In this document: positions 1 through 64,000 of the stretch, piece after piece
Layout of the letters: every line of letters begins with the position of its first letter
How positions within the stretch are numbered: the stretch's first letter is position 1
Assembly: GCF_014192515.1 (NCBI RefSeq)
Contig: NZ_JACHYB010000001.1
Location: 2,046,001-2,110,000 of the forward strand
Direction: 5' to 3'
DNA length: 64,000 nt
DNA from: Microbacter margulisiae
Lineage (GTDB): Bacteria > Bacteroidota > Bacteroidia > Bacteroidales > Paludibacteraceae
Notes under the pieces: generated by a model
Told to the model about the DNA's origin: nothing
Seen by the model: only the letters and a program-made list of their open reading frames with translations
Databases searched by the model: none
Made by a program: the position numbers and the translations under genes

Positions 1-2043
1 CAAGCCATCAGTACCAAAGACATAATTACTTCCGCCACCACCGGAGATGATGGATTCATATTGAAAATCATTTAAAGACATATCATTCCCCACAACTCCA
101 TAAGAAGCACGAAGTTTAAGGTTATCAAGGAATGTATTTTGCGGGAAAAATTTTTCCCGAGTTATTACCCATCCTATCTGAGCAGAAGGGAAAGTTCCAT
201 AATGGTTATTTGTCCCAAATTTAGAAGATCCGTCACGACGAACTATGCCTGAGAACAAATATTTTTCATCATAATTATAGGTTAGACGTCCAAAATAGGA
301 GCTTAATGCGTATTCCTGTCTATCATATGCATTTGCGATACGCTGCGTGGTAGGTAAGGAAAAGTTGAACGAAGCATCCTGATAGTTAGTTACAGGTTCT
401 CCCTGATAGGTAACATTCAATCCATCTTCAGTTTGTTTTTCAGCACTCATCCCCATCATAATAGAAAAGTTGTGAAGCCCTATCTGATCAGTATAAGATA
501 CAGTATTATCCCAGTTCCAGGTCAGGTTTTGATCGCTTTCACGATACTGACTTACCATATTGGTATTATTATTATTCGGATTGAGATAATAAAGAGGAGT
601 AAATGATTCATTCCCCCAAAATGCCTTTTTGACGTTCATTTGCGAACGTAAATTCAAACCTTTGATAGGATTTACATTAATATAGGCATTACCAACCATA
701 TTATCCGACCACCCATAATTTCCTTTTTGTACTTGTTCATAAGCAAGTGGATTGGTCATTTCTTGTCCTACAATATTGGAAATACCATAGTACATTCCAT
801 TAGGAGCTTGAAGTATGTACGGAGATGCGTAAGTATTATTCGGATCGTTCGCAACCGTTGAAGCGCTTACATAAACAGGCGTCAAAGGGTCTAAATTTAA
901 TGCAGAACTTAACGGCCCTCCAAATTCACTATTGGTATTTAATCCAGTTTGATTCTTTTCGTAGGTATAACTCAGATTTTCACCGATCGTTACATATTTC
1001 CCAATTTTGTAGCTGGTGTTGGTTGTCAAAGAAAACCTGTTATCATAAGCAATTGAAGGAGCAACAATACCTTTCTGGGCAATATAACCCAATGACACAT
1101 AATAGGTAGATTTATCGCCACCTCCTGATACGCTTAAGCTATGGCTTTGATAAGGAGCACTGCTAAACAATTCATTTTGCCAGTCTGTACCTGCACCATA
1201 AGAAGTTGGATTTGCAAATACAGGAGCACTTCCGTCATTCATAACCGATTCGTTCCGTAATTCTGCATATTGGGTTGCATTTGTAAGTTGAACCTTCTTA
1301 ATTGCATCCTGAATTCCCATTTGCATGTTGTAATTCACTCTCATCGGTTCTCCAATTTTCCCTTTTTTAGTAGTAACCAAAACAACCCCATTGGAGGCGC
1401 GTGTGCCGTAAATTGCACAAGAAGCAGCATCTTTCAAAACTTCAATCGATGCAATATCATTTGGATTCAGATATTCCAACCCTCCATTCATAACAACTCC
1501 ATCAACAACATATAAAGGGTCGCTGTTATTAATAGAAGTAATACCCCGAATCCGAATGGTAGGTGCACTTCCCGGTGCTCCTGAACTTTGTGCTACAGTA
1601 ACACCGGAAGTCAGCCCCTGTAACGCATCATCCAAACGGGTTAATTGTTTGTTATCAATTTCTTTTGCAGAAACGGAAGAAATTGCACCGGTAATCAAGC
1701 TTTTCTTTTGAACACCATACCCGACAACGACAACTTCATCCATCTGTTTGGTACTCTCCTGCAGCACAACATGCATATAGGTTGCCTGCCCTATCTCTTT
1801 TTCCTGTTTTTGATAACCAATAAAACTAAACACCAGGGTCTTTGTACGCGCATCAGAAATGTCTCTCAATGTAAATTTTCCATCTACATTGGTAATAGTC
1901 CCCAATGAAGTACCTTTAACTAACACAGCTACTCCAGGTAAAGGTTGATTTTGGGCATCCACCACTACACCTGAAACGCTTTGCGCCATTATTTTGCTTA
2001 TAGAAAACAAAATAATCAAAACAAACATCACTCGTTTCTTCAT
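1..2043 (-). CDS. SusC/RagA-type TonB-linked outer-membrane receptor, C-terminus beyond window
   Basis: This gene reads leftward and runs off the window edge; 681 codons are visible without a stop. It starts with a signal peptide (MKKRVMFVLIILFS) followed by a carboxypeptidase-D-like domain (about residues 23-100, VSGVVVDAQNQPLPGVAV), the SusC-type TonB box region (DEVVVVGYG) and a plug domain with RIRGITSINNSDPLYVVDG. The rest resembles the first strands of a 22-stranded barrel. Family knowledge: SusC proteins import glycans or other large nutrients across the outer membrane with a SusD lipoprotein lid, whose gene would be expected further left. It is divergent from a propeller/HTH regulator at 2661, an arrangement typical of polysaccharide-utilisation loci, so that regulator probably controls it. 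The substrate cannot be read from this part. Family call very sure; substrate unknown. Confidence 0.95.
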   Translation of the reverse strand, partial: MKKRVMFVLIILFSISKIMAQSVSGVVVDAQNQPLPGVAVLVKGTSLGTITNVDGKFTLRDISDARTKTLVFSFIGYQKQEKEIGQATYMHVVLQESTKQMDEVVVVGYGVQKKSLITGAISSVSAKEIDNKQLTRLDDALQGLTSGVTVAQSSGAPGSAPTIRIRGITSINNSDPLYVVDGVVMNGGLEYLNPNDIASIEVLKDAASCAIYGTRASNGVVLVTTKKGKIGEPMRVNYNMQMGIQDAIKKVQLTNATQYAELRNESVMNDGSAPVFANPTSYGAGTDWQNELFSSAPYQSHSLSVSGGGDKSTYYVSLGYIAQKGIVAPSIAYDNRFSLTTNTSYKIGKYVTIGENLSYTYEKNQTGLNTNSEFGGPLSSALNLDPLTPVYVSASTVANDPNNTYASPYILQAPNGMYYGISNIVGQEMTNPLAYEQVQKGNYGWSDNMVGNAYINVNPIKGLNLRSQMNVKKAFWGNESFTPLYYLNPNNNNTNMVSQYRESDQNLTWNWDNTVSYTDQIGLHNFSIMMGMSAEKQTEDGLNVTYQGEPVTNYQDASFNFSLPTTQRIANAYDRQEYALSSYFGRLTYNYDEKYLFSGIVRRDGSSKFGTNNHYGTFPSAQIGWVITREKFFPQNTFLDNLKLRASYGVVGNDMSLNDFQYESIISGGGGSNYVFGTDGL

Positions 2044-2345
2044 AGTTACATTTTTATGCCTCGCTCTTTTTACAGCTCGGCGGTTAAACATATTAAATAA
2101 AGCTCGCTCTTTTTTCGTTGAAAGTATAAACACAATATGAGAACATAGAAACACAAACAATGCTTGCGTTCCTACACAACAAAGAGATACTTCCATTAAG
2201 GGGATTGTATATCTCTATATCATTGATTTTCTTTTTGATTAAAATACATATCCGGCTGTTCGGATCGAACAATGCCTTTGATATAAGAAAGGATAGATCA
2301 GTGTAAAGTATTTTCATGTGCGCTGTTTTTTTACAAAAAGAGCAT

Positions 2346-2353
2346 TACCTTTG
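2346..2353 (+). promoter_or_regulatory. Putative -7 promoter box (TACCTTTG)
   Basis: TACCTTTG matches the Bacteroidetes -7 consensus TAnnTTTG. A T-run lies at the expected -33 distance instead of TTTG. It points toward the propeller regulator, whose start is about 300 bp downstream, which would imply a long leader. Confidence 0.4.
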
Positions 2354-2487
2354 CTTCGAAACAACAACGCTGAAAATGATGTGTCGTTTCATGATAAACT
2401 TAAGTTTAGACATAAGGGCTCTAAAAATTGACGGAACAAAGATAAACGAGAGTTTCTCTCAAAGTCAAATATTCCAAATCTACAAAA

Positions 2488-2526
2488 CCTCTATTTTTGA
2501 TGTAAAATACCTCTATTAAACCTCTA
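2488..2526. repeat. Three CCTCTA direct repeats phased at 11 and 22 bp
   Basis: CCTCTA starts at 2488, 2510 and 2521, so the spacings are 22 and 11 bp, i.e. whole helical turns. Repeats on one face of the helix are what a dimeric or multimeric transcription factor would use. The location between a susC-like gene and a probable regulator makes an operator plausible, but this is inference. Confidence 0.4.
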
Positions 2527-2660
2527 CAATGTATCTAATAAAATTATGTATATCAATATACTGCAAATCATATTATCCATATTTTTTATTATTCTTTGAA
2601 AAAAGGTATTTTCAATGTCGAATCCTCTTTTGATGTCTACTTTTTAACAAATAACTTGCC

Positions 2661-5522
2661 ATGAAATACGTTTCTTTTTCTTTTATCATGCTGTTTTTAG
2701 CTCTGTGGGTAACAGCAAAAGCAGATATTTCGCAAATAGTCAACCAATGTATTCCAAAGCTAACCTATTTTGACAAAACCGTTTATAATGCATCCAATCA
2801 AACCTGGGCAATTGCACAAAATGAGAAAGGATACCTTTATTTCGCAAACTCCGGGGGACTATTAGAATATGATGGTAGTGAATGGACTCTTTATCAGATT
2901 CCTCACAATTCATCTGCAGTCCGAAGCGTGTTAATAACAAATGACCAACGCATTTACGTAGGCATGCAGAATGAATTCGGCTTTTGGGAAAGAGATCCCT
3001 ATACGCGTAAGCTACTTTACACATCCATTTCGACCGAACACAATATTCGTTTTACAGATGAAAATGATTTCTGGAAAATAATACCTTTCCAGGGCGATAT
3101 TTATTTCAACTGCTTCCAGAACATCTATAAATATTCTCCGACCACCAATCAGGTAACCATTATCAAAGCTCCAACCCGGTTTCAATTTGCCTTTGCCGTA
3201 AACAATCGTTTTTTTGCCCAGGATAAGACATTGGGATTGATGGAGTTGAAAGATGGAATCCTAACGCCGGTTGCCGGTGGAGCTGTTCTCAAAGGAGATT
3301 GTGTTTATGGAATGGCTCCCCTGAATGATAATGACATTTTAATAGCAACGATTGACAAAGGACTTTACCAGCTTGTTAACGGAAAAGTAACAAAAAACAA
3401 CTGGGCATGTAATGATTTTTTAATCCGGAATCAAATCTTCAGTATGACTATGCTTCCCGACGGAAGATATGCTTTTGGCACCATTCTCAATGGATTACTG
3501 ATTACCGACCACACAGGAAACATACTATCCAATATCAACAAACTGAAAGGATTACCCAACAATACAGTTCTGAGTATTTTTCTGGATCATAGTAATAATA
3601 TCTGGCTGGGACTTGATCGTGGCATTGACCACATCCAATTAAACAGCCGGATCCGAACCTTTCCTGATCCTAAAGGCGAATTAGGATCGGTATATCAGGT
3701 TGAACAATACAATGGAAATCTTTTCTTTGCCACAAATCAGGGATTAGTCTATTGCAGTCTCAAGGATTTTAATTATCCCGATCGTGAAGTTGAGTTCCAT
3801 ATTATGCCGAACACACAGGGACAAGTATGGAGTTTACTCAAAATAAATAATCAATTGCTTTGTGCACACAATCAGGGCTTGTATGTTGTAAGCGGAAACA
3901 CAGGACGATTTGTGTATACAGGCAGCGGTATTTCGAACATGCTTGAAATGAATAGCCATGTGGTAATGTTGCTTTCATATGATGGATTATGCATGTTGAA
4001 GATGAACGGAACCCAATTTAATGTTCAACCTGAAGCTGTTTATCCATACAATGCAGCATATGCTGCAAAAGACAGAAAAAACGATCTTTTCATCGGGAAT
4101 TACGCCAGCGGAGTTTATCGTATTCAATTTGATTCCACTTTTAATCACGTCATTTATGCAAGCAATCATCTGGAAAGTTTAGGAATACATAATTCAACCG
4201 TCCAAAGGATGTATTCTTATGACAATAATCTCTATTTACTCGATACCATGGGAATAATGCAGTTCGATTACGCACAAAACCACTTTGAACCCATGCAGGC
4301 TGTCAACCGGTTGCTCCCTACGCATAATTCCCTTTACAGATTGCAATTTTCAGGGAATGACCTGTGGTGCTTTGGATCAAAACAATTCTACTGTATCCGG
4401 AACTATAATACTTCAAGACCCTATCTGATTTCTAAAAATCTGGAAACATTGTACCCGGAAGTCATAAGTAACTATGAAGCTATCAAAAAATTAGATGCCG
4501 ACAACTATCTGATATGCACATCCAATAGTTTTTCTGTGGTCAACATCAATTATGCGATATCCAACATGAAGGAAAACCAGGTATATATCAGGGACATTGG
4601 AGAATTCTCCAATAAAATGGTTTCCAAGTCGTTGCCTCATCCCATAGCATATTATGCTTCGCATTTCATAGAGTTTCCCCATAGCGCCAATACCATTTAT
4701 ATTCGATTCACATTGCCCGATTATGAAAACACCGGTGAAATCGAATATAGCTACCGGCTATCGGGCAAAGGAAGCAATAATAATTTCTCCATTCCATCGC
4801 AAAATAACATCGCCACACTTTCTAACCTCCCATCAGGTGACTATGTTTTTCAGGTTAAGGCAACCGTCAAAGGCACCAATCAGGTCTTTTATTCGCAATT
4901 GCTGAAAATCACCATTCTTCCTCCCTGGTATTTCAGTTGGATTGGATTTATTATTTTATTAATTCTTTTAGCCCTCTTAGCCTACGGGCTTTATTCCTAT
5001 ATCCAGTGGAAACTTATGAAACAGCATCAACGTATTTCAGAACAACATGAAAAGGAAATAGCCATTGTGGAAACAAAGCTACTACAGGAAAAGGTAGAAA
5101 AACAGAACGAAGAGCTTTCCCGTATCACAAAACATATGCTACAAAAAAGCAGGCTTATCAATAAAGTGGATGCAGAAATTGAAAAACTGGCTGCCGATCA
5201 GGCTGTTCCGACAACACATCTGCGGGGATTGAAAATGATTGTCGAAAAGAATAGGAATCCGGAAAAAGAATGGGAAATGTTTGAGATGAGTTTCAACAAA
5301 ACATACGACAACTATCTAGTAAAACTCAGTAATCGCTTCCCGGGACTAACCACGGGGGATCTTAAACTGGCCGCTTATATCCGAATGAATATTAGCACTA
5401 AAGAAATTGCAGGATTATTAAATGTATCCGGGAAAAGTGTCGAAATGGGACGCTATCGTTTACGCCGGAAGCTAAATCTTCCTCATGATCAAAACCTGAC
5501 AGAATTTCTTATGAGTTTATAG
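2661..5522 (+). CDS. Membrane-bound propeller/Y_Y_Y sensor with C-terminal HTH (SusR-like regulator)
   Basis: This 953-residue protein is probably a one-component transmembrane regulator. It has a signal peptide (residues 1-21), a long periplasmic region made of repeated propeller blades (about 30-680, e.g. NNTVLSIFLDHSNNIWLGLD, the reg_prop signature), a Y_Y_Y domain (about 675-755, with IEYSYRLSG and GDYVFQVKA), one membrane helix (about 760-783), a charged coiled coil (about 785-830) and a LuxR-like helix-turn-helix at the end (about 893-953, LTTGDLKLAAYIRMNISTKEIA). There is no histidine-kinase or receiver domain, so it differs from hybrid two-component systems and resembles the SusR layout. 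Family knowledge: such proteins bind a glycan fragment in the periplasm and activate a nearby susCD operon. The divergent susC-like gene supports this. The ATG at 2661 is chosen because it begins the signal peptide. Confidence 0.9.
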   Translation: MKYVSFSFIMLFLALWVTAKADISQIVNQCIPKLTYFDKTVYNASNQTWAIAQNEKGYLYFANSGGLLEYDGSEWTLYQIPHNSSAVRSVLITNDQRIYVGMQNEFGFWERDPYTRKLLYTSISTEHNIRFTDENDFWKIIPFQGDIYFNCFQNIYKYSPTTNQVTIIKAPTRFQFAFAVNNRFFAQDKTLGLMELKDGILTPVAGGAVLKGDCVYGMAPLNDNDILIATIDKGLYQLVNGKVTKNNWACNDFLIRNQIFSMTMLPDGRYAFGTILNGLLITDHTGNILSNINKLKGLPNNTVLSIFLDHSNNIWLGLDRGIDHIQLNSRIRTFPDPKGELGSVYQVEQYNGNLFFATNQGLVYCSLKDFNYPDREVEFHIMPNTQGQVWSLLKINNQLLCAHNQGLYVVSGNTGRFVYTGSGISNMLEMNSHVVMLLSYDGLCMLKMNGTQFNVQPEAVYPYNAAYAAKDRKNDLFIGNYASGVYRIQFDSTFNHVIYASNHLESLGIHNSTVQRMYSYDNNLYLLDTMGIMQFDYAQNHFEPMQAVNRLLPTHNSLYRLQFSGNDLWCFGSKQFYCIRNYNTSRPYLISKNLETLYPEVISNYEAIKKLDADNYLICTSNSFSVVNINYAISNMKENQVYIRDIGEFSNKMVSKSLPHPIAYYASHFIEFPHSANTIYIRFTLPDYENTGEIEYSYRLSGKGSNNNFSIPSQNNIATLSNLPSGDYVFQVKATVKGTNQVFYSQLLKITILPPWYFSWIGFIILLILLALLAYGLYSYIQWKLMKQHQRISEQHEKEIAIVETKLLQEKVEKQNEELSRITKHMLQKSRLINKVDAEIEKLAADQAVPTTHLRGLKMIVEKNRNPEKEWEMFEMSFNKTYDNYLVKLSNRFPGLTTGDLKLAAYIRMNISTKEIAGLLNVSGKSVEMGRYRLRRKLNLPHDQNLTEFLMSL

Positions 5523-5690
5523 AACAATTTATGGCTAATCATCCTGAGACGTTATATTAAAAACAGGACACACAAAAACATAATACATTATATACCTGTC
5601 ATTTATAAACTATATGCAAATATCACGCCAGAGTTGATCCATGCTTTGGATAAAAAATATTGAGCCACAGGCATAATAGATAAAATTCAT

Positions 5691-5698
5691 TATCTTTG
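5691..5698 (+). promoter_or_regulatory. Putative -7 box of the FKBP gene (TATCTTTG)
   Basis: TATCTTTG matches TAnnTTTG and lies 67 bp before the chosen start codon. No good TTTG was found at the -33 distance. Confidence 0.5.
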
Positions 5699-5764
5699 CA
5701 ATTCAATTTTCAGAGCTAATGAGCTGTATATTTATGGATAGTGTTTAATCTAAAACAAGAAAAA

Positions 5765-6628
5765 ATGAAAAAAATCAGTATCGTAATGTCCATCGGTTTG
5801 GCTTTAATCCTTACCATGTCGTCATGTCAAAACCAGAAAACTGTTACATTAAAAACCCAATTGGACAGTTTAAATTACGCTTTTGGGGTACTTAACGGAC
5901 CGCAAGTAAAAGCATATTCTTTGCAGGGAGATACATCTACTAAAGCTGTCGATGCCTTTATCGAAGGATTTGAAAAAGGTTTAGGTTCAAAAGACAAACA
6001 TCTTGCACAATATGCAACCGGTTTGAATATTGGCGCTGCATTAAGAAAACAAGCAAAAGCCGGTCTACTCGGAGACAGCACATTGACCATGAATCTTGAC
6101 TTAATCAAGGCTGGTTTGTTCGCTGCAATGAAAGAAAAAGGCGTACAAATGAAACCTGAAGTTGCTGAAGCATTTTTCCGCGCTACAATGGAAAAATACC
6201 ATCAGGAAAAAATGAAAAAACAATTTGGTGCAAACCTGGCAGCCGGTCAAAAATTCCTGGCTGACAACAAAACAAAACCGGGTGTAATCACTTTACCTGA
6301 CGGTTTGCAATATCAAATTCTGAAAAAAGGCAATGGCCCTACTCCAAAAGCAACTGATCGGGTACAGGTTAACTACAAAGGCACTTTGATTGACGGAACT
6401 GTATTTGACAGCAACGATGGCAAAGCTCCTGTATCATTCGAGGTTGATCAGGTGATCAAAGGCTGGACAGAAGCATTACAACTGATGCCTGTAGGCTCAA
6501 AATGGAGACTCTTTGTACCTCAGGATTTAGCATACCAAGATCAGGACAGAGGCGTTATCAAACCTTTCTCAACTTTGATTTTTGACATTGAATTGGTTGG
6601 TATTGCTCAACCACAAACTGCAAAATAA
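5765..6628 (+). CDS. FKBP-type peptidyl-prolyl cis-trans isomerase lipoprotein (FkpA/Mip-like)
   Basis: The enzyme catalyses cis-trans isomerisation of prolyl bonds and helps folding of envelope proteins. The ATG at 5765 is preferred over an in-frame GTG 24 bp upstream because it starts directly with a lipoprotein signal (MKKISIVMSIGLALI...TMSSC, lipid-modified Cys in the SSC lipobox). An N-terminal FKBP dimerisation region (about 25-140, DSLNYAFGVLNG) is followed by the catalytic FKBP domain (about 170-280) with VNYKGTLIDGTVFDSN, VIKGWTEALQLMPVGS and LIFDIELVGI. It is about 287 residues long, normal for the family. It is a single transcription unit, with a -7 box upstream and a strong terminator downstream. 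Family call is firm; the client proteins are unknown. Confidence 0.95.
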   Translation: MKKISIVMSIGLALILTMSSCQNQKTVTLKTQLDSLNYAFGVLNGPQVKAYSLQGDTSTKAVDAFIEGFEKGLGSKDKHLAQYATGLNIGAALRKQAKAGLLGDSTLTMNLDLIKAGLFAAMKEKGVQMKPEVAEAFFRATMEKYHQEKMKKQFGANLAAGQKFLADNKTKPGVITLPDGLQYQILKKGNGPTPKATDRVQVNYKGTLIDGTVFDSNDGKAPVSFEVDQVIKGWTEALQLMPVGSKWRLFVPQDLAYQDQDRGVIKPFSTLIFDIELVGIAQPQTAK

Positions 6629-6650
6629 AAATCTTTGATTTTCATCAAAA

Positions 6651-6681
6651 GCCGGTTCGAACAATTCGAACCGGCTTTTTT
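6651..6681 (+). terminator. Intrinsic terminator after the FKBP gene
   Basis: A perfect 11-bp stem, GCCGGTTCGAA (6651-6661) and TTCGAACCGGC (6665-6675), has a 3-nt loop and is followed by a T-run. A-rich sequence precedes it, so it may work in both directions. Confidence 0.9.
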
Positions 6682-6924
6682 TATGTCCGGCGGAATTATT
6701 TTCGAAAAAAGCAGGAGGCTGCCATCATGACATTGTATATGAAGGGAACCGATGCATGATTTCCGGATTCTTCCCTTGGTCCATTCTCCAGTCTGAATTA
6801 AGGTCCATGCTCCGAGTGCTAAAACATGCCTTTGTCCATTGCGTTGCCAACAAAAAAACATACAAAAAAGCAAAACCATGATTGTATATAAATCGCATAT
6901 CAGAGTTTTATACACAAAAATGCT

Positions 6925-8374
6925 GGTAGTGTCCAAAAATTTGTGTAAACGCATTCTTATCTCATTTATTATTATTTTTTCTTTTCGAATCCCCTCTCAA
7001 AATTTTTGAGGGGTTTGAAAAGAAAAAACTTCCGTTTTTATTTTATTCTTAAACTAGTGTCACTAATATTTGCTCTATCAGGATATAAAATCATAAACTG
7101 ATTGGCAATCAATGGCCAGTTGGAAACTTTTGCACTCCAAGATATTGAGGCTTGTTGGATCGCCAGATACACTGCTTTTTTCATTGCCTGATCATCAGGA
7201 AACATCAATTTATTTTTGGTGTATTTGCGTATGCTTCGATTTAGATTTTCAATCACATTAGTGGTATAGATAATCTTTCGTATTTCGGCTGGATAGGTAA
7301 AATAGGCTGTCAGATTTTCCCAATTTGCAATCCAGGATTTAATGGCATAAGGATATTTCTCTCCCCATTTAGTTTCCAATTCAGCAAAAGCTTCCCCAGC
7401 AGCATCTAAGTTTCGGGCCTGATACACTTGTTGAAGATCATGCATAAAACTCCGTTTTTCCTTTGTCCCAATATAGTTCATCGTGTTTCTTATCTGATGA
7501 ACAATACATAATTGTGTTACTGTTTCCGGAAACACAGCCTGAATAGCCTGGGTTAGCCCTTTCAGATTATCTGAACAGGCAATTAAAATATCTTTCACCC
7601 CTCGTTTCTTCAAATCATCCAACACGTTCATCCAAAATGAAGCCGATTCAGTTTCATTGATCCACATACTAATAACTTCTCTATGTCCATTGGTATTTAA
7701 ACCGATAATCAGATAAACGCTTTTACTTATTATCTTACCTCCTGAACGAACTTTGATACGAATACCATCTAACCAAACAATCAGATAAGTATCATCCAAT
7801 GGACGGGTTTGCCAGGCTTCTACATCGCTCATTACCTGATCTGTGATATTGGATATGGACGAAGAACTGATAGTGACACCATAAATGTCTTTTATCTGAG
7901 CTTCTATGTCACGAGTCGACATGCCTCGTGCATACAAAGAAATCACAACGCTTTCTATCTTGTCTATTACTTTTTGACGCTTGGGCAAAACGATGGGATT
8001 AAACTCACCCTGACGATCGCGGGGAACCTCTATAATTATTTCTCCACTACTGCTCTTTACTAACTTGCGGGTTTTTCCATTACGAGAGTTCCCACTGCCA
8101 TTTCCTTTGACTGAGTGCTTGTCGTAGCCAAGATGTTCGCTCAACTCACTTTCTAACATCTTTTCTACTCCCCGCTTAAATAGCTTATCCATAAAACCAT
8201 TTATGTCTTGCATGGTCTTGAAACCCTTGAAAAAATCTGTTGGTAACTGGGAGAAAAGTGCCTCATCTTCTGCACTCAATTTTGATAATACTGATTTCTG
8301 CTTTTTCATGTCCTTTTTTTTCTGTTATAAAAATAAGCATTTATTTCTATTTACACAGTTTTTTGGACGGTCTC
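6925..8374 (-). mobile_element. IS256-family insertion sequence, copy 1 (1450 bp)
   Basis: The element runs from GGTAGTGTCC to GGACGGTCTC. The ends are imperfect inverted repeats: inner parts GTCCAAAAATTTGTGTAAA and, on the other strand at the right end, GTCCAAAAAACTGTGTAAA. It is flanked by an 8-bp target duplication AAAATGCT (6917-6924 and 8375-8382). It contains one transposase gene on the minus strand. It appears nucleotide-identical to copy 2, which lies only 29 bp away, so transposition was recent. The 8-9 bp duplications fit the IS256 family. Confidence 0.93.
7038..8309 (-). CDS. IS256-family (mutator-type) transposase, copy 1
   Basis: The 423-residue protein is a DDE transposase of the mutator/IS256 group. 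The catalytic aspartates are visible in LIVWLDGIRIKVRSGG and in LIACSDNLKGLTQAIQ, and the glutamate in TTNVIENLNRSIRKYTKNK. The downstream CIVHQIRNTMNYI motif is typical of the family. An N-terminal part with ESELSEHLGYDKH and a Gly/Asn-rich stretch is the usual DNA-binding region. The frame is complete and identical in protein sequence to the copy at 8517-9788, so the element is probably active. It lies inside the element at 6925-8374. Confidence 0.96.
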   Translation of the reverse strand: MKKQKSVLSKLSAEDEALFSQLPTDFFKGFKTMQDINGFMDKLFKRGVEKMLESELSEHLGYDKHSVKGNGSGNSRNGKTRKLVKSSSGEIIIEVPRDRQGEFNPIVLPKRQKVIDKIESVVISLYARGMSTRDIEAQIKDIYGVTISSSSISNITDQVMSDVEAWQTRPLDDTYLIVWLDGIRIKVRSGGKIISKSVYLIIGLNTNGHREVISMWINETESASFWMNVLDDLKKRGVKDILIACSDNLKGLTQAIQAVFPETVTQLCIVHQIRNTMNYIGTKEKRSFMHDLQQVYQARNLDAAGEAFAELETKWGEKYPYAIKSWIANWENLTAYFTYPAEIRKIIYTTNVIENLNRSIRKYTKNKLMFPDDQAMKKAVYLAIQQASISWSAKVSNWPLIANQFMILYPDRANISDTSLRIK

Positions 8375-8382
8375 AAAATGCT

Positions 8383-8403
8383 TACAAACATTGATGAATT
8401 TCG
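8383..8403. repeat. Single 21-bp repeat unit trapped between the two IS copies
   Basis: The 21 bp between the target duplication of copy 1 and the start of copy 2 (TACAAACATTGATGAATTTCG) is one unit of the array that continues at 9854. Removing both elements rejoins it in register with the next unit, TACAAACATCGAGTCATTTCG. Its last 9 bp are the left target duplication of copy 2. Confidence 0.8.
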
Positions 8404-9853
8404 GGTAGTGTCCAAAAATTTGTGTAAACGCATTCTTATCTCATTTATTATTATTTTTTCTTTTCGAATCCCCTCTCAAAATTTTTGAGGGGTTTGAAAA
8501 GAAAAAACTTCCGTTTTTATTTTATTCTTAAACTAGTGTCACTAATATTTGCTCTATCAGGATATAAAATCATAAACTGATTGGCAATCAATGGCCAGTT
8601 GGAAACTTTTGCACTCCAAGATATTGAGGCTTGTTGGATCGCCAGATACACTGCTTTTTTCATTGCCTGATCATCAGGAAACATCAATTTATTTTTGGTG
8701 TATTTGCGTATGCTTCGATTTAGATTTTCAATCACATTAGTGGTATAGATAATCTTTCGTATTTCGGCTGGATAGGTAAAATAGGCTGTCAGATTTTCCC
8801 AATTTGCAATCCAGGATTTAATGGCATAAGGATATTTCTCTCCCCATTTAGTTTCCAATTCAGCAAAAGCTTCCCCAGCAGCATCTAAGTTTCGGGCCTG
8901 ATACACTTGTTGAAGATCATGCATAAAACTCCGTTTTTCCTTTGTCCCAATATAGTTCATCGTGTTTCTTATCTGATGAACAATACATAATTGTGTTACT
9001 GTTTCCGGAAACACAGCCTGAATAGCCTGGGTTAGCCCTTTCAGATTATCTGAACAGGCAATTAAAATATCTTTCACCCCTCGTTTCTTCAAATCATCCA
9101 ACACGTTCATCCAAAATGAAGCCGATTCAGTTTCATTGATCCACATACTAATAACTTCTCTATGTCCATTGGTATTTAAACCGATAATCAGATAAACGCT
9201 TTTACTTATTATCTTACCTCCTGAACGAACTTTGATACGAATACCATCTAACCAAACAATCAGATAAGTATCATCCAATGGACGGGTTTGCCAGGCTTCT
9301 ACATCGCTCATTACCTGATCTGTGATATTGGATATGGACGAAGAACTGATAGTGACACCATAAATGTCTTTTATCTGAGCTTCTATGTCACGAGTCGACA
9401 TGCCTCGTGCATACAAAGAAATCACAACGCTTTCTATCTTGTCTATTACTTTTTGACGCTTGGGCAAAACGATGGGATTAAACTCACCCTGACGATCGCG
9501 GGGAACCTCTATAATTATTTCTCCACTACTGCTCTTTACTAACTTGCGGGTTTTTCCATTACGAGAGTTCCCACTGCCATTTCCTTTGACTGAGTGCTTG
9601 TCGTAGCCAAGATGTTCGCTCAACTCACTTTCTAACATCTTTTCTACTCCCCGCTTAAATAGCTTATCCATAAAACCATTTATGTCTTGCATGGTCTTGA
9701 AACCCTTGAAAAAATCTGTTGGTAACTGGGAGAAAAGTGCCTCATCTTCTGCACTCAATTTTGATAATACTGATTTCTGCTTTTTCATGTCCTTTTTTTT
9801 CTGTTATAAAAATAAGCATTTATTTCTATTTACACAGTTTTTTGGACGGTCTC
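8404..9853 (-). mobile_element. IS256-family insertion sequence, copy 2 (1450 bp)
   Basis: It has the same ends and length as copy 1, with GGTAGTGTCC on the left and GGACGGTCTC on the right. It is flanked by a 9-bp target duplication TGAATTTCG (8395-8403 and 9854-9862), which differs from that of copy 1, so the two copies inserted independently and did not arise by tandem duplication. The same orientation and only 29 bp of separation make recombination between them possible. Confidence 0.93.
8517..9788 (-). CDS. IS256-family (mutator-type) transposase, copy 2
   Basis: This is a second 423-residue transposase with the same protein sequence as the one at 7038-8309, including the catalytic Asp in LDGIRIKVRSGG, Asp in ACSDNLKGLTQ and Glu in NVIENLNRSIRKY. 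It is intact and lies inside the element at 8404-9853. As with the other copy, the start is an ATG about 65 bp from the right inverted repeat, leaving room for a promoter inside the element. Confidence 0.96.
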   Translation of the reverse strand: MKKQKSVLSKLSAEDEALFSQLPTDFFKGFKTMQDINGFMDKLFKRGVEKMLESELSEHLGYDKHSVKGNGSGNSRNGKTRKLVKSSSGEIIIEVPRDRQGEFNPIVLPKRQKVIDKIESVVISLYARGMSTRDIEAQIKDIYGVTISSSSISNITDQVMSDVEAWQTRPLDDTYLIVWLDGIRIKVRSGGKIISKSVYLIIGLNTNGHREVISMWINETESASFWMNVLDDLKKRGVKDILIACSDNLKGLTQAIQAVFPETVTQLCIVHQIRNTMNYIGTKEKRSFMHDLQQVYQARNLDAAGEAFAELETKWGEKYPYAIKSWIANWENLTAYFTYPAEIRKIIYTTNVIENLNRSIRKYTKNKLMFPDDQAMKKAVYLAIQQASISWSAKVSNWPLIANQFMILYPDRANISDTSLRIK

Positions 9854-10134
9854 TGAATTTCGTACAAACATCGAGTCATTTCGGTCAAGAAATGAATTAT
9901 TTCATACACGAAATAAAGCATTTCGTACAAGAAATGCGTCATTGCGTATACGAAACGGAAAATGTTGGCAAGAAATGAATCATTTTCGTATACCAATTGG
10001 TCATTACGTACATGAAATAGCTTATTTCGTACACGATATGCATCATTTCGTGTACGAAATGAACGAATGTGGACAAGAAAAGGATCATTGTGTGCATGAA
10101 ATTATCCATTTCATTAAAGCAATGGAACGTTGTT
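9854..10134. repeat. Tandem array of 21-bp palindromic repeats (about 13 units here)
   Basis: From 9863 onward the sequence falls into units of 21 bp (one of 20) with the idealised dyad CATTTCGTACACGAAATG centred on GTAC. Good units are 9905-9925, 9926-9946, 10009-10029, 10030-10050 and 10051-10071; the array decays toward 10134. The period equals seven codons and two helical turns. Because the unit is palindromic, both strands read a heptad like H-F-V-x-E-M-x, but the 20-bp unit changes the frame, so one continuous protein is unlikely. The array once extended left through 8383-8403 and probably to about 6905, before the two IS elements inserted. Function unknown. Confidence 0.85.
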
Positions 10135-10502
10135 TGGAGAAAATACAAAAAATCAAACACAATATTTTATTTATTGTCAGGAATATAGACTATGTATGCC
10201 AAAAAATCGTTATTTTGGACAAGAACTAAACGATTTCAGATATAACATGCCCAGCATTGTATATATATTCATTCTTAAAGAACAAACAAAAGCCATAAAT
10301 TGTATGCCATGAGTAGTTTTCAGCTATCTGCTTTTTTTACTTTGGGGCTCGGAGGATAAAAAACCGGAATGATTTCAACGTAACAAGCTGATATTTTTAC
10401 TTCAGAAATTAATTCGTTACTTTTGTACATTAAAACTCTACAACACTAAATTTGTTGCAAGTTATCTCCAATAACGTTCAGACGGAACATAAATTTTAAT
10501 AG
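10135..10502. promoter_or_regulatory. Intergenic region with -7 box (TACTTTTG at 10418-10425) for the amidase operon
   Basis: The stretch between the repeat array and the amidase gene holds no convincing gene. TACTTTTG at 10418-10425 matches TAnnTTTG, with a T-run rather than TTTG at the -33 distance. The leader to the ATG at 10503 would be about 70 nt. Confidence 0.5.
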
Positions 10503-11783
10503 ATGAGACGTTTACTAATAACATTTGGGTTCCTCTTGTTCAACTTCTATGCTGGCATACTTTTTGCTCATCCCTTCACCGTAACAATTGATGCAGGACA
10601 TGGAGGAAAAGATCCGGGAGCTATCGGATCTTTTGCACAGGAAAAAAATATTAATCTGGCCGTAGCATTAAAATTGGGAAAATTGATTCAAAAGAATTGT
10701 CCCGACGTGCGTGTGGTTTACACCCGGAAGACAGACATTTTTATTCCTTTGGAAGAACGGGCTATGATTGCAAATAATGCGCATTCAAATCTTTTTATTT
10801 GCATTCACACCAATTCATCGCCAAATCCGCATGTGACAGGAGCTGAAACATACGCTCTCGGATTAGCCAAAACGAAAGCCAATATGGATGTGGCCCGACG
10901 CGAAAACTCAGTTATTTTACTCGAAAACAATTATAAGGAGAAATATCAGGGATTTAACCCGAACTCGATTGATTCGTACATTATGTTTGAATATATGCAG
11001 GATAAATATATTGATCGCAGTATACAATTCGCATCAGATGTAGAAAATGAACTTACAGCCAACGCGAACCGCTCTAATCGTGGCGTCAGGCAGGCAGGTT
11101 TTTGGGTTCTTCATCAAACTTCAATGCCGGCTGTTCTGATCGAATTGGGGTATATCACGAATGAAAAGGAAGAGACTTACCTGACATCAAACAAGGGACA
11201 GAATCATTTGGCTGAATCCATATTCAAAGCGTTTCTTGAATTCAAACATGAATATGACCGCAAAACAAACAATCATTTTGTTGCCTCAACAGAAGAAAGT
11301 TCTCCCAGCGTGGCGGCAGATACCAGCAATAACAATGATACGGCTTCACAAAACCAGACCATAAAGGTTGACACGGTAAAACCTCAAAAAGAAATCAAAG
11401 AAGAGCCTGCACAAGCGCCCAAACATGAAACTCCAGCACAAAAACAGGTAGCAACGCCGCAGGTAACTCATTCCCAAACACTGGTTTCACAGGAAAGAAA
11501 GACGCAGGATGCCCCAATCTTTAAGATCCAGTTTCTGCTATCCAGTAAGAAGCTATCTTTAAACAATTCGCAGTTCAGGCATTTGCACCATGTCAGCTTT
11601 TATCAGGAAGATCATTGGTATAAATACACTGCCGGAGATACTTCCAACTATCGTCAGATCATTGCAGAACATCAAAAAATCAAAAAATTGTATCCTACCG
11701 CATTTGTGATTGCATTTGTGAATGATCATAAGATTCCATTAGAGGAAGCTATCCGGCTCTGGAGGGCAAATCAACAAAAATAA
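10503..11783 (+). CDS. N-acetylmuramoyl-L-alanine amidase (Amidase_3 family)
   Basis: This periplasmic zinc amidase cleaves the bond between N-acetylmuramic acid and L-alanine in peptidoglycan, usually for daughter-cell separation and remodelling. A signal peptide (residues 1-22, ending FAHP) precedes the Amidase_3 domain (about 25-250). Zinc and catalytic motifs are visible: TIDAGHGGKDPGA with the first His, NLFICIHTNSSP with the second His, and VLIELGYITNEKEE with the catalytic Glu. Residues 260-330 form a low-complexity Pro/Gln/Thr-rich linker, followed by a C-terminal domain (about 335-426) resembling a SPOR-like or uncharacterised cell-wall-binding region. An mlaD-like gene follows after 22 bp, a common Bacteroidetes arrangement that suggests co-transcription. 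Function is firm; the C-terminal domain is not identified. Confidence 0.93.
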   Translation: MRRLLITFGFLLFNFYAGILFAHPFTVTIDAGHGGKDPGAIGSFAQEKNINLAVALKLGKLIQKNCPDVRVVYTRKTDIFIPLEERAMIANNAHSNLFICIHTNSSPNPHVTGAETYALGLAKTKANMDVARRENSVILLENNYKEKYQGFNPNSIDSYIMFEYMQDKYIDRSIQFASDVENELTANANRSNRGVRQAGFWVLHQTSMPAVLIELGYITNEKEETYLTSNKGQNHLAESIFKAFLEFKHEYDRKTNNHFVASTEESSPSVAADTSNNNDTASQNQTIKVDTVKPQKEIKEEPAQAPKHETPAQKQVATPQVTHSQTLVSQERKTQDAPIFKIQFLLSSKKLSLNNSQFRHLHHVSFYQEDHWYKYTAGDTSNYRQIIAEHQKIKKLYPTAFVIAFVNDHKIPLEEAIRLWRANQQK

Positions 11784-11805
11784 AACTCAAACACCATATT
11801 TAAAG

Positions 11806-12711
11806 ATGAAAAAGTTATCACCTACCCAATCCAGGGAAATGAAAATTGGTTTAATGATAGTAGCTGCCATAGCTATTCTCTATTTTGGAATCAATTTTCT
11901 GAAAGGAGTCAATTTATTTAAACCCGCAAATTATTACATCGTAAAATTCAAAAATTTAAATGGACTTGCCATTGCAAATCCCGTAACCATCCAGGGTTAC
12001 CAGATAGGACAGGTGCACGAAATAGCATATGATTTCTCAAAAGACAGCGCTTTCCAGGTGTTTATCCGTATAAACAAAGACATAAAACTTCCTAAAGGAA
12101 CTTATGCGGAACTTAAGGATGCCGGGTTAGTAGCCGGGGAAGAGATTGAATTAATATATCCCAAAACGATATATGCAGGATATTATGCCTCCGGAGATAC
12201 ACTTCCATCAACTATACAACAAGGATTAATGGCCACAATCAACAATCAGGTAATGCCCAAATTACAGGCAATCATCCCAAAAGTTGATTCCTTACTCGAC
12301 GCATTGCATGCAGTGGCAGCCAATCCCGATATTCAAAAGAGCTTAGCTTCTATTGCGCAAACAACAGATAACCTGAGTCAAACATCAAACCAACTGAAAC
12401 TATTGATGGCTCATGATGTTCCCAATGTGCTGAACAAAGTCAACATCATGGCAGATAATTTTGACGCGGTGAGCCAGAATTTACGCAGCATAGATTTCCA
12501 GAAGACGATTAATAGTGTCAATCAAACATTGGATAATGTTCAATCCATAACCAATAAGATTAACAGTAAAAATGGGACATTAGGCATGCTGCTGAATGAT
12601 ACTACCCTATACGTTTCACTTACGCATCTGACACAGAGTACAAATAATCTGATGGTTGATCTTAAAGCTCATCCAAAACGTTATGTACATTTCTCTCTGA
12701 TCAGTTTCTAA
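11806..12711 (+). CDS. MCE-domain protein of the MlaD family (lipid transport)
   Basis: The 301-residue protein has one N-terminal membrane helix (about 14-30, IGLMIVAAIAILYFGINFL) followed by an MCE domain (about 38-125) with VKFKNLNGLAIANPVTIQGYQIGQV and ELKDAGLVAGEEIELIYP. The C-terminal half is an extended helical region with repeated Asn/Gln and hydrophobic positions, as in MlaD/PqiB-type proteins. Family knowledge: MCE proteins form hexameric rings or tubes that carry phospholipids between the inner and outer membranes with an MlaE permease and MlaF ATPase. No such partners are in the window, so they must be encoded elsewhere. It probably shares a transcript with the upstream amidase. 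Confidence 0.88.
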   Translation: MKKLSPTQSREMKIGLMIVAAIAILYFGINFLKGVNLFKPANYYIVKFKNLNGLAIANPVTIQGYQIGQVHEIAYDFSKDSAFQVFIRINKDIKLPKGTYAELKDAGLVAGEEIELIYPKTIYAGYYASGDTLPSTIQQGLMATINNQVMPKLQAIIPKVDSLLDALHAVAANPDIQKSLASIAQTTDNLSQTSNQLKLLMAHDVPNVLNKVNIMADNFDAVSQNLRSIDFQKTINSVNQTLDNVQSITNKINSKNGTLGMLLNDTTLYVSLTHLTQSTNNLMVDLKAHPKRYVHFSLISF

Positions 12712-12743
12712 ACATGAAATAATAATCAATAAATAAAGACTAT

Positions 12744-13736
12744 ATGCAATTTGGATCATTAAATCTCAGCAAAAAAGCAAGCGATACGTCGCCTGCCAGG
12801 ACAGAAAAAACACGCTGTCTGATTATCGGTTCCGGACCAGCCGGTTATACTGCCGCTATTTACGCGGGACGTGCCAATCTCGCTCCAATCCTTTATCAGG
12901 GGATGGAACCGGGAGGTCAATTGACCACAACGACTGAAATCGAAAACTTTCCAGGTTATCCGGAAGGAACAACCGGCACACAAATGATGGAAGATCTTCA
13001 AAAACAGGCTGAACGGTTTGGAGCTGACATTCGCTTTGGTATTGCCACCTCGGCTGATTTATCAGCAACTCCTTACAAAATCACTATCGACGATGAATTG
13101 GTCATCGAAGCAGATGCTTTGATCATTGCCACAGGTGCTAAAGCAAAATATCTGGGAATTCCCGACGAACAAAAATATGCAGGAAGCGGCGTATCAGCAT
13201 GTGCAACCTGTGACGGATTTTTTTACCGGAATAAAGTGGTTGCAGTAGTTGGAGGTGGTGATACAGCTTGTGAAGAAGCTGTTTACCTTGCCGGTTTATG
13301 TAAGAAAGTCTATATGATCGTGCGCAAGCCTTTCCTGAGAGCATCCATCATCATGCAGGAGCGTGTAAAAAAAGCATCCAACATTGAAATCCTTTTTGAG
13401 CACGAAACCTTAGGTTTATTTGGAGAAGGAGCCGTTGAAGGTGTTACTTTGCTTAAGAAAAGAGGTACGCCAGACGAAGAAGCCATTAAGATTGCCATTG
13501 ACGGATTTTTCCTGGCGATCGGGCATCAACCTAACACAGAATTGTTCAAAGAATATATAAAGCTCGATGAAAACGGATATATCATGACTCAGCCGGGAAC
13601 ACCGATGACAAATCTACCCGGTGTATTTGCAGCAGGGGATGTAGCCGATCCGCATTACAGGCAAGCCATCACTGCTGCCGGAAGCGGTTGCCAGGCTGCC
13701 ATCGAAACAGAGCGTTACCTGTCAAGTCATTCTTAA
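12744..13736 (+). CDS. trxB: Thioredoxin-disulfide reductase
   Basis: This cytoplasmic flavoenzyme reduces thioredoxin with NADPH. The FAD-binding motif IIGSGPAGYTAAIYAGRA begins near residue 28, the redox-active site CATC is at residues 153-156 (SACATCDGFFYRN), the NADPH motif VVGGGDTACEEAVYL follows at about 172, and the second FAD motif GVFAAGDVADPHYRQ lies near the C-terminus. At 330 residues it is slightly longer than usual because of about 20 extra N-terminal residues; there is no internal methionine before the FAD motif, so the ATG at 12744 is kept. It follows the mlaD-like gene by 32 bp and ends at a strong terminator. Confidence 0.97.
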   Translation: MQFGSLNLSKKASDTSPARTEKTRCLIIGSGPAGYTAAIYAGRANLAPILYQGMEPGGQLTTTTEIENFPGYPEGTTGTQMMEDLQKQAERFGADIRFGIATSADLSATPYKITIDDELVIEADALIIATGAKAKYLGIPDEQKYAGSGVSACATCDGFFYRNKVVAVVGGGDTACEEAVYLAGLCKKVYMIVRKPFLRASIIMQERVKKASNIEILFEHETLGLFGEGAVEGVTLLKKRGTPDEEAIKIAIDGFFLAIGHQPNTELFKEYIKLDENGYIMTQPGTPMTNLPGVFAAGDVADPHYRQAITAAGSGCQAAIETERYLSSHS

Positions 13737-13751
13737 TTTTTCGATACAGGT

Positions 13752-13792
13752 AAACATCCGGATACATGCTCACTGTATCCGGATGTTTCATT
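13752..13792 (+). terminator. Intrinsic terminator after trxB
   Basis: A perfect 15-bp stem, AAACATCCGGATACA (13752-13766) with TGTATCCGGATGTTT (13774-13788), has a 7-nt loop followed by CATTTAAT. It closes the amidase-mlaD-trxB unit. Confidence 0.9.
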
Positions 13793-13833
13793 TAATACTA
13801 TTGGCAAAGAAGACAACAATAAATCTATTACAA

Positions 13834-14694
13834 ATGAAAACAGACTTTGTCAGTACAGCCATCACAAAACTTCGCGCATTTCGTAGCGAATCACAAATTC
13901 CTCCTTATAAACTTGGACTGGCATTGAGTGGCGGTGGAATTCGCGGCTTAGCTCACCTGGGCATTATCCAGGCATTAGAGGAACATGGCCTTAAACCTGA
14001 CATTTTATCAGGCACAAGCGCCGGATCAATTGTGGGAGCCCTATATGCGGACGGATATTCACCAAAGGAAATTGCCCGGTTTTTCCAGGAATCAAAATTT
14101 TTTCAATGGGCTAAAGTTGCTTTGCCAAAACAAAGCCTGATATCTTCTGAAAAATTATACAAAGCAGTCGGGGAACTACTTCATGCCGAAACATTCGAAG
14201 AATTGAGTCTCCCTCTCGTTATCAGCATGACGGACTTTACGAATGGCAAGCCAGTATTTGTGGAAAGCGGTCCGTTACTCGACATTATTATTGCCTCTTC
14301 AAGCATCCCCATTATTTTTAATCCGATTGAAATTGGCGGGAAACAATATGTTGACGGAGGATTAACCTGTAATCTGCCTGCCAAAATCATCCGTCCACGT
14401 TGTCAGGAATTGATTGGTGTGCATGTCAATCACATTCCTACTTCACCCCCTTTACGTTCGATTTGGGAAATTGCTGAACGTGCTTACCAAATTACGCTGG
14501 AAGCAAATACTCTCGATGAAAAAAAGGTTTGCAATCTGGTAATTGAACCTACCAAAGTGCGTAAATATGGATTATTTGACGTGAGTGACAGTCAAAAAGT
14601 ATTTGATCTCGGATATGATGCCGGAATGAAAGCGCTGGATAAATATCTTGAGGACAAAAAATTGTCAGAAAAATCCATGACAGCTATTCTTTAG
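13834..14694 (+). CDS. Patatin-like phospholipase family protein
   Basis: This is a putative serine acyl hydrolase of the RssA/patatin type. The ATG at 13834 (MKTDFVSTAITKLRAF) is preferred; the in-frame upstream extension overlaps the trxB terminator. Motifs: the oxyanion-hole glycine run GLALSGGGIRGLAHLG, the nucleophile elbow GTSAG with Ser at about residue 62, and the catalytic Asp in YVDGG at about residue 174. The length (286 residues) is typical of short bacterial patatins without a lipid anchor or barrel, so it is likely cytoplasmic. Substrate is unknown. Its stop codon overlaps the first CTTTAG of a putative operator serving the next gene. Confidence 0.9.
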   Translation: MKTDFVSTAITKLRAFRSESQIPPYKLGLALSGGGIRGLAHLGIIQALEEHGLKPDILSGTSAGSIVGALYADGYSPKEIARFFQESKFFQWAKVALPKQSLISSEKLYKAVGELLHAETFEELSLPLVISMTDFTNGKPVFVESGPLLDIIIASSSIPIIFNPIEIGGKQYVDGGLTCNLPAKIIRPRCQELIGVHVNHIPTSPPLRSIWEIAERAYQITLEANTLDEKKVCNLVIEPTKVRKYGLFDVSDSQKVFDLGYDAGMKALDKYLEDKKLSEKSMTAIL

Positions 14695-14705
14695 TTTCGC
14701 TTTAG
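14689..14705. promoter_or_regulatory. Candidate response-regulator box, CTTTAG-N5-CTTTAG (copy 1)
   Basis: CTTTAG begins at 14689 and at 14700, exactly 11 bp apart, in the 17-mer CTTTAGTTTCGCTTTAG. The same 17-mer with one C/T difference occurs at 17020-17036 in front of the response-regulator gene. OmpR/PhoB-type regulators usually bind direct repeats with 10-11 bp period. It is 90 bp upstream of the receptor start. Confidence 0.55.
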
Positions 14706-14794
14706 TTTTCCGTTCGACATTTGTAAGCTGAAAAATGATTCATCATAAAGTTATGGTGATCAAACTGAACTCTAATCTTTAATTTCACTTGCAA

Positions 14795-16957
14795 ATGAAA
14801 ACTGGCCTATTGACATTGTTTTTCATGCTTTCTTCTTTCGTTATCGTAAACGCCCAAAACACTTTTAAAGCTATTCTAAAAGATGACGCTACGGAAGAAC
14901 CTATTATTGGAGCGGCTGTCACTATTGATTCGTTGAAACTCGGCGCTGTGACCGATACAACCGGACTGGTAACGCTTACACATATTCCGAATGGCAATTT
15001 TCAGATTAAATTCAAATCAATGGGATATTCTACAAAAACTAAAACATTGCACTTCCCGTTAGCATCACGCAATAAGGTTTTTGACATTGATTTGGAACCT
15101 TCTACGAATGAAATGGATGAGGTTGTCGTCTCCATCACGCGAAGTAACCGGAGTATTGAGGATATCCCCACCAAAGTGGATGTTGTTGCCGCAGATGACT
15201 TGGGTGAAAAAGGGATGATGCAGCCCTCGAATATTGCGTTATTATTTAATGAAACGACTGGAGTGATGGCACAACAAACTTCAGCCATAACTGGAGCAAC
15301 ATCACTTCGTATGCAAGGGTTGGACGGTCGATACACCACGATATTAAATGACGGCATGCCACTTTATGATGGTTTTTCAGGAGGATTAAGTATCGTACAA
15401 ATACCACCGATGAATTTGCAACAAGTAGAATTTATCAAAGGAAGTGCATCTACTCTTTATGGTGGCGGAGCTATAGGCGGCGTAGTCGATCTGATAACAA
15501 AACAACCTGAAAAACAACGAAAACTTTCATTTCTCTTCAATGGTACTTCCGGAAAAGGATTCGACGGGAGTGAATATTATGCACAACGATGGAATAAAAT
15601 AGGCGTCACACTGTTTTCCACATACGATCATTCTTCTGCCTATGATCCCTTCCATACCGGTTTTTCAGCAATACCGCAAAACGGTCGGGTTACTGTCAAT
15701 CCTAAATTATTCCTTTATCTCGACAAAAACACTACTGCCTGGTTTGGCATTAATACATCTTTTGAAAAGCGTTTAGGTGGTGATATGAACGTAATTGCAG
15801 GAAATGCGGATAGTACACATCAATATTTTCAACGAAATAATTCAACCCGGCTATCAACTCAATTTTCATTGAATCATCAATTCAGTGATAAAAGCCAATT
15901 GAATGTAAAAAATAGCATCAGTTTTTTTGGCAATAATCTTCAACAACCGGCTTTCAATTCAACCGGACGGGAAGTCGCTTCATTCAGTGAAGTTAATTAT
16001 CAATATTCAGCGCCTGTTTCCGAATGGGTTGTCGGTGCCAATCTTTGGACAGATCATTATCAGACGATCCATTCTACACAACCCGACTATCAGCTTACTA
16101 CAGTCAGCGCTTTCGCCCAAAACACATTAACGCCGTGTCCCTGGTTTACGTTTGAGAGTGGGCTCCGTTTAGATGAAAGTAATGTATCGATAAATACACA
16201 GAAAAACGAATTTTTTGTCCTCCCCGAAATCCATGCCTTATTCAAGGTAAATACGCATTGGAGTACACGTCTTGGAGGAGGATTAGGATATAAAATGCCA
16301 TCGCCATTTGGCTTTGAAAATGATCAATATAATTATGCAACCCTTCAACCGTTAAATGTTGCCCAAACATTAGCCGAACGCAGTTATGGCGGTAACTGGG
16401 ATTTTATCTATCAGACCAGTGGAGATGGAATTACGTTCAGTCTTGACGAAATGCTTTTTGCAACCCGGGTGAATCATCCTCTCGTTGAACAAAACAACAA
16501 TTCACTGACCAATGCCAATGGATATGTTCTGTCACAAGGAAGCGCGACCAATGCGTCCATGATCATCGGCGATCTTAACCTTTTTGCAGGATATACTTAT
16601 ACATTAGCACAACAACATTTTAATAACCAGGTTACCTGGCAACCACTCACGCCAAAAAATCTGCTTTATCTCGATTTTGCTTACGAAGATGAAGGAAACT
16701 TCCGTGTCGGCATCGAAGCTGATTACACCAGCAATCAACAGCTTATGGATGGAACTATGGGAAAACAAACATTTATCACAAGTCTCCTTGCCGAAAAGAT
16801 GTGGAAACACTTCAATATATTTATGAATGTGGAAGACCTGGCTAATGTACGGCAAACTAATCTTTATACAGGATCCATTACCCATCCGGTCTTTGAAGAT
16901 GTATACGCTCCATTAGAAGGACGAATGATTAATCTGGGCATCCAAGTTCATGTATAA
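14795..16957 (+). CDS. TonB-dependent outer-membrane receptor linked to an efflux/two-component cluster
   Basis: This is a 720-residue outer-membrane receptor. The ATG at 14795 gives a good signal peptide (MKTGLLTLFFMLSSFVIVNAQ). A carboxypeptidase-like domain (about 22-105, TEEPIIGAAVTIDSLKLG) is followed by a TonB-box-like stretch (EMDEVVVSITR), the plug (about 120-225, with SLRMQGLDGRYTTILNDGMP and KGSASTLYGGGAIGGVVDLI) and the barrel, ending in an aromatic/hydrophobic strand (RMINLGIQVHV). The barrel is in the size range of siderophore, metal or vitamin receptors rather than SusC. It precedes a response regulator, sensor kinase and RND pump on the same strand, and shares a putative operator with them, so it may belong to the same metal or toxic-compound response. 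The substrate cannot be told from sequence alone. Confidence 0.9.
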   Translation: MKTGLLTLFFMLSSFVIVNAQNTFKAILKDDATEEPIIGAAVTIDSLKLGAVTDTTGLVTLTHIPNGNFQIKFKSMGYSTKTKTLHFPLASRNKVFDIDLEPSTNEMDEVVVSITRSNRSIEDIPTKVDVVAADDLGEKGMMQPSNIALLFNETTGVMAQQTSAITGATSLRMQGLDGRYTTILNDGMPLYDGFSGGLSIVQIPPMNLQQVEFIKGSASTLYGGGAIGGVVDLITKQPEKQRKLSFLFNGTSGKGFDGSEYYAQRWNKIGVTLFSTYDHSSAYDPFHTGFSAIPQNGRVTVNPKLFLYLDKNTTAWFGINTSFEKRLGGDMNVIAGNADSTHQYFQRNNSTRLSTQFSLNHQFSDKSQLNVKNSISFFGNNLQQPAFNSTGREVASFSEVNYQYSAPVSEWVVGANLWTDHYQTIHSTQPDYQLTTVSAFAQNTLTPCPWFTFESGLRLDESNVSINTQKNEFFVLPEIHALFKVNTHWSTRLGGGLGYKMPSPFGFENDQYNYATLQPLNVAQTLAERSYGGNWDFIYQTSGDGITFSLDEMLFATRVNHPLVEQNNNSLTNANGYVLSQGSATNASMIIGDLNLFAGYTYTLAQQHFNNQVTWQPLTPKNLLYLDFAYEDEGNFRVGIEADYTSNQQLMDGTMGKQTFITSLLAEKMWKHFNIFMNVEDLANVRQTNLYTGSITHPVFEDVYAPLEGRMINLGIQVHV

Positions 16958-17019
16958 CAAACAACCAAACTATTGTGTCACGAAAAATCTTACAAAATCA
17001 AATAATATCGGAATAAAAT

Positions 17020-17036
17020 CTTTAGTTTTGCTTTAG
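17020..17036. promoter_or_regulatory. Candidate response-regulator box, CTTTAG-N5-CTTTAG (copy 2)
   Basis: CTTTAG begins at 17020 and 17031, again 11 bp apart, in CTTTAGTTTTGCTTTAG. It lies 50-66 bp before the response-regulator start, a position suited to autoregulation. It nearly matches the box at 14689-14705. Confidence 0.55.
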
Positions 17037-17085
17037 ATTGTTGTTGTTTATTTGTAGCAAAATAGTCTGTATCAAAAATCTGCTT

Positions 17086-17763
17086 ATGAAACTGTTAATC
17101 GTCGAAGATGAAGTAGATTTATTAATTGCCATCAGTAATTATCTGACCAAAGAAAATTATCTTTGCGAATTGGCTGACAGCTTTCGTAAAGCGGAAGAAA
17201 AAATCCACTTATACGAATATGACATCATTTTGCTAGACATTACACTGGGAGATGGGAATGGTCTGGATTTGCTGAAAATCATTAAAAAACATAATGTTCA
17301 GGCCGGTATTATTATTGTTTCAGCAAAAAATTCTTTGGATGATAAAATCAATGGCCTCGATCTGGGTGCGGACGATTATATGACCAAGCCTTTTCAGCTT
17401 ACCGAATTAAATTCTCGTATTAAAGCATTGCTGAGAAGGCGAAGGTTTGAAGGGAACCATTTGGTTACATTTAATGAAATAATTTTGGATACAGACAGCA
17501 AATCTGTTAGCGTTAATCAACAACATATTGTGCTGACGCGAAAGGAATACGAGTTATTGCTTTATCTTATGGTTAACAAAAATCGCGTTTTAACCAAAGA
17601 AGCTATTGCCGAACATCTTTGGGAAGACAATATCGATTTGTCAGATAACTTTGATTTCATTTACACCCATATGAATAACTTACGCAAGAAAATTAAAAGA
17701 TGTGGTGAAAATGACTATATAAAAACGCTTTACGGTATGGGCTATCAATTCACGGATCAATGA
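17086..17763 (+). CDS. OmpR/PhoB-family response regulator
   Basis: This 225-residue DNA-binding regulator is the output of a two-component system. The receiver domain (1-118) starts MKLLIVEDEVDLLIAI; the phospho-acceptor is Asp51 in IILLDITLGDGNG, and DDYMTKPFQLTEL carries the conserved Lys-Pro. The winged-helix domain (about 130-225) ends with HMNNLRKKIK and YIKTLYGMGYQF. The ATG at 17086 is chosen over an upstream in-frame TTG because it begins exactly at the receiver fold. The stop codon overlaps the kinase start by 4 bp (ATGA), so the two are translationally coupled. The CTTTAG box upstream suggests autoregulation. Architecture resembles CusR-like regulators that control metal or drug efflux, but the signal is not known. 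Confidence 0.95.
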   Translation: MKLLIVEDEVDLLIAISNYLTKENYLCELADSFRKAEEKIHLYEYDIILLDITLGDGNGLDLLKIIKKHNVQAGIIIVSAKNSLDDKINGLDLGADDYMTKPFQLTELNSRIKALLRRRRFEGNHLVTFNEIILDTDSKSVSVNQQHIVLTRKEYELLLYLMVNKNRVLTKEAIAEHLWEDNIDLSDNFDFIYTHMNNLRKKIKRCGENDYIKTLYGMGYQFTDQ

Positions 17764-19007
17764 AGTTCCTCACTAAAATAAACCGTAATTTCTTCATATT
17801 ATTTGGAGCAATGCTTCTGGTCATCAGCATTGCAGATTATTTTATTCTTGATGCCATGTTTCTGGAAAATGCCCGTGAAGGAATGCTACGAAACGCAATG
17901 ATTATCAAGCACCAAATAGAAAACACAAAAGAGCTTCCATTATTCGACCCGTTGACAAAAGTCACAGTCATTCAAAAACCTTCGGGAAAACTCAAATCCT
18001 CAATTAAAGAAATTGATTTATACAACACCCACGAGCAAGAAATGGAACCCTATGCCGAATATAATCGCGAAGTATACGTTAATGGCGTTTACTATAATAT
18101 TCAGTTACGGCAAAAAATGCTTGAAAAAGACGACCTCATTCTTTCCATTGGGACTACTTTATTTTTGCTGCTTTTGATCACTTTCTCTGTTTCCTTTTTT
18201 GTGAACCGGAAAATGAACAAGACGATCTGGAAAGGTTTTGAAAACAACCTGCATGAAATAGAAGGGTTTAATCTGGCCAGAAAAACTCCCATACACCTTG
18301 AAGCAACGAACATTGACGAATTTGATCGCCTGAATGAAATCATTTATGGGCTGACAAAGAAAATTCAAACAGATTATAGTTCATTGAAAGAATTCACAGA
18401 AAACGCATCCCATGAACTGCAAACTCCGCTGTCCATCGTATTGTTTAACCTGGAAGAACTCTTACAGCAACCGCTTAATGAAGAAGATTTTAAAAAGGTA
18501 GTCACCTCCATTAATGCTCTAAAAAAACTCTCACACCTTAACCAGAGCCTTTTGCTGTTAGCTAAAATTGAAAACAATCAGTTTGCAGCCACAGAAGACA
18601 TTGATTTACTAGAAATCATAGAACGCAAACTCAAAGAATTTGAACCGTTGATCCATGCAAAGAAAATTGCTGTGGAATGGAAAGAAAAAACATCATGCTA
18701 CTGGCAAATCAATCCTTATCTTGCAGAGATATTAATCAGCAATTTACTATCCAATGCTTTGAATCATAACACTCCAAAAGGATCTATTTCAATCCGTATA
18801 ACAAAGCACGAATTGGCTATTTGCAATACCGGTGTGAAGAGTCCTTTAAACGACGAAACCATTTTCAATCGTTTTGTAAAGGGAGATTCTAAATCGCATG
18901 GCTTGGGATTAGCCATCGTCAAACAAATATGCGAAACTCACAACGCAACCATTCATTATGAGCAGGGAGAAAATCATTGCTTCAAACTTACATTACCAAT
19001 AGAATAA
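17760..19007 (+). CDS. Sensor histidine kinase
   Basis: The 415-residue membrane kinase is the cognate partner of the preceding regulator. It has two membrane helices (about 10-32 and 125-150) enclosing a short periplasmic sensor region of about 95 residues, a HAMP-like linker, a HisKA domain with the phospho-accepting His218 in ENASHELQTPLSIV, and an ATPase domain with the N box (LLSNALNHNTPKGS) and the G2 box (SHGLGLAIVKQI). The small periplasmic domain has no recognisable ligand-binding fold, so the signal is unknown. It overlaps the regulator gene by 4 bp and is followed after 4 bp by the outer-membrane efflux gene, so sensing and efflux are probably in one operon. Confidence 0.94.
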   Translation: MKFLTKINRNFFILFGAMLLVISIADYFILDAMFLENAREGMLRNAMIIKHQIENTKELPLFDPLTKVTVIQKPSGKLKSSIKEIDLYNTHEQEMEPYAEYNREVYVNGVYYNIQLRQKMLEKDDLILSIGTTLFLLLLITFSVSFFVNRKMNKTIWKGFENNLHEIEGFNLARKTPIHLEATNIDEFDRLNEIIYGLTKKIQTDYSSLKEFTENASHELQTPLSIVLFNLEELLQQPLNEEDFKKVVTSINALKKLSHLNQSLLLLAKIENNQFAATEDIDLLEIIERKLKEFEPLIHAKKIAVEWKEKTSCYWQINPYLAEILISNLLSNALNHNTPKGSISIRITKHELAICNTGVKSPLNDETIFNRFVKGDSKSHGLGLAIVKQICETHNATIHYEQGENHCFKLTLPIE

Positions 19008-19011
19008 GATT

Positions 19012-20361
19012 ATGCACACATTCGTGAAACTATTTCGTTTTCAGAAAACGGATCGGAGGCTTCATCGGAAAAGTCTACCCGGCACATTCCTTGCCTTGCT
19101 GCTTCTTTGCTTCTGTAGTCAAAATCTCTTTGCTGAAACTTCCCGGACATTGGACTTCTATTTGCAACAGGCCGAAAAGAATAGTCCCCTGATCAATAAA
19201 ACACTCAATGACAATAGGGTTGTCGCATTAAATTTACAGGAAGTAAAAAAGATTCTTCGCGATCCGCAAATCAATCTTAATGCTGCCGTGATGCTTGCCC
19301 CGATTATCTCCCATGACAACGGGACTCAGTTGCAGCTTGCTTCCAATAACGCAACTAAATATAACGGATATGACCTGGCTATCACGAATGGCGGTCAATA
19401 TCAGGCTCTGCTGGCTGTTCAGCAACCTCTCTTCACACAGCCTTCTTATCGCGCTTATGAAGAAAAATCGAATATTAATCAGGATATCAACAAAAACACA
19501 ATCCGCCTAACCAGGCATGATATCCAACAGCTTGTTAGCCACCAATATTTATTGTGTCTCAATAGCGCTATGCAAATGGAAACGTCCAACAAATTGGTCA
19601 ACGAGATTGGGAATCAACTCCGCATTATGACACCTTTGGTTGCAAATGCCATCTATAAACAAACCGATGAAATGTTGTTGCAAATCGAATACAAAAACTA
19701 TCAGGATGCCTATACTGCCCAGCGTGCCGCATATGTTGCCAACCTGTACGATTTAAATGCTTTATGTGGCATTCAGGATACGTCTGTTGTCACTTTGGAA
19801 CCTGCGCATCTGGTGATGAATCAACTCCCCACAAAACAATCTTATTTTCTAACCGCTTACAAACTGGATAGCATGGCATTGCTTTCGGATCTCAAAATCA
19901 ACAACCTCAAATATCTCCCGCAAGTTAATCTTTTCGCTGACGGTGGATTGAATGCTTCTTATCTGCCTACTCCCAACCGTTTGGGAATAAGTGCCGGCAT
20001 AACATTTAGCTGGACACTGTACGATGGGCATCAACGTAAGATAGAACAGGAAAAAACGCACTATGGGTTGGAAAACATTGCCTTCGATAAGCATAATTTC
20101 ATTACGCAACAGGATATGAATAAGAGCAAAATCATCCATCAGATTAATGCGCTCAACGAAAGGATTCAAAACCTGGATGATCAATTGAACACCTATAAAA
20201 AACTGGTTACTGCTTACGAATTGCAGCTTGCCCACGGAAACATGTCCATCATGGATTATAAAAACCTTTTGAGGGATGTCGCTGCCAAGCAGCAGGAAGC
20301 TACCCTTGCCCACATCGAAAAAGAATCGCTGATCTGTTCTTTCAATTACTGGAATTATTGA
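19012..20361 (+). CDS. TolC-family outer-membrane efflux protein
   Basis: This 449-residue protein should form the trimeric outer-membrane channel of the RND pump encoded next. The N-terminus has a basic region and a hydrophobic export segment (about 25-42, LALLLLCFCSQNLFAE). The mature part shows the two-repeat helical layout of outer-membrane efflux proteins: YLQQAEKNSPLINKTLNDNR near the start, ISAGITFSWTLYDGHQRKI for the second barrel strand and a long C-terminal coiled coil with LDDQLNTYKKLVTAYELQLA. It lies between the kinase (4-bp gap) and the adaptor gene (46-bp gap), consistent with one transcript. Confidence 0.88.
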   Translation: MHTFVKLFRFQKTDRRLHRKSLPGTFLALLLLCFCSQNLFAETSRTLDFYLQQAEKNSPLINKTLNDNRVVALNLQEVKKILRDPQINLNAAVMLAPIISHDNGTQLQLASNNATKYNGYDLAITNGGQYQALLAVQQPLFTQPSYRAYEEKSNINQDINKNTIRLTRHDIQQLVSHQYLLCLNSAMQMETSNKLVNEIGNQLRIMTPLVANAIYKQTDEMLLQIEYKNYQDAYTAQRAAYVANLYDLNALCGIQDTSVVTLEPAHLVMNQLPTKQSYFLTAYKLDSMALLSDLKINNLKYLPQVNLFADGGLNASYLPTPNRLGISAGITFSWTLYDGHQRKIEQEKTHYGLENIAFDKHNFITQQDMNKSKIIHQINALNERIQNLDDQLNTYKKLVTAYELQLAHGNMSIMDYKNLLRDVAAKQQEATLAHIEKESLICSFNYWNY

Positions 20362-20407
20362 TTTCCTTAGTCACATCATCAAACATAAACACAAATCGTG
20401 CAAAACA

Positions 20408-21325
20408 ATGAAAAAGCATTTTAATATCTGGATCGTACTTCTTATTGGCATCACCATGGCTGCCTGTTCGGGCAATAAATCGAAAGAAGCACAGGATGAC
20501 CAGTCTTCTCCTGTTGTTTCGGTCAAAATAGTCTACCCGACGGATGGCAATATTTCAAATTACATCACCGTAAACGGAAAAACAATTTACCTGAAGAAGA
20601 ATGCCATCATCGCTCCTTTCTCCGGATACATTACAAGGGTATTCATCCACTTGGGCGATAGGGTACGGAACGTCCAACCGTTATTTATTTTAGAAACAAA
20701 AGAAAACCAGGCGCTCGCTTCTTCTCCCGGATTAACTTCCAATGCCGGCAGAATAAAAATAGCTTCTCCTGTAGCTGGATTCATTAGCGATCTTGCTGTT
20801 TCGGCACCGGGAACTTATGTAACAGAGGGAACCGTCCTGGGTAACGTAGTACAAAACAGGCAAACAACAATCCAGATGAATGTACCTTTTGAATATCATA
20901 ACCTAATTCGACTCAATGAACTATGTTCCATACAGCTTCCTGACGGCACAAATGCACAGGGATTAATCAGTAATATTTTGCCTACTATCGATCCTGTTTC
21001 ACAAACTCAAACCGTCTTCGTCAAACCCTTAACAAATGAACCTCTACCCGAGAACCTGAATGTTATTATCCGGTTTATTGATCTTCAACATCATCATACA
21101 TTGCTGCTCCCTAAATCAGCCATTCAAACCAATGAAACACAGGATCATTTCTGGGTAATGAAAGTCGTTCATGATACGCTGGCCATTAAGGTGCCTGTCA
21201 TAAAAGGGATAGAAAATGATAGTACTATCGAAATCCTCAATCCGGTTATTTCTCCCTCCGACCCGATTATCACTGATGGAGGGTATGGCTTGACAGATAG
21301 CACAACCGTTAAAATAGTTCGCTAA
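20408..21325 (+). CDS. RND efflux periplasmic adaptor (membrane fusion protein), lipoprotein
   Basis: The 305-residue protein is the adaptor that joins the inner-membrane pump to the TolC-like channel. It has a lipoprotein signal (MKKHFNIWIVLLIGITMAAC, Cys20 as anchor). A lipoyl/biotinyl-like half motif (FSGYITRVFIHLGDRV) and its partner (SPVAGFISDLAV) flank a region too short for a long helical hairpin, so the hairpin is minimal. Beta-barrel and proximal domains follow (LPTIDPVSQTQTVFVKPL, ITDGGYGLTDSTTV). It is shorter than typical AcrA proteins (about 400 residues), like some heavy-metal or uncharacterised Bacteroidetes adaptors. Only 1 bp separates it from the pump gene. Confidence 0.88.
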   Translation: MKKHFNIWIVLLIGITMAACSGNKSKEAQDDQSSPVVSVKIVYPTDGNISNYITVNGKTIYLKKNAIIAPFSGYITRVFIHLGDRVRNVQPLFILETKENQALASSPGLTSNAGRIKIASPVAGFISDLAVSAPGTYVTEGTVLGNVVQNRQTTIQMNVPFEYHNLIRLNELCSIQLPDGTNAQGLISNILPTIDPVSQTQTVFVKPLTNEPLPENLNVIIRFIDLQHHHTLLLPKSAIQTNETQDHFWVMKVVHDTLAIKVPVIKGIENDSTIEILNPVISPSDPIITDGGYGLTDSTTVKIVR

Positions 21326-21326
21326 A

Positions 21327-24300
21327 ATGGAAAAGCTATATATCCGTTTCAAAAGCCCTATCGCAGTTATTTTGTTATTAATCCTGATTGGAGGTGCTTA
21401 TTCGTACACTTCAATGAAAACCTCTTTGTTCCCAAACGTCACTTTTCCAAAAATCAAAATCATTGCCGATAATGGAGAACAACCCGTCGATAAAATGATG
21501 GTGACCGTGACAAAACCTCTTGAAAATGCCATCAAACAGGTTGAAAATTTGCGAATGATTCAAAGCACCACCAGTATGGGAAGCTGCGAAATATCTGCTT
21601 TCATGGATTGGGGTTCAAACATTTACCACGACCAACAACAGGTTGAATCACGTATTGCACAAATTAAAAGTTCATTACCACCGGGGGTCAAGATTACTGT
21701 GGAAAAAATGAATCCTTCCATTCTTCCGGTAATGGGATATTCATTGCAATCATCCACCAAGAATCCCATTGAATTAAAAATGATTGCCGAATATACGGTC
21801 AAACCATTCTTATCCCGCATAGAAGGAGTTTCGGCAGTGGATGTTATTGGCGGCAAAACCAAAGAATACCGAATTGTATTAGATCGACAAAAAATGGAGC
21901 TTTTGAAAATCAGCCCTCAGGATGTTGCCAATGCACTGCAACAAACCGATTTTATTCAGTCGAATGGTTACACGATTGACTACCGAAGACTTTATTTAAC
22001 GGTAACTGATGCCACATTACGAACAATTAATGAGCTCAAAAACTTGACATTGTTCAATAACACAGGTCGGCAGATCAAAGTTTCAGACATTGCACATGTG
22101 GAAGTCGCTGCCCAAACAGAATATGTCAAAATAAAGGCTGACGGGAAGGATGTCCCGTTGATTGCTGTTGTGAAACAACCCAACAGCAACTTAATTGATG
22201 TTGCAAGCCAAGTTACAAAACAAGTCGATATCCTAAACAAAATCCTACCTAAAGGGGTGAAATTAGTCCCTTATTATAATCAGGCTGAATTTGTAAAAAA
22301 TAGCATCAAAAGCATCATGGATGTGCTCTGGATAGGGCTATTGTTAGCTATTGTCATTGCTATTATCTTCCTAAGGTCAATCAAAGCCAGCAGCGTGATC
22401 TTAATCACCATTCCGCTAACACTGTCGTTGACCTTCTTAGTGTTATATGCCATCGGGTTCGATTTCAATATCATGACAATCGGCGCTATTGCAGCCGCCA
22501 TCGGCTTGATTATTGATGACGCCATTATTGTAGTGGAACAACTTCATCGAACCCACGAACAATTTCCTGAACGTAAAACCAAGGATTTGATCGGGAAATC
22601 AATTCAATACCTTTTCCCGGCTATGGTCAGTTCATCCTTGAGTACCATTGTCATTCTTATCCCATTTGAATTAATGTCAGGCGTAGCCGGAGCATATTTT
22701 ACAATTTTAACCAAAACGATGATTGTCACATTGGTTTGCTCCTTCTTTATCACATGGATTGGTCTTCCGGTCATCTATCTTTTACTTTCAAGGAATAAAC
22801 CAAAATCAGAAACGGCTATTCATTATCATGCTAAAAGTTATCGCTGGATGTCTTTTTTTGTAGGAAAACCTTATTTGAGTTTTGGCATTATTGCTATATT
22901 AATTGCTGCCATTGTGTTTAGTGTGCCAAAATTAAAATCAGGATTTCTACCTGACATGGACGAAGGGTCCATTGTGCTCGATTATAACTCCCCTCCCGGC
23001 ACATCGTTGGAAGAAACCAACCGAATGCTCAATGAAGTGGATAAAATATTAGAGAAAACTCCTGAGGTAAAAGCCTATTCAAGACGAACCGGTACGCAAA
23101 TGGGATTCTTTATTACTGAGCCCAATACGGGCGATTACTTAATTCAGCTTCATAACCATCGGACAAAAACAACGGTCGAAGTTTCAGATGAAATCAGAAA
23201 ACAAATTGAACATACGATTCCTGCACTCACTGTCGACTTCGGACAAGTAATCACGGATATGCTCGGCGATTTGATGTCAAGTGTACAACCTATCCAAATT
23301 AAGATATTTGGAAATGACCACAATAAACTGATGTCTCTTTCAAAACAAGTGGCCGATAGCATTCAGACAGTACCAGGTACGGCTGATGTCTTTGATGGGA
23401 TTGTTATCGCCGGCCCTATGCTCAGTGTGATTCCGAACGAAGCAAAATTGGAACAATACGGGATGACAGCTGCTTATTTGCAAGAACAGATCCAAACTTA
23501 TATTAACGGAACGGTGATTGGAACCATTCCTGAAAAGGAACAGCTGACTAATATTCGAATGATTTTCCCATTGAATAATCAAACACCAATTGATCAATAC
23601 AAACAGATGAAGATTTGCACACCAACCGGTGTTTATCTCCCCTTGAGCCAGTTTGCTTCATTTAGCATCCAAAGTGGGGTCACCGAAATCAATCGTGAAA
23701 ACCTGCAAACAATGGGTGTTGTTACGGCGCGCTTGAATGGAAAAGATTTAGGTAGCGTCATGAAAGGAATTCGATCTAAGTTAAGCCAAATTAGTTTACC
23801 CCCTTCCTACCAGATTGTGTATGGTGGCTCTTATGCACAACAACAGAAGTCATTTTCGGAGTTGTTGAAAATCCTTATTCTTGGTGGGTTATTGGTTTTC
23901 ACGGTTGTCCTTTTCATGTTTAAGAGCTTGAAGTTGTCGTTAACTGTCATATTCATAAGCATTTTAGGTATATCTGGCAGTGTGGTTGCCCTGCTTCTCA
24001 CTAAAACACCTTTGAATGTCGGCAGCTATACCGGCCTAATCATGATTATCGGTATTATCGGGGAAAACTCCATTTTTACCATTCAGCAATTCCTTTCAGA
24101 ACTAAAACACACTGACACCAGCAATGCATTAGTTAAGGCTCTTTCTGTCAGGTTACGCCCTAATTTGATGACTGCTTTAGGTGCAATTGCAGCACTATTC
24201 CCTCTGGCATTAGGAATAGGAACCGGAGCGCAGATGCACCAACCTTTAGCCATCGCGGTTATTGGAGGATTTATCATTGCACTACCGCTGCTGCTGATTG

Positions 24301-24365
24301 TGTTGCCAAGTATTCTAAAAATAATCATCAAAGAGAATCCAATCGTATATCAAGCTAACAAATAA
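21327..24365 (+). CDS. RND-family efflux transporter, inner-membrane pump
   Basis: This 1012-residue proton-driven pump exports substrates across both membranes with the adjacent adaptor and TolC-like protein. It shows the 12-helix RND layout: helix 1 (residues 9-28), a large periplasmic loop, helices 2-6 (about 330-490), a second loop and helices 8-12 (about 850-1005). Helix 4 carries the paired acidic proton-relay residues in GLIIDDAIIVVEQLHR, as in HAE1-type pumps rather than CzcA-type (usually DGAVV). At the helix-10 position where AcrB has the relay Lys, this protein reads GIIGENSIFTIQQF, with Glu instead, by my alignment. The substrate is therefore not predictable. It ends at a bidirectional terminator. 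Confidence 0.92.
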   Translation: MEKLYIRFKSPIAVILLLILIGGAYSYTSMKTSLFPNVTFPKIKIIADNGEQPVDKMMVTVTKPLENAIKQVENLRMIQSTTSMGSCEISAFMDWGSNIYHDQQQVESRIAQIKSSLPPGVKITVEKMNPSILPVMGYSLQSSTKNPIELKMIAEYTVKPFLSRIEGVSAVDVIGGKTKEYRIVLDRQKMELLKISPQDVANALQQTDFIQSNGYTIDYRRLYLTVTDATLRTINELKNLTLFNNTGRQIKVSDIAHVEVAAQTEYVKIKADGKDVPLIAVVKQPNSNLIDVASQVTKQVDILNKILPKGVKLVPYYNQAEFVKNSIKSIMDVLWIGLLLAIVIAIIFLRSIKASSVILITIPLTLSLTFLVLYAIGFDFNIMTIGAIAAAIGLIIDDAIIVVEQLHRTHEQFPERKTKDLIGKSIQYLFPAMVSSSLSTIVILIPFELMSGVAGAYFTILTKTMIVTLVCSFFITWIGLPVIYLLLSRNKPKSETAIHYHAKSYRWMSFFVGKPYLSFGIIAILIAAIVFSVPKLKSGFLPDMDEGSIVLDYNSPPGTSLEETNRMLNEVDKILEKTPEVKAYSRRTGTQMGFFITEPNTGDYLIQLHNHRTKTTVEVSDEIRKQIEHTIPALTVDFGQVITDMLGDLMSSVQPIQIKIFGNDHNKLMSLSKQVADSIQTVPGTADVFDGIVIAGPMLSVIPNEAKLEQYGMTAAYLQEQIQTYINGTVIGTIPEKEQLTNIRMIFPLNNQTPIDQYKQMKICTPTGVYLPLSQFASFSIQSGVTEINRENLQTMGVVTARLNGKDLGSVMKGIRSKLSQISLPPSYQIVYGGSYAQQQKSFSELLKILILGGLLVFTVVLFMFKSLKLSLTVIFISILGISGSVVALLLTKTPLNVGSYTGLIMIIGIIGENSIFTIQQFLSELKHTDTSNALVKALSVRLRPNLMTALGAIAALFPLALGIGTGAQMHQPLAIAVIGGFIIALPLLLIVLPSILKIIIKENPIVYQANK

Positions 24366-24381
24366 AAGATAGACACATAAA

Positions 24382-24427
24382 AAACCACCTCTGAAAGCAA
24401 CAGTTTATCCAGAGGTGGTTTTTATTT
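24382..24427. terminator. Bidirectional intrinsic terminator between the RND and ClC genes
   Basis: A 12-bp perfect stem, AAACCACCTCTG (24382-24393) with CAGAGGTGGTTT (24410-24421), is followed by T-rich sequence on one strand and preceded by A-rich sequence that serves the other strand. The two flanking genes converge here. Confidence 0.88.
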
Positions 24428-24450
24428 TATTTGGTATAGGGAAGACCTTC

Positions 24451-26277
24451 CTATTCGTCGGAGAAATGAACTAACATTCGGCGATACACGTTAAAAATAG
24501 CTGATTTTGAAACAAATCCAATATATTTTCCATTTTCAACAACTGGAAGATTCCAAGCTCCTGTCCTTTCAAAAATTTTCATTACAGATTCCATTGAATC
24601 ATCGGCAGAGATAACTGCAGGAGGGGAAATCATTAATTCACGCATACGGAAACGATTATATAAATCCGAACGGAACATAATATTCCGTACCTCATCCAAT
24701 GTTATAATACCAAGCAATTTGTTATTTGAATCGACAACAGGGAAAATATTACGTTTAGAAGAAGAAATGATATTGACCAGATCGCCCAATAAATCATCCG
24801 GATGGACAATGTCTAAGTCGGTTTCAATAACATGTTGCATTCTCATAAAACCCAACACCGCACGATCTTTATTATGTGTCATCAATTCGCCAGCTTTCGC
24901 TAAACGCATAGCATAAATACTATGGGTTTCAAATACATTCATCGTCAAATAGGCCACTGTGGAAGTAATCATCAAAGTCATGAACAGATCATATCCTCCT
25001 GTAACCTCTGCTATCAGGAAGATTGCCGTCAGCGGTGCAAACATTACTCCCGACATAACCCCAGCCATACCAGCAAAAGCAAAGTTTTTAAGTGGTAAGT
25101 GAAATCCTAAAAAGAAATTCATGGCATAAGCGAGCACATAACCGGTAAGACCACCTACAAACAAACTTGGAGCAAAAAGGCCTCCAACTCCGCCACCACC
25201 ATTCGTAGCTGTTGTTGCAATCACCTTAAAAAAAACGATACAGACGAGATAGATAATTACAGCAACCTCTTCATTGCGGAAATGATAAAAAAGACTTCGA
25301 TTGAACAAGATATCCGGTGTACTGCCCGACAACAAGGCACTGATGGTTGAATATCCTTCACCATATAATGGCGGAAAAAGGAATATGAGCGCGCTTAATA
25401 TCAATCCGCCAACGAGCAATTTCTTTTGTGTAACCTTTAGTTTAGCAAACATTGCTTCCATGCGGTTTGTCATACGGGTAAAGTAGAGAGAAACAAATCC
25501 GCAAGTGATTCCCAGAACAATTAAATAAGGAATTCGTTGTACTGTAAACGGAGCAAAGTGAGAAAACTGGAACATAAAGCGGTCTCCCATCAACAAATAA
25601 GTCAATGCAGCTGCTGTTGCCGAAGAAATGAGCAGAGGGATGACAGAAGCCATAGTCATGTCAAGCATCAGTACTTCAAGCGTGAACAATACTCCGGTAA
25701 TAGGCGCCCGAAAAATACCACTAATAGCACCGGCAGCCCCACAACCTACCATTAACATCAATGTTTTCTGGCTCATCTTGAAAAATTTTCCCAAGTTTGA
25801 TCCAATGGCAGAACCGGTTAACACGACAGGCGCTTCTGCTCCCACAGATCCTCCAAATCCTATGGTGATTGCACCTCCCACCATTGAACTCCAGGTATTG
25901 TGAAGTTTAATGATAGCTTTGCGTTGTGAAATAGCATGCAATATTCGGGTTACTCCATGACTGATATCATCCCGAACAATTCTACGCACGAACCACCCGG
26001 AAATAGCGATACCAACGATAGGTAAAACAAGATACCAGTAGTTCGCCTGATCAAGTGAGAAATGCTCAGTCAGTAATTGCTCTATAATATGGATAACCGA
26101 TTTAAGAATAAAAGCAGCCAGCCCGGCTAATAAACCGACAACAAAACTTAATAACAGGATAAAGTGGCGTTCTTTGATATGTTCTTCTCGCCAATGGATT
26201 AATTGAATGTGGTTCTTAGTACCAAGAATTGAATGTGGAAACTTAATATGAATTGCCCTGCTTTTTTGAAAACTCAT
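24451..26277 (-). CDS. ClC-family chloride channel/antiporter with C-terminal CBS pair
   Basis: The 608-residue membrane protein has about ten hydrophobic segments between residues 40 and 445 and a cytoplasmic CBS pair (about 470-600, e.g. VVDSNNKLLGIITLDEVRNI and LPVVENGKYIGFVSKSAIF). ClC signature regions are present: GFGGSVGAEAPVVLTGSAIG carries the gating-type glutamate, and GGGGVGGLFAPSLFVGGL corresponds to the second selectivity motif. The usual GKEGP sequence reads GAEAP here, a variation seen in part of the family. Family knowledge: such proteins move chloride, sometimes exchanged for protons, and the CBS pair can bind nucleotides. It lies 14 bp downstream of an mscS-like gene on the same strand, so the two may be co-transcribed osmotic functions. 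Confidence 0.92.
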   Translation of the reverse strand: MSFQKSRAIHIKFPHSILGTKNHIQLIHWREEHIKERHFILLLSFVVGLLAGLAAFILKSVIHIIEQLLTEHFSLDQANYWYLVLPIVGIAISGWFVRRIVRDDISHGVTRILHAISQRKAIIKLHNTWSSMVGGAITIGFGGSVGAEAPVVLTGSAIGSNLGKFFKMSQKTLMLMVGCGAAGAISGIFRAPITGVLFTLEVLMLDMTMASVIPLLISSATAAALTYLLMGDRFMFQFSHFAPFTVQRIPYLIVLGITCGFVSLYFTRMTNRMEAMFAKLKVTQKKLLVGGLILSALIFLFPPLYGEGYSTISALLSGSTPDILFNRSLFYHFRNEEVAVIIYLVCIVFFKVIATTATNGGGGVGGLFAPSLFVGGLTGYVLAYAMNFFLGFHLPLKNFAFAGMAGVMSGVMFAPLTAIFLIAEVTGGYDLFMTLMITSTVAYLTMNVFETHSIYAMRLAKAGELMTHNKDRAVLGFMRMQHVIETDLDIVHPDDLLGDLVNIISSSKRNIFPVVDSNNKLLGIITLDEVRNIMFRSDLYNRFRMRELMISPPAVISADDSMESVMKIFERTGAWNLPVVENGKYIGFVSKSAIFNVYRRMLVHFSDE

Positions 26278-26291
26278 GCTTCAATATAAAA

Positions 26292-27143
26292 TTAATCGTC
26301 AATCTTTTTGTATAATACATTTTGATAAGGATATGGAATTTCAATCCCCTCCCGGTCATAGCGCTCCTTGATAGCCTTCAGCAAATCACATTTTATCACA
26401 AATGCATTGCCACTGTTAGATGCCCATACCCAAGCCCGCAAGGTGATAGATGAATCGCCTAAAGCCATCACCCGTACAATAACCTGCGGTTTCCCTTGTT
26501 CTTTGTCGCTCTCGCTACGATGATCTATAAGTAAAGGATGTTTCATTGCTTCATCCTGCATGGAAGCTATTGCTTTATCAATATTTGCGGCATAGCTAAT
26601 GCCAACTTCCACAAATGCACAAACAGGTTGATCTATAAAACTGGCGTTTACGATAGTCGCAGAATTAATGGTTGAATTGGGGACAATAATACTTTTATTT
26701 TCAGGATTTCGTAACACGGTATGCCGTAAAGTAATATCCTCTACATTGCCTTGATTACCATCTGACAACACCACAAAATCACCTACCCGGAAAGGTTTGA
26801 AAAGAATAATGAAAATGCCGCTAATAATATTACCCACAGCTTGTTGTGCAGCAAAACCAATAGCAGCCGTCACAATGGCTGCCCCAGCTAACAAAGCCGA
26901 TCCAATCCGTTTTAACTCAGGAATTTTATTGAACAGGATGAGCATCCCGACAATCACCACGAAGAAATTAATCGTATTCTTCAAAAAAGTATAATTGGTA
27001 GGATCCATCTTCATCGTCTGTGCCGCTCTGTGAAAAACGCGCTTCAACACATACGAAGAAAGTTTGACTAACAGGAAAGTCCCAATGATAGCCCCTGCAA
27101 TCCAGATTATCTCTTCCAAATGTCCCATCGGTGGATGTTCCAT
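26292..27143 (-). CDS. Small-conductance mechanosensitive channel (MscS family)
   Basis: This 283-residue inner-membrane channel opens on hypo-osmotic shock. It has three hydrophobic segments (about 10-30, 52-70 and 80-115). The pore-lining TM3 is in LLAGAAIVTAAIGFAAQQAVGN, with the Gly/Ala pattern of the family. The beta domain follows (FRVGDFVVLSDGNQGNVEDI, VPNSTINSATIVN), then a C-terminal alpha/beta domain. The length matches E. coli MscS. It is divergent from the HD-domain gene and upstream of the ClC gene. Confidence 0.93.
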   Translation of the reverse strand: MEHPPMGHLEEIIWIAGAIIGTFLLVKLSSYVLKRVFHRAAQTMKMDPTNYTFLKNTINFFVVIVGMLILFNKIPELKRIGSALLAGAAIVTAAIGFAAQQAVGNIISGIFIILFKPFRVGDFVVLSDGNQGNVEDITLRHTVLRNPENKSIIVPNSTINSATIVNASFIDQPVCAFVEVGISYAANIDKAIASMQDEAMKHPLLIDHRSESDKEQGKPQVIVRVMALGDSSITLRAWVWASNSGNAFVIKCDLLKAIKERYDREGIEIPYPYQNVLYKKIDD

Positions 27144-27251
27144 ATTTTACATCAATGAATTATGTCATCAAGCAATCAAAATACATTAGAAAATACAGGA
27201 ATTGATTGTCCTTTTAAATCAAGGAGATTACACGAACTAGTATTTATGTTG

Positions 27252-27259
27252 TAAATTTG
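27252..27259 (+). promoter_or_regulatory. Putative -7 box of the HD-domain gene (TAAATTTG)
   Basis: TAAATTTG fits TAnnTTTG and lies 23 bp before the ATG at 27282. No TTTG was found at the -33 distance. Confidence 0.35.
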
Positions 27260-27281
27260 AAGTCCAAAATTACTATAAAAA

Positions 27282-27860
27282 ATGGAAACTCTCACACTAT
27301 TGCAGAAATATTTCGACCCTTCTTCTCTCGCATACACGATTTTAGTCAAGCATAGTTATTCTGTCACACAAAAAGCAATCGCCATAGCAGAATCACATCC
27401 GGAATGGAATCCTGATATTTCGTTTATCAAGGAAGCAGCTATGTTACATGATATCGGAATCTTTCTAACGAATGCTCCTGCTATTGGCTGCTTTGGTAAA
27501 CATCAATACATTGAACATGGCTACTTGGGATCTAATATTCTAAAAGCAGAGGGACTCCCACGGCATGCGTTGGTGTGTGAACGTCATACCGGCATGGGAT
27601 TAAGTATACAGGAAATTGTAGAAAAAAATTTACCATTACCCCACCGCAATATGATTCCTCTCACTCTGGAAGAGCAAATCATTTGTTATGCCGATAAATT
27701 CTTTTCCAAATCTCAAAATAACAAAGAATTTTCCATTGATGAAGTCCGAATATCTCTTACTAAGTATGGCCCTCAAGTAATCCAGCAATTTGACAAATGG
27801 ACATCATTGTTTCTTGGCATAGAGGTTGGTAAACTGGTAAGCAAATCCGAAACTAAGTAA
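27282..27860 (+). CDS. HD-domain phosphohydrolase-like protein
   Basis: The 192-residue protein carries a metal-binding HD domain: His in VKHSYSVTQKA near residue 24, then His-Asp in EAAMLHDIGIFL near residue 58, and later His residues in CERHTGMGLS and the Asp of IICYADKFFSKS. HDIG-type proteins hydrolyse phosphoesters such as nucleotides, but short stand-alone members have varied substrates, so none is assigned. The 3' end overlaps the convergent DUF3078 gene by 57 bp (27804-27860), so antisense interference between the two transcripts is possible. No terminator is seen at the junction. Confidence 0.85.
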   Translation: METLTLLQKYFDPSSLAYTILVKHSYSVTQKAIAIAESHPEWNPDISFIKEAAMLHDIGIFLTNAPAIGCFGKHQYIEHGYLGSNILKAEGLPRHALVCERHTGMGLSIQEIVEKNLPLPHRNMIPLTLEEQIICYADKFFSKSQNNKEFSIDEVRISLTKYGPQVIQQFDKWTSLFLGIEVGKLVSKSETK

Positions 27861-29198
27861 TTCCTTAAATTGCCATGGTTTGGGATAAACTCCATTGGTA
27901 GAAAGCGAGCTATTATCAAAGCGGGGATGTATCGAAATCCGGGCAGAGAAGAAACGGTTTATTGTAACATTGGCAATAGTTTCCCAATCCAGTTGCATTG
28001 AATGATAATTGGTAAAGTAATATAAACGGGTACTCACATCAACGTAATTTGAAAGCTGTTTTTCGTAGTTTACAAGAAATGAGCTACCAAACTCACGTAG
28101 GCTGTTCTGTCCCGGTTTAATTCCATACAAGGCTAAATTAAAGTTTGTCGTGTTCGCAACATGAATATACCGATAGGTAAGAGGCGTGATCAAAAAAGAA
28201 AGTTTATTTTTATTGTAATTCATACCTACACCTAAATCAAGCTGATAGGGAGAAAAAAATCCATTCATTTTTGTTATGGAATTAAGCGCAGAAAACGAAG
28301 TTAAGGAATAAGTTGTAAGCTGTCCTGATAAGCTGTAATACCAATTATCAAAAGCCTTTACACCAAACTTACTGGACAAACGGATTAGATTATCGGTAAC
28401 AGAATAACCTCTGATGGAATCAGCAGCTTCACTTTGAATTCCCATATGATAGGTGAAATCATTATCAAATTGAATATTTTTCTGGTCATAATTTGCATCT
28501 GCTGTCAAAATAAAAAGTCCTGCCACATTACTTTGGCCCCCCTGATACCAGTTTGAAGAAGTTAAGTTTTGAGACAATTGCCCCAAAACGCTTCCGCTTG
28601 TCATCCATGGAGATTTTATAAGCTTAGCCACTTTCATATTATCCGGAACATTCAATTCATACCTATGTTCCAACTTCAATCTTTCTTTTCTAGGAATGTT
28701 AATTACATGTGCTGTAAATTGTTCTGGGTTTGGTAATGACTCAATATCATATTTAAAATAAGCAGGATTAGCCATCATGAGTTGGTTCTTCTCCCAATTT
28801 CGAAGGCTATCCGTATAGCGAATAACAGAAAATGCAGGGTTAAAATAAGATGCCACAGGCTCCCCAAAAGAAAGATATTTTTTCTCCATCTGAGCAACAA
28901 CCGGAGCTGGAGGAGGGGTAAATTTCACATTCAGACCGGTAAAAACCAAGTCTATAAACAACGGATTGGCCATAAAAAATGACCTGTCAGGCAAAATAGC
29001 ATAATTAATGCCACTAACCGTGTCAAGCTCTGGCTGTTGATTCTTTTGCAATAAATTAATTGCCAACGAATCGACGATGTTAGCATTCAATGTATTTTGC
29101 AAAGAATTATGATTAAGAACAATGGTATCTTGTCGTTGAGCGAAACAAACCCACGCAAAGGTTGCAAACAAAAAAGTGATCCAAATCTTTTTCACCAT
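27804..29198 (-). CDS. DUF3078 domain-containing outer-membrane-like protein
   Basis: The 464-residue protein starts at the ATG at 29198, which begins a signal peptide (MVKKIWITFLFATFAWVCFA); an in-frame ATG 78 bp upstream would bury it. The part from about residue 200 shows the DUF3078 pattern (VLGQLSQNLTSSNWYQGGQS followed by alternating aromatic/polar strands) and looks like a small beta-barrel ending in LLSFGFAYQFTNLYAKKQ. Its role is not known for the family, which is restricted largely to Bacteroidetes. The N-terminal 200 residues have no recognised domain. It converges on and overlaps the HD gene. Confidence 0.78.
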   Translation of the reverse strand: MVKKIWITFLFATFAWVCFAQRQDTIVLNHNSLQNTLNANIVDSLAINLLQKNQQPELDTVSGINYAILPDRSFFMANPLFIDLVFTGLNVKFTPPPAPVVAQMEKKYLSFGEPVASYFNPAFSVIRYTDSLRNWEKNQLMMANPAYFKYDIESLPNPEQFTAHVINIPRKERLKLEHRYELNVPDNMKVAKLIKSPWMTSGSVLGQLSQNLTSSNWYQGGQSNVAGLFILTADANYDQKNIQFDNDFTYHMGIQSEAADSIRGYSVTDNLIRLSSKFGVKAFDNWYYSLSGQLTTYSLTSFSALNSITKMNGFFSPYQLDLGVGMNYNKNKLSFLITPLTYRYIHVANTTNFNLALYGIKPGQNSLREFGSSFLVNYEKQLSNYVDVSTRLYYFTNYHSMQLDWETIANVTINRFFSARISIHPRFDNSSLSTNGVYPKPWQFKELLSFGFAYQFTNLYAKKQ

Positions 29199-29509
29199 GA
29201 CTATATAGATTTTGAAAGATAAGAATAAAAGAGCGAAAACTACTGAAAATAAATTCGTTAAAACAGACCACAACAAAGAAAATCCCGCCTCCTCCTATTT
29301 TAACTAACTTCGTCACAAAAATAAGCATTTTAGAACAGAAACAAGAAGCATCATAACCGAATTGCATGTTAGGACAGCCATAATGAGATAGTTTTATTAT
29401 TTTTACAACGTTTTAATGCTCGCACTGATGTGTGTTGTATAAATACAATATCACCAAAAGTATGACATATACCGCAACATATTTCCATCTCTTTATTATG
29501 TAGACGCCG

Positions 29510-29517
29510 TATCTTTG
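29510..29517 (+). promoter_or_regulatory. Putative -7 box of the glycosyltransferase gene (TATCTTTG)
   Basis: TATCTTTG matches TAnnTTTG and lies 36 bp before the start codon at 29553. The -33 region does not contain a clear TTTG. Confidence 0.45.
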
Positions 29518-29552
29518 CCTCACAACTTTATCAGCAGCTTGCTTATTGTAAA

Positions 29553-30530
29553 ATGCACGATACTGAATTTGACAAACCACAAATTATTCTCGTGGCTCCA
29601 CTTAACTGGGGTCTGGGACATGCTTCCCGATGCATTCCATTAATAAAAAAATGGAACATTGAGGGGCATCGCATCATTTTATCCGCAAATGGAGAGGCTG
29701 CCTCTCTTTTACACAAAGAATTTCCCGCACTATCTTTTGTCAAGTTGCCGGAATGGAAAATTCGCTATTCTTCAAATCGTTCTCAAATTTTTAGCCTTCT
29801 ATGGCAGCTTCCGGCTTTATTGGTTTCCAATATCATTGAACATTGGAAGTTACGCAAAATTGTCAAAAAGTATCACATATCATTGATTGTGTCCGATAAT
29901 CGTTTCGGACTGTGGCATCGCCATATCAAATCAATTTATATCACCCACCAGTTAATGATTAAAGTTCCTCAGCCGATGCAATGGGCAGAACCTTTGCTTT
30001 GGAAGATTCATCATTGGATTATTATACAGTATGATGAATGCTGGATTCCCGATATTGCTTCCCAAGACAATTTGTCAGGAGATTTGTCACATAGATATCC
30101 ACTGCCCAAGCATGCTCATTTTATTGGCTGGCTGTCACGTTTCCCTGTCGACAAACGAATCACCATCAAGAAGCACTACCATACGCTGTGTCTGATATCG
30201 GGGCCGGAACCGCATAGAACGTTACTTGAACAATCTTTAATTTATCGGTTTCAAAGCCAAAATACGCCAACATTAATTGTTCAAGGGAAACCTTCTATTG
30301 AGCAACACTGGCAATCAATAGGCAATATTGATATTGTTTCTCATCTGGACACTACCGAAATGCAAACCTATATCATCGACACACCTGACTTGATTTGCCG
30401 GTCGGGATACTCCACATTAATGGACCTAAAAGTATTAAACAAGAACGCAACAGAACTTATTCCAACCCCAGGTCAAACAGAGCAAATCTATTTAATGCAA
30501 TGGAACAATCCATCTAAAAAACATTTATAG
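29553..30530 (+). CDS. MurG-like glycosyltransferase (GT28-type fold)
   Basis: The 325-residue protein resembles GT-B glycosyltransferases of family 28. The N-terminal motif VAPLNWGLGHASRCIPLI is the glycine-rich acceptor loop; the C-terminal half contains LICRSGYSTLMDLKVL followed by LIPTPGQTEQIYLM, which correspond to the nucleotide-sugar binding region (compare the G-x-G-T and P-x-Q-x-x-Q patterns in MurG). It has no signal peptide and would act on the cytoplasmic face of the membrane. Substrates are not predictable; it is not MurG itself because the gene is far from cell-wall clusters and the middle region differs. It sits just upstream of a geranylgeranylglyceryl-phosphate synthase homologue, so a lipid acceptor is conceivable. 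Confidence 0.8.
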   Translation: MHDTEFDKPQIILVAPLNWGLGHASRCIPLIKKWNIEGHRIILSANGEAASLLHKEFPALSFVKLPEWKIRYSSNRSQIFSLLWQLPALLVSNIIEHWKLRKIVKKYHISLIVSDNRFGLWHRHIKSIYITHQLMIKVPQPMQWAEPLLWKIHHWIIIQYDECWIPDIASQDNLSGDLSHRYPLPKHAHFIGWLSRFPVDKRITIKKHYHTLCLISGPEPHRTLLEQSLIYRFQSQNTPTLIVQGKPSIEQHWQSIGNIDIVSHLDTTEMQTYIIDTPDLICRSGYSTLMDLKVLNKNATELIPTPGQTEQIYLMQWNNPSKKHL

Positions 30531-30538
30531 TACCTTTG
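30531..30538 (+). promoter_or_regulatory. Putative -7 box of the GGGP-synthase gene (TACCTTTG)
   Basis: TACCTTTG begins directly after the stop codon of the glycosyltransferase and 34 bp before the next ATG. It suggests the downstream gene has its own promoter besides read-through. Confidence 0.45.
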
Positions 30539-30564
30539 TTTTTAAATCTTTCTCCATATTGACT

Positions 30565-31311
30565 ATGAGACCTGTCTGCCAAAAATTCGTGGATGCGATG
30601 CACAAAAAGGAAAAACTATTCCTCGTCCTAATGGATCCAGATCATTTTATTCACCAGGAACAAATCACACAATATATTACTTATGTCAAACAGGCACATC
30701 CGGATATGATTTTAATTGGTGGAAGCCTAACAACACAAGCAACAGGCACGCTTATTAAGCAGATCAAGAGACTATGCACGCTCCCTCTGGTATTATTTCC
30801 GGGCAATATTTTCCAATTTACGACCGAGGCTGATGCACTTTTGCTGCTATCACTCATTTCAGGTAGAAACCCGGAATTATTGATCGGACAGCATGTTGCA
30901 ATGGCTCAAACCATTAAAAAATCTGGAATTGAGGCTATTTCAACGGGGTATATGCTAGTAGAAAGTGACCAAACAACAACCGTAGAATATATTAGTAACA
31001 CGCGTCCATTACCTCATTCAAAGCCCCAAATAGCAGCTGCCACAGCAATAGCAGGAACCCTGCTAGGCAATCAACTAATCTATTTGGAAGCAGGTAGTGG
31101 TGCAAAACAACCTGTACCTACCGAAATGATTACAGAAGTAAAAAAATCCATAGAAGTACCGCTGATTGTTGGTGGAGGATTACGGAGGGAATCAGCTATT
31201 CTTGATGCATTGACAGCCGGAGCAGATGCCATTGTCGTTGGCAATGCGCTGGAAAAAAACCCTGAGCTCATGATTCATTTTGCACACCTAGTTCATCGTT
31301 TTAATCAATAA
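30565..31311 (+). CDS. Geranylgeranylglyceryl-phosphate synthase family protein (PcrB-like)
   Basis: This is a 248-residue TIM-barrel prenyltransferase. Family knowledge: these enzymes make an ether bond between sn-glycerol-1-phosphate and a polyprenyl diphosphate (geranylgeranyl in archaea, heptaprenyl in Bacillus PcrB). Visible motifs are LFLVLMDPDHF near the N-terminus, DMILIGGSLTTQ, LVLFPGNIFQFTTEADALLL, STGYMLVE, IYLEAGSGA and VPLIVGGGLRRESAILDALTAGADAIVVGNAL for the phosphate-binding loops. The ATG at 30565 is preferred over an upstream in-frame TTG. Members in Bacteroidetes have been described, but their lipid product in cells is less clear. Family call is firm; exact chain length is not. 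Confidence 0.9.
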   Translation: MRPVCQKFVDAMHKKEKLFLVLMDPDHFIHQEQITQYITYVKQAHPDMILIGGSLTTQATGTLIKQIKRLCTLPLVLFPGNIFQFTTEADALLLLSLISGRNPELLIGQHVAMAQTIKKSGIEAISTGYMLVESDQTTTVEYISNTRPLPHSKPQIAAATAIAGTLLGNQLIYLEAGSGAKQPVPTEMITEVKKSIEVPLIVGGGLRRESAILDALTAGADAIVVGNALEKNPELMIHFAHLVHRFNQ

Positions 31312-31376
31312 ACAACTAAAAACAAACAACATAAGCATAAACAGAAAAGAATTTAGCGGCAAATATAAGACAAAGC

Positions 31377-31407
31377 TTTGTGGAATCTAAAAAAAGCATT
31401 ACCTTTG
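31377..31407 (+). promoter_or_regulatory. Promoter of tRNA-Lys (TTTG-N19-TACCTTTG)
   Basis: TTTG at 31377-31380 and TACCTTTG at 31400-31407 are separated by 19 bp, a full match to the Bacteroidetes sigma-ABfr consensus. The tRNA begins 34 bp downstream. Confidence 0.85.
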
Positions 31408-31440
31408 CACCGCTTTTGCCAAAGACAATCAAAGCATTTT

Positions 31441-31513
31441 GATTCAGTAGCTCAGCAGGTAGAGCACATCCCTTTTAAGGATGGGGTCCTGGGTTCGAGC
31501 CCCAGCTGGATCA
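31441..31513 (+). tRNA. tRNA-Lys (anticodon TTT)
   Basis: The 73-nt sequence folds into a full cloverleaf. The acceptor stem GATTCAG pairs with CTGGATC (one G-T pair), the D arm is in GCTCAGCAGGTAGAGC, the anticodon stem CATCC/GGATG holds the loop CTTTTAA with anticodon TTT, and the T arm is CTGGG-TTCGAGC-CCCAG. The discriminator base is A; CCA is not encoded. It has its own consensus promoter and terminator. Confidence 0.97.
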
Positions 31514-31517
31514 CATA

Positions 31518-31548
31518 AAACCTTGTAATTCATTTACAAGGTTTTTTT
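31518..31548 (+). terminator. Intrinsic terminator of tRNA-Lys
   Basis: AAACCTTGTAA (31518-31528) pairs with TTACAAGGTTT (31534-31544) and is followed by a run of T. It begins 4 nt after the tRNA. Confidence 0.9.
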
Positions 31549-31616
31549 ATTTTCGCAAAACTTAGGATAGATCAGAACCAATTCCGGATCAATCGGGAAA
31601 GTTGTGTTTTTGTTGA

Positions 31617-32564
31617 TTAAGCATAAATTTTTGTTAGTCTGAAAAGGAAAAAATTCACATCTCTCACGCCTCTGAAAGATGCCCTAAAAGCTTTGATTTT
31701 GGCATTGAATGATTCTGCAGAAGCATTTGTACTTCTGTGATTAAAATAATTCAGGATCGTCAAATAATGTGATTGAATGGTTCTGGTGATGCTTCCAAAT
31801 GACAAAATACCTGAGTTATCAACCCTATCATACCACTGTGCCAGTTTAGCAAAAGCTACTCCTTTGTCTTTTGTTTGATGGTAAATAGCCCCCAATTGCA
31901 AGGAAAAATGATATGCTTTCTTTAGGTCAGGATACAGTTCAAAAAGAATTTCAGCTCTTGTTTTCTGAGAATATGTCCATGCTGTGGGTTTCTTAAACAA
32001 CAAATATCTGCTACGCGCCAGTAGTTGCTTGAGAGTGTCTCCGTTTGCCAGAACCGGTGGATTGTATTTCCTTCCGCAGGCTTTCGCTAATGCCATATCG
32101 ATCGTTTCCCTGTCCAGTGCATTCCAACGATGTTTAATTCTGAGCTCCTGAACGGCATCATAAGCCAACTGTTGAACATGAAACCTGTCGGTCACTCTAC
32201 TGGCTTGGGGAAAGCAAATTTTGATCACGTATTCCATATTGGCTGCCATATCCATGGTAACTTCCCGGACTTTCCACCTGACACGCTTTGGCAGCTTGTT
32301 GAGAACCGCGACAATATCCTCTGCCTTAGTTCCCCGAACCATAGCCACAATGGTTCCTTTACCTCCTTTTGCCGCTTTGTTGGTGACAATAGTATATAGT
32401 TCTCCGTTAGACAAGCTGGTTTCATCTATACTTAAGAAGCGGCCTACATTATCCGGATAAAGCAGCCATTGGTGAGCATGAGATTTTTGATCCCACTGAT
32501 GATAATCACTCAGATAGTCCTTGTATTGCTCTTGCAACTGCTTGCCATCCAGATAATAATGCAC
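31617..32564 (-). CDS. ISL3-type transposase, catalytic part (second frame)
   Basis: The 315-residue frame contains the DDE catalytic core: first Asp in FLSIDETSLSNGELYTIVTN, second Asp in VTDRFHVQQLAYDAVQEL, and Glu in STNASAESFNAKIKAFRASF. It starts with a GTG at 32564, but the frame is open further upstream to about 32615 and the extra residues (ending HPISAKSLAV) look natural, so the part is probably made as an extension of the 32575-32964 frame through a +1 shift. This two-frame arrangement is known for ISAon1-like elements in Bacteroidetes. No internal stop is present, so the element may be active. Confidence 0.88.
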   Translation of the reverse strand: MHYYLDGKQLQEQYKDYLSDYHQWDQKSHAHQWLLYPDNVGRFLSIDETSLSNGELYTIVTNKAAKGGKGTIVAMVRGTKAEDIVAVLNKLPKRVRWKVREVTMDMAANMEYVIKICFPQASRVTDRFHVQQLAYDAVQELRIKHRWNALDRETIDMALAKACGRKYNPPVLANGDTLKQLLARSRYLLFKKPTAWTYSQKTRAEILFELYPDLKKAYHFSLQLGAIYHQTKDKGVAFAKLAQWYDRVDNSGILSFGSITRTIQSHYLTILNYFNHRSTNASAESFNAKIKAFRASFRGVRDVNFFLFRLTKIYA

Positions 32565-32574
32565 TGCAAGGGAT

Positions 32575-32964
32575 TTAGCACTTATGGGATGAGTATCCAG
32601 GTAATTCTTTTAAAAAAGCCGCGAATTCCTGTGTAAATCGCGTTCCTTTTGCCGTAAGTTCCCAATTTCGGCTAACCACTTGGTTTGTATTGGCATTCAA
32701 CCACCTTCGACACTTAATCTTCAAATCAAATACCTTTCCTCGTATTGGAAAATCATGTATGGTTTGTTCCTGATGAAAGCCATGACAACGAAGAGGTTCT
32801 CCTGCATACTCTGAAGGAATATCAGGCTTTTCTTCAAGATAAACCGCATAACCTATCCCAATGTTCCTAACTGATTTTATTTCAAAATACTCCAGAATCC
32901 CTTCTGGCAATATTAACTCCAACAACTGATGTTCCGCTGACTTTAATTCTGTCTCTTTTTCCAT
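32575..32964 (-). CDS. ISL3-type transposase, N-terminal part (first frame)
   Basis: The 129-residue frame has the features of the ISL3 N-terminal DNA-binding region: a Cys/His-containing segment (LRCHGFHQEQTIHDFPIRGK) and the basic stretch FDLKIKCRRWLNANTNQVV. It ends with the stop at 32575, just past the point where the catalytic frame opens. The overlap includes a run T6A4 on the coding strand, which could promote slippage, but the required shift is +1 (or -2), not the common -1. Expressed alone it would be a DNA-binding protein without a catalytic core. Confidence 0.85.
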   Translation of the reverse strand: MEKETELKSAEHQLLELILPEGILEYFEIKSVRNIGIGYAVYLEEKPDIPSEYAGEPLRCHGFHQEQTIHDFPIRGKVFDLKIKCRRWLNANTNQVVSRNWELTAKGTRFTQEFAAFLKELPGYSSHKC

Positions 32965-33152
32965 GAAACAAAATTATCATTTTTTATCCTCTAACACAAC
33001 TTTTCCGATTGATCCCCAATTCCCCCAAAAAAGCGGTAATTTTGTCCACTTATAAATAGTTCCGTCACTGCAGGCACGGAATGCATAATTTGTCGTTTAG
33101 CTCCTTTTGCCAACACAACTAAGAAGCCTAAATGCTCTCAAACCCCAATAAA

Positions 33153-33854
33153 ATGAAAAAGATAGGAATTATCGGAGGATTAGGCCCCGAAGCCACAGTA
33201 GATTACTACAAAGAAATCATCAATGCATACAAAGCTGAAGACAGAGCATTAAACTATCCTGAAATCATTCTTATCAGTGTAAACATGTCAAATTTCTTAA
33301 CCTTGATGGACTCTAAGAAATTTGATGAAGCCACGACATATTTGGTCGACCGAATTAAAAGGCTGCACTATGCAGGAGCAGATTTTGCTGCTATAACAGC
33401 CAATACACCGCATCAGGTTTTTGACCAAGTCCAGGCAAAATCACCGATCCCTCTTATCAGTATTATCGAAGTAACATGTGACGAAGCTCAAAAGAAAGGA
33501 TTCAAGCGCTGTGGATTGCTTGGGACAGCATTCACAATGAACGCAACTTTTTACTCTGATGTTTTCAGGAAACGTGGTATTGAAGTGATTATGCCCTGTG
33601 ATAACGACAAACAAATAATACATCAAAAACTATTTACTGAAATAGAATTGGGAATATTTAGAGACGACACACGCCAAATTCTGATTAAAATCATCGAGAG
33701 GATGGTCAAAACAAACCAAATCGATTCCTTAATTCTGGGATGCACAGAACTTCCTTTAATTCTGGCCGAAACCTCGTATGCAGGCATTCCGATACTGAAC
33801 ACAACGAAAATCCACGTCAAATCAATTGTAGACTACTGCAATTCAGATTTATAA
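33153..33854 (+). CDS. Aspartate/glutamate racemase family protein
   Basis: The roughly 233-residue protein belongs to the two-domain Asp/Glu racemase fold (MKKIGIIGGLGPEATVDYY). The ATG at 33153 begins the fold; another in-frame ATG lies 21 bp upstream. The second catalytic Cys is present in SLILGCTELPLIL, but the first, normally in a CNTxH motif, reads TANTPH, so Ala replaces Cys. Family knowledge: both cysteines act in two-base racemases; enzymes with one replaced can be stereo-restricted or act on other substrates. It lies 12 bp before pncB, so it is likely transcribed with NAD-salvage genes, an unexpected partnership. Confidence 0.85.
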   Translation: MKKIGIIGGLGPEATVDYYKEIINAYKAEDRALNYPEIILISVNMSNFLTLMDSKKFDEATTYLVDRIKRLHYAGADFAAITANTPHQVFDQVQAKSPIPLISIIEVTCDEAQKKGFKRCGLLGTAFTMNATFYSDVFRKRGIEVIMPCDNDKQIIHQKLFTEIELGIFRDDTRQILIKIIERMVKTNQIDSLILGCTELPLILAETSYAGIPILNTTKIHVKSIVDYCNSDL

Positions 33855-33866
33855 ACAACAAAACGT

Positions 33867-35270
33867 ATGATTAATTATTCCGCTACATATACGGATCAAT
33901 ATCAATTGACAATGTCTCAGGTTTATTTCCTGAAAGGACACAAAGACACGCACGTTATATTCGATTATTTCTTTCGAAATTTACCGTTTAATTCAGGATA
34001 CGCTGTGTTTGCGGGGCTGGAAGATTTACTCGAAACGTTGGAAACTTTAAAATTTGATCAATTTGATCTGGATTTTTTACGCGAAAAAGGATTTCATCCC
34101 GATTTTACTCATTTTCTGAAAGACTATCGATTCAAAGGAACCATTTACAGTTCCCGTGAAGGAGATCTCGTATTCCCAACAAGACCCATCCTGCAAGTAG
34201 AAGGGAATATCATTGAAGCACAAATCATTGAAACGCTGTTACTTAATATCCTTAATTTTCAAACTCTTATTGCAACCAAATCGAGCAGAATGCGTCAGGC
34301 AGCCGGGAGTAAGAGACTGATTGATTTCGGACTTCGGCGAGCACAGGGAGCAGCTGGCTACTATGCAAGCCGAGCCGCTTTTATTGGAGGGGTTGATGCA
34401 ACCAGTAATATGCGTACAGGACGCGACTATGATATTCCTCTATCAGGCACAATGGCACACTCTTATATCGAGACATACGATAATGAATTCGAAGCTTTTA
34501 TGGATTTCGCAGAAGTACATCCTGATAATTGCATTCTTTTGGTGGATACGTATGACACGCTAAAGAGCGGAATACCGAATGCCATTCGCGTTGCAAAAAA
34601 AATGGAGTTGCAGGGAAAAAAAATAAACGGAATTCGCTTAGACAGTGGAGACTTAGCGTATTTATCAAAAGCAAGCCGTAAAATGCTTGATGAAGCTGGA
34701 TTGGACTATGTGAAAATTTCCGTCTCAAATCAATTGGACGAGCATATCATTAAAAGTCTTCAGGATCAACATGCTCCGATAGACGCATTTGGAGTTGGCA
34801 CAAATCTGGTAACAGGCCATCCCGATGCAGCATTAGACGGCGTTTACAAGTTGGCTTGTGCCAACGATAAACCTCGCATTAAACTCTCCGAAAATGTAAG
34901 TAAAATCACCTTACCTCATCGCAAACAGGTTTTCAGAATGTCAGACGACGAAGGAAAATTTGCAGGATGTGATGCAATAACTCTTGATTCTGAACAAGAT
35001 ATAAAAATGATGTATCATCCTATTTATCCGCATAAATTTCTTTCTCTGGAAAAATTTCACAAAGAGCCTCTGCTTGAAAAGGTAATGGAAAATGGAATCC
35101 GGCTCACAAAAAGTCAATCGCTTTCCGAAATAGCCCGCTACAGCAATGAACAAATACAGAAGCTTCCTGAGGAGTATAAACGATTCGACTTTCCACATCT
35201 TTACAAAGTAGGATTAAGCCATAACCTATTGAAAGAAAGAGAGAAATTAATAACAAAATACAGAAAATGA
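33867..35270 (+). CDS. pncB: Nicotinate phosphoribosyltransferase
   Basis: The 467-residue cytoplasmic enzyme converts nicotinate and PRPP into nicotinate mononucleotide, using ATP, in NAD salvage. Family signatures: YTDQYQLTMSQVYFL at the N-terminus, RRAQGAAGYYASRAAFIGG, the conserved SGTMAHSYIETYDNEFEAF with the His that is phosphorylated in well-studied homologues, and INGIRLDSGDLAYLSKASRK for the phosphoribosyl site. GVGTNLVTGHPD follows. Its last 4 bp overlap the pncA start, showing translational coupling with the enzyme that makes its substrate. Confidence 0.96.
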   Translation: MINYSATYTDQYQLTMSQVYFLKGHKDTHVIFDYFFRNLPFNSGYAVFAGLEDLLETLETLKFDQFDLDFLREKGFHPDFTHFLKDYRFKGTIYSSREGDLVFPTRPILQVEGNIIEAQIIETLLLNILNFQTLIATKSSRMRQAAGSKRLIDFGLRRAQGAAGYYASRAAFIGGVDATSNMRTGRDYDIPLSGTMAHSYIETYDNEFEAFMDFAEVHPDNCILLVDTYDTLKSGIPNAIRVAKKMELQGKKINGIRLDSGDLAYLSKASRKMLDEAGLDYVKISVSNQLDEHIIKSLQDQHAPIDAFGVGTNLVTGHPDAALDGVYKLACANDKPRIKLSENVSKITLPHRKQVFRMSDDEGKFAGCDAITLDSEQDIKMMYHPIYPHKFLSLEKFHKEPLLEKVMENGIRLTKSQSLSEIARYSNEQIQKLPEEYKRFDFPHLYKVGLSHNLLKEREKLITKYRK

Positions 35271-35878
35271 AAGCCCTTGTCATTGTCGATGTACAAAATG
35301 ATTTTATGCCGGGCGGAACACTACCAGTAGCACAAGCTGACAAAATCATTCCCGTTATTAATCATATTCAACATGCATTTGACCTCGTAGTGGCGACGCA
35401 AGACTGGCATCCGAAAAACCATATCAGTTTTGCTTCGAATCATCCAGATAAGAAACCATATGAAACAATAAATCTTGGTGGATATAACGAAGTCTTATGG
35501 CCCGATCATTGCATACAAGGTACATCTGGAGCAGCCTTCTGTGCTACACTCAATACCAATCTGGTCGCTGCTGTTTTTCGTAAAGGAATGAACCCCAATG
35601 TTGACAGTTACAGCGGATTTTACGACAATCATCATGCAATTAATACTGGCATGACTGGTTATCTAAAAGATAAAAAAATCACAGAACTTTATTTTTGCGG
35701 CGTGGCTGCCGACATATGTGTTTATTATACTATTTCAGACGCTGTAGATGAAGAATTTTCATGCTTCTTGATAGAAAATGCATCACAACCGTTAGATAGT
35801 ACAAAATTTAAACGTATTAAAGCAGAACTTCAACAAAAGAAAGTTCAAATAATTCACTCTAATCAGATAATAAAATAA
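35267..35878 (+). CDS. pncA: Nicotinamidase/pyrazinamidase
   Basis: The 203-residue enzyme hydrolyses nicotinamide to nicotinate and ammonia, feeding PncB. The catalytic triad and metal site are visible: Asp8 in LVIVDVQNDFMPGGTL, the metal ligands in TQDWHPKNHISF, and nucleophile Cys151 in GVAADICVYYTISDA. The cis-peptide-bearing motif GVAAD is complete. It overlaps pncB by 4 bp (ATGA), so the two salvage steps are coupled. A 368-bp gap follows. Confidence 0.95.
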   Translation: MKALVIVDVQNDFMPGGTLPVAQADKIIPVINHIQHAFDLVVATQDWHPKNHISFASNHPDKKPYETINLGGYNEVLWPDHCIQGTSGAAFCATLNTNLVAAVFRKGMNPNVDSYSGFYDNHHAINTGMTGYLKDKKITELYFCGVAADICVYYTISDAVDEEFSCFLIENASQPLDSTKFKRIKAELQQKKVQIIHSNQIIK

Positions 35879-36246
35879 TTTCAAAGCTATTCTCATATCT
35901 TTTTTATTATCCGATTCCGTTACAAAAGCACTTTCATATTAATACCGAGATTCCAGTATTACGAACAATAAATCAATAAAGAAAAGTAGGAAAAAAAACC
36001 GATATAAAATAAACATCTAATTGCACAAGTATTTTCCATCTTCTTCATGCAGACAAAGTATCATTCATTGTAAGAATAGTATTAAGCGATTATGATAATA
36101 ATCAATACATTTGCAACACAACAAAAACAAAATTCAAACATGCTGCTTGGACGAAAAGATCAATATTCAGATTTTCTTTAAAAGGATTATCGCATCAATA
36201 GATTCCACATAACAATCGACATTCTTTAATCTTTATCTTATCAATT
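35879..36246. promoter_or_regulatory. Intergenic region with -7 box (TACATTTG at 36106-36113) for the alpha-galactosidase
   Basis: This AT-rich stretch contains no gene. TACATTTG at 36106-36113 matches the Bacteroidetes -7 box; no clear TTTG sits 19-21 bp upstream. The leader to the ATG at 36247 would be about 125 nt. No terminator for pncA was recognised. Confidence 0.45.
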
Positions 36247-37488
36247 ATGAAAAAACTCACATTTACATTTTTATTTTTTGCAGCAGTTGCCTCAGCAGCT
36301 TTGGCACAGAAATACCCCGGGCTTGCCCTGACGCCGCCCATGGGTTGGAACAGTTGGAATACATTTGCTTGTAACATCAACGAAAAAATGATCAAAGAGA
36401 TGGCCGATGCCATGGTCTCTTCCGGCATGCGCGATGCCGGATACAAGTATCTGGTACTTGATGATTGCTGGCTCTCTCCAACACGTGATTCACTCCAGAA
36501 CCTCCAGGCAGATCCAAAAAAGTTTCCCGATGGGATGAAAGCCCTCGGCGATTACATCCATTCCAAAGGATTAAAGTTTGGTATTTACAACTGTGCCGGT
36601 ACGAAAACCTGTGCCGGATACCCTGGAACCCGGGGGCATGAATACCAGGATGCACTTACGTATGCTTCATGGGGAGTAGATTATTTAAAATACGACTGGT
36701 GCAACACGGAAGGAATCAATGCCAGGGAAGCCTACACCACGATGAGCAAAGCATTGGCTGCCACACACCGTCCAATTGTATTCAGCATGTGTGAATGGGG
36801 AACCAACCAGCCCTGGCTATGGGGAGCTCCCATTGCCGAATTATGGCGTACTACCACCGATATCGGACGTGGCTGGTACATTAAACCCAAACCTCATGAA
36901 TGGACTCCGCTGGGATTTACACAAATCATCGACAAAGAAGTCAACTTGCGCCAATATGCAGGGCCGGGACATTGGAATGATCCGGACATGCTCGAAGTGG
37001 GCAACGGTATGCCGGTTAATGAAGACCGTGCCCATTTTTCCATGTGGGCTATGCTTGCCGCTCCCCTTATCGCAGGAAATGACCTGCGCCACATGAGCGA
37101 AGAGACCCGTGAGATCTTAACCAACCGGGGTGTCATTGCCGTCGACCAGGATTCATTGGGGATACAGGCATTGCGCTATGAAGTTAAAGACAGCGTGGAA
37201 ACATGGATGAAACCGTTGGAAGGTGGAGACTGGGCTATCTGTTTCCTGAACCGGGCGGCTGAACCTAAAGCTATCGATTTTGCCTGGAAAGCAAACGTAG
37301 TAAAAGACACGCTATCCAACCGGGAACTAAATGCCAATACACAACGGTATGCTATTGTGGATTTATGGACCAACAAAGCGATGGGAACAACCCAGAAAGC
37401 ATTAAAAGGCACGGTTCCTTCCCATGATGTTCTGATGGTATATCTTTCAAAACAAATAAAAAACGAGAAATACAAAAAACGTAGATGA
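36247..37488 (+). CDS. GH27 alpha-galactosidase (secreted)
   Basis: The 413-residue enzyme removes terminal alpha-1,4/1,6-linked galactose. A signal peptide (MKKLTFTFLFFAAVASAALAQ) sends it to the periplasm or surface. The GH27/melibiase barrel shows TPPMGWNSWNTFACNINE, YLVLDDCWLSP, the nucleophile Asp150 in YLKYDWCNTEG, and the acid/base Asp205 in LWRTTTDIGRGW. The GPGHWNDPDMLEVGNG motif and the C-terminal beta domain (IDLWTNKAMGTT) are complete, and the length is normal. No other glycan genes are adjacent. The coding sequence looks more GC-rich than its neighbours by eye, which might indicate separate acquisition, but I did not compute it. Confidence 0.95.
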   Translation: MKKLTFTFLFFAAVASAALAQKYPGLALTPPMGWNSWNTFACNINEKMIKEMADAMVSSGMRDAGYKYLVLDDCWLSPTRDSLQNLQADPKKFPDGMKALGDYIHSKGLKFGIYNCAGTKTCAGYPGTRGHEYQDALTYASWGVDYLKYDWCNTEGINAREAYTTMSKALAATHRPIVFSMCEWGTNQPWLWGAPIAELWRTTTDIGRGWYIKPKPHEWTPLGFTQIIDKEVNLRQYAGPGHWNDPDMLEVGNGMPVNEDRAHFSMWAMLAAPLIAGNDLRHMSEETREILTNRGVIAVDQDSLGIQALRYEVKDSVETWMKPLEGGDWAICFLNRAAEPKAIDFAWKANVVKDTLSNRELNANTQRYAIVDLWTNKAMGTTQKALKGTVPSHDVLMVYLSKQIKNEKYKKRR

Positions 37489-37497
37489 TATTTTATG

Positions 37498-37534
37498 GAG
37501 AAGCTTTGCGGTTTGTGTGTCCGCAGAGCTTCTC
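37498..37534 (+). terminator. Hairpin after the alpha-galactosidase gene, weak T-run
   Basis: GAGAAGCT (37498-37505) pairs with AGCTTCTC (37527-37534), and GCGG/CCGC extend the stem across an internal mismatch. The T-run after it is short (TAATCT), so termination may be weak. Confidence 0.5.
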
Positions 37535-37609
37535 TAATCTATACCAATTTGATTCAGGGTTAAAAACCTTGAAATTTGAAGGAAAAACGCTCATCTCAAA
37601 AATTGTTAC

Positions 37610-37617
37610 TACATTTG
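37610..37617 (+). promoter_or_regulatory. Putative -7 box of the DUF6242 gene (TACATTTG)
   Basis: TACATTTG matches TAnnTTTG and lies 97 bp upstream of the start at 37714. There is no TTTG at the standard -33 distance. Confidence 0.4.
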
Positions 37618-37713
37618 CACAATAATATTTCCAACACACAACGTAGCTTGTTATAGTCCTCGTTTGGATGGAATAAGTTTCAAAACAACCTTGAAGTACA
37701 AAATGATTTTCGA

Positions 37714-39051
37714 ATGACCATCAAAAAATATCTTTTCATTCCATTCGCTATTCTCGGCTTTTTGCTTCTTCATTCATGCCTTAGCACGACGACTCCAACC
37801 TACTCAACTGATGGACACGTTATTAGCTTTTCATTGAAAAGTGACAGTGTACCCGCATTGGCAAAAGCTGTTTTTACAATTGACCAGACAAACGGAACAA
37901 TATACAATGTTGATTCCCTTCCATATGGAACGAACGTAAAACAAGCTATTCCGGTAGTTACGGCCTATTCCACTGCAGGTATGTATTTTAATGATAGCGT
38001 TTACACCGGATCAGATACAGTTGATTTCAGTCGGCCAGTGATACTAAAAAATTATGCTCAGGACGGGGTTACAATTCGACAATATGTTGTAACGGTCAAT
38101 GTCCACAAGGTAGATCCTGATTCAATTACGTGGGAAGAACGTACCTATCCCTCCTATTCATTCCAAACTATTGACCAAAAGGCTGTTTATTTCAATGAAG
38201 AAGTTATGTTATATGTGAATGACGGTTCACAGATGCACCTATTTACTTCTACCGATGGAAAATCATGGACGACCCAAACACTTAGTGGATTACCGGCCAC
38301 TGTCAATCTACAGCAAATGGTGGTATACAACAATATGCTTTGCCTTGTTGAAAATGGACAAATGATGTTAGAGTCCACAGATGGATTGACCTGGCAAACA
38401 GTCGCCGTAAACAGCTCTTATCCCTTGGTCACACTAGTAAGCGCTATTGGAACGGAATTAATAGGAATCCAACAGTATAACGGAACATATTATCTGTGTT
38501 ATTCAAATGACGGCACAAACTGGCTGACAGGAGAAGCACTGACCGGTAGCATGGCAAATTTCCCGATAAGTGATTTCGCTGCTACTTCATACCAGCCAAC
38601 TGTAGGAAGTTCAAAAGTTCTGGTTGTTGGAGGAATCAATGCTTCAGGCCAGATTGTAAATTCCATTTTCAGCTATATGCTTGGCAGTAGTTGGGCAGAC
38701 TTCTCCTCTGAAGCTGCACTGACAACTTCATCCTTCCCTGCAATTCGTAATGCATCCTTGACAGGGTATAACGGAAAAGTATTACTCTTGGGAGGAAAGC
38801 TGGCAAGCAATCAATTGAAAGATGACACCCTGTTATGGTCAAAAAGCGATGGTTTGTTCTGGACAAAAGCCGATTCGCTTACCATGATTCCAAAGCCACT
38901 TCATTATGTATATCGTTATAAACAGTCGGTAGTTGTAGATAATAATTATCGCATCTGGATTATCGGAGGCAAAGACGCTAATGATAATTTCTTGAAAGAG
39001 GTATGGGTAGGCCGGCTTAACAGCCTTGGATTCGGACTGCCACCCATGTAA
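37714..39051 (+). CDS. DUF6242-type surface lipoprotein with kelch-like repeats
   Basis: The 445-residue protein has a lipoprotein signal ending in LLLHSC (lipidated Cys at about residue 22). The N-terminal part (about 30-130) looks like the immunoglobulin-like domain of DUF6242 proteins (GHVISFSLKSDSVPALAKAVF). The rest contains repeated blades with Asp-Gly and Trp residues (TSTDGKSWTTQTLSG, ESTDGLTWQTVAV, YSNDGTNWLTGEALTG, WSKSDGLFWTKADSL), which suggest a beta-propeller. The family is common in Bacteroidales and has no established function; a role in surface binding is only a guess. It forms its own unit, bounded by a -7 box and a terminator. Confidence 0.75.
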   Translation: MTIKKYLFIPFAILGFLLLHSCLSTTTPTYSTDGHVISFSLKSDSVPALAKAVFTIDQTNGTIYNVDSLPYGTNVKQAIPVVTAYSTAGMYFNDSVYTGSDTVDFSRPVILKNYAQDGVTIRQYVVTVNVHKVDPDSITWEERTYPSYSFQTIDQKAVYFNEEVMLYVNDGSQMHLFTSTDGKSWTTQTLSGLPATVNLQQMVVYNNMLCLVENGQMMLESTDGLTWQTVAVNSSYPLVTLVSAIGTELIGIQQYNGTYYLCYSNDGTNWLTGEALTGSMANFPISDFAATSYQPTVGSSKVLVVGGINASGQIVNSIFSYMLGSSWADFSSEAALTTSSFPAIRNASLTGYNGKVLLLGGKLASNQLKDDTLLWSKSDGLFWTKADSLTMIPKPLHYVYRYKQSVVVDNNYRIWIIGGKDANDNFLKEVWVGRLNSLGFGLPPM

Positions 39052-39071
39052 AAAAGCAATAAATAAATCAA

Positions 39072-39110
39072 CACAATCTGCTCTTTTATAGAGCAGTTTG
39101 TGTTTTATTT
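39072..39110 (+). terminator. Intrinsic terminator after the DUF6242 gene
   Basis: CACAA-T-CTGCTC (39072-39083) pairs with GAGCAG-T-TTGTG (39091-39102), with one T-T mismatch, and is followed by TTTTATTTT. It ends only a few bases before the aroA start. Confidence 0.75.
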
Positions 39111-39114
39111 TGGC

Positions 39115-40335
39115 ATGATGTACGCACTTACCCCTCCTACCCGGCTTCGGGGAACCATTGATTTACCAACTTCCAAAAGCATAAGCAATCGTGCGTTGCT
39201 TTTGTCGTCTTTGGCTGGAAATACATTACCCCTCTCCAAAATTGCTACTTGTGACGACACAACGGTAATGCAAAAAGCCTTGCAAAAAGACCACCACACA
39301 ATAGATATCGGAGCAGCAGGAACTGCCATGCGTTTTTTATCTGCTTACTTTGCGACTCAGGAAGGGGTCTGGACATTAACAGGAAGCGCACGTATGAAAC
39401 AACGGCCAATCAGATTGTTGGTCGAAGCGCTTAATGCCATTGGAGCAGATATCCGTTATCTTGAAAAAACAGGATTTCCTCCTTTGAAAATTACAGGGAA
39501 AGCCCTTCAAGGGGGAAATCTCACACTGGAAGGTAACGTTAGCAGCCAGTTTATTTCAGCCTTGCTGATGATTGCCCCCACAATGCAACAAGGCTTGTCG
39601 CTCACATTGAATGGAGAAATTATTTCGCAGCCATACATTCATATGACGCTGAAAATGATGGAATCATTTGGAGTAAAAGCTGAATGGGAGACTCAACATA
39701 TTATTATAAAACCTCAGCCTTATCATCCAACATCTTTTGTTGTTGAATCCGATTGGTCGGCTGCTTCTTACTGGTATGGTATGGCAGCTTTGATGCCCGA
39801 TAGTGATATGACCCTTATAGGTCTGCAAAAAGACAGCATGCAAGGCGATTCAAAAGTAGTTGAATTATTTCAATTACTAGGCGTTCACTCAGAATTTACG
39901 GAGCACAGCGTTCATATCTTTTCAACAGGAGAAAAAATAACATTCCTCTCTTACGATTTTGTCAATCAGCCTGACATAGCACAAACATTTGCGGTTACAT
40001 GTTGTCTGCTGGATATTCCTTTTCGTTTTGAAGGCTTGAAAAGTTTGATTATCAAGGAAACAAACCGGATCGCTGCTCTAAAGGCCGAATTATTGAAAAT
40101 AGGATATATCATCAATGATCCTGAAGAAGGCGTTTTAGAATGGAATGGAACAAAAACTTCATTTAATGTGCCTGCTGTGATTGAGACTTATGACGATCAC
40201 AGGATGGCCATGTCACTTGCTATCGCGGCACTAAAACATCAGATCATCATTGCTCATCCTGAAGTAGTAAGCAAATCATATCCAAACTTTTGGAAAGACG
40301 TAGAGCAAGTTGGATTTTTAATTCAACCTAAATAG
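39115..40335 (+). CDS. aroA: 3-phosphoshikimate 1-carboxyvinyltransferase (EPSP synthase)
   Basis: The enzyme joins shikimate-3-phosphate and phosphoenolpyruvate in the shikimate pathway to aromatic amino acids. Signatures include LPTSKSISNRALLLSSLAG (substrate-binding Lys/Ser), DIGAAGTAMRFLSAYFA, the PEP-binding SARMKQRPIRLLVEAL, GNVSSQFISALLMIAP and the C-terminal ETYDDHRMAMSLAIAAL. About 406 residues, slightly shorter than E. coli AroA. The start may be either of two adjacent ATG codons (39115 or 39118). It is placed immediately after a terminator with no visible -7 box, so its promoter is unclear. It is isolated from other aro genes. Confidence 0.96.
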   Translation: MMYALTPPTRLRGTIDLPTSKSISNRALLLSSLAGNTLPLSKIATCDDTTVMQKALQKDHHTIDIGAAGTAMRFLSAYFATQEGVWTLTGSARMKQRPIRLLVEALNAIGADIRYLEKTGFPPLKITGKALQGGNLTLEGNVSSQFISALLMIAPTMQQGLSLTLNGEIISQPYIHMTLKMMESFGVKAEWETQHIIIKPQPYHPTSFVVESDWSAASYWYGMAALMPDSDMTLIGLQKDSMQGDSKVVELFQLLGVHSEFTEHSVHIFSTGEKITFLSYDFVNQPDIAQTFAVTCCLLDIPFRFEGLKSLIIKETNRIAALKAELLKIGYIINDPEEGVLEWNGTKTSFNVPAVIETYDDHRMAMSLAIAALKHQIIIAHPEVVSKSYPNFWKDVEQVGFLIQPK

Positions 40336-40404
40336 CAAATAGCATTTCTTTTTATCTTTTGCCGTAAATTGTCATTTGTTTGTAAAGGACAATAACCTTG
40401 GGAT

Positions 40405-40436
40405 ATTGCCGCTACAAAAAACAAACGTTACTTTTG
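40405..40436 (+). promoter_or_regulatory. Promoter of the SpmA-SpmB fusion gene (ATTG-N20-TACTTTTG)
   Basis: TACTTTTG at 40429-40436 matches the -7 consensus, and ATTG at 40405-40408 lies 20 bp upstream as a near -33 box. The start codon is 73 bp downstream. Confidence 0.6.
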
Positions 40437-40509
40437 CATTTTATTCTACAGAGTAGCGGCATTTTGATCAATTATAACGTCGTTACAGTAAACCCTGTAA
40501 ACGCTATCT

Positions 40510-41742
40510 ATGTTAAACTACATTTGGATTGGGTTTTTCTTGATTGCCTTTCTTGTTGCTGGCATCCAGTTTATTTTCACTGGTGACTATACGGTTTTTG
40601 AACGTATTGTAAACGCCACATTCGACATGGCAAAATTCTCAGTCATGGATATTGCGTTACCTTTGGCCGGAGTAATGACGCTTTGGCTGGGCTTGATGAA
40701 TATAGGGGAGCGCGCCGGCGCCATTCGTTTTTTATCCCGTCTTGTCGCTCCATTTTTTGAAAAACTTTTTCCTGAAATTCCGAAGGGTCACCCGGCAAGT
40801 GGTCAGTTAGTGATGAACTTTTCAGCCAATATGCTTGGCCTCGATAATGCTGCTACTCCTATTGGCTTGAAAGCTATGCAAAGTCTGCAGGAACTGAACC
40901 CAAACAAAGAAACTGCCTCCAATGCCCAAATCATGTTTCTGGCATTGAACACGGCAGGACTGACACTTTTGCCCATCTCCATCATGGCACAACGCGCCAT
41001 TTTGGGAGCTAAAAATCCCACGGACGTTTTACTCCCCATTTTAATTGCCACTTACGCCGCAACATTAACAGCCATTTTATATGTAGGCATCCGGCAACGC
41101 CTTAACTTATGGAATCGTACTGTTATGGGTTGGCTGGGAACTTTAACGATAGGGATCGGCCTTCTTGTTTATGGATTTTCACGACTAACTCCACAACAAA
41201 TGACGATGGTCTCGAGCATTGTGGGAAATGTTTTGCTGATTTCTATCATCGCTGCTTTCATGATCGGAGGGCTGATCAAGAAAATCAATGTTTACGAAGC
41301 TTTTATTCAAGGAGCAAAACAGGGCTTTGAAACCGCATTGAAAACCATTCCCTATTTAGTCGGGATGTTGGTGGCCATTGGCGCCTTCAGAGCTTCAGGA
41401 GCCATGGATTTACTCATCAACGGGATTGCCTGGATATTTCACTCCATGCATCTGAATACTGATTTTGTAGCCGCATTACCGAATGCTTTGATGAAACCTT
41501 TAAGCGGAAGCGGAGCAAAAGCATTAATGGTTGAAACGATGAAAACATATGGAGCAGATTCTTTCCCCGGCCATTTATCATGCATTTTCCAGGGAGCTGC
41601 AGATACAACTTTCTATATTGTAGCCCTTTATTTTGGTTCTGTAGGTATCAACAAAACCCGCTATGCTATTTCCGCCGGTTTGCTTGCCGACCTGGCAGGA
41701 GCCATCACGGCTATTATTGTTGCCTATCTTTTCTTTAGATAA
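40510..41742 (+). CDS. Fused spore-maturation-like membrane protein (SpmA-SpmB, nucleoside-recognition domains)
   Basis: The 410-residue membrane protein contains two nucleoside-recognition (Gate) domains in tandem. The first half (about 1-200) corresponds to SpmA with GVMTLWLGLMNIGERAG and MNFSANMLGLDNAATPIGLK; the second (about 220-410) to SpmB with AFIQGAKQGFETALKTIPYL and LPNALMKPLSGSGAKALMVE. In Bacillus the two are separate genes involved in spore core dehydration; fused forms occur in non-spore-formers, where they may be transporters of unknown substrate. About nine hydrophobic segments are visible. It is flanked by its own promoter and terminator. Confidence 0.88.
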   Translation: MLNYIWIGFFLIAFLVAGIQFIFTGDYTVFERIVNATFDMAKFSVMDIALPLAGVMTLWLGLMNIGERAGAIRFLSRLVAPFFEKLFPEIPKGHPASGQLVMNFSANMLGLDNAATPIGLKAMQSLQELNPNKETASNAQIMFLALNTAGLTLLPISIMAQRAILGAKNPTDVLLPILIATYAATLTAILYVGIRQRLNLWNRTVMGWLGTLTIGIGLLVYGFSRLTPQQMTMVSSIVGNVLLISIIAAFMIGGLIKKINVYEAFIQGAKQGFETALKTIPYLVGMLVAIGAFRASGAMDLLINGIAWIFHSMHLNTDFVAALPNALMKPLSGSGAKALMVETMKTYGADSFPGHLSCIFQGAADTTFYIVALYFGSVGINKTRYAISAGLLADLAGAITAIIVAYLFFR

Positions 41743-41774
41743 TTAACCCCTTTTGTAAAAAACACAATCGCTAA

Positions 41775-41802
41775 CAAGCTCAACAACGAGCTTGCTTTTT
41801 TG
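41775..41802 (+). terminator. Intrinsic terminator after the SpmA-SpmB gene
   Basis: CAAGCTC (41775-41781) pairs with GAGCTTG (41788-41794), with loop AACAAC, and is followed by CTTTTTTG. Confidence 0.85.
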
Positions 41803-41817
41803 TTTAATTAAAATAAT

Positions 41818-43839
41818 ATGATCATGAAAAAAATGAAAAAAATGAAAGCACTTCCTTGCTTTCGACGATGGACACGAACGCCTTACGCTGTGTTCAACAG
41901 TTTAAACATTGTTGTCAAAATTGGTGTTTTAGGCGCTGCTATGCTTACGGCAAGTAATCAACCTGTTTTATCGCAAGCCTACCAGAAGACAGACAACAAC
42001 TCTGCCGTACAATTACAGGAGGTGCAGGTGAACAGCGATTTACCGCCAACTACCCAACAATTGGTCAAAGTAGTTGCCGTCTTAACCCGTAAAGACATTG
42101 AGCAAGCGGCAGTACAAGATCTGCAAGGATTATTGAATTATGTGCAAGGCATAGACTTGCGAACCCGCGGAACGGATAATGTACAGGCGGATATAAGCCT
42201 TCGCGGTGGCACTTTCGATCAAACCGCCGTTCTTCTCAATGGTGTAAATCTCACCGATCCCCAAACAGGACACTTCGATTTAGACATTCCTATCGACATT
42301 CATCTCATCGAACGCATCGAAATTCTTTATGGCCCGGGCGCCTGGACGGCTGGTTCCATATCTTTCAGCGGTGCAATCGATATTATAACCCGGCAGGTTT
42401 TTCCAACCTCCTTGTTTGCCCACCTTTCAACAGGAGCTCACAACTACCAACAGACTGATGCATATGGCTTTGTGAACAGTGGCAAATGGCGCATCGCTGC
42501 AGGAATCAATGGAACACAAAGCAGTGGCTATGCACCAAATACCGACTTCAGAATATTCAATGCCTATTCCAATATCCGGTATCTCACACAACATTCGGGA
42601 CAATGGATGATGCAGCTCGGAGCACAAAGCAAAGACTTTGGAGCCAACAGCTTCTACTCTCCAAGTTTTCCCGATCAATATGAACAAACCCGGACACTGA
42701 TAGCTTCTTTGCAATATAAAAAACAATGGCAACATTGGCTCCTTTCTGCCAATGCCTACTATCGCCGGCACCATGACATGTTTACCTTGTTCCGGTATCC
42801 GGATCAGGATACTCTTTTGTTCATCGGACCAAATTATCATTTGACTGATATTTTCGGAGCATCCCTTCAGGCTTCTTATTCATGGATAGCCGGAACCACA
42901 ACATTAGCAGGAGATTTACGCTCGGAACATATTTTCAGCAATGCCCTTGGCAATCCGCTGCCTCATCCCGTATACGACCCTTACAGCGGAAAAGATGTGT
43001 TTACTCGGGGCGCATTGCGTCAATATGCCTCTTTCTCATTAAAGCAGGTGAAAAACATTAACAAATGGACGCTTGGTGCCGGTATCCTCGGCAGCGGGAA
43101 CAATGATTTCGGGTTTCATGTTTATGCCGGAGGAAATGTCGATTATGCTTTCACCCAAAATATAACATTGGGATTCTGGTTGCATAATTCCTACCGGTTA
43201 CCAACATTTACAGATCTTTACTATACCAGCCCCACTCAGATAGGGAATGCGCAACTCAAACCCGAAGAAGCGTTCAATACCGACGTACACTTGCTTTGGA
43301 CACCCCGTAACTGGACTATCCGCGCAGCATTCTTCCAGCGTGACGGACATCGCATCATTGACTGGGTTCGTTTGCCTTCAGAGACCGTATGGCACAGCCA
43401 AAATCTGACCAATGTTCAATCAATGGGTACCGAATTGGCAATTGACTATCGTCCTCAGCTCCCGTGGGTGAAGACAATTCATGTCGACTACACCTATCTC
43501 GATGTAACCAAGAGCAGCAGTAATTATGTCTCTCTCTACGCAACGGATTATTTAAGGAATGAATTACGGATACGACTCGTCAACCCTATCTGGAAATCAT
43601 TGGAAGCTGCCTGGCAGCTAAGCTATCATGACCGTGCCGGGACATATCTTGACGCTACAACAAACCAGGAAACACCGTTCAATCCGTATTGGTTGTGCGA
43701 TTTGAAGCTGATGTGGGAGAGACCTGGTTACCAGATATCTGCAGAAGCCGACAATCTGTTCAACACGACATATTTCGACTATGGCAATCTACCCCAGCCC
43801 AGACGTTGGATTAAAGTGGGACTAACGGTTAAAATCTAA
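41818..43839 (+). CDS. TonB-dependent receptor (BtuB/FepA-like layout)
   Basis: The 673-residue outer-membrane receptor has an unusually long N-terminus before the export segment (hydrophobic at about 36-48, IGVLGAAMLTAS, cleaved near LSQA). The plug (about 60-190) includes DIEQAAVQDLQGLLNYVQGI, ISLRGGTFDQTAVLLNGVNL and the LYGPGAWTAGSISFSGAIDI signature. The barrel ends FNTTYFDYGNLPQPRRWIKV. It lacks the carboxypeptidase-like domain of SusC proteins, so a siderophore, cobalamin or metal substrate is more likely than a glycan. No cobalamin riboswitch was recognised upstream, where only a terminator is seen. A strong terminator follows. Confidence 0.88.
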   Translation: MIMKKMKKMKALPCFRRWTRTPYAVFNSLNIVVKIGVLGAAMLTASNQPVLSQAYQKTDNNSAVQLQEVQVNSDLPPTTQQLVKVVAVLTRKDIEQAAVQDLQGLLNYVQGIDLRTRGTDNVQADISLRGGTFDQTAVLLNGVNLTDPQTGHFDLDIPIDIHLIERIEILYGPGAWTAGSISFSGAIDIITRQVFPTSLFAHLSTGAHNYQQTDAYGFVNSGKWRIAAGINGTQSSGYAPNTDFRIFNAYSNIRYLTQHSGQWMMQLGAQSKDFGANSFYSPSFPDQYEQTRTLIASLQYKKQWQHWLLSANAYYRRHHDMFTLFRYPDQDTLLFIGPNYHLTDIFGASLQASYSWIAGTTTLAGDLRSEHIFSNALGNPLPHPVYDPYSGKDVFTRGALRQYASFSLKQVKNINKWTLGAGILGSGNNDFGFHVYAGGNVDYAFTQNITLGFWLHNSYRLPTFTDLYYTSPTQIGNAQLKPEEAFNTDVHLLWTPRNWTIRAAFFQRDGHRIIDWVRLPSETVWHSQNLTNVQSMGTELAIDYRPQLPWVKTIHVDYTYLDVTKSSSNYVSLYATDYLRNELRIRLVNPIWKSLEAAWQLSYHDRAGTYLDATTNQETPFNPYWLCDLKLMWERPGYQISAEADNLFNTTYFDYGNLPQPRRWIKVGLTVKI

Positions 43840-43862
43840 TGTTTTGCTCCCCAGAATTTTCC

Positions 43863-43894
43863 AAAAGCCCTTCCATGTGTAAGGGCTTTTTTTT
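43863..43894 (+). terminator. Intrinsic terminator after the TonB receptor gene
   Basis: AAAAGCCCTT (43863-43872) pairs with AAGGGCTTTT (43881-43890) around an 8-nt loop and continues into a T-run. The last T of the run is also the first base of the next -7 box. Confidence 0.9.
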
Positions 43895-43901
43895 ACCTTT
43901 G
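43894..43901 (+). promoter_or_regulatory. -7 box of the EamA gene, abutting the terminator (TACCTTTG)
   Basis: TACCTTTG matches the consensus and starts at the end of the terminator T-run, so the terminator stem-loop occupies the -10 to -40 region of this promoter. The start codon at 43940 is 38 bp further. Confidence 0.55.
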
Positions 43902-43939
43902 TCAAGGAAACGACGGTTCTTTCAAACAACTCACAAAAA

Positions 43940-44368
43940 ATGAAATGGCTCAATACGTGGTGGTTTTTCGCATTACTGGCCGCCACATTTGCAGCATTAA
44001 CTGCAATCCTGGCAAAACTTGGCATCCGGGGGATTAATTCCAATTTAGCTACGGCAATCCGGACAGTTTTCATTCTGTTCATCGCTTGGGGAATTGTGTT
44101 CGCACGTGGAGAAAACATTGGGATTACCCAGTTAAATAAGTCGAACTGGATTTTTTTAGGGTTGTCAGGCTTTGCAACCGGGCTCTCATGGATGTTCTAT
44201 CTCAAAGCGCTCCAAATGGGAAAAGTGTCACAAGTGGCCCCTGTCGATAAAATGAGCGTAGCCATTACTCTTCTCCTCTCTGCTGTTTTTTTAAAAGAGG
44301 TGATTACCTGGAAGATTGCGTTGGGAGCTTTGCTGATCATTAGTGGCACAATAGTGCTAATTTTGTAA
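43940..44368 (+). CDS. Half-size EamA/DMT-family transporter
   Basis: The 142-residue protein has five predicted membrane helices (about 7-26, 36-54, 68-88, 95-115 and 122-140) and resembles one EamA repeat (WWFFALLAATFAALTAILAK, LSWMFYLKALQMGKVSQVAPVDKMSVAITLL). Typical EamA proteins have two such repeats, so this one would act as a dimer, like small multidrug-resistance proteins. Substrate is unknown; its neighbours give no hint. The gene is complete, with its own -7 box. Confidence 0.85.
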   Translation: MKWLNTWWFFALLAATFAALTAILAKLGIRGINSNLATAIRTVFILFIAWGIVFARGENIGITQLNKSNWIFLGLSGFATGLSWMFYLKALQMGKVSQVAPVDKMSVAITLLLSAVFLKEVITWKIALGALLIISGTIVLIL

Positions 44369-44410
44369 GCAGGCATTTATTCAACAATTCATACAAAAAT
44401 ATTTCTACAT

Positions 44411-45082
44411 ATGTCTATATCAGCAATTATCCCTTTTTTACGGGAATTACAGGAAAACAACAATAGGGAATGGTTTACAGCCAACAAAGAACATGTCTCC
44501 GGTCTGCAACGGGAATTTCTCCGGTTCACACAACAGATCATCGACGGTATCGCTTTATTCGATCCTGAAATGAAAGGAGTTGACGCCAAAAATTGCGTTT
44601 TCCGCATCTATCGCGACATTCGGTTCTCTCCTGATAAAACACCCTATAAAACCCATTTTGGAGCTTACATGGCTGCCGCGGGTGGAAGAAAAAGCGAACG
44701 TGCGGGGTATTATCTGCACATGGAACCTGATGGATGTTTCATAAGCAATGGCATTTATTGCCCGGACAAAGATATCCTGAAAGCCATTCGTCAGGCAATA
44801 TTGGAAAACATGGACGAATGGGAGGAGATTACCGGAAATATAATGCAATATTTTCCAAATCAATTCGAAGAAGAGAAATTAAAGAAAGTGCCGCAGGGAT
44901 TTCCTTCCGATGTGCCGGGTGCTGATTGGCTTAAATACAAACATTACACCTTTAGCCATCCGTTAGCGGATACATTCTACGAAAAAAAGGATATAATTCC
45001 AGAGCTACTTGCACTCTTTCAACATTCCGTAAAATTGAACCAATTTATCAATTTTACGATTGATGAGCTCCACAATCGATAA
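44411..45082 (+). CDS. DUF2461 domain-containing protein
   Basis: The 223-residue cytoplasmic protein matches the DUF2461 (TIGR02453) pattern: FLRELQENNNREWFTANKEH near the N-terminus, FRIYRDIRFSPDKTPYKTHF and the following GYYLHMEPDGCFISNGIY. The family is widespread and has no known biochemical function. There is no signal peptide or membrane segment. It follows the EamA gene by 42 bp, so they could share a transcript. The 250 bp after it contain a promoter for the next gene. Confidence 0.85.
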   Translation: MSISAIIPFLRELQENNNREWFTANKEHVSGLQREFLRFTQQIIDGIALFDPEMKGVDAKNCVFRIYRDIRFSPDKTPYKTHFGAYMAAAGGRKSERAGYYLHMEPDGCFISNGIYCPDKDILKAIRQAILENMDEWEEITGNIMQYFPNQFEEEKLKKVPQGFPSDVPGADWLKYKHYTFSHPLADTFYEKKDIIPELLALFQHSVKLNQFINFTIDELHNR

Positions 45083-45258
45083 GCCTTACAGAAGAAAAGG
45101 AGTTTTTTTGGAATATCACCTTGTCAAAAATGGGAGTCTGTCTTTAAAAACGACTTTAATATTGCCTTTTTTATGTAGGCAAAAATCTCATTTTTCTTTC
45201 AATCTGTCAGTCAAAATGGCTATTAAAGAAAAATAATGCCACGATTTTATCATTTACT

Positions 45259-45290
45259 ATTGCAGAAATAAGCTTAAAGGGTTATTTTTG
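45259..45290 (+). promoter_or_regulatory. Promoter of the YhcH-family gene (ATTG-N20-TATTTTTG)
   Basis: TATTTTTG (45283-45290) fits TAnnTTTG, and ATTG (45259-45262) lies 20 bp upstream. The start codon is 43 bp downstream. Confidence 0.6.
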
Positions 45291-45333
45291 TGACAATAAA
45301 TGACATAAAGAAACCGCTTATATTTTTCACATT

Positions 45334-45786
45334 ATGATCGTCGCTACATTGGCAGATACTTCGCTTTACGAAATATTACATCCACGCTTCAAACAAGCTT
45401 TTGATTATCTCAAACAACATGATTTAAGTGATGCCCCCGTAGGCAAAATAGTGCTTGACGGAGAAAATTTATTCATTTCAGTAGCTGAAATGGAAGGAAA
45501 AGAAATGCAGGCCGCACGCACCGAAACACATCAAAAATATATCGATATTCAAATGCCGCTCTCAGCACCTGAAACTATCGGATGGATTGCTGAAACAGAA
45601 TGCTCTCATGTGTCCCAGGCATATGATACAACAAAGGATATTGCTTTTTTTGAGGATAGACCTACCACATACGTGACATTGAAGCCGGGACAATATGCAA
45701 TCTTCTTTCCTCAGGATGGACATGCACCGGGCATTACCAAGGGCACACTGAAGAAACTTATTGTCAAGGTACGCGTTGAACTTTAA
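45334..45786 (+). CDS. YhcH/YjgK/YiaL (DUF386) family protein
   Basis: The 150-residue protein shows the DUF386 cupin-like pattern: LDGENLFISVAEMEGKEMQA, RTETHQKYIDIQMPLSAPE and GQYAIFFPQDGHAPGI, the last including the His of the putative metal or ligand site. Family members are linked to sugar catabolism, for instance sialic-acid handling (anomer conversion in some members). The neighbour 47 bp downstream is a glycogen branching enzyme, so a sugar-related role is plausible but unproven. Confidence 0.88.
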   Translation: MIVATLADTSLYEILHPRFKQAFDYLKQHDLSDAPVGKIVLDGENLFISVAEMEGKEMQAARTETHQKYIDIQMPLSAPETIGWIAETECSHVSQAYDTTKDIAFFEDRPTTYVTLKPGQYAIFFPQDGHAPGITKGTLKKLIVKVRVEL

Positions 45787-45833
45787 CAGCCTTGTATTGC
45801 TTGCATGCTGACGAGAACTTAACTTAAGCACTT

Positions 45834-47840
45834 ATGCCTCCACTCACGATTATACAACAAGACCCTTGGCTTCAACCATTTGAAAAAGCTATTGAAGGCC
45901 GGCATCAACAGGCTATCGATAAAGAGCAGGAACTTACAGGAGGGAAAACTTCCCTGGCTGATTTTGCTTCCGGATATCTTTATTTCGGATTGCATCACAC
46001 TCCTTCCGGTTGGATTTTCCGTGAATGGGCGCCTCACGCTACTGCTATTTACCTCATCGGGGATTTCAATAACTGGCAACAACATCATGAATTTAAGCTG
46101 GAACCTCGCGAACATGGTATCTGGGAAATCAACCTCCCATTAGAAGCCATTCATCACGGGCAACTGTACAAATTGATGATACATTGGGATGGCGGTTCGG
46201 GAGAACGGGTGCCTGCATGGGCACGACGTGTAATTCAGGATGAACATACCAAGATTTTCAGCGCTCAGGTGTGGGAACCCGCCGAGCCTTATGAATTTAA
46301 GCATATCCAGTTCAAACCAACTCTCGATCCATTATTGATTTACGAATGTCATATAGGCATGTCGGGAGAATCAGAATCGATTGCTACGTACAACGATTTC
46401 CGGGAAAAGATATTGCCCCGCGTAATATCATTGGGATACAATTGCCTACAAATCATGGCTATTCAGGAGCATCCTTACTATGGATCGTTCGGGTACCATG
46501 TATCGAGCTTTTTTGCCTCCTCTTCACGTTTTGGCACTCCAGACGAGCTTAAACAACTTATCGACGAGGCTCACCAAGCAGGCATAGCTGTAATTATGGA
46601 CATCGTTCATTCACATGCTGTTAAGAATGAAGTAGAAGGATTAGCTTTGTTTGACGGGACTCCCGATCTTTACTTCTACTCCGGTAGTAAACGTGAACAT
46701 CCAGCCTGGGATTCATTATGTTTTGATTACGGCAAAAATGAAGTGCTTCATTTTTTGCTTTCCAACTGCAAATACTGGCTTGATGAATATCATTTCGACG
46801 GATTCCGTTTCGACGGTGTTACATCCATGCTCTATTACAGTCACGGACTTGGAGAATCCTTTACAAACTATAATGACTATTACAATGGTCATCAGGATGA
46901 CAACGCTATTTGCTATCTCACTTTAGCCAACAAAGTCATCCATCAGGTTAATCCCAGTGCCATCACCATTGCAGAAGAAATGAGCGGATTACCAGAGCTT
47001 TCGACATCGTTTGAACACGGTGGTATGGGATTCGACTACCGCATGGCGATGGGAATTCCTGATTTCTGGATTAAACTGATCAAAGAAAAACGTGACGAAG
47101 AGTGGAGTCCGGGAGAAATATTCTGGGAATTGACCAACCGACGGATTAACGAAAAGACGGTAAGCTATGCCGAAAGCCACGATCAGGCTTTGGTTGGAGA
47201 CAAGACCATCATCTTCAGATTGATCGATTCCGACATGTACTGGCATATGCAGATCGGCGACGCTACGCTAACTGTAAACAGAGGCATTGCTCTGCACAAA
47301 ATGATACGGCTCATCACGGCAACTACCATGAATGGCGCTTACCTCAACTTTATGGGGAATGAATTCGGGCATCCGGAATGGATTGACTTTCCGCGTGCTG
47401 GGAATGGATGGTCATACAAATTTGCCCGCCGACAATGGGGATTGCTCGACAATAAAAGGTTATTCTACCATTGCCTGAACGATTTCGACCAAGCCATGAT
47501 TCATCTCATAAGACAAACACCTCAGTTTAATTTAGGTAATATCTCTTTATTGTGGGATAAGAGCGACGACCAAGTACTGGCATATCAACGCAATAATTTA
47601 GTATTTATCTACAACTTCAATCCTGTCCGTTCCTTTACCGGATACGGAATATTAACCACACCTGGACGCTACTTGGTGGTGCTCAACAGTGATGCAAAAC
47701 GTTTCGGGGGATTTGAACTGGTAGACGAAACCATCCCTCACCTCACCCAATTCGACCCTCTTTACAAAGACCAAAACAAGGAATGGCTTAAGGTTTATCT
47801 CCCATCGCGAACTGCTTTAGTGCTAAAACGGGAATCCTGA
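45834..47840 (+). CDS. glgB: 1,4-alpha-glucan branching enzyme (GH13, eukaryote-like type)
   Basis: The 668-residue enzyme forms alpha-1,6 branches in glycogen. A CBM48 domain (about 45-130, WIFREWAPHATAIYLIGDFN) precedes the GH13 barrel. Conserved regions: GIAVIMDIVHSHAV, the nucleophile Asp in FDGFRFDGVTSMLYYSHG, AITIAEEMSGLPE with the acid/base Glu (often AEDVSG), and YAESHDQALVGDKT. The C-terminal beta domain is present. The length and motifs fit the eukaryote-like GH13_8 group found in Bacteroidetes rather than the E. coli-type GlgB. Other glycogen genes are not adjacent. It converges with the M64 peptidase gene across only 16 bp. Confidence 0.94.
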   Translation: MPPLTIIQQDPWLQPFEKAIEGRHQQAIDKEQELTGGKTSLADFASGYLYFGLHHTPSGWIFREWAPHATAIYLIGDFNNWQQHHEFKLEPREHGIWEINLPLEAIHHGQLYKLMIHWDGGSGERVPAWARRVIQDEHTKIFSAQVWEPAEPYEFKHIQFKPTLDPLLIYECHIGMSGESESIATYNDFREKILPRVISLGYNCLQIMAIQEHPYYGSFGYHVSSFFASSSRFGTPDELKQLIDEAHQAGIAVIMDIVHSHAVKNEVEGLALFDGTPDLYFYSGSKREHPAWDSLCFDYGKNEVLHFLLSNCKYWLDEYHFDGFRFDGVTSMLYYSHGLGESFTNYNDYYNGHQDDNAICYLTLANKVIHQVNPSAITIAEEMSGLPELSTSFEHGGMGFDYRMAMGIPDFWIKLIKEKRDEEWSPGEIFWELTNRRINEKTVSYAESHDQALVGDKTIIFRLIDSDMYWHMQIGDATLTVNRGIALHKMIRLITATTMNGAYLNFMGNEFGHPEWIDFPRAGNGWSYKFARRQWGLLDNKRLFYHCLNDFDQAMIHLIRQTPQFNLGNISLLWDKSDDQVLAYQRNNLVFIYNFNPVRSFTGYGILTTPGRYLVVLNSDAKRFGGFELVDETIPHLTQFDPLYKDQNKEWLKVYLPSRTALVLKRES

Positions 47841-47856
47841 AGTTTATAATCTGGCA

Positions 47857-49128
47857 TTATTTGGTACAGAAATCAATCATTTTTTGGATTGCTTCCTGAC
47901 AAGCAGGGCAAAACGTATCGCCATTGAATGTCTTCATCAGGCAATCTTGCGACGCACGATACATTCCCCTGGGTTCATATCCGGCTCCCTGAAAAGCGCC
48001 AACCGTGTTGATGTAAGCTTTTGTAGCCGGCGTGGGAATTGGAGTCCCGGGTTTCACCAGATGTTCCCATTTCCGGTTGAAGTGTTTCAACGTAGTGATA
48101 TTCGGTTCCCACGGTTCAATACTCAGGTTATAAAATGCGCCGTAGGTTGTGGTGTCATTATAATATTCGTCGGCAAGCCCGGCAAAGCCATGCCCGAATT
48201 CATGAATCAGGATTTTAGCCGATTTCTTATTGCTATTCACCGCTACACTATAGTCGTTGTAAATAGCCCCTCCTCCATATTTCGGACTGTTGACCAGAAT
48301 GTAAATCTGATCATAGGGAGCATTCGCAGCAAGATCGCGGACACTTTTATCATCCATGGTCATCAAATAGCGTTCGCTATCGAACGTATAATAACTGGTA
48401 TTCAAAATGGTATTTACCCAAACGCCTTGAGCCGGAATATCGGAGCCCGATTGTTGCGAGGGAGCCAGTATCGCACGAAAATTAAACTTATCCTCATTCG
48501 TTGTATAAGGAGCCACCGTGAAAAAATCTTTGACAAATTTGCGGCAATCATTGATGAATTCACCCATCTGCGCTTTTGTATATCCTTCGGGTAAAATCAC
48601 CACATCCACCTTATGGGCCGGATCACCCTTCACCTGTACATCAAACGACGGATAGACCAGACGGCGGTCGTGCTTGATAAAATAATTGCCCGTATCGACA
48701 ACATAGGTAAACTTTTTATGAAAAATGCCGTTCCAGTCGCGACTGTAGAGCTCAATGCGCACATCTTCCTTAGGGTAAGGCATCACCACCGTCTCGGAGA
48801 AAGTCCGGCTGATCTTTTTTGCTTCAGATGTTGTCTGCCACTCACGAAAAAGCGTGGAATAACCCCTTGAATAAAGTAGCGAATCATTGCTGACATTAAA
48901 CACCTTGACATAATAATCGCCATAGTTCATGGTATCGACCAGATTGACATGCGATCCGCCCCAGTATGGTTCCTGGATCAATTCATCAAAGGTGTAACAT
49001 TCGCTCGTATCGTTACCACTATGATAATAATCCATGCGTAAGGTTTTGTTTTCGAAGTATTTGCTAAACTGTGCCTGAACGGTCAGTGTTGACAGTAACA
49101 GGACGAAGAAAAAGAAGATGTGTTTCAT
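47857..49128 (-). CDS. M64-family metallopeptidase (IgA-peptidase-like), secreted
   Basis: The 423-residue secreted protease has a signal peptide (MKHIFFFFVLLLSTLTVQAQ). The N-terminal 150 residues form the M64 N-terminal domain, followed by the catalytic domain (VDVVILPEGYTKAQMGEFIN). The zinc site HEFGHGFAGLADEYY begins with His309-Glu310 and His313; the LADEY extension is diagnostic of M64. A CPACQ motif lies near the C-terminus. The prototype cleaves IgA, but most members have unknown substrates. It has its own promoter (49149-49179). Confidence 0.92.
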   Translation of the reverse strand: MKHIFFFFVLLLSTLTVQAQFSKYFENKTLRMDYYHSGNDTSECYTFDELIQEPYWGGSHVNLVDTMNYGDYYVKVFNVSNDSLLYSRGYSTLFREWQTTSEAKKISRTFSETVVMPYPKEDVRIELYSRDWNGIFHKKFTYVVDTGNYFIKHDRRLVYPSFDVQVKGDPAHKVDVVILPEGYTKAQMGEFINDCRKFVKDFFTVAPYTTNEDKFNFRAILAPSQQSGSDIPAQGVWVNTILNTSYYTFDSERYLMTMDDKSVRDLAANAPYDQIYILVNSPKYGGGAIYNDYSVAVNSNKKSAKILIHEFGHGFAGLADEYYNDTTTYGAFYNLSIEPWEPNITTLKHFNRKWEHLVKPGTPIPTPATKAYINTVGAFQGAGYEPRGMYRASQDCLMKTFNGDTFCPACQEAIQKMIDFCTK

Positions 49129-49148
49129 ACTCTTTTAGTTTTGATGCA

Positions 49149-49179
49149 CAAATGTACATCATAGAAGAGAGAAGACAAA
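49149..49179 (-). promoter_or_regulatory. Promoter of the M64 peptidase gene (TTTG-N19-TACATTTG, minus strand)
   Basis: On the minus strand TTTG (49179-49176) is followed after exactly 19 bp by TACATTTG (49156-49149), a full consensus match. The start codon is about 20 bp downstream, giving a short leader. Confidence 0.8.
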
Positions 49180-49308
49180 ATATTGCTTTTCAAAGAATTG
49201 TCTTGAAAAAGGGAAAGAGCGGCATCACGCCGCCCTGTTCCCATCGCTTTGCATAAAGAACTAATGCCTGCTTTATATCAATCAACATGACTGTATGGGA
49301 CTAGAAAG

Positions 49309-49968
49309 TTACTCTTTGACAATAAGAGGATGTCCTGCAAGGTCAAAATGCATAACATTATTTACATCGGACTTCAATTGCCTGCTTACATAAAGACTCA
49401 TAGAAATACCACTGTGGGCCGTTAAATCCAGATCCTTGATCTTAAATTTCCCCATTTTTATATCCGTGGTGGAGGTGAAATCAAATTTGCACCGGTTGGC
49501 AGAGCCTGTCATCTCTGCATAGGCAACGGCATTGAACGTGCAGTTAAAAACATTAGATATAAGATTCATTTTGATACTGGCTACCGATCGGGCGTCAAAC
49601 TGTAAGTTATCGAGTTCAAGGATGCTGTTTGGACTTGTATAACAACTGGCTACGTTCCTGGCTATGATGGTTACCGGTTTATTGGGTATCGTAATATAGG
49701 CTATGCAGCGCTTGGAGTTTTGTTTGTGGATCGCGTCTATCGTAAGCTGATGGTTGGTTTCTGTAACTGTAACATTGGGCTGATTTGCTTTTTCTGTTTC
49801 AATTTCCACCTTGTAGGTGCTGCCCGCTAAAAAACAGACGGCGGCAACGTCGTTAATTTTGACTGTATGGATAATACCAGCAGTATTCACACGTAATTCT
49901 TTTACGATCTGAGCTTGCATATGCATGGTGGTTGCCAATACAAATGCACTGATAATTAAATGTTTCAT
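49309..49968 (-). CDS. GIN-domain (DUF2807-like) secreted protein
   Basis: The 219-residue protein has a signal peptide (MKHLIISAFVLATTMHMQAQ) and a repetitive beta-structured region resembling the head GIN domain (DUF2807): short alternating segments such as LDNLQFDARSVASIKMNLI, FNAVAYAEMTGSANRCKFD and LDLTAHSGISMSLYVS suggest a right-handed beta-helix. Such proteins are common in Bacteroidetes and are called putative adhesins, without firm function. A minus-strand -7 box (TATGTTTG at 50042-50035) lies 67 bp upstream. Confidence 0.78.
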   Translation of the reverse strand: MKHLIISAFVLATTMHMQAQIVKELRVNTAGIIHTVKINDVAAVCFLAGSTYKVEIETEKANQPNVTVTETNHQLTIDAIHKQNSKRCIAYITIPNKPVTIIARNVASCYTSPNSILELDNLQFDARSVASIKMNLISNVFNCTFNAVAYAEMTGSANRCKFDFTSTTDIKMGKFKIKDLDLTAHSGISMSLYVSRQLKSDVNNVMHFDLAGHPLIVKE

Positions 49969-50034
49969 AAGTAAATAATTTAAAGAGAGATTGAATTAAA
50001 CGTAACCATAATAACAAGCATTATGATCTTGACG

Positions 50035-50042
50035 CAAACATA
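50035..50042 (-). promoter_or_regulatory. Putative -7 box of the GIN-domain gene (TATGTTTG, minus strand)
   Basis: CAAACATA on the plus strand is TATGTTTG on the minus strand, matching TAnnTTTG, 67 bp before the start. There is no clear -33 partner. Confidence 0.4.
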
Positions 50043-50192
50043 CGAAACTTTCGTATTAATATTACACATACGTATTTAATTACATTTATTTAATCCTTCA
50101 TTTCCCAACAAACTGGTTGTCAGATTTAATCTACCAACACTATAGCATGACAGCAAGGCTTTGATGATGAAGCAAATCTTCTTCCTACCATC

Positions 50193-50535
50193 TTATCTTA
50201 CTCTTTCCCGTTCATCTTCATTGCTTACATTACGCTTTTCTACCCGGACAAGCTTATTCCCAAATCTGTAGCTTACCGCCAGACGTAAATACTGCGTATC
50301 ACCATAATTATCAAATGTATATCTAATATTATTTGAGAGAACAGTAGATTTTGCATGATCTGTCCTGAACAGATCGTTTGCTGTTAATGACAGAATTAAT
50401 TTTTCCTTTAACAAAAGCATCTTAATGCCGGAATATACATAATAAGTAGCTTGTATCGTATTATATCCGTCAATGTGAGGAAATTCATAGTAAAAACCCA
50501 GGTTGAATATTATATTCCTTTTTTTATTTAGTGAA
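50193..50535 (-). pseudogene. C-terminal fragment of an outer-membrane receptor, cut off by an IS element
   Basis: This piece encodes the last barrel strands of the receptor whose first part lies at 51453-53527. It reads KKRNIIFNLGFYYEFPHID and ends in LRLAVSYRFGNKLVRVEKRN, closely matching the end of the intact paralogue at 53578-55992. An in-frame ATG from the IS end (50540) gives an apparent 115-residue protein, but it has no signal peptide and is not a functional gene by itself. The break occurred after FILNS, near an equivalent position in the paralogue (NDFILNKKR). Confidence 0.88.
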
Positions 50536-51452
50536 GTCATCTTGACTTTTTCTGTTTAGTAATTTTCTTAAGTAGTATCACGATAAAAGCGATAAGGTTA
50601 AAGCTTTGCCAACTGGAGCAAGTAACATCAAATCTGTTCAATAGAGATCTGAAACTATCCATCCATGCATTGGTTCTTTCTATGCAATAGCGTTGCTGAT
50701 AGAGCAATTCATCGAAGAATATATCATCCGTATGTGCTGCGTTACGCCAGTTAATAGCGATGTTGGGTATTATTTCATGGGAAGAACAGAATTCTCTGAA
50801 CTCCGCAGAGTCAAAACCTGCATCGGCATTAAGAAAAAGACCATCAACTCTTATATCGGAGTTATTCAGCGAATCAATAATGTCGGTAAAACGTTCTTTA
50901 ATTTGATGTAAATCATTGTGATTCCCTTCTATCGGGTCTGATATGGCCAATGGGATACCTTGTCTGTCTGTAAGATAAAGAGCATTGGTAGTCTTCCTTT
51001 TCTTCCGACCCTGATAAGCAACCTGTTCTCCTCCACGTAATGCGGGGGTATGGCTGCCATCCAAATCAACACTGGACATGTCCAATGAGGCTCTGTATTT
51101 ATTCAATAAACCAAACCAGATTTGTTGTAACACTCCTGATTTACACCATGTACGAAAATAACCGAAAACAGTCTTATAATGCAATACGACATTAGAAAAT
51201 AAACTTTTAACGGGCAACATATGCCATTGACAACCTGTTTTTAATTTGTACAATATGCAGTTAACAATCTCGGCGATATCACACTTTGTCCTGAACCCTC
51301 TCTTGGGTACAGGGATGAATGGCACTATTTCTTTATTTATTGTATCTTTGTCGAGTACTAAGTACATGGGGAAGAGTGGTGTTTTATAGTTTTGCTTTTC
51401 ATAAAACGGCTCTTCCCTTTTTTTAGTATTTAAAGCTTGTAAAAGTCAAGAC
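50536..51452 (-). mobile_element. IS5-type insertion sequence (about 917 bp) inside a receptor gene
   Basis: The element interrupts the receptor gene. Its ends share the inverted repeat TCTTGACTTTT (plus strand near 50540 and minus strand near 51450), and the trinucleotide GAA flanks it on both sides (50533-50535 and 51453-51455) as a likely target duplication. The exact terminal bases are uncertain by 2-3 bp because the ends are not perfectly symmetric. Removing the element restores one open frame. Confidence 0.85.
50537..51367 (-). CDS. IS5-family transposase (DDE)
   Basis: The 276-residue transposase is complete in one frame. The N-terminal domain has KTGCQWHMLPV, typical of IS5/IS1031-like proteins. 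The catalytic residues are the Asp in SSVDLDGSHTPALRGGEQVA, the Asp in LNADAGFDSAEFREFC and the Glu in YCIERTNAWMDSFRSLLNRF. The C-terminal basic tail (KKITKQKKSR) ends exactly at the element border. Its start is an ATG at 51367, about 85 bp from the right end, where the promoter would be. An intact frame suggests recent insertion. Confidence 0.92.
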   Translation of the reverse strand: MYLVLDKDTINKEIVPFIPVPKRGFRTKCDIAEIVNCILYKLKTGCQWHMLPVKSLFSNVVLHYKTVFGYFRTWCKSGVLQQIWFGLLNKYRASLDMSSVDLDGSHTPALRGGEQVAYQGRKKRKTTNALYLTDRQGIPLAISDPIEGNHNDLHQIKERFTDIIDSLNNSDIRVDGLFLNADAGFDSAEFREFCSSHEIIPNIAINWRNAAHTDDIFFDELLYQQRYCIERTNAWMDSFRSLLNRFDVTCSSWQSFNLIAFIVILLKKITKQKKSR

Positions 51453-53527
51453 GAATTCAGTATGAAATCGTTGTTGGTGGTAAAATTTCCGCTCACCTTG
51501 TGGAGTAATGGCATGGCCTCGGGTATCGTCGCCCTCTTCCGGATATAATAACAGACGGCATTGTTGTACGAGTTCCACCACCATAACTTATTAAATGTGA
51601 AGGACTCGGAAATACCCGTACTGTAGTAATTAATACAATTTACGGGGTAGTTACGTATCATTTGGGTGGTTGGATCAACAAAAGGGAATGTGTAGATGTC
51701 CCCTGCGAAACTGCTGTACCACAAGTCATGCACGAAATGATCCGTTGTGACCGACAGGTCTACATTGTTGGAAAACGAAGGGAGCAGAAAAGGATTTCCC
51801 TCACTATAATCATATGCACTGAAATATGACTTGTAGGGATTCAAAAGATAATAATCTGGTCGATTAATTCTGCGGCTGTAACTTAATGCAATAGACTTGT
51901 CACCGTCCAGTTGGTAGGTCAGGTAGCAGGTGGGGAACAGCTTGAGGTAGTTATGGTTGTTTGTCTGGTTCAGCGTTTGGGAATAGCCCTGGGTCTCTGT
52001 GTTTTCAAGCCGTAACCCGGCCTGGGCGTTCAATACCTTAGAGAGCTTTTTGCTGGCTGACAGATAGGCTGCCTGAATGTTCTCCCGATAGTGGAAGGTA
52101 TTGGTCTGGGTGTTATCCACCACCGGCTGTCCTGTCGTATTGTCATAAAAAATATAGTCGTTATTGTTATTGGTAAAGGATGCCTCTCCGCCAAAATCAA
52201 GGTTAATCCATGAATAGGGTAACGTCACATCGATCTTAGCCGAATAGTTGATTACGTTCCCTTTATTCCGGTTCATTATGGCGTAATAGGAATCAGGGAT
52301 TATAGCTTGGTTTGCATAACTGCTATTTCCGATATTACTCATTGAATCAGTACTATTATATACAAAGTAATCAAAATCAAAGGATATCTTTTTGCCTAAT
52401 GTATCCAGACGATGTATACTATGAACATTTATTGCATTTAAATTATGGGTACCATATCTGCTTCGTGTACTATTCATCAATTCATCTATCGTATTATCAG
52501 GATTATAAACAGTCGTTAAAACATTGTTCTTCATAAGTGGATTGGTAGAGATATGGCCAAAATAGTCTGCTCCTATTGTCCACATTTTTGTCATAGCATA
52601 ATCAATGCCGATGTCTTCACCAACATACTTATAGCTTCCTTTAAGAGGTGCTGTTAACACCCATGTCTCATTGGGATAGTAAATGATATTTTTCATTTTG
52701 TCAACTCCTTTTCCTAAGCCTGTTGTAACATTTGAATAGAGGGACAGCTTACCCTTCTTATAGTTAAAGTCAGCTCCGATATTGCCAGCCGGGTAAGTAG
52801 CCTGAGTGTAAGCTCCCTGTAAATTAAGGTTCCAGGAATCCGTCCGGTTTTTCTTCAGCACAATGTTGATGATCCCGCTGTTGCCTTCTGCTTCGTATTT
52901 GGCCGGCGGGGTCGTGATGACTTCTATGCTTTTGATGCTGGATGAAGGGATGGTTTTCAGGTAGCTGATCAGGTCTTGGCCGCTGAGGGGGATAACGCGG
53001 TCGTCTACCATAACCATCAGGTTACTTTTGGCTATCATGCTGATCTGGTCGTCTGTCACTTGCAGCATGGGCGTGACGCGTAAAGCGTCCAGGGCGTCGC
53101 CGCCTGTGCTGATGATGGAATTGGCGACATTGAAGACCAGTCGGTCAGGCTTACGTTCAAACAGGTTTTGGTGACCTTCTACTACGACTTCGTGCAGCAT
53201 TTGGGTGGGATCTATGAAGATGTCGCCTATATTGACATTGTGCTCCAATAGTAGCGTGGTGTCTTTCAATAGCTTTCCCCATTGCCTGACCTGCAGGTCA
53301 TATCGTCCTTTTTTAATGGCTATCGTGAAGGTTCCATCGGTATCGGACAGGGCCTGTTTGACAAAGGTGCTGTCTTTCAACAGGTCGATCTCTGCGAAAT
53401 CGACGCCCTGGTGATGGGTAGTTACGACTTTGCCCCGTAACTCAACCTGGCTCCAGATCATCAGGCTATTGAATACGAAGAGCAGTAGCAAACAGCGCTT
53501 GCAGGAATGATTGGTTAATGGGGTCAT
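51453..53527 (-). pseudogene. N-terminal fragment of a TonB-dependent outer-membrane receptor interrupted by IS5
   Basis: The fragment starts at the ATG at 53527 (MTPLTNHSCKRCLLLLFVF, export signal) and covers the carboxypeptidase-like domain (about 30-110, LRGKVVTTHHQGVDFAEIDL), the plug (about 115-225, with KTIPSSSIKSIEVITTPPAK and EGNSGIINIVLKKN) and most of the barrel. Translation runs into the IS and stops at 51446. About 110 barrel residues are missing and lie at 50193-50535. Without the last strands it cannot form a barrel, so the gene is probably dead. Its first half is almost identical to the paralogue at 53578, while residues about 230-420 differ strongly. Confidence 0.9.
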
Positions 53528-53577
53528 AAATAAAAAATTAATGATTATATGATCTTTATCGTGCTCTCTAAGCAATG

Positions 53578-55992
53578 TTATCTTGCTCTTTCCCGTTCAT
53601 CTTCATTGCTTACATTACGCTTTTCTACCCGGACAAGCTTATTCCCGAATCTGTAGCTTACCGCCAAACGTAAATACTGCGTATCATTATAATGGTCATA
53701 CACACATTGGAGATTATTTGAGATGATAGTAGTTTTTATATAATCTGTCCTGAATATATCGTTTGCCGTTAATGACAGAGTCAGTTTCTCCTTTAATAGA
53801 AGCATCTTAATCCCTGCATAGGCATACCAGGTGGCGTCCACGTTATCGTAAGCCTCTAAATAAGGGAATTCATAATAGAAACCGAGATTGAGCATCAGGG
53901 TTCTTTTTTTATTGAGTATAAAATCGTTATTGGTAGTGAAGTTTCCGCTTACCTTGTGGAGCAATGGCATAGTGGCCTCGGGTATCGTCGCCCTCTTCCG
54001 GATATAATAACAGACGGCATTGTTGTACGAGTTCCACCACCATAATTTATTATACGTGAAGGATTCGGAAACACCTGTGCTGTAGTAATTAATGCAATTC
54101 TCCGGATAATAACGTATCACTTGGGTGGTAGGATCAATAAAAGGGAATTGGGTTATATCTCCTGTGAAATTGCTATACCAAAAATCATGCACGAAATGAT
54201 CCGTCGTGACCGACAGGTCTACATTATTGGAAAAAGAAGGAAGCAGGAAGGGATTTCCCTCGGCATAATCATAGGAATTGATATAAAACCTGAAAGGATT
54301 CAGGGCATTATAGGAAGGCCGGCTAATCCTGCGGCTGTAACTTAATGCGATAGATTTGTCACCACCCAGTTGGTAGGTCAGGTAGCAGGTGGGGAACAGC
54401 TTGAGGTAATTATGGTTGTTTGTCTGGTTTAACGTTTGGGAATAGCCCTGGGTCTCCGTGTTTTCCAGCCGTAGTCCGGCCTGGGCGCTCAATGCCTTAG
54501 AGAGCTTCTTGCTGGCTGACAGATAGGCTGCCTGGATGTTCTCCCGATAGCGGAAGGTATTGGTTTGGGTGTTGTCCACCACCGGCTGTCCTGTCGTGTT
54601 GTCGTAAAAAATATAGTCGTTATTGTTGTTGGTAAAGGATGCTTCTCCGCCAAAGTCAAGGCTGGCCCATGAATAGGGTAACGTCACATCGATCTTGGCC
54701 GAATAGTTAATTACGTTCCCTTTATTCCGGTTCATATTGGCATAATAGGAACCGGGGATCATACTTTGGTCCGGATAGAGGCTGTTTCCCCAATTGCTGA
54801 TGGAATCACGGCTGTGGTTGATAAAATAATCCATGTCAACCGTTATTTTCTTTCCCAGCGTATCGAGTTTGATCGTACTGTTCAGATTCACAGCATGGAG
54901 GCTGCTTGGGTTATCTTTGTTTATTATGGCAGGCATAAATTCTTTTATCGAATTATCCGTATTATTATAAACCGTAGTCATGATAGCGTTGTTGTTAAAA
55001 TGATCTGTCGAAAGTGTTCCGAAATACATGGCCCCGATTTCCCATCGATTGCTCATTCTATAATTAATTCCCATGTCTGCATTCGCATATTTGACAATGT
55101 CATGATAGGGCATTGTAATCGCCCATATTTCAGTAGGATAATAGATTTTGTTGTTTATCTGGTGAAAAAAAATCCCATCTCCAATTGTAACATTAGCGTA
55201 CATGGACATCCTCCCCTTCTTGTAGTTAAAGTCAGCCCCGGCATTGCCGTTTGAATAGGTAGCTTGTGTATAGGTGCCCCGCAGATTAAGGTTCCAGGAA
55301 TCCGTCCGGTTTTTCTTCAGCACAATGTTGATGATCCCGCTGTTGCCTTCTGCTTCGTATTTGGCCGGCGGGGTCGTGATGACTTCTATGCTTTTGATGC
55401 TGGATGAAGGGATGGTTTTCAGGTAGCTGATCAGGTCTTGGCCGCTGAGGGGGATAACGCGGTCGTCTACCATAACCATCAGGTTACTTTTGGCTATCAT
55501 GCTGATCTGGTCGTCTGTCACTTGCAGCATGGGCGTGACGCGTAAAGCGTCCAGGGCGTCGCCGCCTGTGCTGATGATGGAATTGGCGACATTGAAGACC
55601 AGCCGGTCAGGCTTGCGTTCAAACAGGTTTTGGTGACCTTCTACTATCACTTCGTGCAGCATTTGGGTGGGGTCTATGAAGATGTCGCCTAGGTTGATAT
55701 TGTGCTCCAATAGTAGTGTGGTATCTTTTAATAGCTTTCCCCATTGCCTGACCTGCAGGTCATATCGTCCTTTTTTAATGGCTATCGTGAAGGTTCCATC
55801 GGTATCGGACAGGGCCTGTTTGACAAAGGTGCTGTCTTTCAACAGGTCGATCTCTGCGAAATCGACGCCCTGGTGGTTTGGGGTTACGACTTTGCCCCGC
55901 AACTCCACCTGACTCCAGATCACCAGGCTATTGAATACAAAGAGCAGTAGCAAACAGCGCCTGCAGGAATGATTGGTCAATGGATTATGCAT
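53578..55992 (-). CDS. TonB-dependent receptor / outer-membrane beta-barrel family protein (intact paralogue)
   Basis: The 804-residue receptor starts at the ATG at 55992 (MHNPLTNHSCRRCLLLLFVF). The order is signal peptide, carboxypeptidase-like domain (about 30-110), a short plug (about 115-225, ISTGGDALDALRVTPMLQV) and a barrel of the OMP_b-brl_3 type, ending YLRLAVSYRFGNKLVRVEKR with a polar tail NVSNEDERERAR. The polar tail is shared with the broken copy. The gene lies 50 bp upstream of the copy at 51453-53527 on the same strand, so they form a tandem duplication. Family function: uptake of an unknown ligand or, in some members, outer-membrane protein with unknown role. Ligand unknown. 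Confidence 0.88.
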   Translation of the reverse strand: MHNPLTNHSCRRCLLLLFVFNSLVIWSQVELRGKVVTPNHQGVDFAEIDLLKDSTFVKQALSDTDGTFTIAIKKGRYDLQVRQWGKLLKDTTLLLEHNINLGDIFIDPTQMLHEVIVEGHQNLFERKPDRLVFNVANSIISTGGDALDALRVTPMLQVTDDQISMIAKSNLMVMVDDRVIPLSGQDLISYLKTIPSSSIKSIEVITTPPAKYEAEGNSGIINIVLKKNRTDSWNLNLRGTYTQATYSNGNAGADFNYKKGRMSMYANVTIGDGIFFHQINNKIYYPTEIWAITMPYHDIVKYANADMGINYRMSNRWEIGAMYFGTLSTDHFNNNAIMTTVYNNTDNSIKEFMPAIINKDNPSSLHAVNLNSTIKLDTLGKKITVDMDYFINHSRDSISNWGNSLYPDQSMIPGSYYANMNRNKGNVINYSAKIDVTLPYSWASLDFGGEASFTNNNNDYIFYDNTTGQPVVDNTQTNTFRYRENIQAAYLSASKKLSKALSAQAGLRLENTETQGYSQTLNQTNNHNYLKLFPTCYLTYQLGGDKSIALSYSRRISRPSYNALNPFRFYINSYDYAEGNPFLLPSFSNNVDLSVTTDHFVHDFWYSNFTGDITQFPFIDPTTQVIRYYPENCINYYSTGVSESFTYNKLWWWNSYNNAVCYYIRKRATIPEATMPLLHKVSGNFTTNNDFILNKKRTLMLNLGFYYEFPYLEAYDNVDATWYAYAGIKMLLLKEKLTLSLTANDIFRTDYIKTTIISNNLQCVYDHYNDTQYLRLAVSYRFGNKLVRVEKRNVSNEDERERAR

Positions 55993-56949
55993 AATATGGG
56001 AATATAAAACAATTAAATACTTTATCCTCAAATCGATCACTTAAAACTTCTTGCTAAAAATGATCGCTTTCCTGAATATCAAAGTTGGTGTTTCTTGCCA
56101 TAGACATACAACATGTATATATTTGGTTCTTGCATGAATCGATTCATTGTTGTCAACATGCTCGTTTATAGAACGCCTTTTGATATTTAATGTTGGCATA
56201 GATCATGATGAACTCTCTATTGATACAAATCTTTATTTTTATACCCTAATGAAATATTTCTCTTGCAATTTATTCCTTGCTCTTGCTAAAGTTACACAAA
56301 AGAGAAATAGGAAATACGATATTCCCACAAACACGAACTTGACATTACGTATTTTAACCATTGTATCTCTTTAATTATCAAGACTCTGCAAATGCCCGTT
56401 TTAAATAAAACTTGACAACACGATAAAAAGGAAGGTTTTAATACAAAACAGGCTGTTTTTTCGGCATAAAAAGAGCAATTCTCTGCTTTTTTGTCGTTTA
56501 TCTTAGGAAGCATCTATTCCATTCCCAATTTCAATAATTCAGATGGATCCATGCGCTGTATATGGCTCTTTTTCTATCTTTTATATCGGGTGAGCAGTGT
56601 AGGAAAGAGCAATAGGAAATCAATTCTTCTGTTTGGTGTCATGAAGGAATGTTTTCTTCATTACATCAACAATTTATTTCATTGCTCCATTCAAAGTAAT
56701 ATAAAAAAAATCGGAATGCTACCAAATTGCAACAAGAAAAGACCTTAGTTTTAAGAATATTAGCATTACACAGACAACTAAATAACAGTGGTTTATGTCA
56801 AAAATAATAGCTTTTATACCTTAAGTCTGCTTCTTTTGTAGTGTAGTAGGCTATTTTGAGGGGTAAAAAAAAGGAAGAAAATAAACAAAAGGCTTTAAGC
56901 AAACTGACCGGATGACTTTGGGTCATCCAATCAGTAAGAAGAACGTTCT
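55993..56949. other. 957-bp AT-rich intergenic region with a 14-bp palindrome
   Basis: No convincing gene is present; short open frames here lack codon structure and recognisable motifs. The only marked element is the perfect palindrome ATGAATCGATTCAT at 56134-56147, about 145 bp upstream of the receptor start at 55992, a possible operator. TAACTTTA on the minus strand at 56294-56287 is a weak -7-like sequence. The rest shows nothing I can name. Confidence 0.5.
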
Positions 56950-57570
56950 TTACACCACCACTTTCATTACGGCAGGAGTATAGCCGGTGGTTCCACTGGG
57001 AGTGATGGCAGCTACCCTGAAATAATACCAACCGGTAATTTCCAGGTCTGACATCTTGAAATTAGTCTGGGTGCTATGCCCTATGATATCCCATCCGCTC
57101 TCCATTTCGGGTAGTTTGTCTTTCGCCATCTGCCAGATGTAGGCACGGGCGGTGTTAACTGCCTTGGCTACCAGAACCACACTTCCTGAAGTTTCCCCGT
57201 TCCTGACCGATAAAGGCAGCTTTTGTACGGAAGATGGTTGTTTGAGCGTATGGAAACCAGCACTTAAAATCGCTGTTTCATCCCCATCGGCAATCCGGTT
57301 CACATAAGCAACCAAAATGCGGAAATCATAATCGACCTCTTTTTCTGCGTCATGCATGGCCGAGACTGCCGTATGACTCCCGTCTTTGGATGCCAGGTAG
57401 GTAGTATTTAACTTATCCACCTTTGTTTTGGCTTCAGCGAGGAGAACATCAGGTTCCGGGAACTTGGTATTTCCGGTGAGTTTTTCAACCACGTTGTTGT
57501 AAAATGCAATCTTTACCGGAACAGGAAATTTGACAAAATCAAAAAGAGCTCTTACTTTTTTCATACGCAT
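56950..57570 (-). CDS. Hypothetical protein with C-terminal fibronectin-III-like region
   Basis: The 206-residue protein has no signal peptide. The N-terminal half (about 1-110) is helical, with charged segments (LLAEAKTKVDKLNTTYLASK and AEKEVDYDFRILVAYVNRIA). The C-terminal half has alternating strands (SGSVVLVAKAVNTARAYIWQ, FKMSDLEITGWYYFRVAAI) ending GTTGYTPAVMKVVV, the pattern of a fibronectin type III fold. Similar two-part proteins are frequent in Bacteroidetes, but I know no function. Either of two close in-frame ATGs (57570 or 57564) could be the start. A tandem repeat array lies just upstream. Confidence 0.7.
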   Translation of the reverse strand: MRMKKVRALFDFVKFPVPVKIAFYNNVVEKLTGNTKFPEPDVLLAEAKTKVDKLNTTYLASKDGSHTAVSAMHDAEKEVDYDFRILVAYVNRIADGDETAILSAGFHTLKQPSSVQKLPLSVRNGETSGSVVLVAKAVNTARAYIWQMAKDKLPEMESGWDIIGHSTQTNFKMSDLEITGWYYFRVAAITPSGTTGYTPAVMKVVV

Positions 57571-57657
57571 TGAGATTTAGATGAATAATAATGGATATAT
57601 AGAAACGCTGTCCTTGTTTTAGCTATGTACTATCTTTCAAAATATAACCTGCATATT

Positions 57658-58231
57658 GTCTGTATAATGTTGTACAGGATGGATTCCTTCTTCTTTCCGC
57701 CGATAGTATATGGAATAGATCGAATTACATATGCTTTCCGCGGATTCTATATGGAATAATGTCTGTTCTTTATGCTATCCGCCGATTCTATAAGGAATAA
57801 TATGTATTCCATGTGCTTTTCGCCGATAGTATATGGGATAGATCGAATTACATATGCTTTTCGCGGATTCTATATGGAATAAGATATATTCTTTATGCTA
57901 TCCGCCGATTCTATAAGGAATAATATGTATTCCTTATGCTTTTCGCCGATAGTATATGGAACAGATCGAATTACATATGCTTTCCGCGGATTCTATATGG
58001 AATAAGATATATTCTTTATGCTATCCGCCGATTCTATAAGGAACAATATGTATTCCTTGTGCTTTTCGCCGATAGTATATGGAACAGATCGAATTACATA
58101 TGCTTTCCGCGGATTTCACAGGAAACAGAGCAAATTGCTTTTATTTTCCGCCGAATCTACAAGGAATCATGCATATTCCTTCTGTGATCAGCGAATTTCA
58201 TAAGGTACAAGACATCTTCCTGCGGTTTGCC
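57658..58231. repeat. Minisatellite of 41-bp units with a 123-bp (A-B-C) higher-order period
   Basis: Thirteen contiguous 41-bp units start at 57699, with a diverged unit before them. Three types alternate: A begins GCCGATAGTATATGG, B begins GCGGATTCTATATGG and C begins GCCGATTCTATAAGG. The order A-B-C repeats three times from 57699, then A, then three decayed units (58109-58231). Each unit contains a dyad; in C it is AAGGAATA-ATATG-TATTCCTT. Because 123 is divisible by 3, plus-strand frames read a 41-residue repeat, but no proper gene is evident. There are no unique spacers, so it is not a CRISPR array. Confidence 0.9.
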
Positions 58232-58674
58232 TTCTTTCCTGCATTATCAAAGAAACGATACTCCCTGGTAGCGTAATGATACCGTTTTGCTGAAGGCATA
58301 TGTAATATCCCGGGAATCCTGTTCTGTTTATCAAAGAACTCTTGCTAAGTAACATAAAAAAATGAAGAAGGTGCGAAGTTAATGGGAAAACAGGAATTAA
58401 GAAGACAACAGCCATAGATAGCGTTTCAGATTGTTGAAAATATTAATCTGAAAATTAAATGGAACGATTAAAATAGTAGTGCCTGTAGATTTTCTTTCTT
58501 AAGAATAGAAAAGATTGAAGGGTAAACAGCTGCCTAAGGCCTAAAGGCAGGAGTTCTTTAACCTTTAACCATTAACAGCTAAGCGTGTATATTGATTCTC
58601 ATTGTCAATTGCATACGACTTCTTTAACTTCTTGCTGTTCTGTTATTCAGTTATCCTGTTACTCGGCCATTCTT
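58232..58674. other. Intergenic region downstream of the STN/carboxypeptidase-like gene
   Basis: This 443-bp region holds no gene. It contains AGATTGAAGG (58512-58521) and ACTTCTTTAACT (58618-58629), both of which recur in the same order at 63129-63138 and 63249-63260 on the other side of the sigma-factor module. CTGCCTAAGGCCTAAAGGCAG at about 58530-58550 is an inverted repeat of moderate quality. Confidence 0.5.
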
Positions 58675-60228
58675 TTATTTGATTGTTCCCTCATCTGCCT
58701 CTTCTACCTTGGCTGCAATTTTAGAAATAGCTTCATTTAGCTGTTCATTAGGCAGGATAATATTGAAATTACCCCAGAATCCGGCATCGTATTGAAAATC
58801 GGTATCCGAAAAGATATTGGTAGTTTTCAGGCGTTCGCTTCGGGGAAATGGCTTAGCATTAAGCGTATCGATAGAACATGTTGCCATCTCCAGAAAAATA
58901 TGGAATGGACTATAGAAAAGCTGGTGTTTAGTCTTCATTTTAAAATACAAATCGCCCCGTATGTAGTTGATATAATACTTTCCGTTCAGTTCCTTGTAGG
59001 AAACATTATAAATCACCTGTTGCGGATGAATCCTGACATTCCGTCCACGATGAGCGATAAACAGATATTCTGCTTTGTTGATATATTTGGGATTAATTTC
59101 AAACTCTGCATGAAGGAGAGCAGCATTCTGAGCATCAATATATAATTTGCCGGTATATAGCGGTTCATCTTCATTCTCTTTTTGCTCAAATGCCACCACA
59201 TGAGCCAGATGAGAATCATACACTGTCATATCTATTTTGCTGTAATTAAACTGATTGTCATCATCAATCTGCAAAAAATCGGGAACGCTCTTAATGATAT
59301 CCAACAGTAATGTAGCGTCAGGGCCGGCTTTCATTTTCAGGAGAAAAGTATCCCGCACCGATTCGTTGGTTATTTTGCGCATTTTCAGCAACTTCATCTG
59401 ATCACTTGCAGGAGGATTCAAGCAAGAGGTTTTGTAAACCTTAAAAACAGATTCGGTCAACGTAAGTAAAGTTTTACGTTTTTCGATGCCTTCGCGATAA
59501 AATGTGGTAAGGTAATAAGGTTTCACCGGATAGTTTTGGGCACGAAATTGCAACACTTCGTCCACAATTTTGCGGGGGTTCACCATGCGCACAATCACTT
59601 CCTGCATGGGAATAATGCGTTCGGTAAGATAAATATTACGCGGATTTGAATGAAATAACAATATCGGAAGCTGCTGGGTTTCATAACCAAGATGCGAAAT
59701 GCGCAACTGTTCCCTTCGCATGTCATAGGGAATCTTCAGCATAAACTGCCCGTTGCTATTAGCCACTGTTCCAATTCCTGTTCCATAAATAGTAACAGCA
59801 CAATCGGCAACCGGCATATTATCCAGTTTATCATAGACTGCTCCGCTCACTACAATGGGTTGCAATGTATCTTTCTCCTGTACAGGGACGGTTACTGATT
59901 CTTTGGGAGAAGCAGGCCTGTCGATAACGATATATTTTTCTACTACTTTCAGTAAAAAAACAGTACTACCCAACACCTTATAAACGGCATCCCGCACGGA
60001 ACAATCCTCTGCCGGCAATTTCACCGGACGATCATTGGCAACCAGTTTACTGTCGTAAATGAAGTTATATCCGGCCATATCGCCGATCTCATTAAGCCAG
60101 TTATAAACGGTAGTCTTTTGTTTAGGCAAATGAATGATGCGTTCCAGAGGGTCTGCCCTATCTGCCGCCCAAAGGTGGAAACAAAAACAGAACGTCATCA
60201 AAAAAACCGTCAGGGATTTCATGGCCAT
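58675..60228 (-). CDS. STN-like and carboxypeptidase-regulatory-like domain protein without a receptor barrel
   Basis: The 517-residue exported protein has a signal peptide (MAMKSLTVFLMTFCFCFHLWAA), then an STN-like segment (about 30-100, QKTTVYNWLNEIGDMAGYNF and LPAEDCSVRDAVYKVLGSTV), a carboxypeptidase-D-like domain (about 125-210, VSGAVYDKLDNMPVADCAVT and LRISHLGYETQQLPIL) and a C-terminal region of about 300 residues that also occurs in the protein at 61748-63022 (PRKIVDEVLQFRAQNYPVKPYYLTTFYREGIEKR). The STN domain normally sits at the N-terminus of TonB receptors and signals to FecR, but no plug or barrel is present here. It follows fecR by 32 bp, so it could be a non-transporting partner of the anti-sigma factor. 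Confidence 0.82.
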   Translation of the reverse strand: MAMKSLTVFLMTFCFCFHLWAADRADPLERIIHLPKQKTTVYNWLNEIGDMAGYNFIYDSKLVANDRPVKLPAEDCSVRDAVYKVLGSTVFLLKVVEKYIVIDRPASPKESVTVPVQEKDTLQPIVVSGAVYDKLDNMPVADCAVTIYGTGIGTVANSNGQFMLKIPYDMRREQLRISHLGYETQQLPILLFHSNPRNIYLTERIIPMQEVIVRMVNPRKIVDEVLQFRAQNYPVKPYYLTTFYREGIEKRKTLLTLTESVFKVYKTSCLNPPASDQMKLLKMRKITNESVRDTFLLKMKAGPDATLLLDIIKSVPDFLQIDDDNQFNYSKIDMTVYDSHLAHVVAFEQKENEDEPLYTGKLYIDAQNAALLHAEFEINPKYINKAEYLFIAHRGRNVRIHPQQVIYNVSYKELNGKYYINYIRGDLYFKMKTKHQLFYSPFHIFLEMATCSIDTLNAKPFPRSERLKTTNIFSDTDFQYDAGFWGNFNIILPNEQLNEAISKIAAKVEEADEGTIK

Positions 60229-60260
60229 CCAATCTTAAAAACGCAAAGGCATCAGTCTGA

Positions 60261-61118
60261 TTACTGACGTAGGAAAATCGTATCCTGCCTGAACTCCCGT
60301 TGCAGGTGCAATGCCAGGCAAATGACACGTGTCATCGACTCCACGTTGTTGTTATAAAAATGTACATTGAGTTTTTCATCCTGCATCGACGTATCTTCAA
60401 GCACAACAGGATGATTTGAAATCTGATTGATCACCCGAATAACATTGACCAGTGGCTCATCCTTGAATCGCAGGTTGGATGTAAAACGACTAAACAACAA
60501 GGGATCCTGGTTAAACGTTTTGTAGAAACGTGATCCTTGCTCATTCACACATTCTCCTGCCGTAACAAATACCGTTTCTCCATTCTTCCTGTCGCTCACT
60601 TTCACCTTCCCTCTCAGCACGGTGAGACGGAACTGTCCGTTTGAAGCCGCATCCAGATTGAACGCAGTACCAAGAACCTCCACCTGAACATTTTGTGTCT
60701 CAATAACAAAAGGCTTTGCAGGATTTCGGGCAATATCAAACACGGCATTCCCTGTCAATGAAACTTCCCGTTTTTGGGTTCCAAAGTGGGAAGGATAATG
60801 AAGCAACGCATTCTTTCCCAAATATACCGTTGACCCATCTTCAAGTGTTTTCACCAGAACCCCTTCCGTTTCTCCGTTCTGTACAGCAAGCAAAGGTACT
60901 GAACCGGAACGGTGCGTCAGGTAGATCAGAAAAAACGTGCCAATACATAAGGCAATAAATGCAGCCGCAACCCATCGCAAAGCAATATAGCGCCGGGCAT
61001 ACGACACCACAACTGCCTGTTCTTCGAGCAATCCATCCCTGTGAAGACGGTCGTGCAAAAGATGCCATGCAGCATCCGTATCGGGAATCTGATTCTTATG
61101 TTTTGATGAGGTCATCAT
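60261..61118 (-). CDS. FecR-family anti-sigma factor
   Basis: The 285-residue protein has one membrane helix (about 50-70, WVAAAFIALCIGTFFLIYL) separating a short cytoplasmic N-terminus from a periplasmic FecR domain (about 90-190). FecR motifs are VKTLEDGSTVYLGKNALLHYP, REVSLTGNAVFDIARNPAKP and VQVEVLGTAFNLDA. The C-terminal domain (about 210-285, LRFKDEPLVNVIRVINQISN) is the DUF4974-like STN-related region seen in Bacteroidetes FecR proteins. It holds the sigma factor inactive until a receptor signals. It overlaps the sigma gene by 4 bp, so the two are translationally coupled. Confidence 0.93.
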   Translation of the reverse strand: MMTSSKHKNQIPDTDAAWHLLHDRLHRDGLLEEQAVVVSYARRYIALRWVAAAFIALCIGTFFLIYLTHRSGSVPLLAVQNGETEGVLVKTLEDGSTVYLGKNALLHYPSHFGTQKREVSLTGNAVFDIARNPAKPFVIETQNVQVEVLGTAFNLDAASNGQFRLTVLRGKVKVSDRKNGETVFVTAGECVNEQGSRFYKTFNQDPLLFSRFTSNLRFKDEPLVNVIRVINQISNHPVVLEDTSMQDEKLNVHFYNNNVESMTRVICLALHLQREFRQDTIFLRQ

Positions 61119-61684
61119 GTCGGATTAAAATAGGCGTTATGATTCGAAAAATGTTTCAATTCTTTTCGGAGAATAGTCAAGACCTTGGTCATGTCAGCTT
61201 CCACAGTTTTTACTGAAATAGACAATTCAGGGGCAATTTCATTGTAGGTCTTTCCGTCAAACCGGTTCATGCAAAAAACTCTTCGCTGACGTTCGGGTAA
61301 TCGTTGCAAAGCTTCAAACAACTGTTGTTCCAATTCTTTATATTCCAGTTCGCTTTCGGGTGTTACCGGATCTGTTTCGGAAGCAACTGCGAGCAAAGCA
61401 TCCCGGTAGTTCTCTGTGATCTGCTGGTGGTGCAGATAATGAAATGCTCTGTTGCGTGTTGCCCTATATAGATAAGCTTTGGCGGAAATGCCTATGGATA
61501 CCTGCTCCCGTTCTTTCCAGACATAATAAAAAAGATCCTGTACCAGTTCTTCCGCTGACGGCATGTCATTGATAAAAGAATCTGCATAACGGCACAGAGG
61601 CGCGTAGTAAAGCCGAAACAGCTTTTCAAAGGCCTCTATGTCGTCATTTTTTATCCGTTTTATCAGGAACAGGTCATCAAGCAT
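61115..61684 (-). CDS. ECF RNA polymerase sigma factor
   Basis: The 189-residue sigma-70-family protein starts at the ATG at 61684 (MLDDLFLIKRIKNDD), preferred over an upstream in-frame ATG that adds a Cys/Asn-rich stretch unlike the family. Region 2 (about 10-75) includes LFRLYYAPLCRYADSFI and AEELVQDLFYYVWKER, and region 4 (about 120-175) has LPERQRRVFCMNRFDGKTYNEIAPELSISVKTVEADM. It is of the FecI/Bacteroidetes type associated with FecR. The fecR gene overlaps by 4 bp. Its target promoters cannot be read from the window, although the flanking carboxypeptidase-like genes are obvious candidates. Confidence 0.95.
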   Translation of the reverse strand: MLDDLFLIKRIKNDDIEAFEKLFRLYYAPLCRYADSFINDMPSAEELVQDLFYYVWKEREQVSIGISAKAYLYRATRNRAFHYLHHQQITENYRDALLAVASETDPVTPESELEYKELEQQLFEALQRLPERQRRVFCMNRFDGKTYNEIAPELSISVKTVEADMTKVLTILRKELKHFSNHNAYFNPT

Positions 61685-61747
61685 ACAAGTATTACAATTA
61701 AAGCTAATATTTCGTTTCAGAAAGAACAAAAATCATTCAAAGATAAG

Positions 61748-63022
61748 CTATTTTTTTGTCTCACTGTTCTTTAAAACTGCTTTTTTCAGCTTGCTTACGG
61801 CGTTCTCGAGCGATTCAGTGGGTTCGATAATATTGTAAGCTCCCCAAAAATCGGGATCGAAGAAAGCCCCTACTTTGTCACTAAATGCCTCGTTCTTGGT
61901 AAATGCTTCCCTAAACGGGAACGGTTTCACGTCTCTATCATCGCGGTCGGTCATCACCATTTCCGACACCACCGTGTATTTACTTGAGAAGAGTCGGCGC
62001 TTCCAGTCGCACTTAAAGACAGCTTCCGTACGGATATAATTCAGGTAACTGACTCCCTGATCCTGTTTGTAAGTGACCAGAAACGAAAACTCATAAGGCC
62101 TGAAATGCAGTCCGAAAGGTTTCTTTACCAACATTACTTCCGTAGCCTTGTTCAGGTCGGACATGTCAAGGTTGAAAGAGATCTGGGTAAATGCGAGCGT
62201 TTCACGGTCAATGTAGAAATAGCCGTAATAGAGGGCATAAGGCATTGTCACACGAGGTTTGAAACTGATCACATATTGCAGTCGGTTATTGATCGAAACC
62301 GGCTCTTCCATTGTGAAGTCATACATTCCCAGCGTCTCTTTATCCAGCAGTATATCAGGATTTTTCACCACATCCAGTAATACAGCAAAATAAGGGCCAC
62401 CCATCAGCTTCACAGCCAAGGTGTCGTTCTTTTGCGGCGACAATAGCTTCCTCCCTCTAAAGATACGCACCCTGTCTCGATCAATTCCCTGGGTATAACC
62501 GGTCTTATACACATTGATCACAGCTTCAGCCACCTGAATGTAACGACGTCCTTTCTGAACAGTTTCGCGGTAGAATGCCGAAAAGAGATCAGGCTTCTTG
62601 CTATAGTTATCGCCGATACGGTCAATCGCCTCCTCCACTAAGCGGCGTGCATTGTCGGGTCTTACTGTTACCTCGGTCAGCAATTTAGATGTTGGCTCCA
62701 TGAAAATAGTTACCCCTTCCACATTATCCGTAGCCTCGAAATGAGCATTCAGGTAACCAAGATGCGAAAATTCGATCTCTTTTGCCTGCAATGAATGTTT
62801 AATTTTCAGAGTAAACTGCCCCTCTGAGTTTGTCACTGTTCCCACATTAGTTCCAGGAACGGACACCATTACATAATTCAGTTTCTTTTTGTTATGGCCA
62901 TCTTTCACAACTCCGCTAACCGTAAAGAAACTGTCGTCGTTCTGAGCAGGCGCTTGCAGCCCGCTTCCCAAAACCAGCATCAATACAATGCCGACGATTC
63001 TGGCAAAATCAGTTGTTTTCAT
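61748..63022 (-). CDS. Carboxypeptidase-regulatory-like domain protein (paralogue of 58675-60228)
   Basis: The 424-residue exported protein has a signal peptide (MKTTDFARIVGIVLMLVLGS) and a carboxypeptidase-D-like domain (about 32-115, VSGVVKDGHNKKKLNYVMVS and IEFSHLGYLNAHFEATDN). The remaining 300 residues parallel the C-terminal region of the 58675-60228 protein: NARRLVEEAIDRIGDNYSKK, FYRETVQKGRRYIQVAEAVI, FLVTYKQDQGVSYLNYIRTE and a shared end pattern (DFWGAYNIIEPTESLENAVSKL). It lacks the STN-like segment. It lies 63 bp before the sigma gene and may be its first cotranscribed neighbour. Family function is unknown; a periplasmic or surface role is likely. Confidence 0.82.
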   Translation of the reverse strand: MKTTDFARIVGIVLMLVLGSGLQAPAQNDDSFFTVSGVVKDGHNKKKLNYVMVSVPGTNVGTVTNSEGQFTLKIKHSLQAKEIEFSHLGYLNAHFEATDNVEGVTIFMEPTSKLLTEVTVRPDNARRLVEEAIDRIGDNYSKKPDLFSAFYRETVQKGRRYIQVAEAVINVYKTGYTQGIDRDRVRIFRGRKLLSPQKNDTLAVKLMGGPYFAVLLDVVKNPDILLDKETLGMYDFTMEEPVSINNRLQYVISFKPRVTMPYALYYGYFYIDRETLAFTQISFNLDMSDLNKATEVMLVKKPFGLHFRPYEFSFLVTYKQDQGVSYLNYIRTEAVFKCDWKRRLFSSKYTVVSEMVMTDRDDRDVKPFPFREAFTKNEAFSDKVGAFFDPDFWGAYNIIEPTESLENAVSKLKKAVLKNSETKK

Positions 63023-63437
63023 AAGATAATAATTTTGTTGTTACAAAGGATATAGGAAACTCATATTTCATACACCCCTGAAAGATTCTCAAAATACACT
63101 ACACATCTTTAATGCCCAATATTGTTCAAGATTGAAGGATTGAAGGACAGAATCAAGAGTCGAAAGTTGAAGGTCTAATGTCTAAAGCCAGTCTGTTATG
63201 GGAATTTTGAATTAATTTTCCAGATTCTCTAACTTCTGAACTTCCGTAACTTCTTTAACTGCTAAATTCCAGATTCCTTCCATCTACCATTTACTTCTAT
63301 TATTATGACCTTTCAGGAAAGAAGTACCCTATAGCTTACAAACAAAAAAATTCACGATCATTCTTCTTTTTGTTTTGAACAAATGCTCAAAATAAATTGT
63401 ACCTTTGTATCGTTAAATCACAATAAAACAACTCACC
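63023..63437. other. Divergent intergenic region between the carboxypeptidase-like and DUF5320-like genes
   Basis: The 415 bp contain no gene. A TATCCTTTG on the minus strand (63052-63044) is a near -7 box, with one extra base, for the leftward gene. AGATTGAAGG (63129-63138) and ACTTCTTTAACT (63249-63260) recur from the region at 58512-58629. The middle is low-complexity, rich in repeated GAAGG and AACTTC words. Confidence 0.5.
63374..63407 (+). promoter_or_regulatory. Promoter of the DUF5320-like gene (TTTG-N22-TACCTTTG)
   Basis: TACCTTTG (63400-63407) matches the -7 consensus, and TTTG (63374-63377) lies 22 bp upstream, one base more than the usual spacing. The start is 30 bp downstream. 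Confidence 0.6.
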
Positions 63438-63629
63438 ATGCCTCACATGAACGGAACAGGTCCTGAAGGAAAGGGAAAACAAACAGGACGCAATTTAGGA
63501 GCATGTCATCGTGACACAGCTGGAGAAGAAACTTCATACCATCTTGGCACCGGTATGGGCATGCGACGTAAATCAGGAAACGGCACCGGAAAAGGAAAAC
63601 GCTTAAAAAGCGCTGGTAACCTGTACTAA
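63438..63629 (+). CDS. Small DUF5320-like glycine-rich basic protein
   Basis: This 63-residue protein begins MPHMNGTGPEGKGKQTGRN, which resembles the conserved start of DUF5320 proteins (MPxGDGTGPxGxGPxTGRG). It then has GACHRDTAGEETSYHLGT and a basic Gly/Lys tail with GMGMRRKSGNGTGKGKRLKS. DUF5320 genes often neighbour iron-molybdenum-cofactor-type proteins or redox genes, but none is present here. It has a strong promoter and a clear start, so it is probably expressed. Function unknown. Confidence 0.7.
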   Translation: MPHMNGTGPEGKGKQTGRNLGACHRDTAGEETSYHLGTGMGMRRKSGNGTGKGKRLKSAGNLY

Positions 63630-63798
63630 TTACATCAAAAGAATTTTGGTGTAATTAGTAGGCCATTGCTATCGGAGCATGAATTTCTTTTTCTATCATC
63701 CTTTAAAAAACATCTATTCAATACGCAAAAGCAATTATTCAACTCATTGACTCAATATTTATAAATTCAAAACCAAAACAAACAGTACAGTAACCATT

Positions 63799-64000
63799 AT
63801 GATTACCTACAACTATCAATTCCGGGTAGCGTATCCCGACACTGACCAGATGGGAACCATGCATCATGCCAACTATGTAAAATATTATGAATTAGCCCGC
63901 TGGGAACTATTGAGAAATATCGGCGTCTCTTACGATTCCGTAGAAAAACAGGGAGTCATGTGTCCTGTGATTACGATGCACTTCCGATTTATCAAACCTA
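63799..64000 (+). CDS. Acyl-CoA thioesterase of the 4HBT/YbgC type, C-terminus beyond window
   Basis: The first 67 residues are visible (start MITYNYQFRVAYPDTDQMG). The motif YPDTDQMGTMHHANYVKYYE is the hot-dog-fold active site of YbgC-like thioesterases, with the catalytic Asp and the conserved HHANY. ELARWELLRNIGVSYDSV and QGVMCPVITMHFRFIKP follow as expected. These cytoplasmic enzymes hydrolyse acyl-CoA or acyl-ACP thioesters; the substrate is not predictable. No promoter was identified in the 170 bp upstream. Confidence 0.9.
   Translation, partial: MITYNYQFRVAYPDTDQMGTMHHANYVKYYELARWELLRNIGVSYDSVEKQGVMCPVITMHFRFIKP

Follow-up and report, generated by a model that had tools for sequence, protein, structure and literature searches.

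Some lineages of IS256-family insertion sequences (IS) probably prefer the ends of intergenic tandem arrays as targets, inserting into them or just outside, where the arrays keep a strict period of 21 bp (or, doubled, 42 bp). The window, as we call the whole stretch of 64,000 nucleotides that was analysed, comes from Microbacter margulisiae and contains two copies of one such element, IS-A, at the end of a 21-bp array (Table 1). As the repeated motif is not the same at all sites, recognition by IS-A of repetition, or of its effect on DNA, seems more likely than recognition of a particular sequence.

IS-A carries a single transposase gene, flanked by imperfect terminal inverted repeats that agree at 19 of their first 28 positions. 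Its length of 1450 bp fits the IS256 family, whose members measure about 1.3–1.5 kb. The transposase scores 424 bits against NF033543 (transpos_IS256; cut-off, 150) and 383.5 bits against PF00872, and a candidate DDE catalytic triad motif can be discerned by eye. A protein search returned at least 7993 relatives at an E value of 1e-60 or better among the matches listed. Array-associated transposases are spread over separate groups of the transposase tree, in which IS-B, the second IS256 element of the genome, has no valid row. Target-site duplications (TSDs) of IS-A have an ordinary length of 8 or 9 bp at eight events in its own genome, one of them split over loci L003 and L006, and one junction pair has no duplication; the TSDs in the window were checked by script and the others read off. 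Insertion directed by homology, with IS ends resembling the array units, was rejected, as the ends show no likeness to the arrays beyond that of shuffled sequences (12 comparisons; lowest p, 0.06).

The two IS-A copies in the window show no mismatches over 1450 bp and lie in the same orientation and phase in neighbouring 21-bp units. The TSD is 8 bp for copy 1 and 9 bp for copy 2. An earlier note on this DNA had described two identical IS256-family elements with different TSDs in neighbouring units, and our script confirmed this. The unlike sequences and lengths of the two TSDs lead us to reject the idea that one insertion was duplicated by unequal exchange within the array. In the empty site, 21 bp separate the two right cut sites, and the right TSD copies are followed by TACAAACATTG (insertion 1) and TACAAACATCG (insertion 2). 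The array extends from 8375 to about 10110 and is split by the second IS. Entry at the centre of the palindromic unit, as the note had it, holds for the phase, which is the same both times, but not for the exact position: the TSD ends about 2 bp to the left of the nearer dyad axis, the staggered cut spans the left half of that dyad, and another axis, located in the spacer, scores about as well. An Rfam search over positions 6000–10600 gave a single match, at a terminator-like hairpin, whose 24.4 bits fall short of the gathering score (37). By eye, no array is apparent upstream of the amidase-like gene in the DNA inspected at seven genus-mate loci, some of which have a different gene order or a short contig.

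Table 1. Features of the double insertion and its surroundings (positions in the window).
Feature	Position	Strand	Remarks
Gene left of the array	5741..6628	+	presumably FKBP-type peptidyl-prolyl isomerase-like
Target duplication 1, left copy, AAAATGCT	6917..6924		checked by script
IS-A copy 1	6925..8374	- (that of the transposase)	1450 bp, IS256 family
Transposase gene of IS-A copy 1	7038..8309	-	423 aa
Target duplication 1, right copy, AAAATGCT	8375..8382		checked by script
Rest of the array unit separating the two insertions	8383..8394		
Target duplication 2, left copy, TGAATTTCG	8395..8403		checked by script
IS-A copy 2	8404..9853	-	1450 bp, identical to copy 1
Transposase gene of IS-A copy 2	8517..9788	-	423 aa
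Target duplication 2, right copy, TGAATTTCG	9854..9862		within the first array unit on that side
Tandem array, 21-bp period, dyad-symmetric, consensus near TCATTTCGTACAAGAAATGAA	9854..10110		left end is the entry point of both IS
Gene right of the array	10503..11783	+	presumably N-acetylmuramoyl-L-alanine amidase-like; matched in 7/7 genus mates

A search of the genome with PF00872 finds 19 IS256-type transposases, nine belonging to IS-A and ten to IS-B. For seven of the nine IS-A copies, a tandem array of 21-bp period is no more than 176 bp away; six arrays are involved, with mostly unrelated units. Distances to period-21/42 arrays, determined with one fixed detector, are 0, 0, 0, 7, 31, 73, and 176 bp, and the same detector finds no such array within 1.5 kb of the remaining two copies. 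Four of the seven array-linked copies (L002, L004, L008, L010) are not inside a unit: their detector distances are 7–176 bp, and in a block-by-block comparison the first clear units start about 40–130 bp away. One of the two array-less copies has its junction in an 89%-identical paralogue (on contig C2) of the flank of the L002 array; the junction ends one base from the L002 insertion point, and the array region is gone there. We estimated the expected association from a 0.8-Mb sample with crude ORF calling, which holds three strict 21/42-bp arrays and in which 2.08% of non-coding bp are within 200 bp of an array. The chance of finding seven of nine copies near arrays is then about 6e-11, or about 2e-9 for six of eight if the window insertions are counted once. 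As IS-A is missing from all of the sampled stretches, occupied arrays do not enter this background; at three times the array density the values become 1.2e-7 and 1.5e-6, respectively.

Thus, the genome-wide check that the earlier note had proposed places most other copies outside unrelated sequence, and its suggestion of target selection is supported, except that no single extragenic palindrome sequence serves as the repeated target. Clusters of the CATTTCGTACANGAAATG pattern are confined to two places, the window and C1:2163147-2163310. A further 25 matches with up to three mismatches are scattered (a reversed control pattern gives 19), the units of the other arrays are unrelated, and the trait shared by the arrays is the 21-bp period. 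The window and L002 arrays, which have similar units, show no similarity in their flanks, and a larger element shared by the two was rejected, although the L002 locus does have the 89% paralogue on C2.

IS-B provides a control. It resembles IS-A in family, host, 8-bp duplications, and a similar terminal motif (CTGTGT), but none of its nine non-nested copies has an array within 400 bp, the tenth being nested in IS-A (Fisher p about 0.002). Two IS-B copies are 478 and 1044 bp from arrays, and a looser attraction to arrays may therefore not be exclusive to IS-A. Elements with a PF01609 transposase were at arrays in none of 24 loci of the same genome (cut from 51 matches); in genome G202, where arrays are common, one of six PF01609 loci has an array within 1.5 kb.

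IS256-type copies in several other genomes show the same association. In G202, six of eight full copies are at arrays according to the detector, or seven if a two-unit array at L243 is counted at lower stringency, and all four fragments lie within 32 bp of an array. Given that 13.6% of non-coding bp in G202 are within 50 bp of arrays, the p values are 1.4e-4 (6/8) and 6e-6 (7/8). All four copies in G224 are beside arrays, although no array occurs in ten stretches of 20 kb taken from the same contigs. Copies c and d of G224 are not independent, as each lies nested within another IS, at its end, in a duplicated segment; copy a interrupts an array, whose units continue on either side. Single array-associated copies were found in G403 (of two), G305 (of one, on one flank only), and G328 (of one). 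The association is absent from G172 (0/4), G299 (0/2), G409 (0/1), and the other G403 copy, and an order-level search found 21/42-bp arrays at four of 28 loci of other genomes.

The arrays themselves were surveyed in a 400-kb sample of G202. At lags of 9–63 bp it contains 28 tandem-repeat loci, about 70 per Mb, all of the 21-bp series and without a sub-period of 10–11 bp. The units differ between arrays, as judged by eye, and 97% of the array bases are outside long ORFs (ORFs consisting mostly of array were ignored). That an IS lands repeatedly at array edges suggests that, in the cell, arrays differ physically from other DNA. Either the transposase itself or a host protein that it contacts may sense an effect of the 21-bp period on the DNA and not the sequence; candidate effects are identical sites on one face of the helix every two turns, a protein coat, or a barrier to replication or topology. 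Insertions deep in an array would be rare among survivors because the flanking repeats can delete them, while edge insertions would be stable. It is possible, though less likely than not, that several Bacteroidales lineages of the IS256 family read a period of two helical turns independently of sequence and insert at the array boundary, perhaps guided by a protein bound to the array or by a replication fork stalled there.

The last route, in which arrays stall forks and the IS enters at the fork-facing edge, is rather unlikely to be the correct form of this preference for arrays. By hand count, 12 of 16 placed insertions are on the origin-proximal edge (8/10 in G202, four of them fragments, and 4/6 arrays in the IS-A genome), but the excess is not significant (two-sided binomial, 0.077). 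Fork direction was taken from the GC and AT skew of sampled stretches, omitting G202 L247 near a skew switch; origin and terminus positions are rough, and for the IS-A genome, contigs C1 and C2 are taken to run in opposite directions.

We consider it unlikely that the transposase homes to palindromes, as in the proposal of the earlier note, recognising them as cruciforms or hairpins and hitting arrays because many of them are palindromic. Dyad symmetry is significant (p < 0.05) at eight of 16 insertion sites (window counted twice), including L002, L004, G202 L241, and G202 L247. Predicted folding exceeds that of shuffled sequences in four of six IS-A arrays (z of -4.3 in the window, -6.6 at L002, -6.0 at L004, and -14.4 at L010), as it does in three of six arrays without an IS. 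However, the occupied L007 and L008 arrays show no excess of dyad symmetry (p of 0.24 and 0.97) or folding (z of -1.0 and +1.3), the TSD has no constant position relative to the dyad, and no target motif common to the TSDs is apparent by eye. What the insertions have in common is thus an array or array edge and not the centre of a palindrome.

An inverse relationship, in which the IS makes the array by amplifying flanking DNA from its end in 21-bp steps after insertion, would give each array its own sequence and a start at the TSD. Six G202 copies conform to this, with the array starting at the insertion point and only background similarity one unit upstream. One IS in G403 (TSD GCCGAGGT) is flanked by arrays that differ between its two ends, with another IS end bordering the far side, and a genus mate without IS-A has no 21-series arrays in 400 kb. 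Nevertheless, we judge such an origin to be quite improbable. A search for ends of the G202 element and for IS256-type end cores found neither at the edges of 27 of the 28 sampled G202 arrays, and one in 28 is close to the 2.7% obtained for random places; the arrays thus look like targets rather than products. Array-like units are present on both sides of G224 copies a and b and of the second insertion in the window, and weakly at G202 L244, several arrays start tens of bp from the IS, and we know of no mechanism for amplification in 21-bp steps. Finally, it is very unlikely that the IS inserts anywhere and merely survives in long dispensable intergenic regions that happen to hold arrays: the sampled G202 arrays and most IS-A copies are indeed intergenic, but the 2.1% background is already restricted to non-coding DNA, IS-B (0/9) and the PF01609 elements (0/24) are under the same selection and not at arrays, and the six G202 arrays begin right at the insertion point.

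To our knowledge, the repeat-homing IS described so far all follow a sequence. An IS following arrays of equal period but unrelated sequence would represent a different kind of target choice, and would be a natural probe for what the 21-bp arrays do. In the titles and abstract openings of the open-licence PMC papers that our searches matched, we found no description of 21-bp arrays as IS targets. Transposons of the Tn5053 type, which hunt res sites, are similarly directed near a repeated protein-binding site, but they use a multi-gene, multi-protein machinery aimed at resolvase sites, whereas IS-A has a single IS256 transposase gene and is found at arrays of unrelated sequence. Further parallels, in the excerpted account of Tobes and Pareja (2006, PMC1525189), are the IS that target repeated extragenic palindromes (REPs), namely IS1397, ISKpn1, IS621, ISPsy8, ISPa11, ISPpu9/10, ISRm22, and ISRm19. 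They too are concentrated at intergenic repeats, and the type 2 ISRm5 of Sinorhizobium meliloti, also of the IS256 family, is reported near rather than inside them (5/7 near REPs). That paper deals with REPs canonical for each species, entered at the axis of palindromy by ISRm22, and type 2 targeting involves a species-wide REP type. IS-A inserts at or beside the edges of arrays that share a strict 21-bp tandem period and have each their own sequence, and the units of these arrays have no consensus. The BrickBuilt and MITE464/PgRS elements of Porphyromonas gingivalis, as excerpted from Klein et al. (2015, PMC4596501), are likewise intergenic tandem arrays of a Bacteroidales species; their units measure 23 or 41 bp, and they are linked to mobile-element ends. 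BrickBuilt has one common 23-bp unit sequence, a leader, a tail, and IS5-type ends, and is not reported as an IS target in that excerpt. The arrays at IS-A have a period of 21 bp, and the flanks of the window and L002 arrays are dissimilar where BrickBuilt-type elements share a leader and tail.

The two insertions in the window are identical in sequence and orientation. Their 423-residue transposase belongs to the IS256 family (NF033543, 424 bits), and we refer to the element as IS-A. Because the target duplications (TSDs) differ in sequence and length, the copies represent separate insertions. In the empty site the right-hand cuts lie 21 bp apart, which confirms the proposal of the earlier note that IS-A entered neighbouring units twice, in the same phase and the same orientation.

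The earlier note had also proposed that both copies homed to the centre of a repeated extragenic palindrome of the REP type. We searched the M. margulisiae genome (contigs C1 and C2) for the pattern CATTTCGTACANGAAATG, allowing up to three mismatches. Of 43 matches, 18 fell into two clusters, one being the window array and the other located immediately downstream of a further IS-A copy, L002. The 25 scattered matches (one with two mismatches, the others with three) compare with 19 for the reversed pattern. The palindromic unit is not a genome-wide repeat, and this part of the proposal is improbable. What stands is the proximity of IS-A to tandem arrays, seen in seven of nine copies. The window and L002 arrays are 71% alike over 244 bp; a comparison of their flanks revealed nothing in common.

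A search with PF00872 identified 19 IS256-type transposases in this genome, nine belonging to IS-A and ten to a second element, IS-B. Arrays were detected with fixed settings (windows of 84 bp in which 60% or more of the positions match at lag 21 or 42). In a blockwise reading of the flanks, clear units first appeared at the TSD in the window pair and L007, and approximately 40-130 bp away in L002, L004, L008 and L010. Outside the window and L002, units are unrelated in sequence and share only their period. Six array-associated copies have the array on the transposase-5' side, whereas L010 has it on the 3' side. One copy (L009/L010) is split by IS-B, with the duplication TTTTTCTT. No array was found at a 44-bp remnant of an IS-A end (L011).

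IS-A copies and related loci, with distance to the nearest array found by the fixed detector
Feature	Position	Length (bp)	Target duplication	Nearest array (bp)	Array unit
Window copy 1 (L001/L005 pair)	6925-8374	1450	AAAATGCT	0	
Window copy 2 (L001/L005 pair)	8404-9853	1450	TGAATTTCG	0	
L002				31	
Unit cluster beside L002	C1:2163147-2163310				
L003/L006	C2:962895-966669			none within 1.5 kb	
L004				73	CTTACATTGTTACTATGTAAG
L007				0	ACCCCGGTATCTTTTTCCTTC
L008				176	CGTGCAGAAGCAATTTCCAGA
L010/L009	C1:1246116-1249088			7	TGTTGCATCGCAACGAAAATG
Adjoining arrays, L155 (genome G328)	532-1476				

In a 0.8-Mb sample of the genome, with coding regions called crudely from ORFs, 2.08% of the non-coding DNA is no more than 200 bp from an array, giving a binomial p of ~6 x 10^-11 for seven of nine IS-A copies, or ~2 x 10^-9 if the window pair is counted once (six of eight). 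Since IS-A copies are absent from all sampled stretches, this background does not include the occupied arrays; tripling the array density, intended to make up for them, still gives p values of 1.2 x 10^-7 and 1.5 x 10^-6, respectively. The sample contained three array loci with a best lag of 21 or 42, two with 41 or 43, and three further loci with best lags of 11, 12 and 18. None of nine IS-B copies lies within 400 bp of an array by the same detector (the tenth is inside IS-A, L009/L010). The IS-B copies nearest to 21-bp arrays, away from the edge, are at 478 and 1044 bp (L301 and L308, two of the nine non-nested copies). Among PF01609 control elements, examined over 1.5 kb on each side of the domain, an array was present at none of 24 cut-out loci (of 51 matches) in the same genome and at one of six in the comparison genome G202.

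The two IS-A copies lacking an array, L003 and L006, form an inverted pair ~875 bp apart. L003 carries the duplication CATTGATC on its left and L006 carries it on its right, the arrangement that an inversion of the intervening segment by recombination between the copies would produce. The L002 array locus has homology to the other two junctions: a 142-bp stretch, 89% identical, stops one base before the insertion point, and a 50-bp stretch, 90% identical, starts at position 493 of the L002 right flank. This homology suggests that IS-A entered a paralogue of this array flank, the array having since been deleted, a reconstruction that we kept out of the counts.

At the level of the order, matches were found in 29 of 393 genomes, including M. 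margulisiae itself; the relatives in the 28 other genomes are 41-54% identical. Of 28 relative loci read (~1.5 kb, some shortened by contig ends), four contain 21- or 42-bp arrays (L155, L171, L178, L179), and L156 contains a 23-bp array. G202 carries eight full copies and four fragments of its IS256 element. Six full copies (L239, which has no TSD, L241, L242, L244, L245 and L247) have an array on the transposase-3' side that begins directly at the TSD or the IS end. At L243 an array of two units, below the detector threshold, lies on the opposite side, and no array was found at L246. Each of the four fragments has an array no more than 32 bp away. In G224 arrays accompany all four copies: one is mid-array, one at an edge, and two sit within the terminus of another IS, which itself adjoins an array. 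These nested copies (L190, L191) belong to a duplicated 2.9-kb segment (96.6% identity), each copy of which ends at an array. One G403 copy (L350, TSD GCCGAGGT) is flanked by two different 21-bp arrays, one of them bordered on its far side by the end of another IS; no array was found at the second copy. The single copy of G305, for which one flank was available, and that of G328 (TSD TTTAAACC) are also located at arrays. The G328 locus contains two adjoining 21-bp arrays with partly similar units beside the relative. No arrays were found at the copies in G172 (four), G299 (two) and G409 (one).

The arrays were characterised in a 400-kb sample of G202 (20 stretches, L219-L238), which contained 28 array loci, or ~70 per Mb, with a median length of 340 bp. 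All 28 belong to a 21-bp series (best lags 21, 41-43 and 62), and 97% of their bases lie outside long ORFs (ignoring ORFs that are mostly array). The mean base match is 0.46 at lag 21, 0.63 at lag 42 and 0.31 at lag 41, compared with 0.23-0.28 at the remaining lags from 3 to 44. By eye, unit sequences vary between arrays. Of 27 arrays with genes on both sides in the sampled stretch, 14 lie between genes of the same direction, eight between convergent and five between divergent genes. No 21-series arrays were found in 400 kb of G001 (same genus as the window, without IS-A), in 200 kb of G172, or in 200 kb of IS-bearing contigs of G224 away from the IS. Dyad symmetry is significant (p < 0.05) at eight of 16 insertion sites, including the two in the window, and is absent from L007, L008 and G224. 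Strong folding is predicted for the window array and those at L002, L004 and L010, and for three of six IS-free arrays; at L007 and L008 it is nil.

Could the arrays be products of the IS? Such an origin would fit the G202 arrays that begin precisely where the IS inserted, and the pair of arrays flanking the G403 copy, but we consider it improbable. Of the 28 sampled G202 arrays, 27 lack both an end of the G202 element and an IS256-type end core, and the single occurrence of such an end is close to the rate at random places (2.7%). Furthermore, array units flank the IS on either side in two G224 copies, in the second window insertion and, weakly, in L244, and several IS-A copies sit tens of bases away from the array. 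Given these end-free arrays, two-sided units and stand-off distances, we read the arrays as targets.

REP-associated IS have been reported from five IS families, and ISRm5, an IS256 family member, occurs near REPs in Sinorhizobium (PMC1525189). BrickBuilt is a 23-bp array within an IS5-related MITE; in contrast to the arrays described here, it is not presented as an IS target in the part of PMC4596501 considered. In the open-licence PMC literature (titles and starts of abstracts), we found no report of an IS that tracks 21-bp arrays whose sequences are unrelated, and we class the behaviour of IS-A as a form of repeat-directed insertion.

The association of IS-A is lineage-specific and places the element at array edges or close by, in unrelated sequences of equal period, with ordinary duplications. 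The transposase or a partner may sense the structure or protein coat of an array with a 21-bp period. Mid-array copies are probably under-represented through deletion by the flanking repeats. The insertion is at the origin-proximal array edge in 12 of 16 cases (counted by hand from the skew; p = 0.077), a lead towards a possible effect of the replication fork on the side of insertion.
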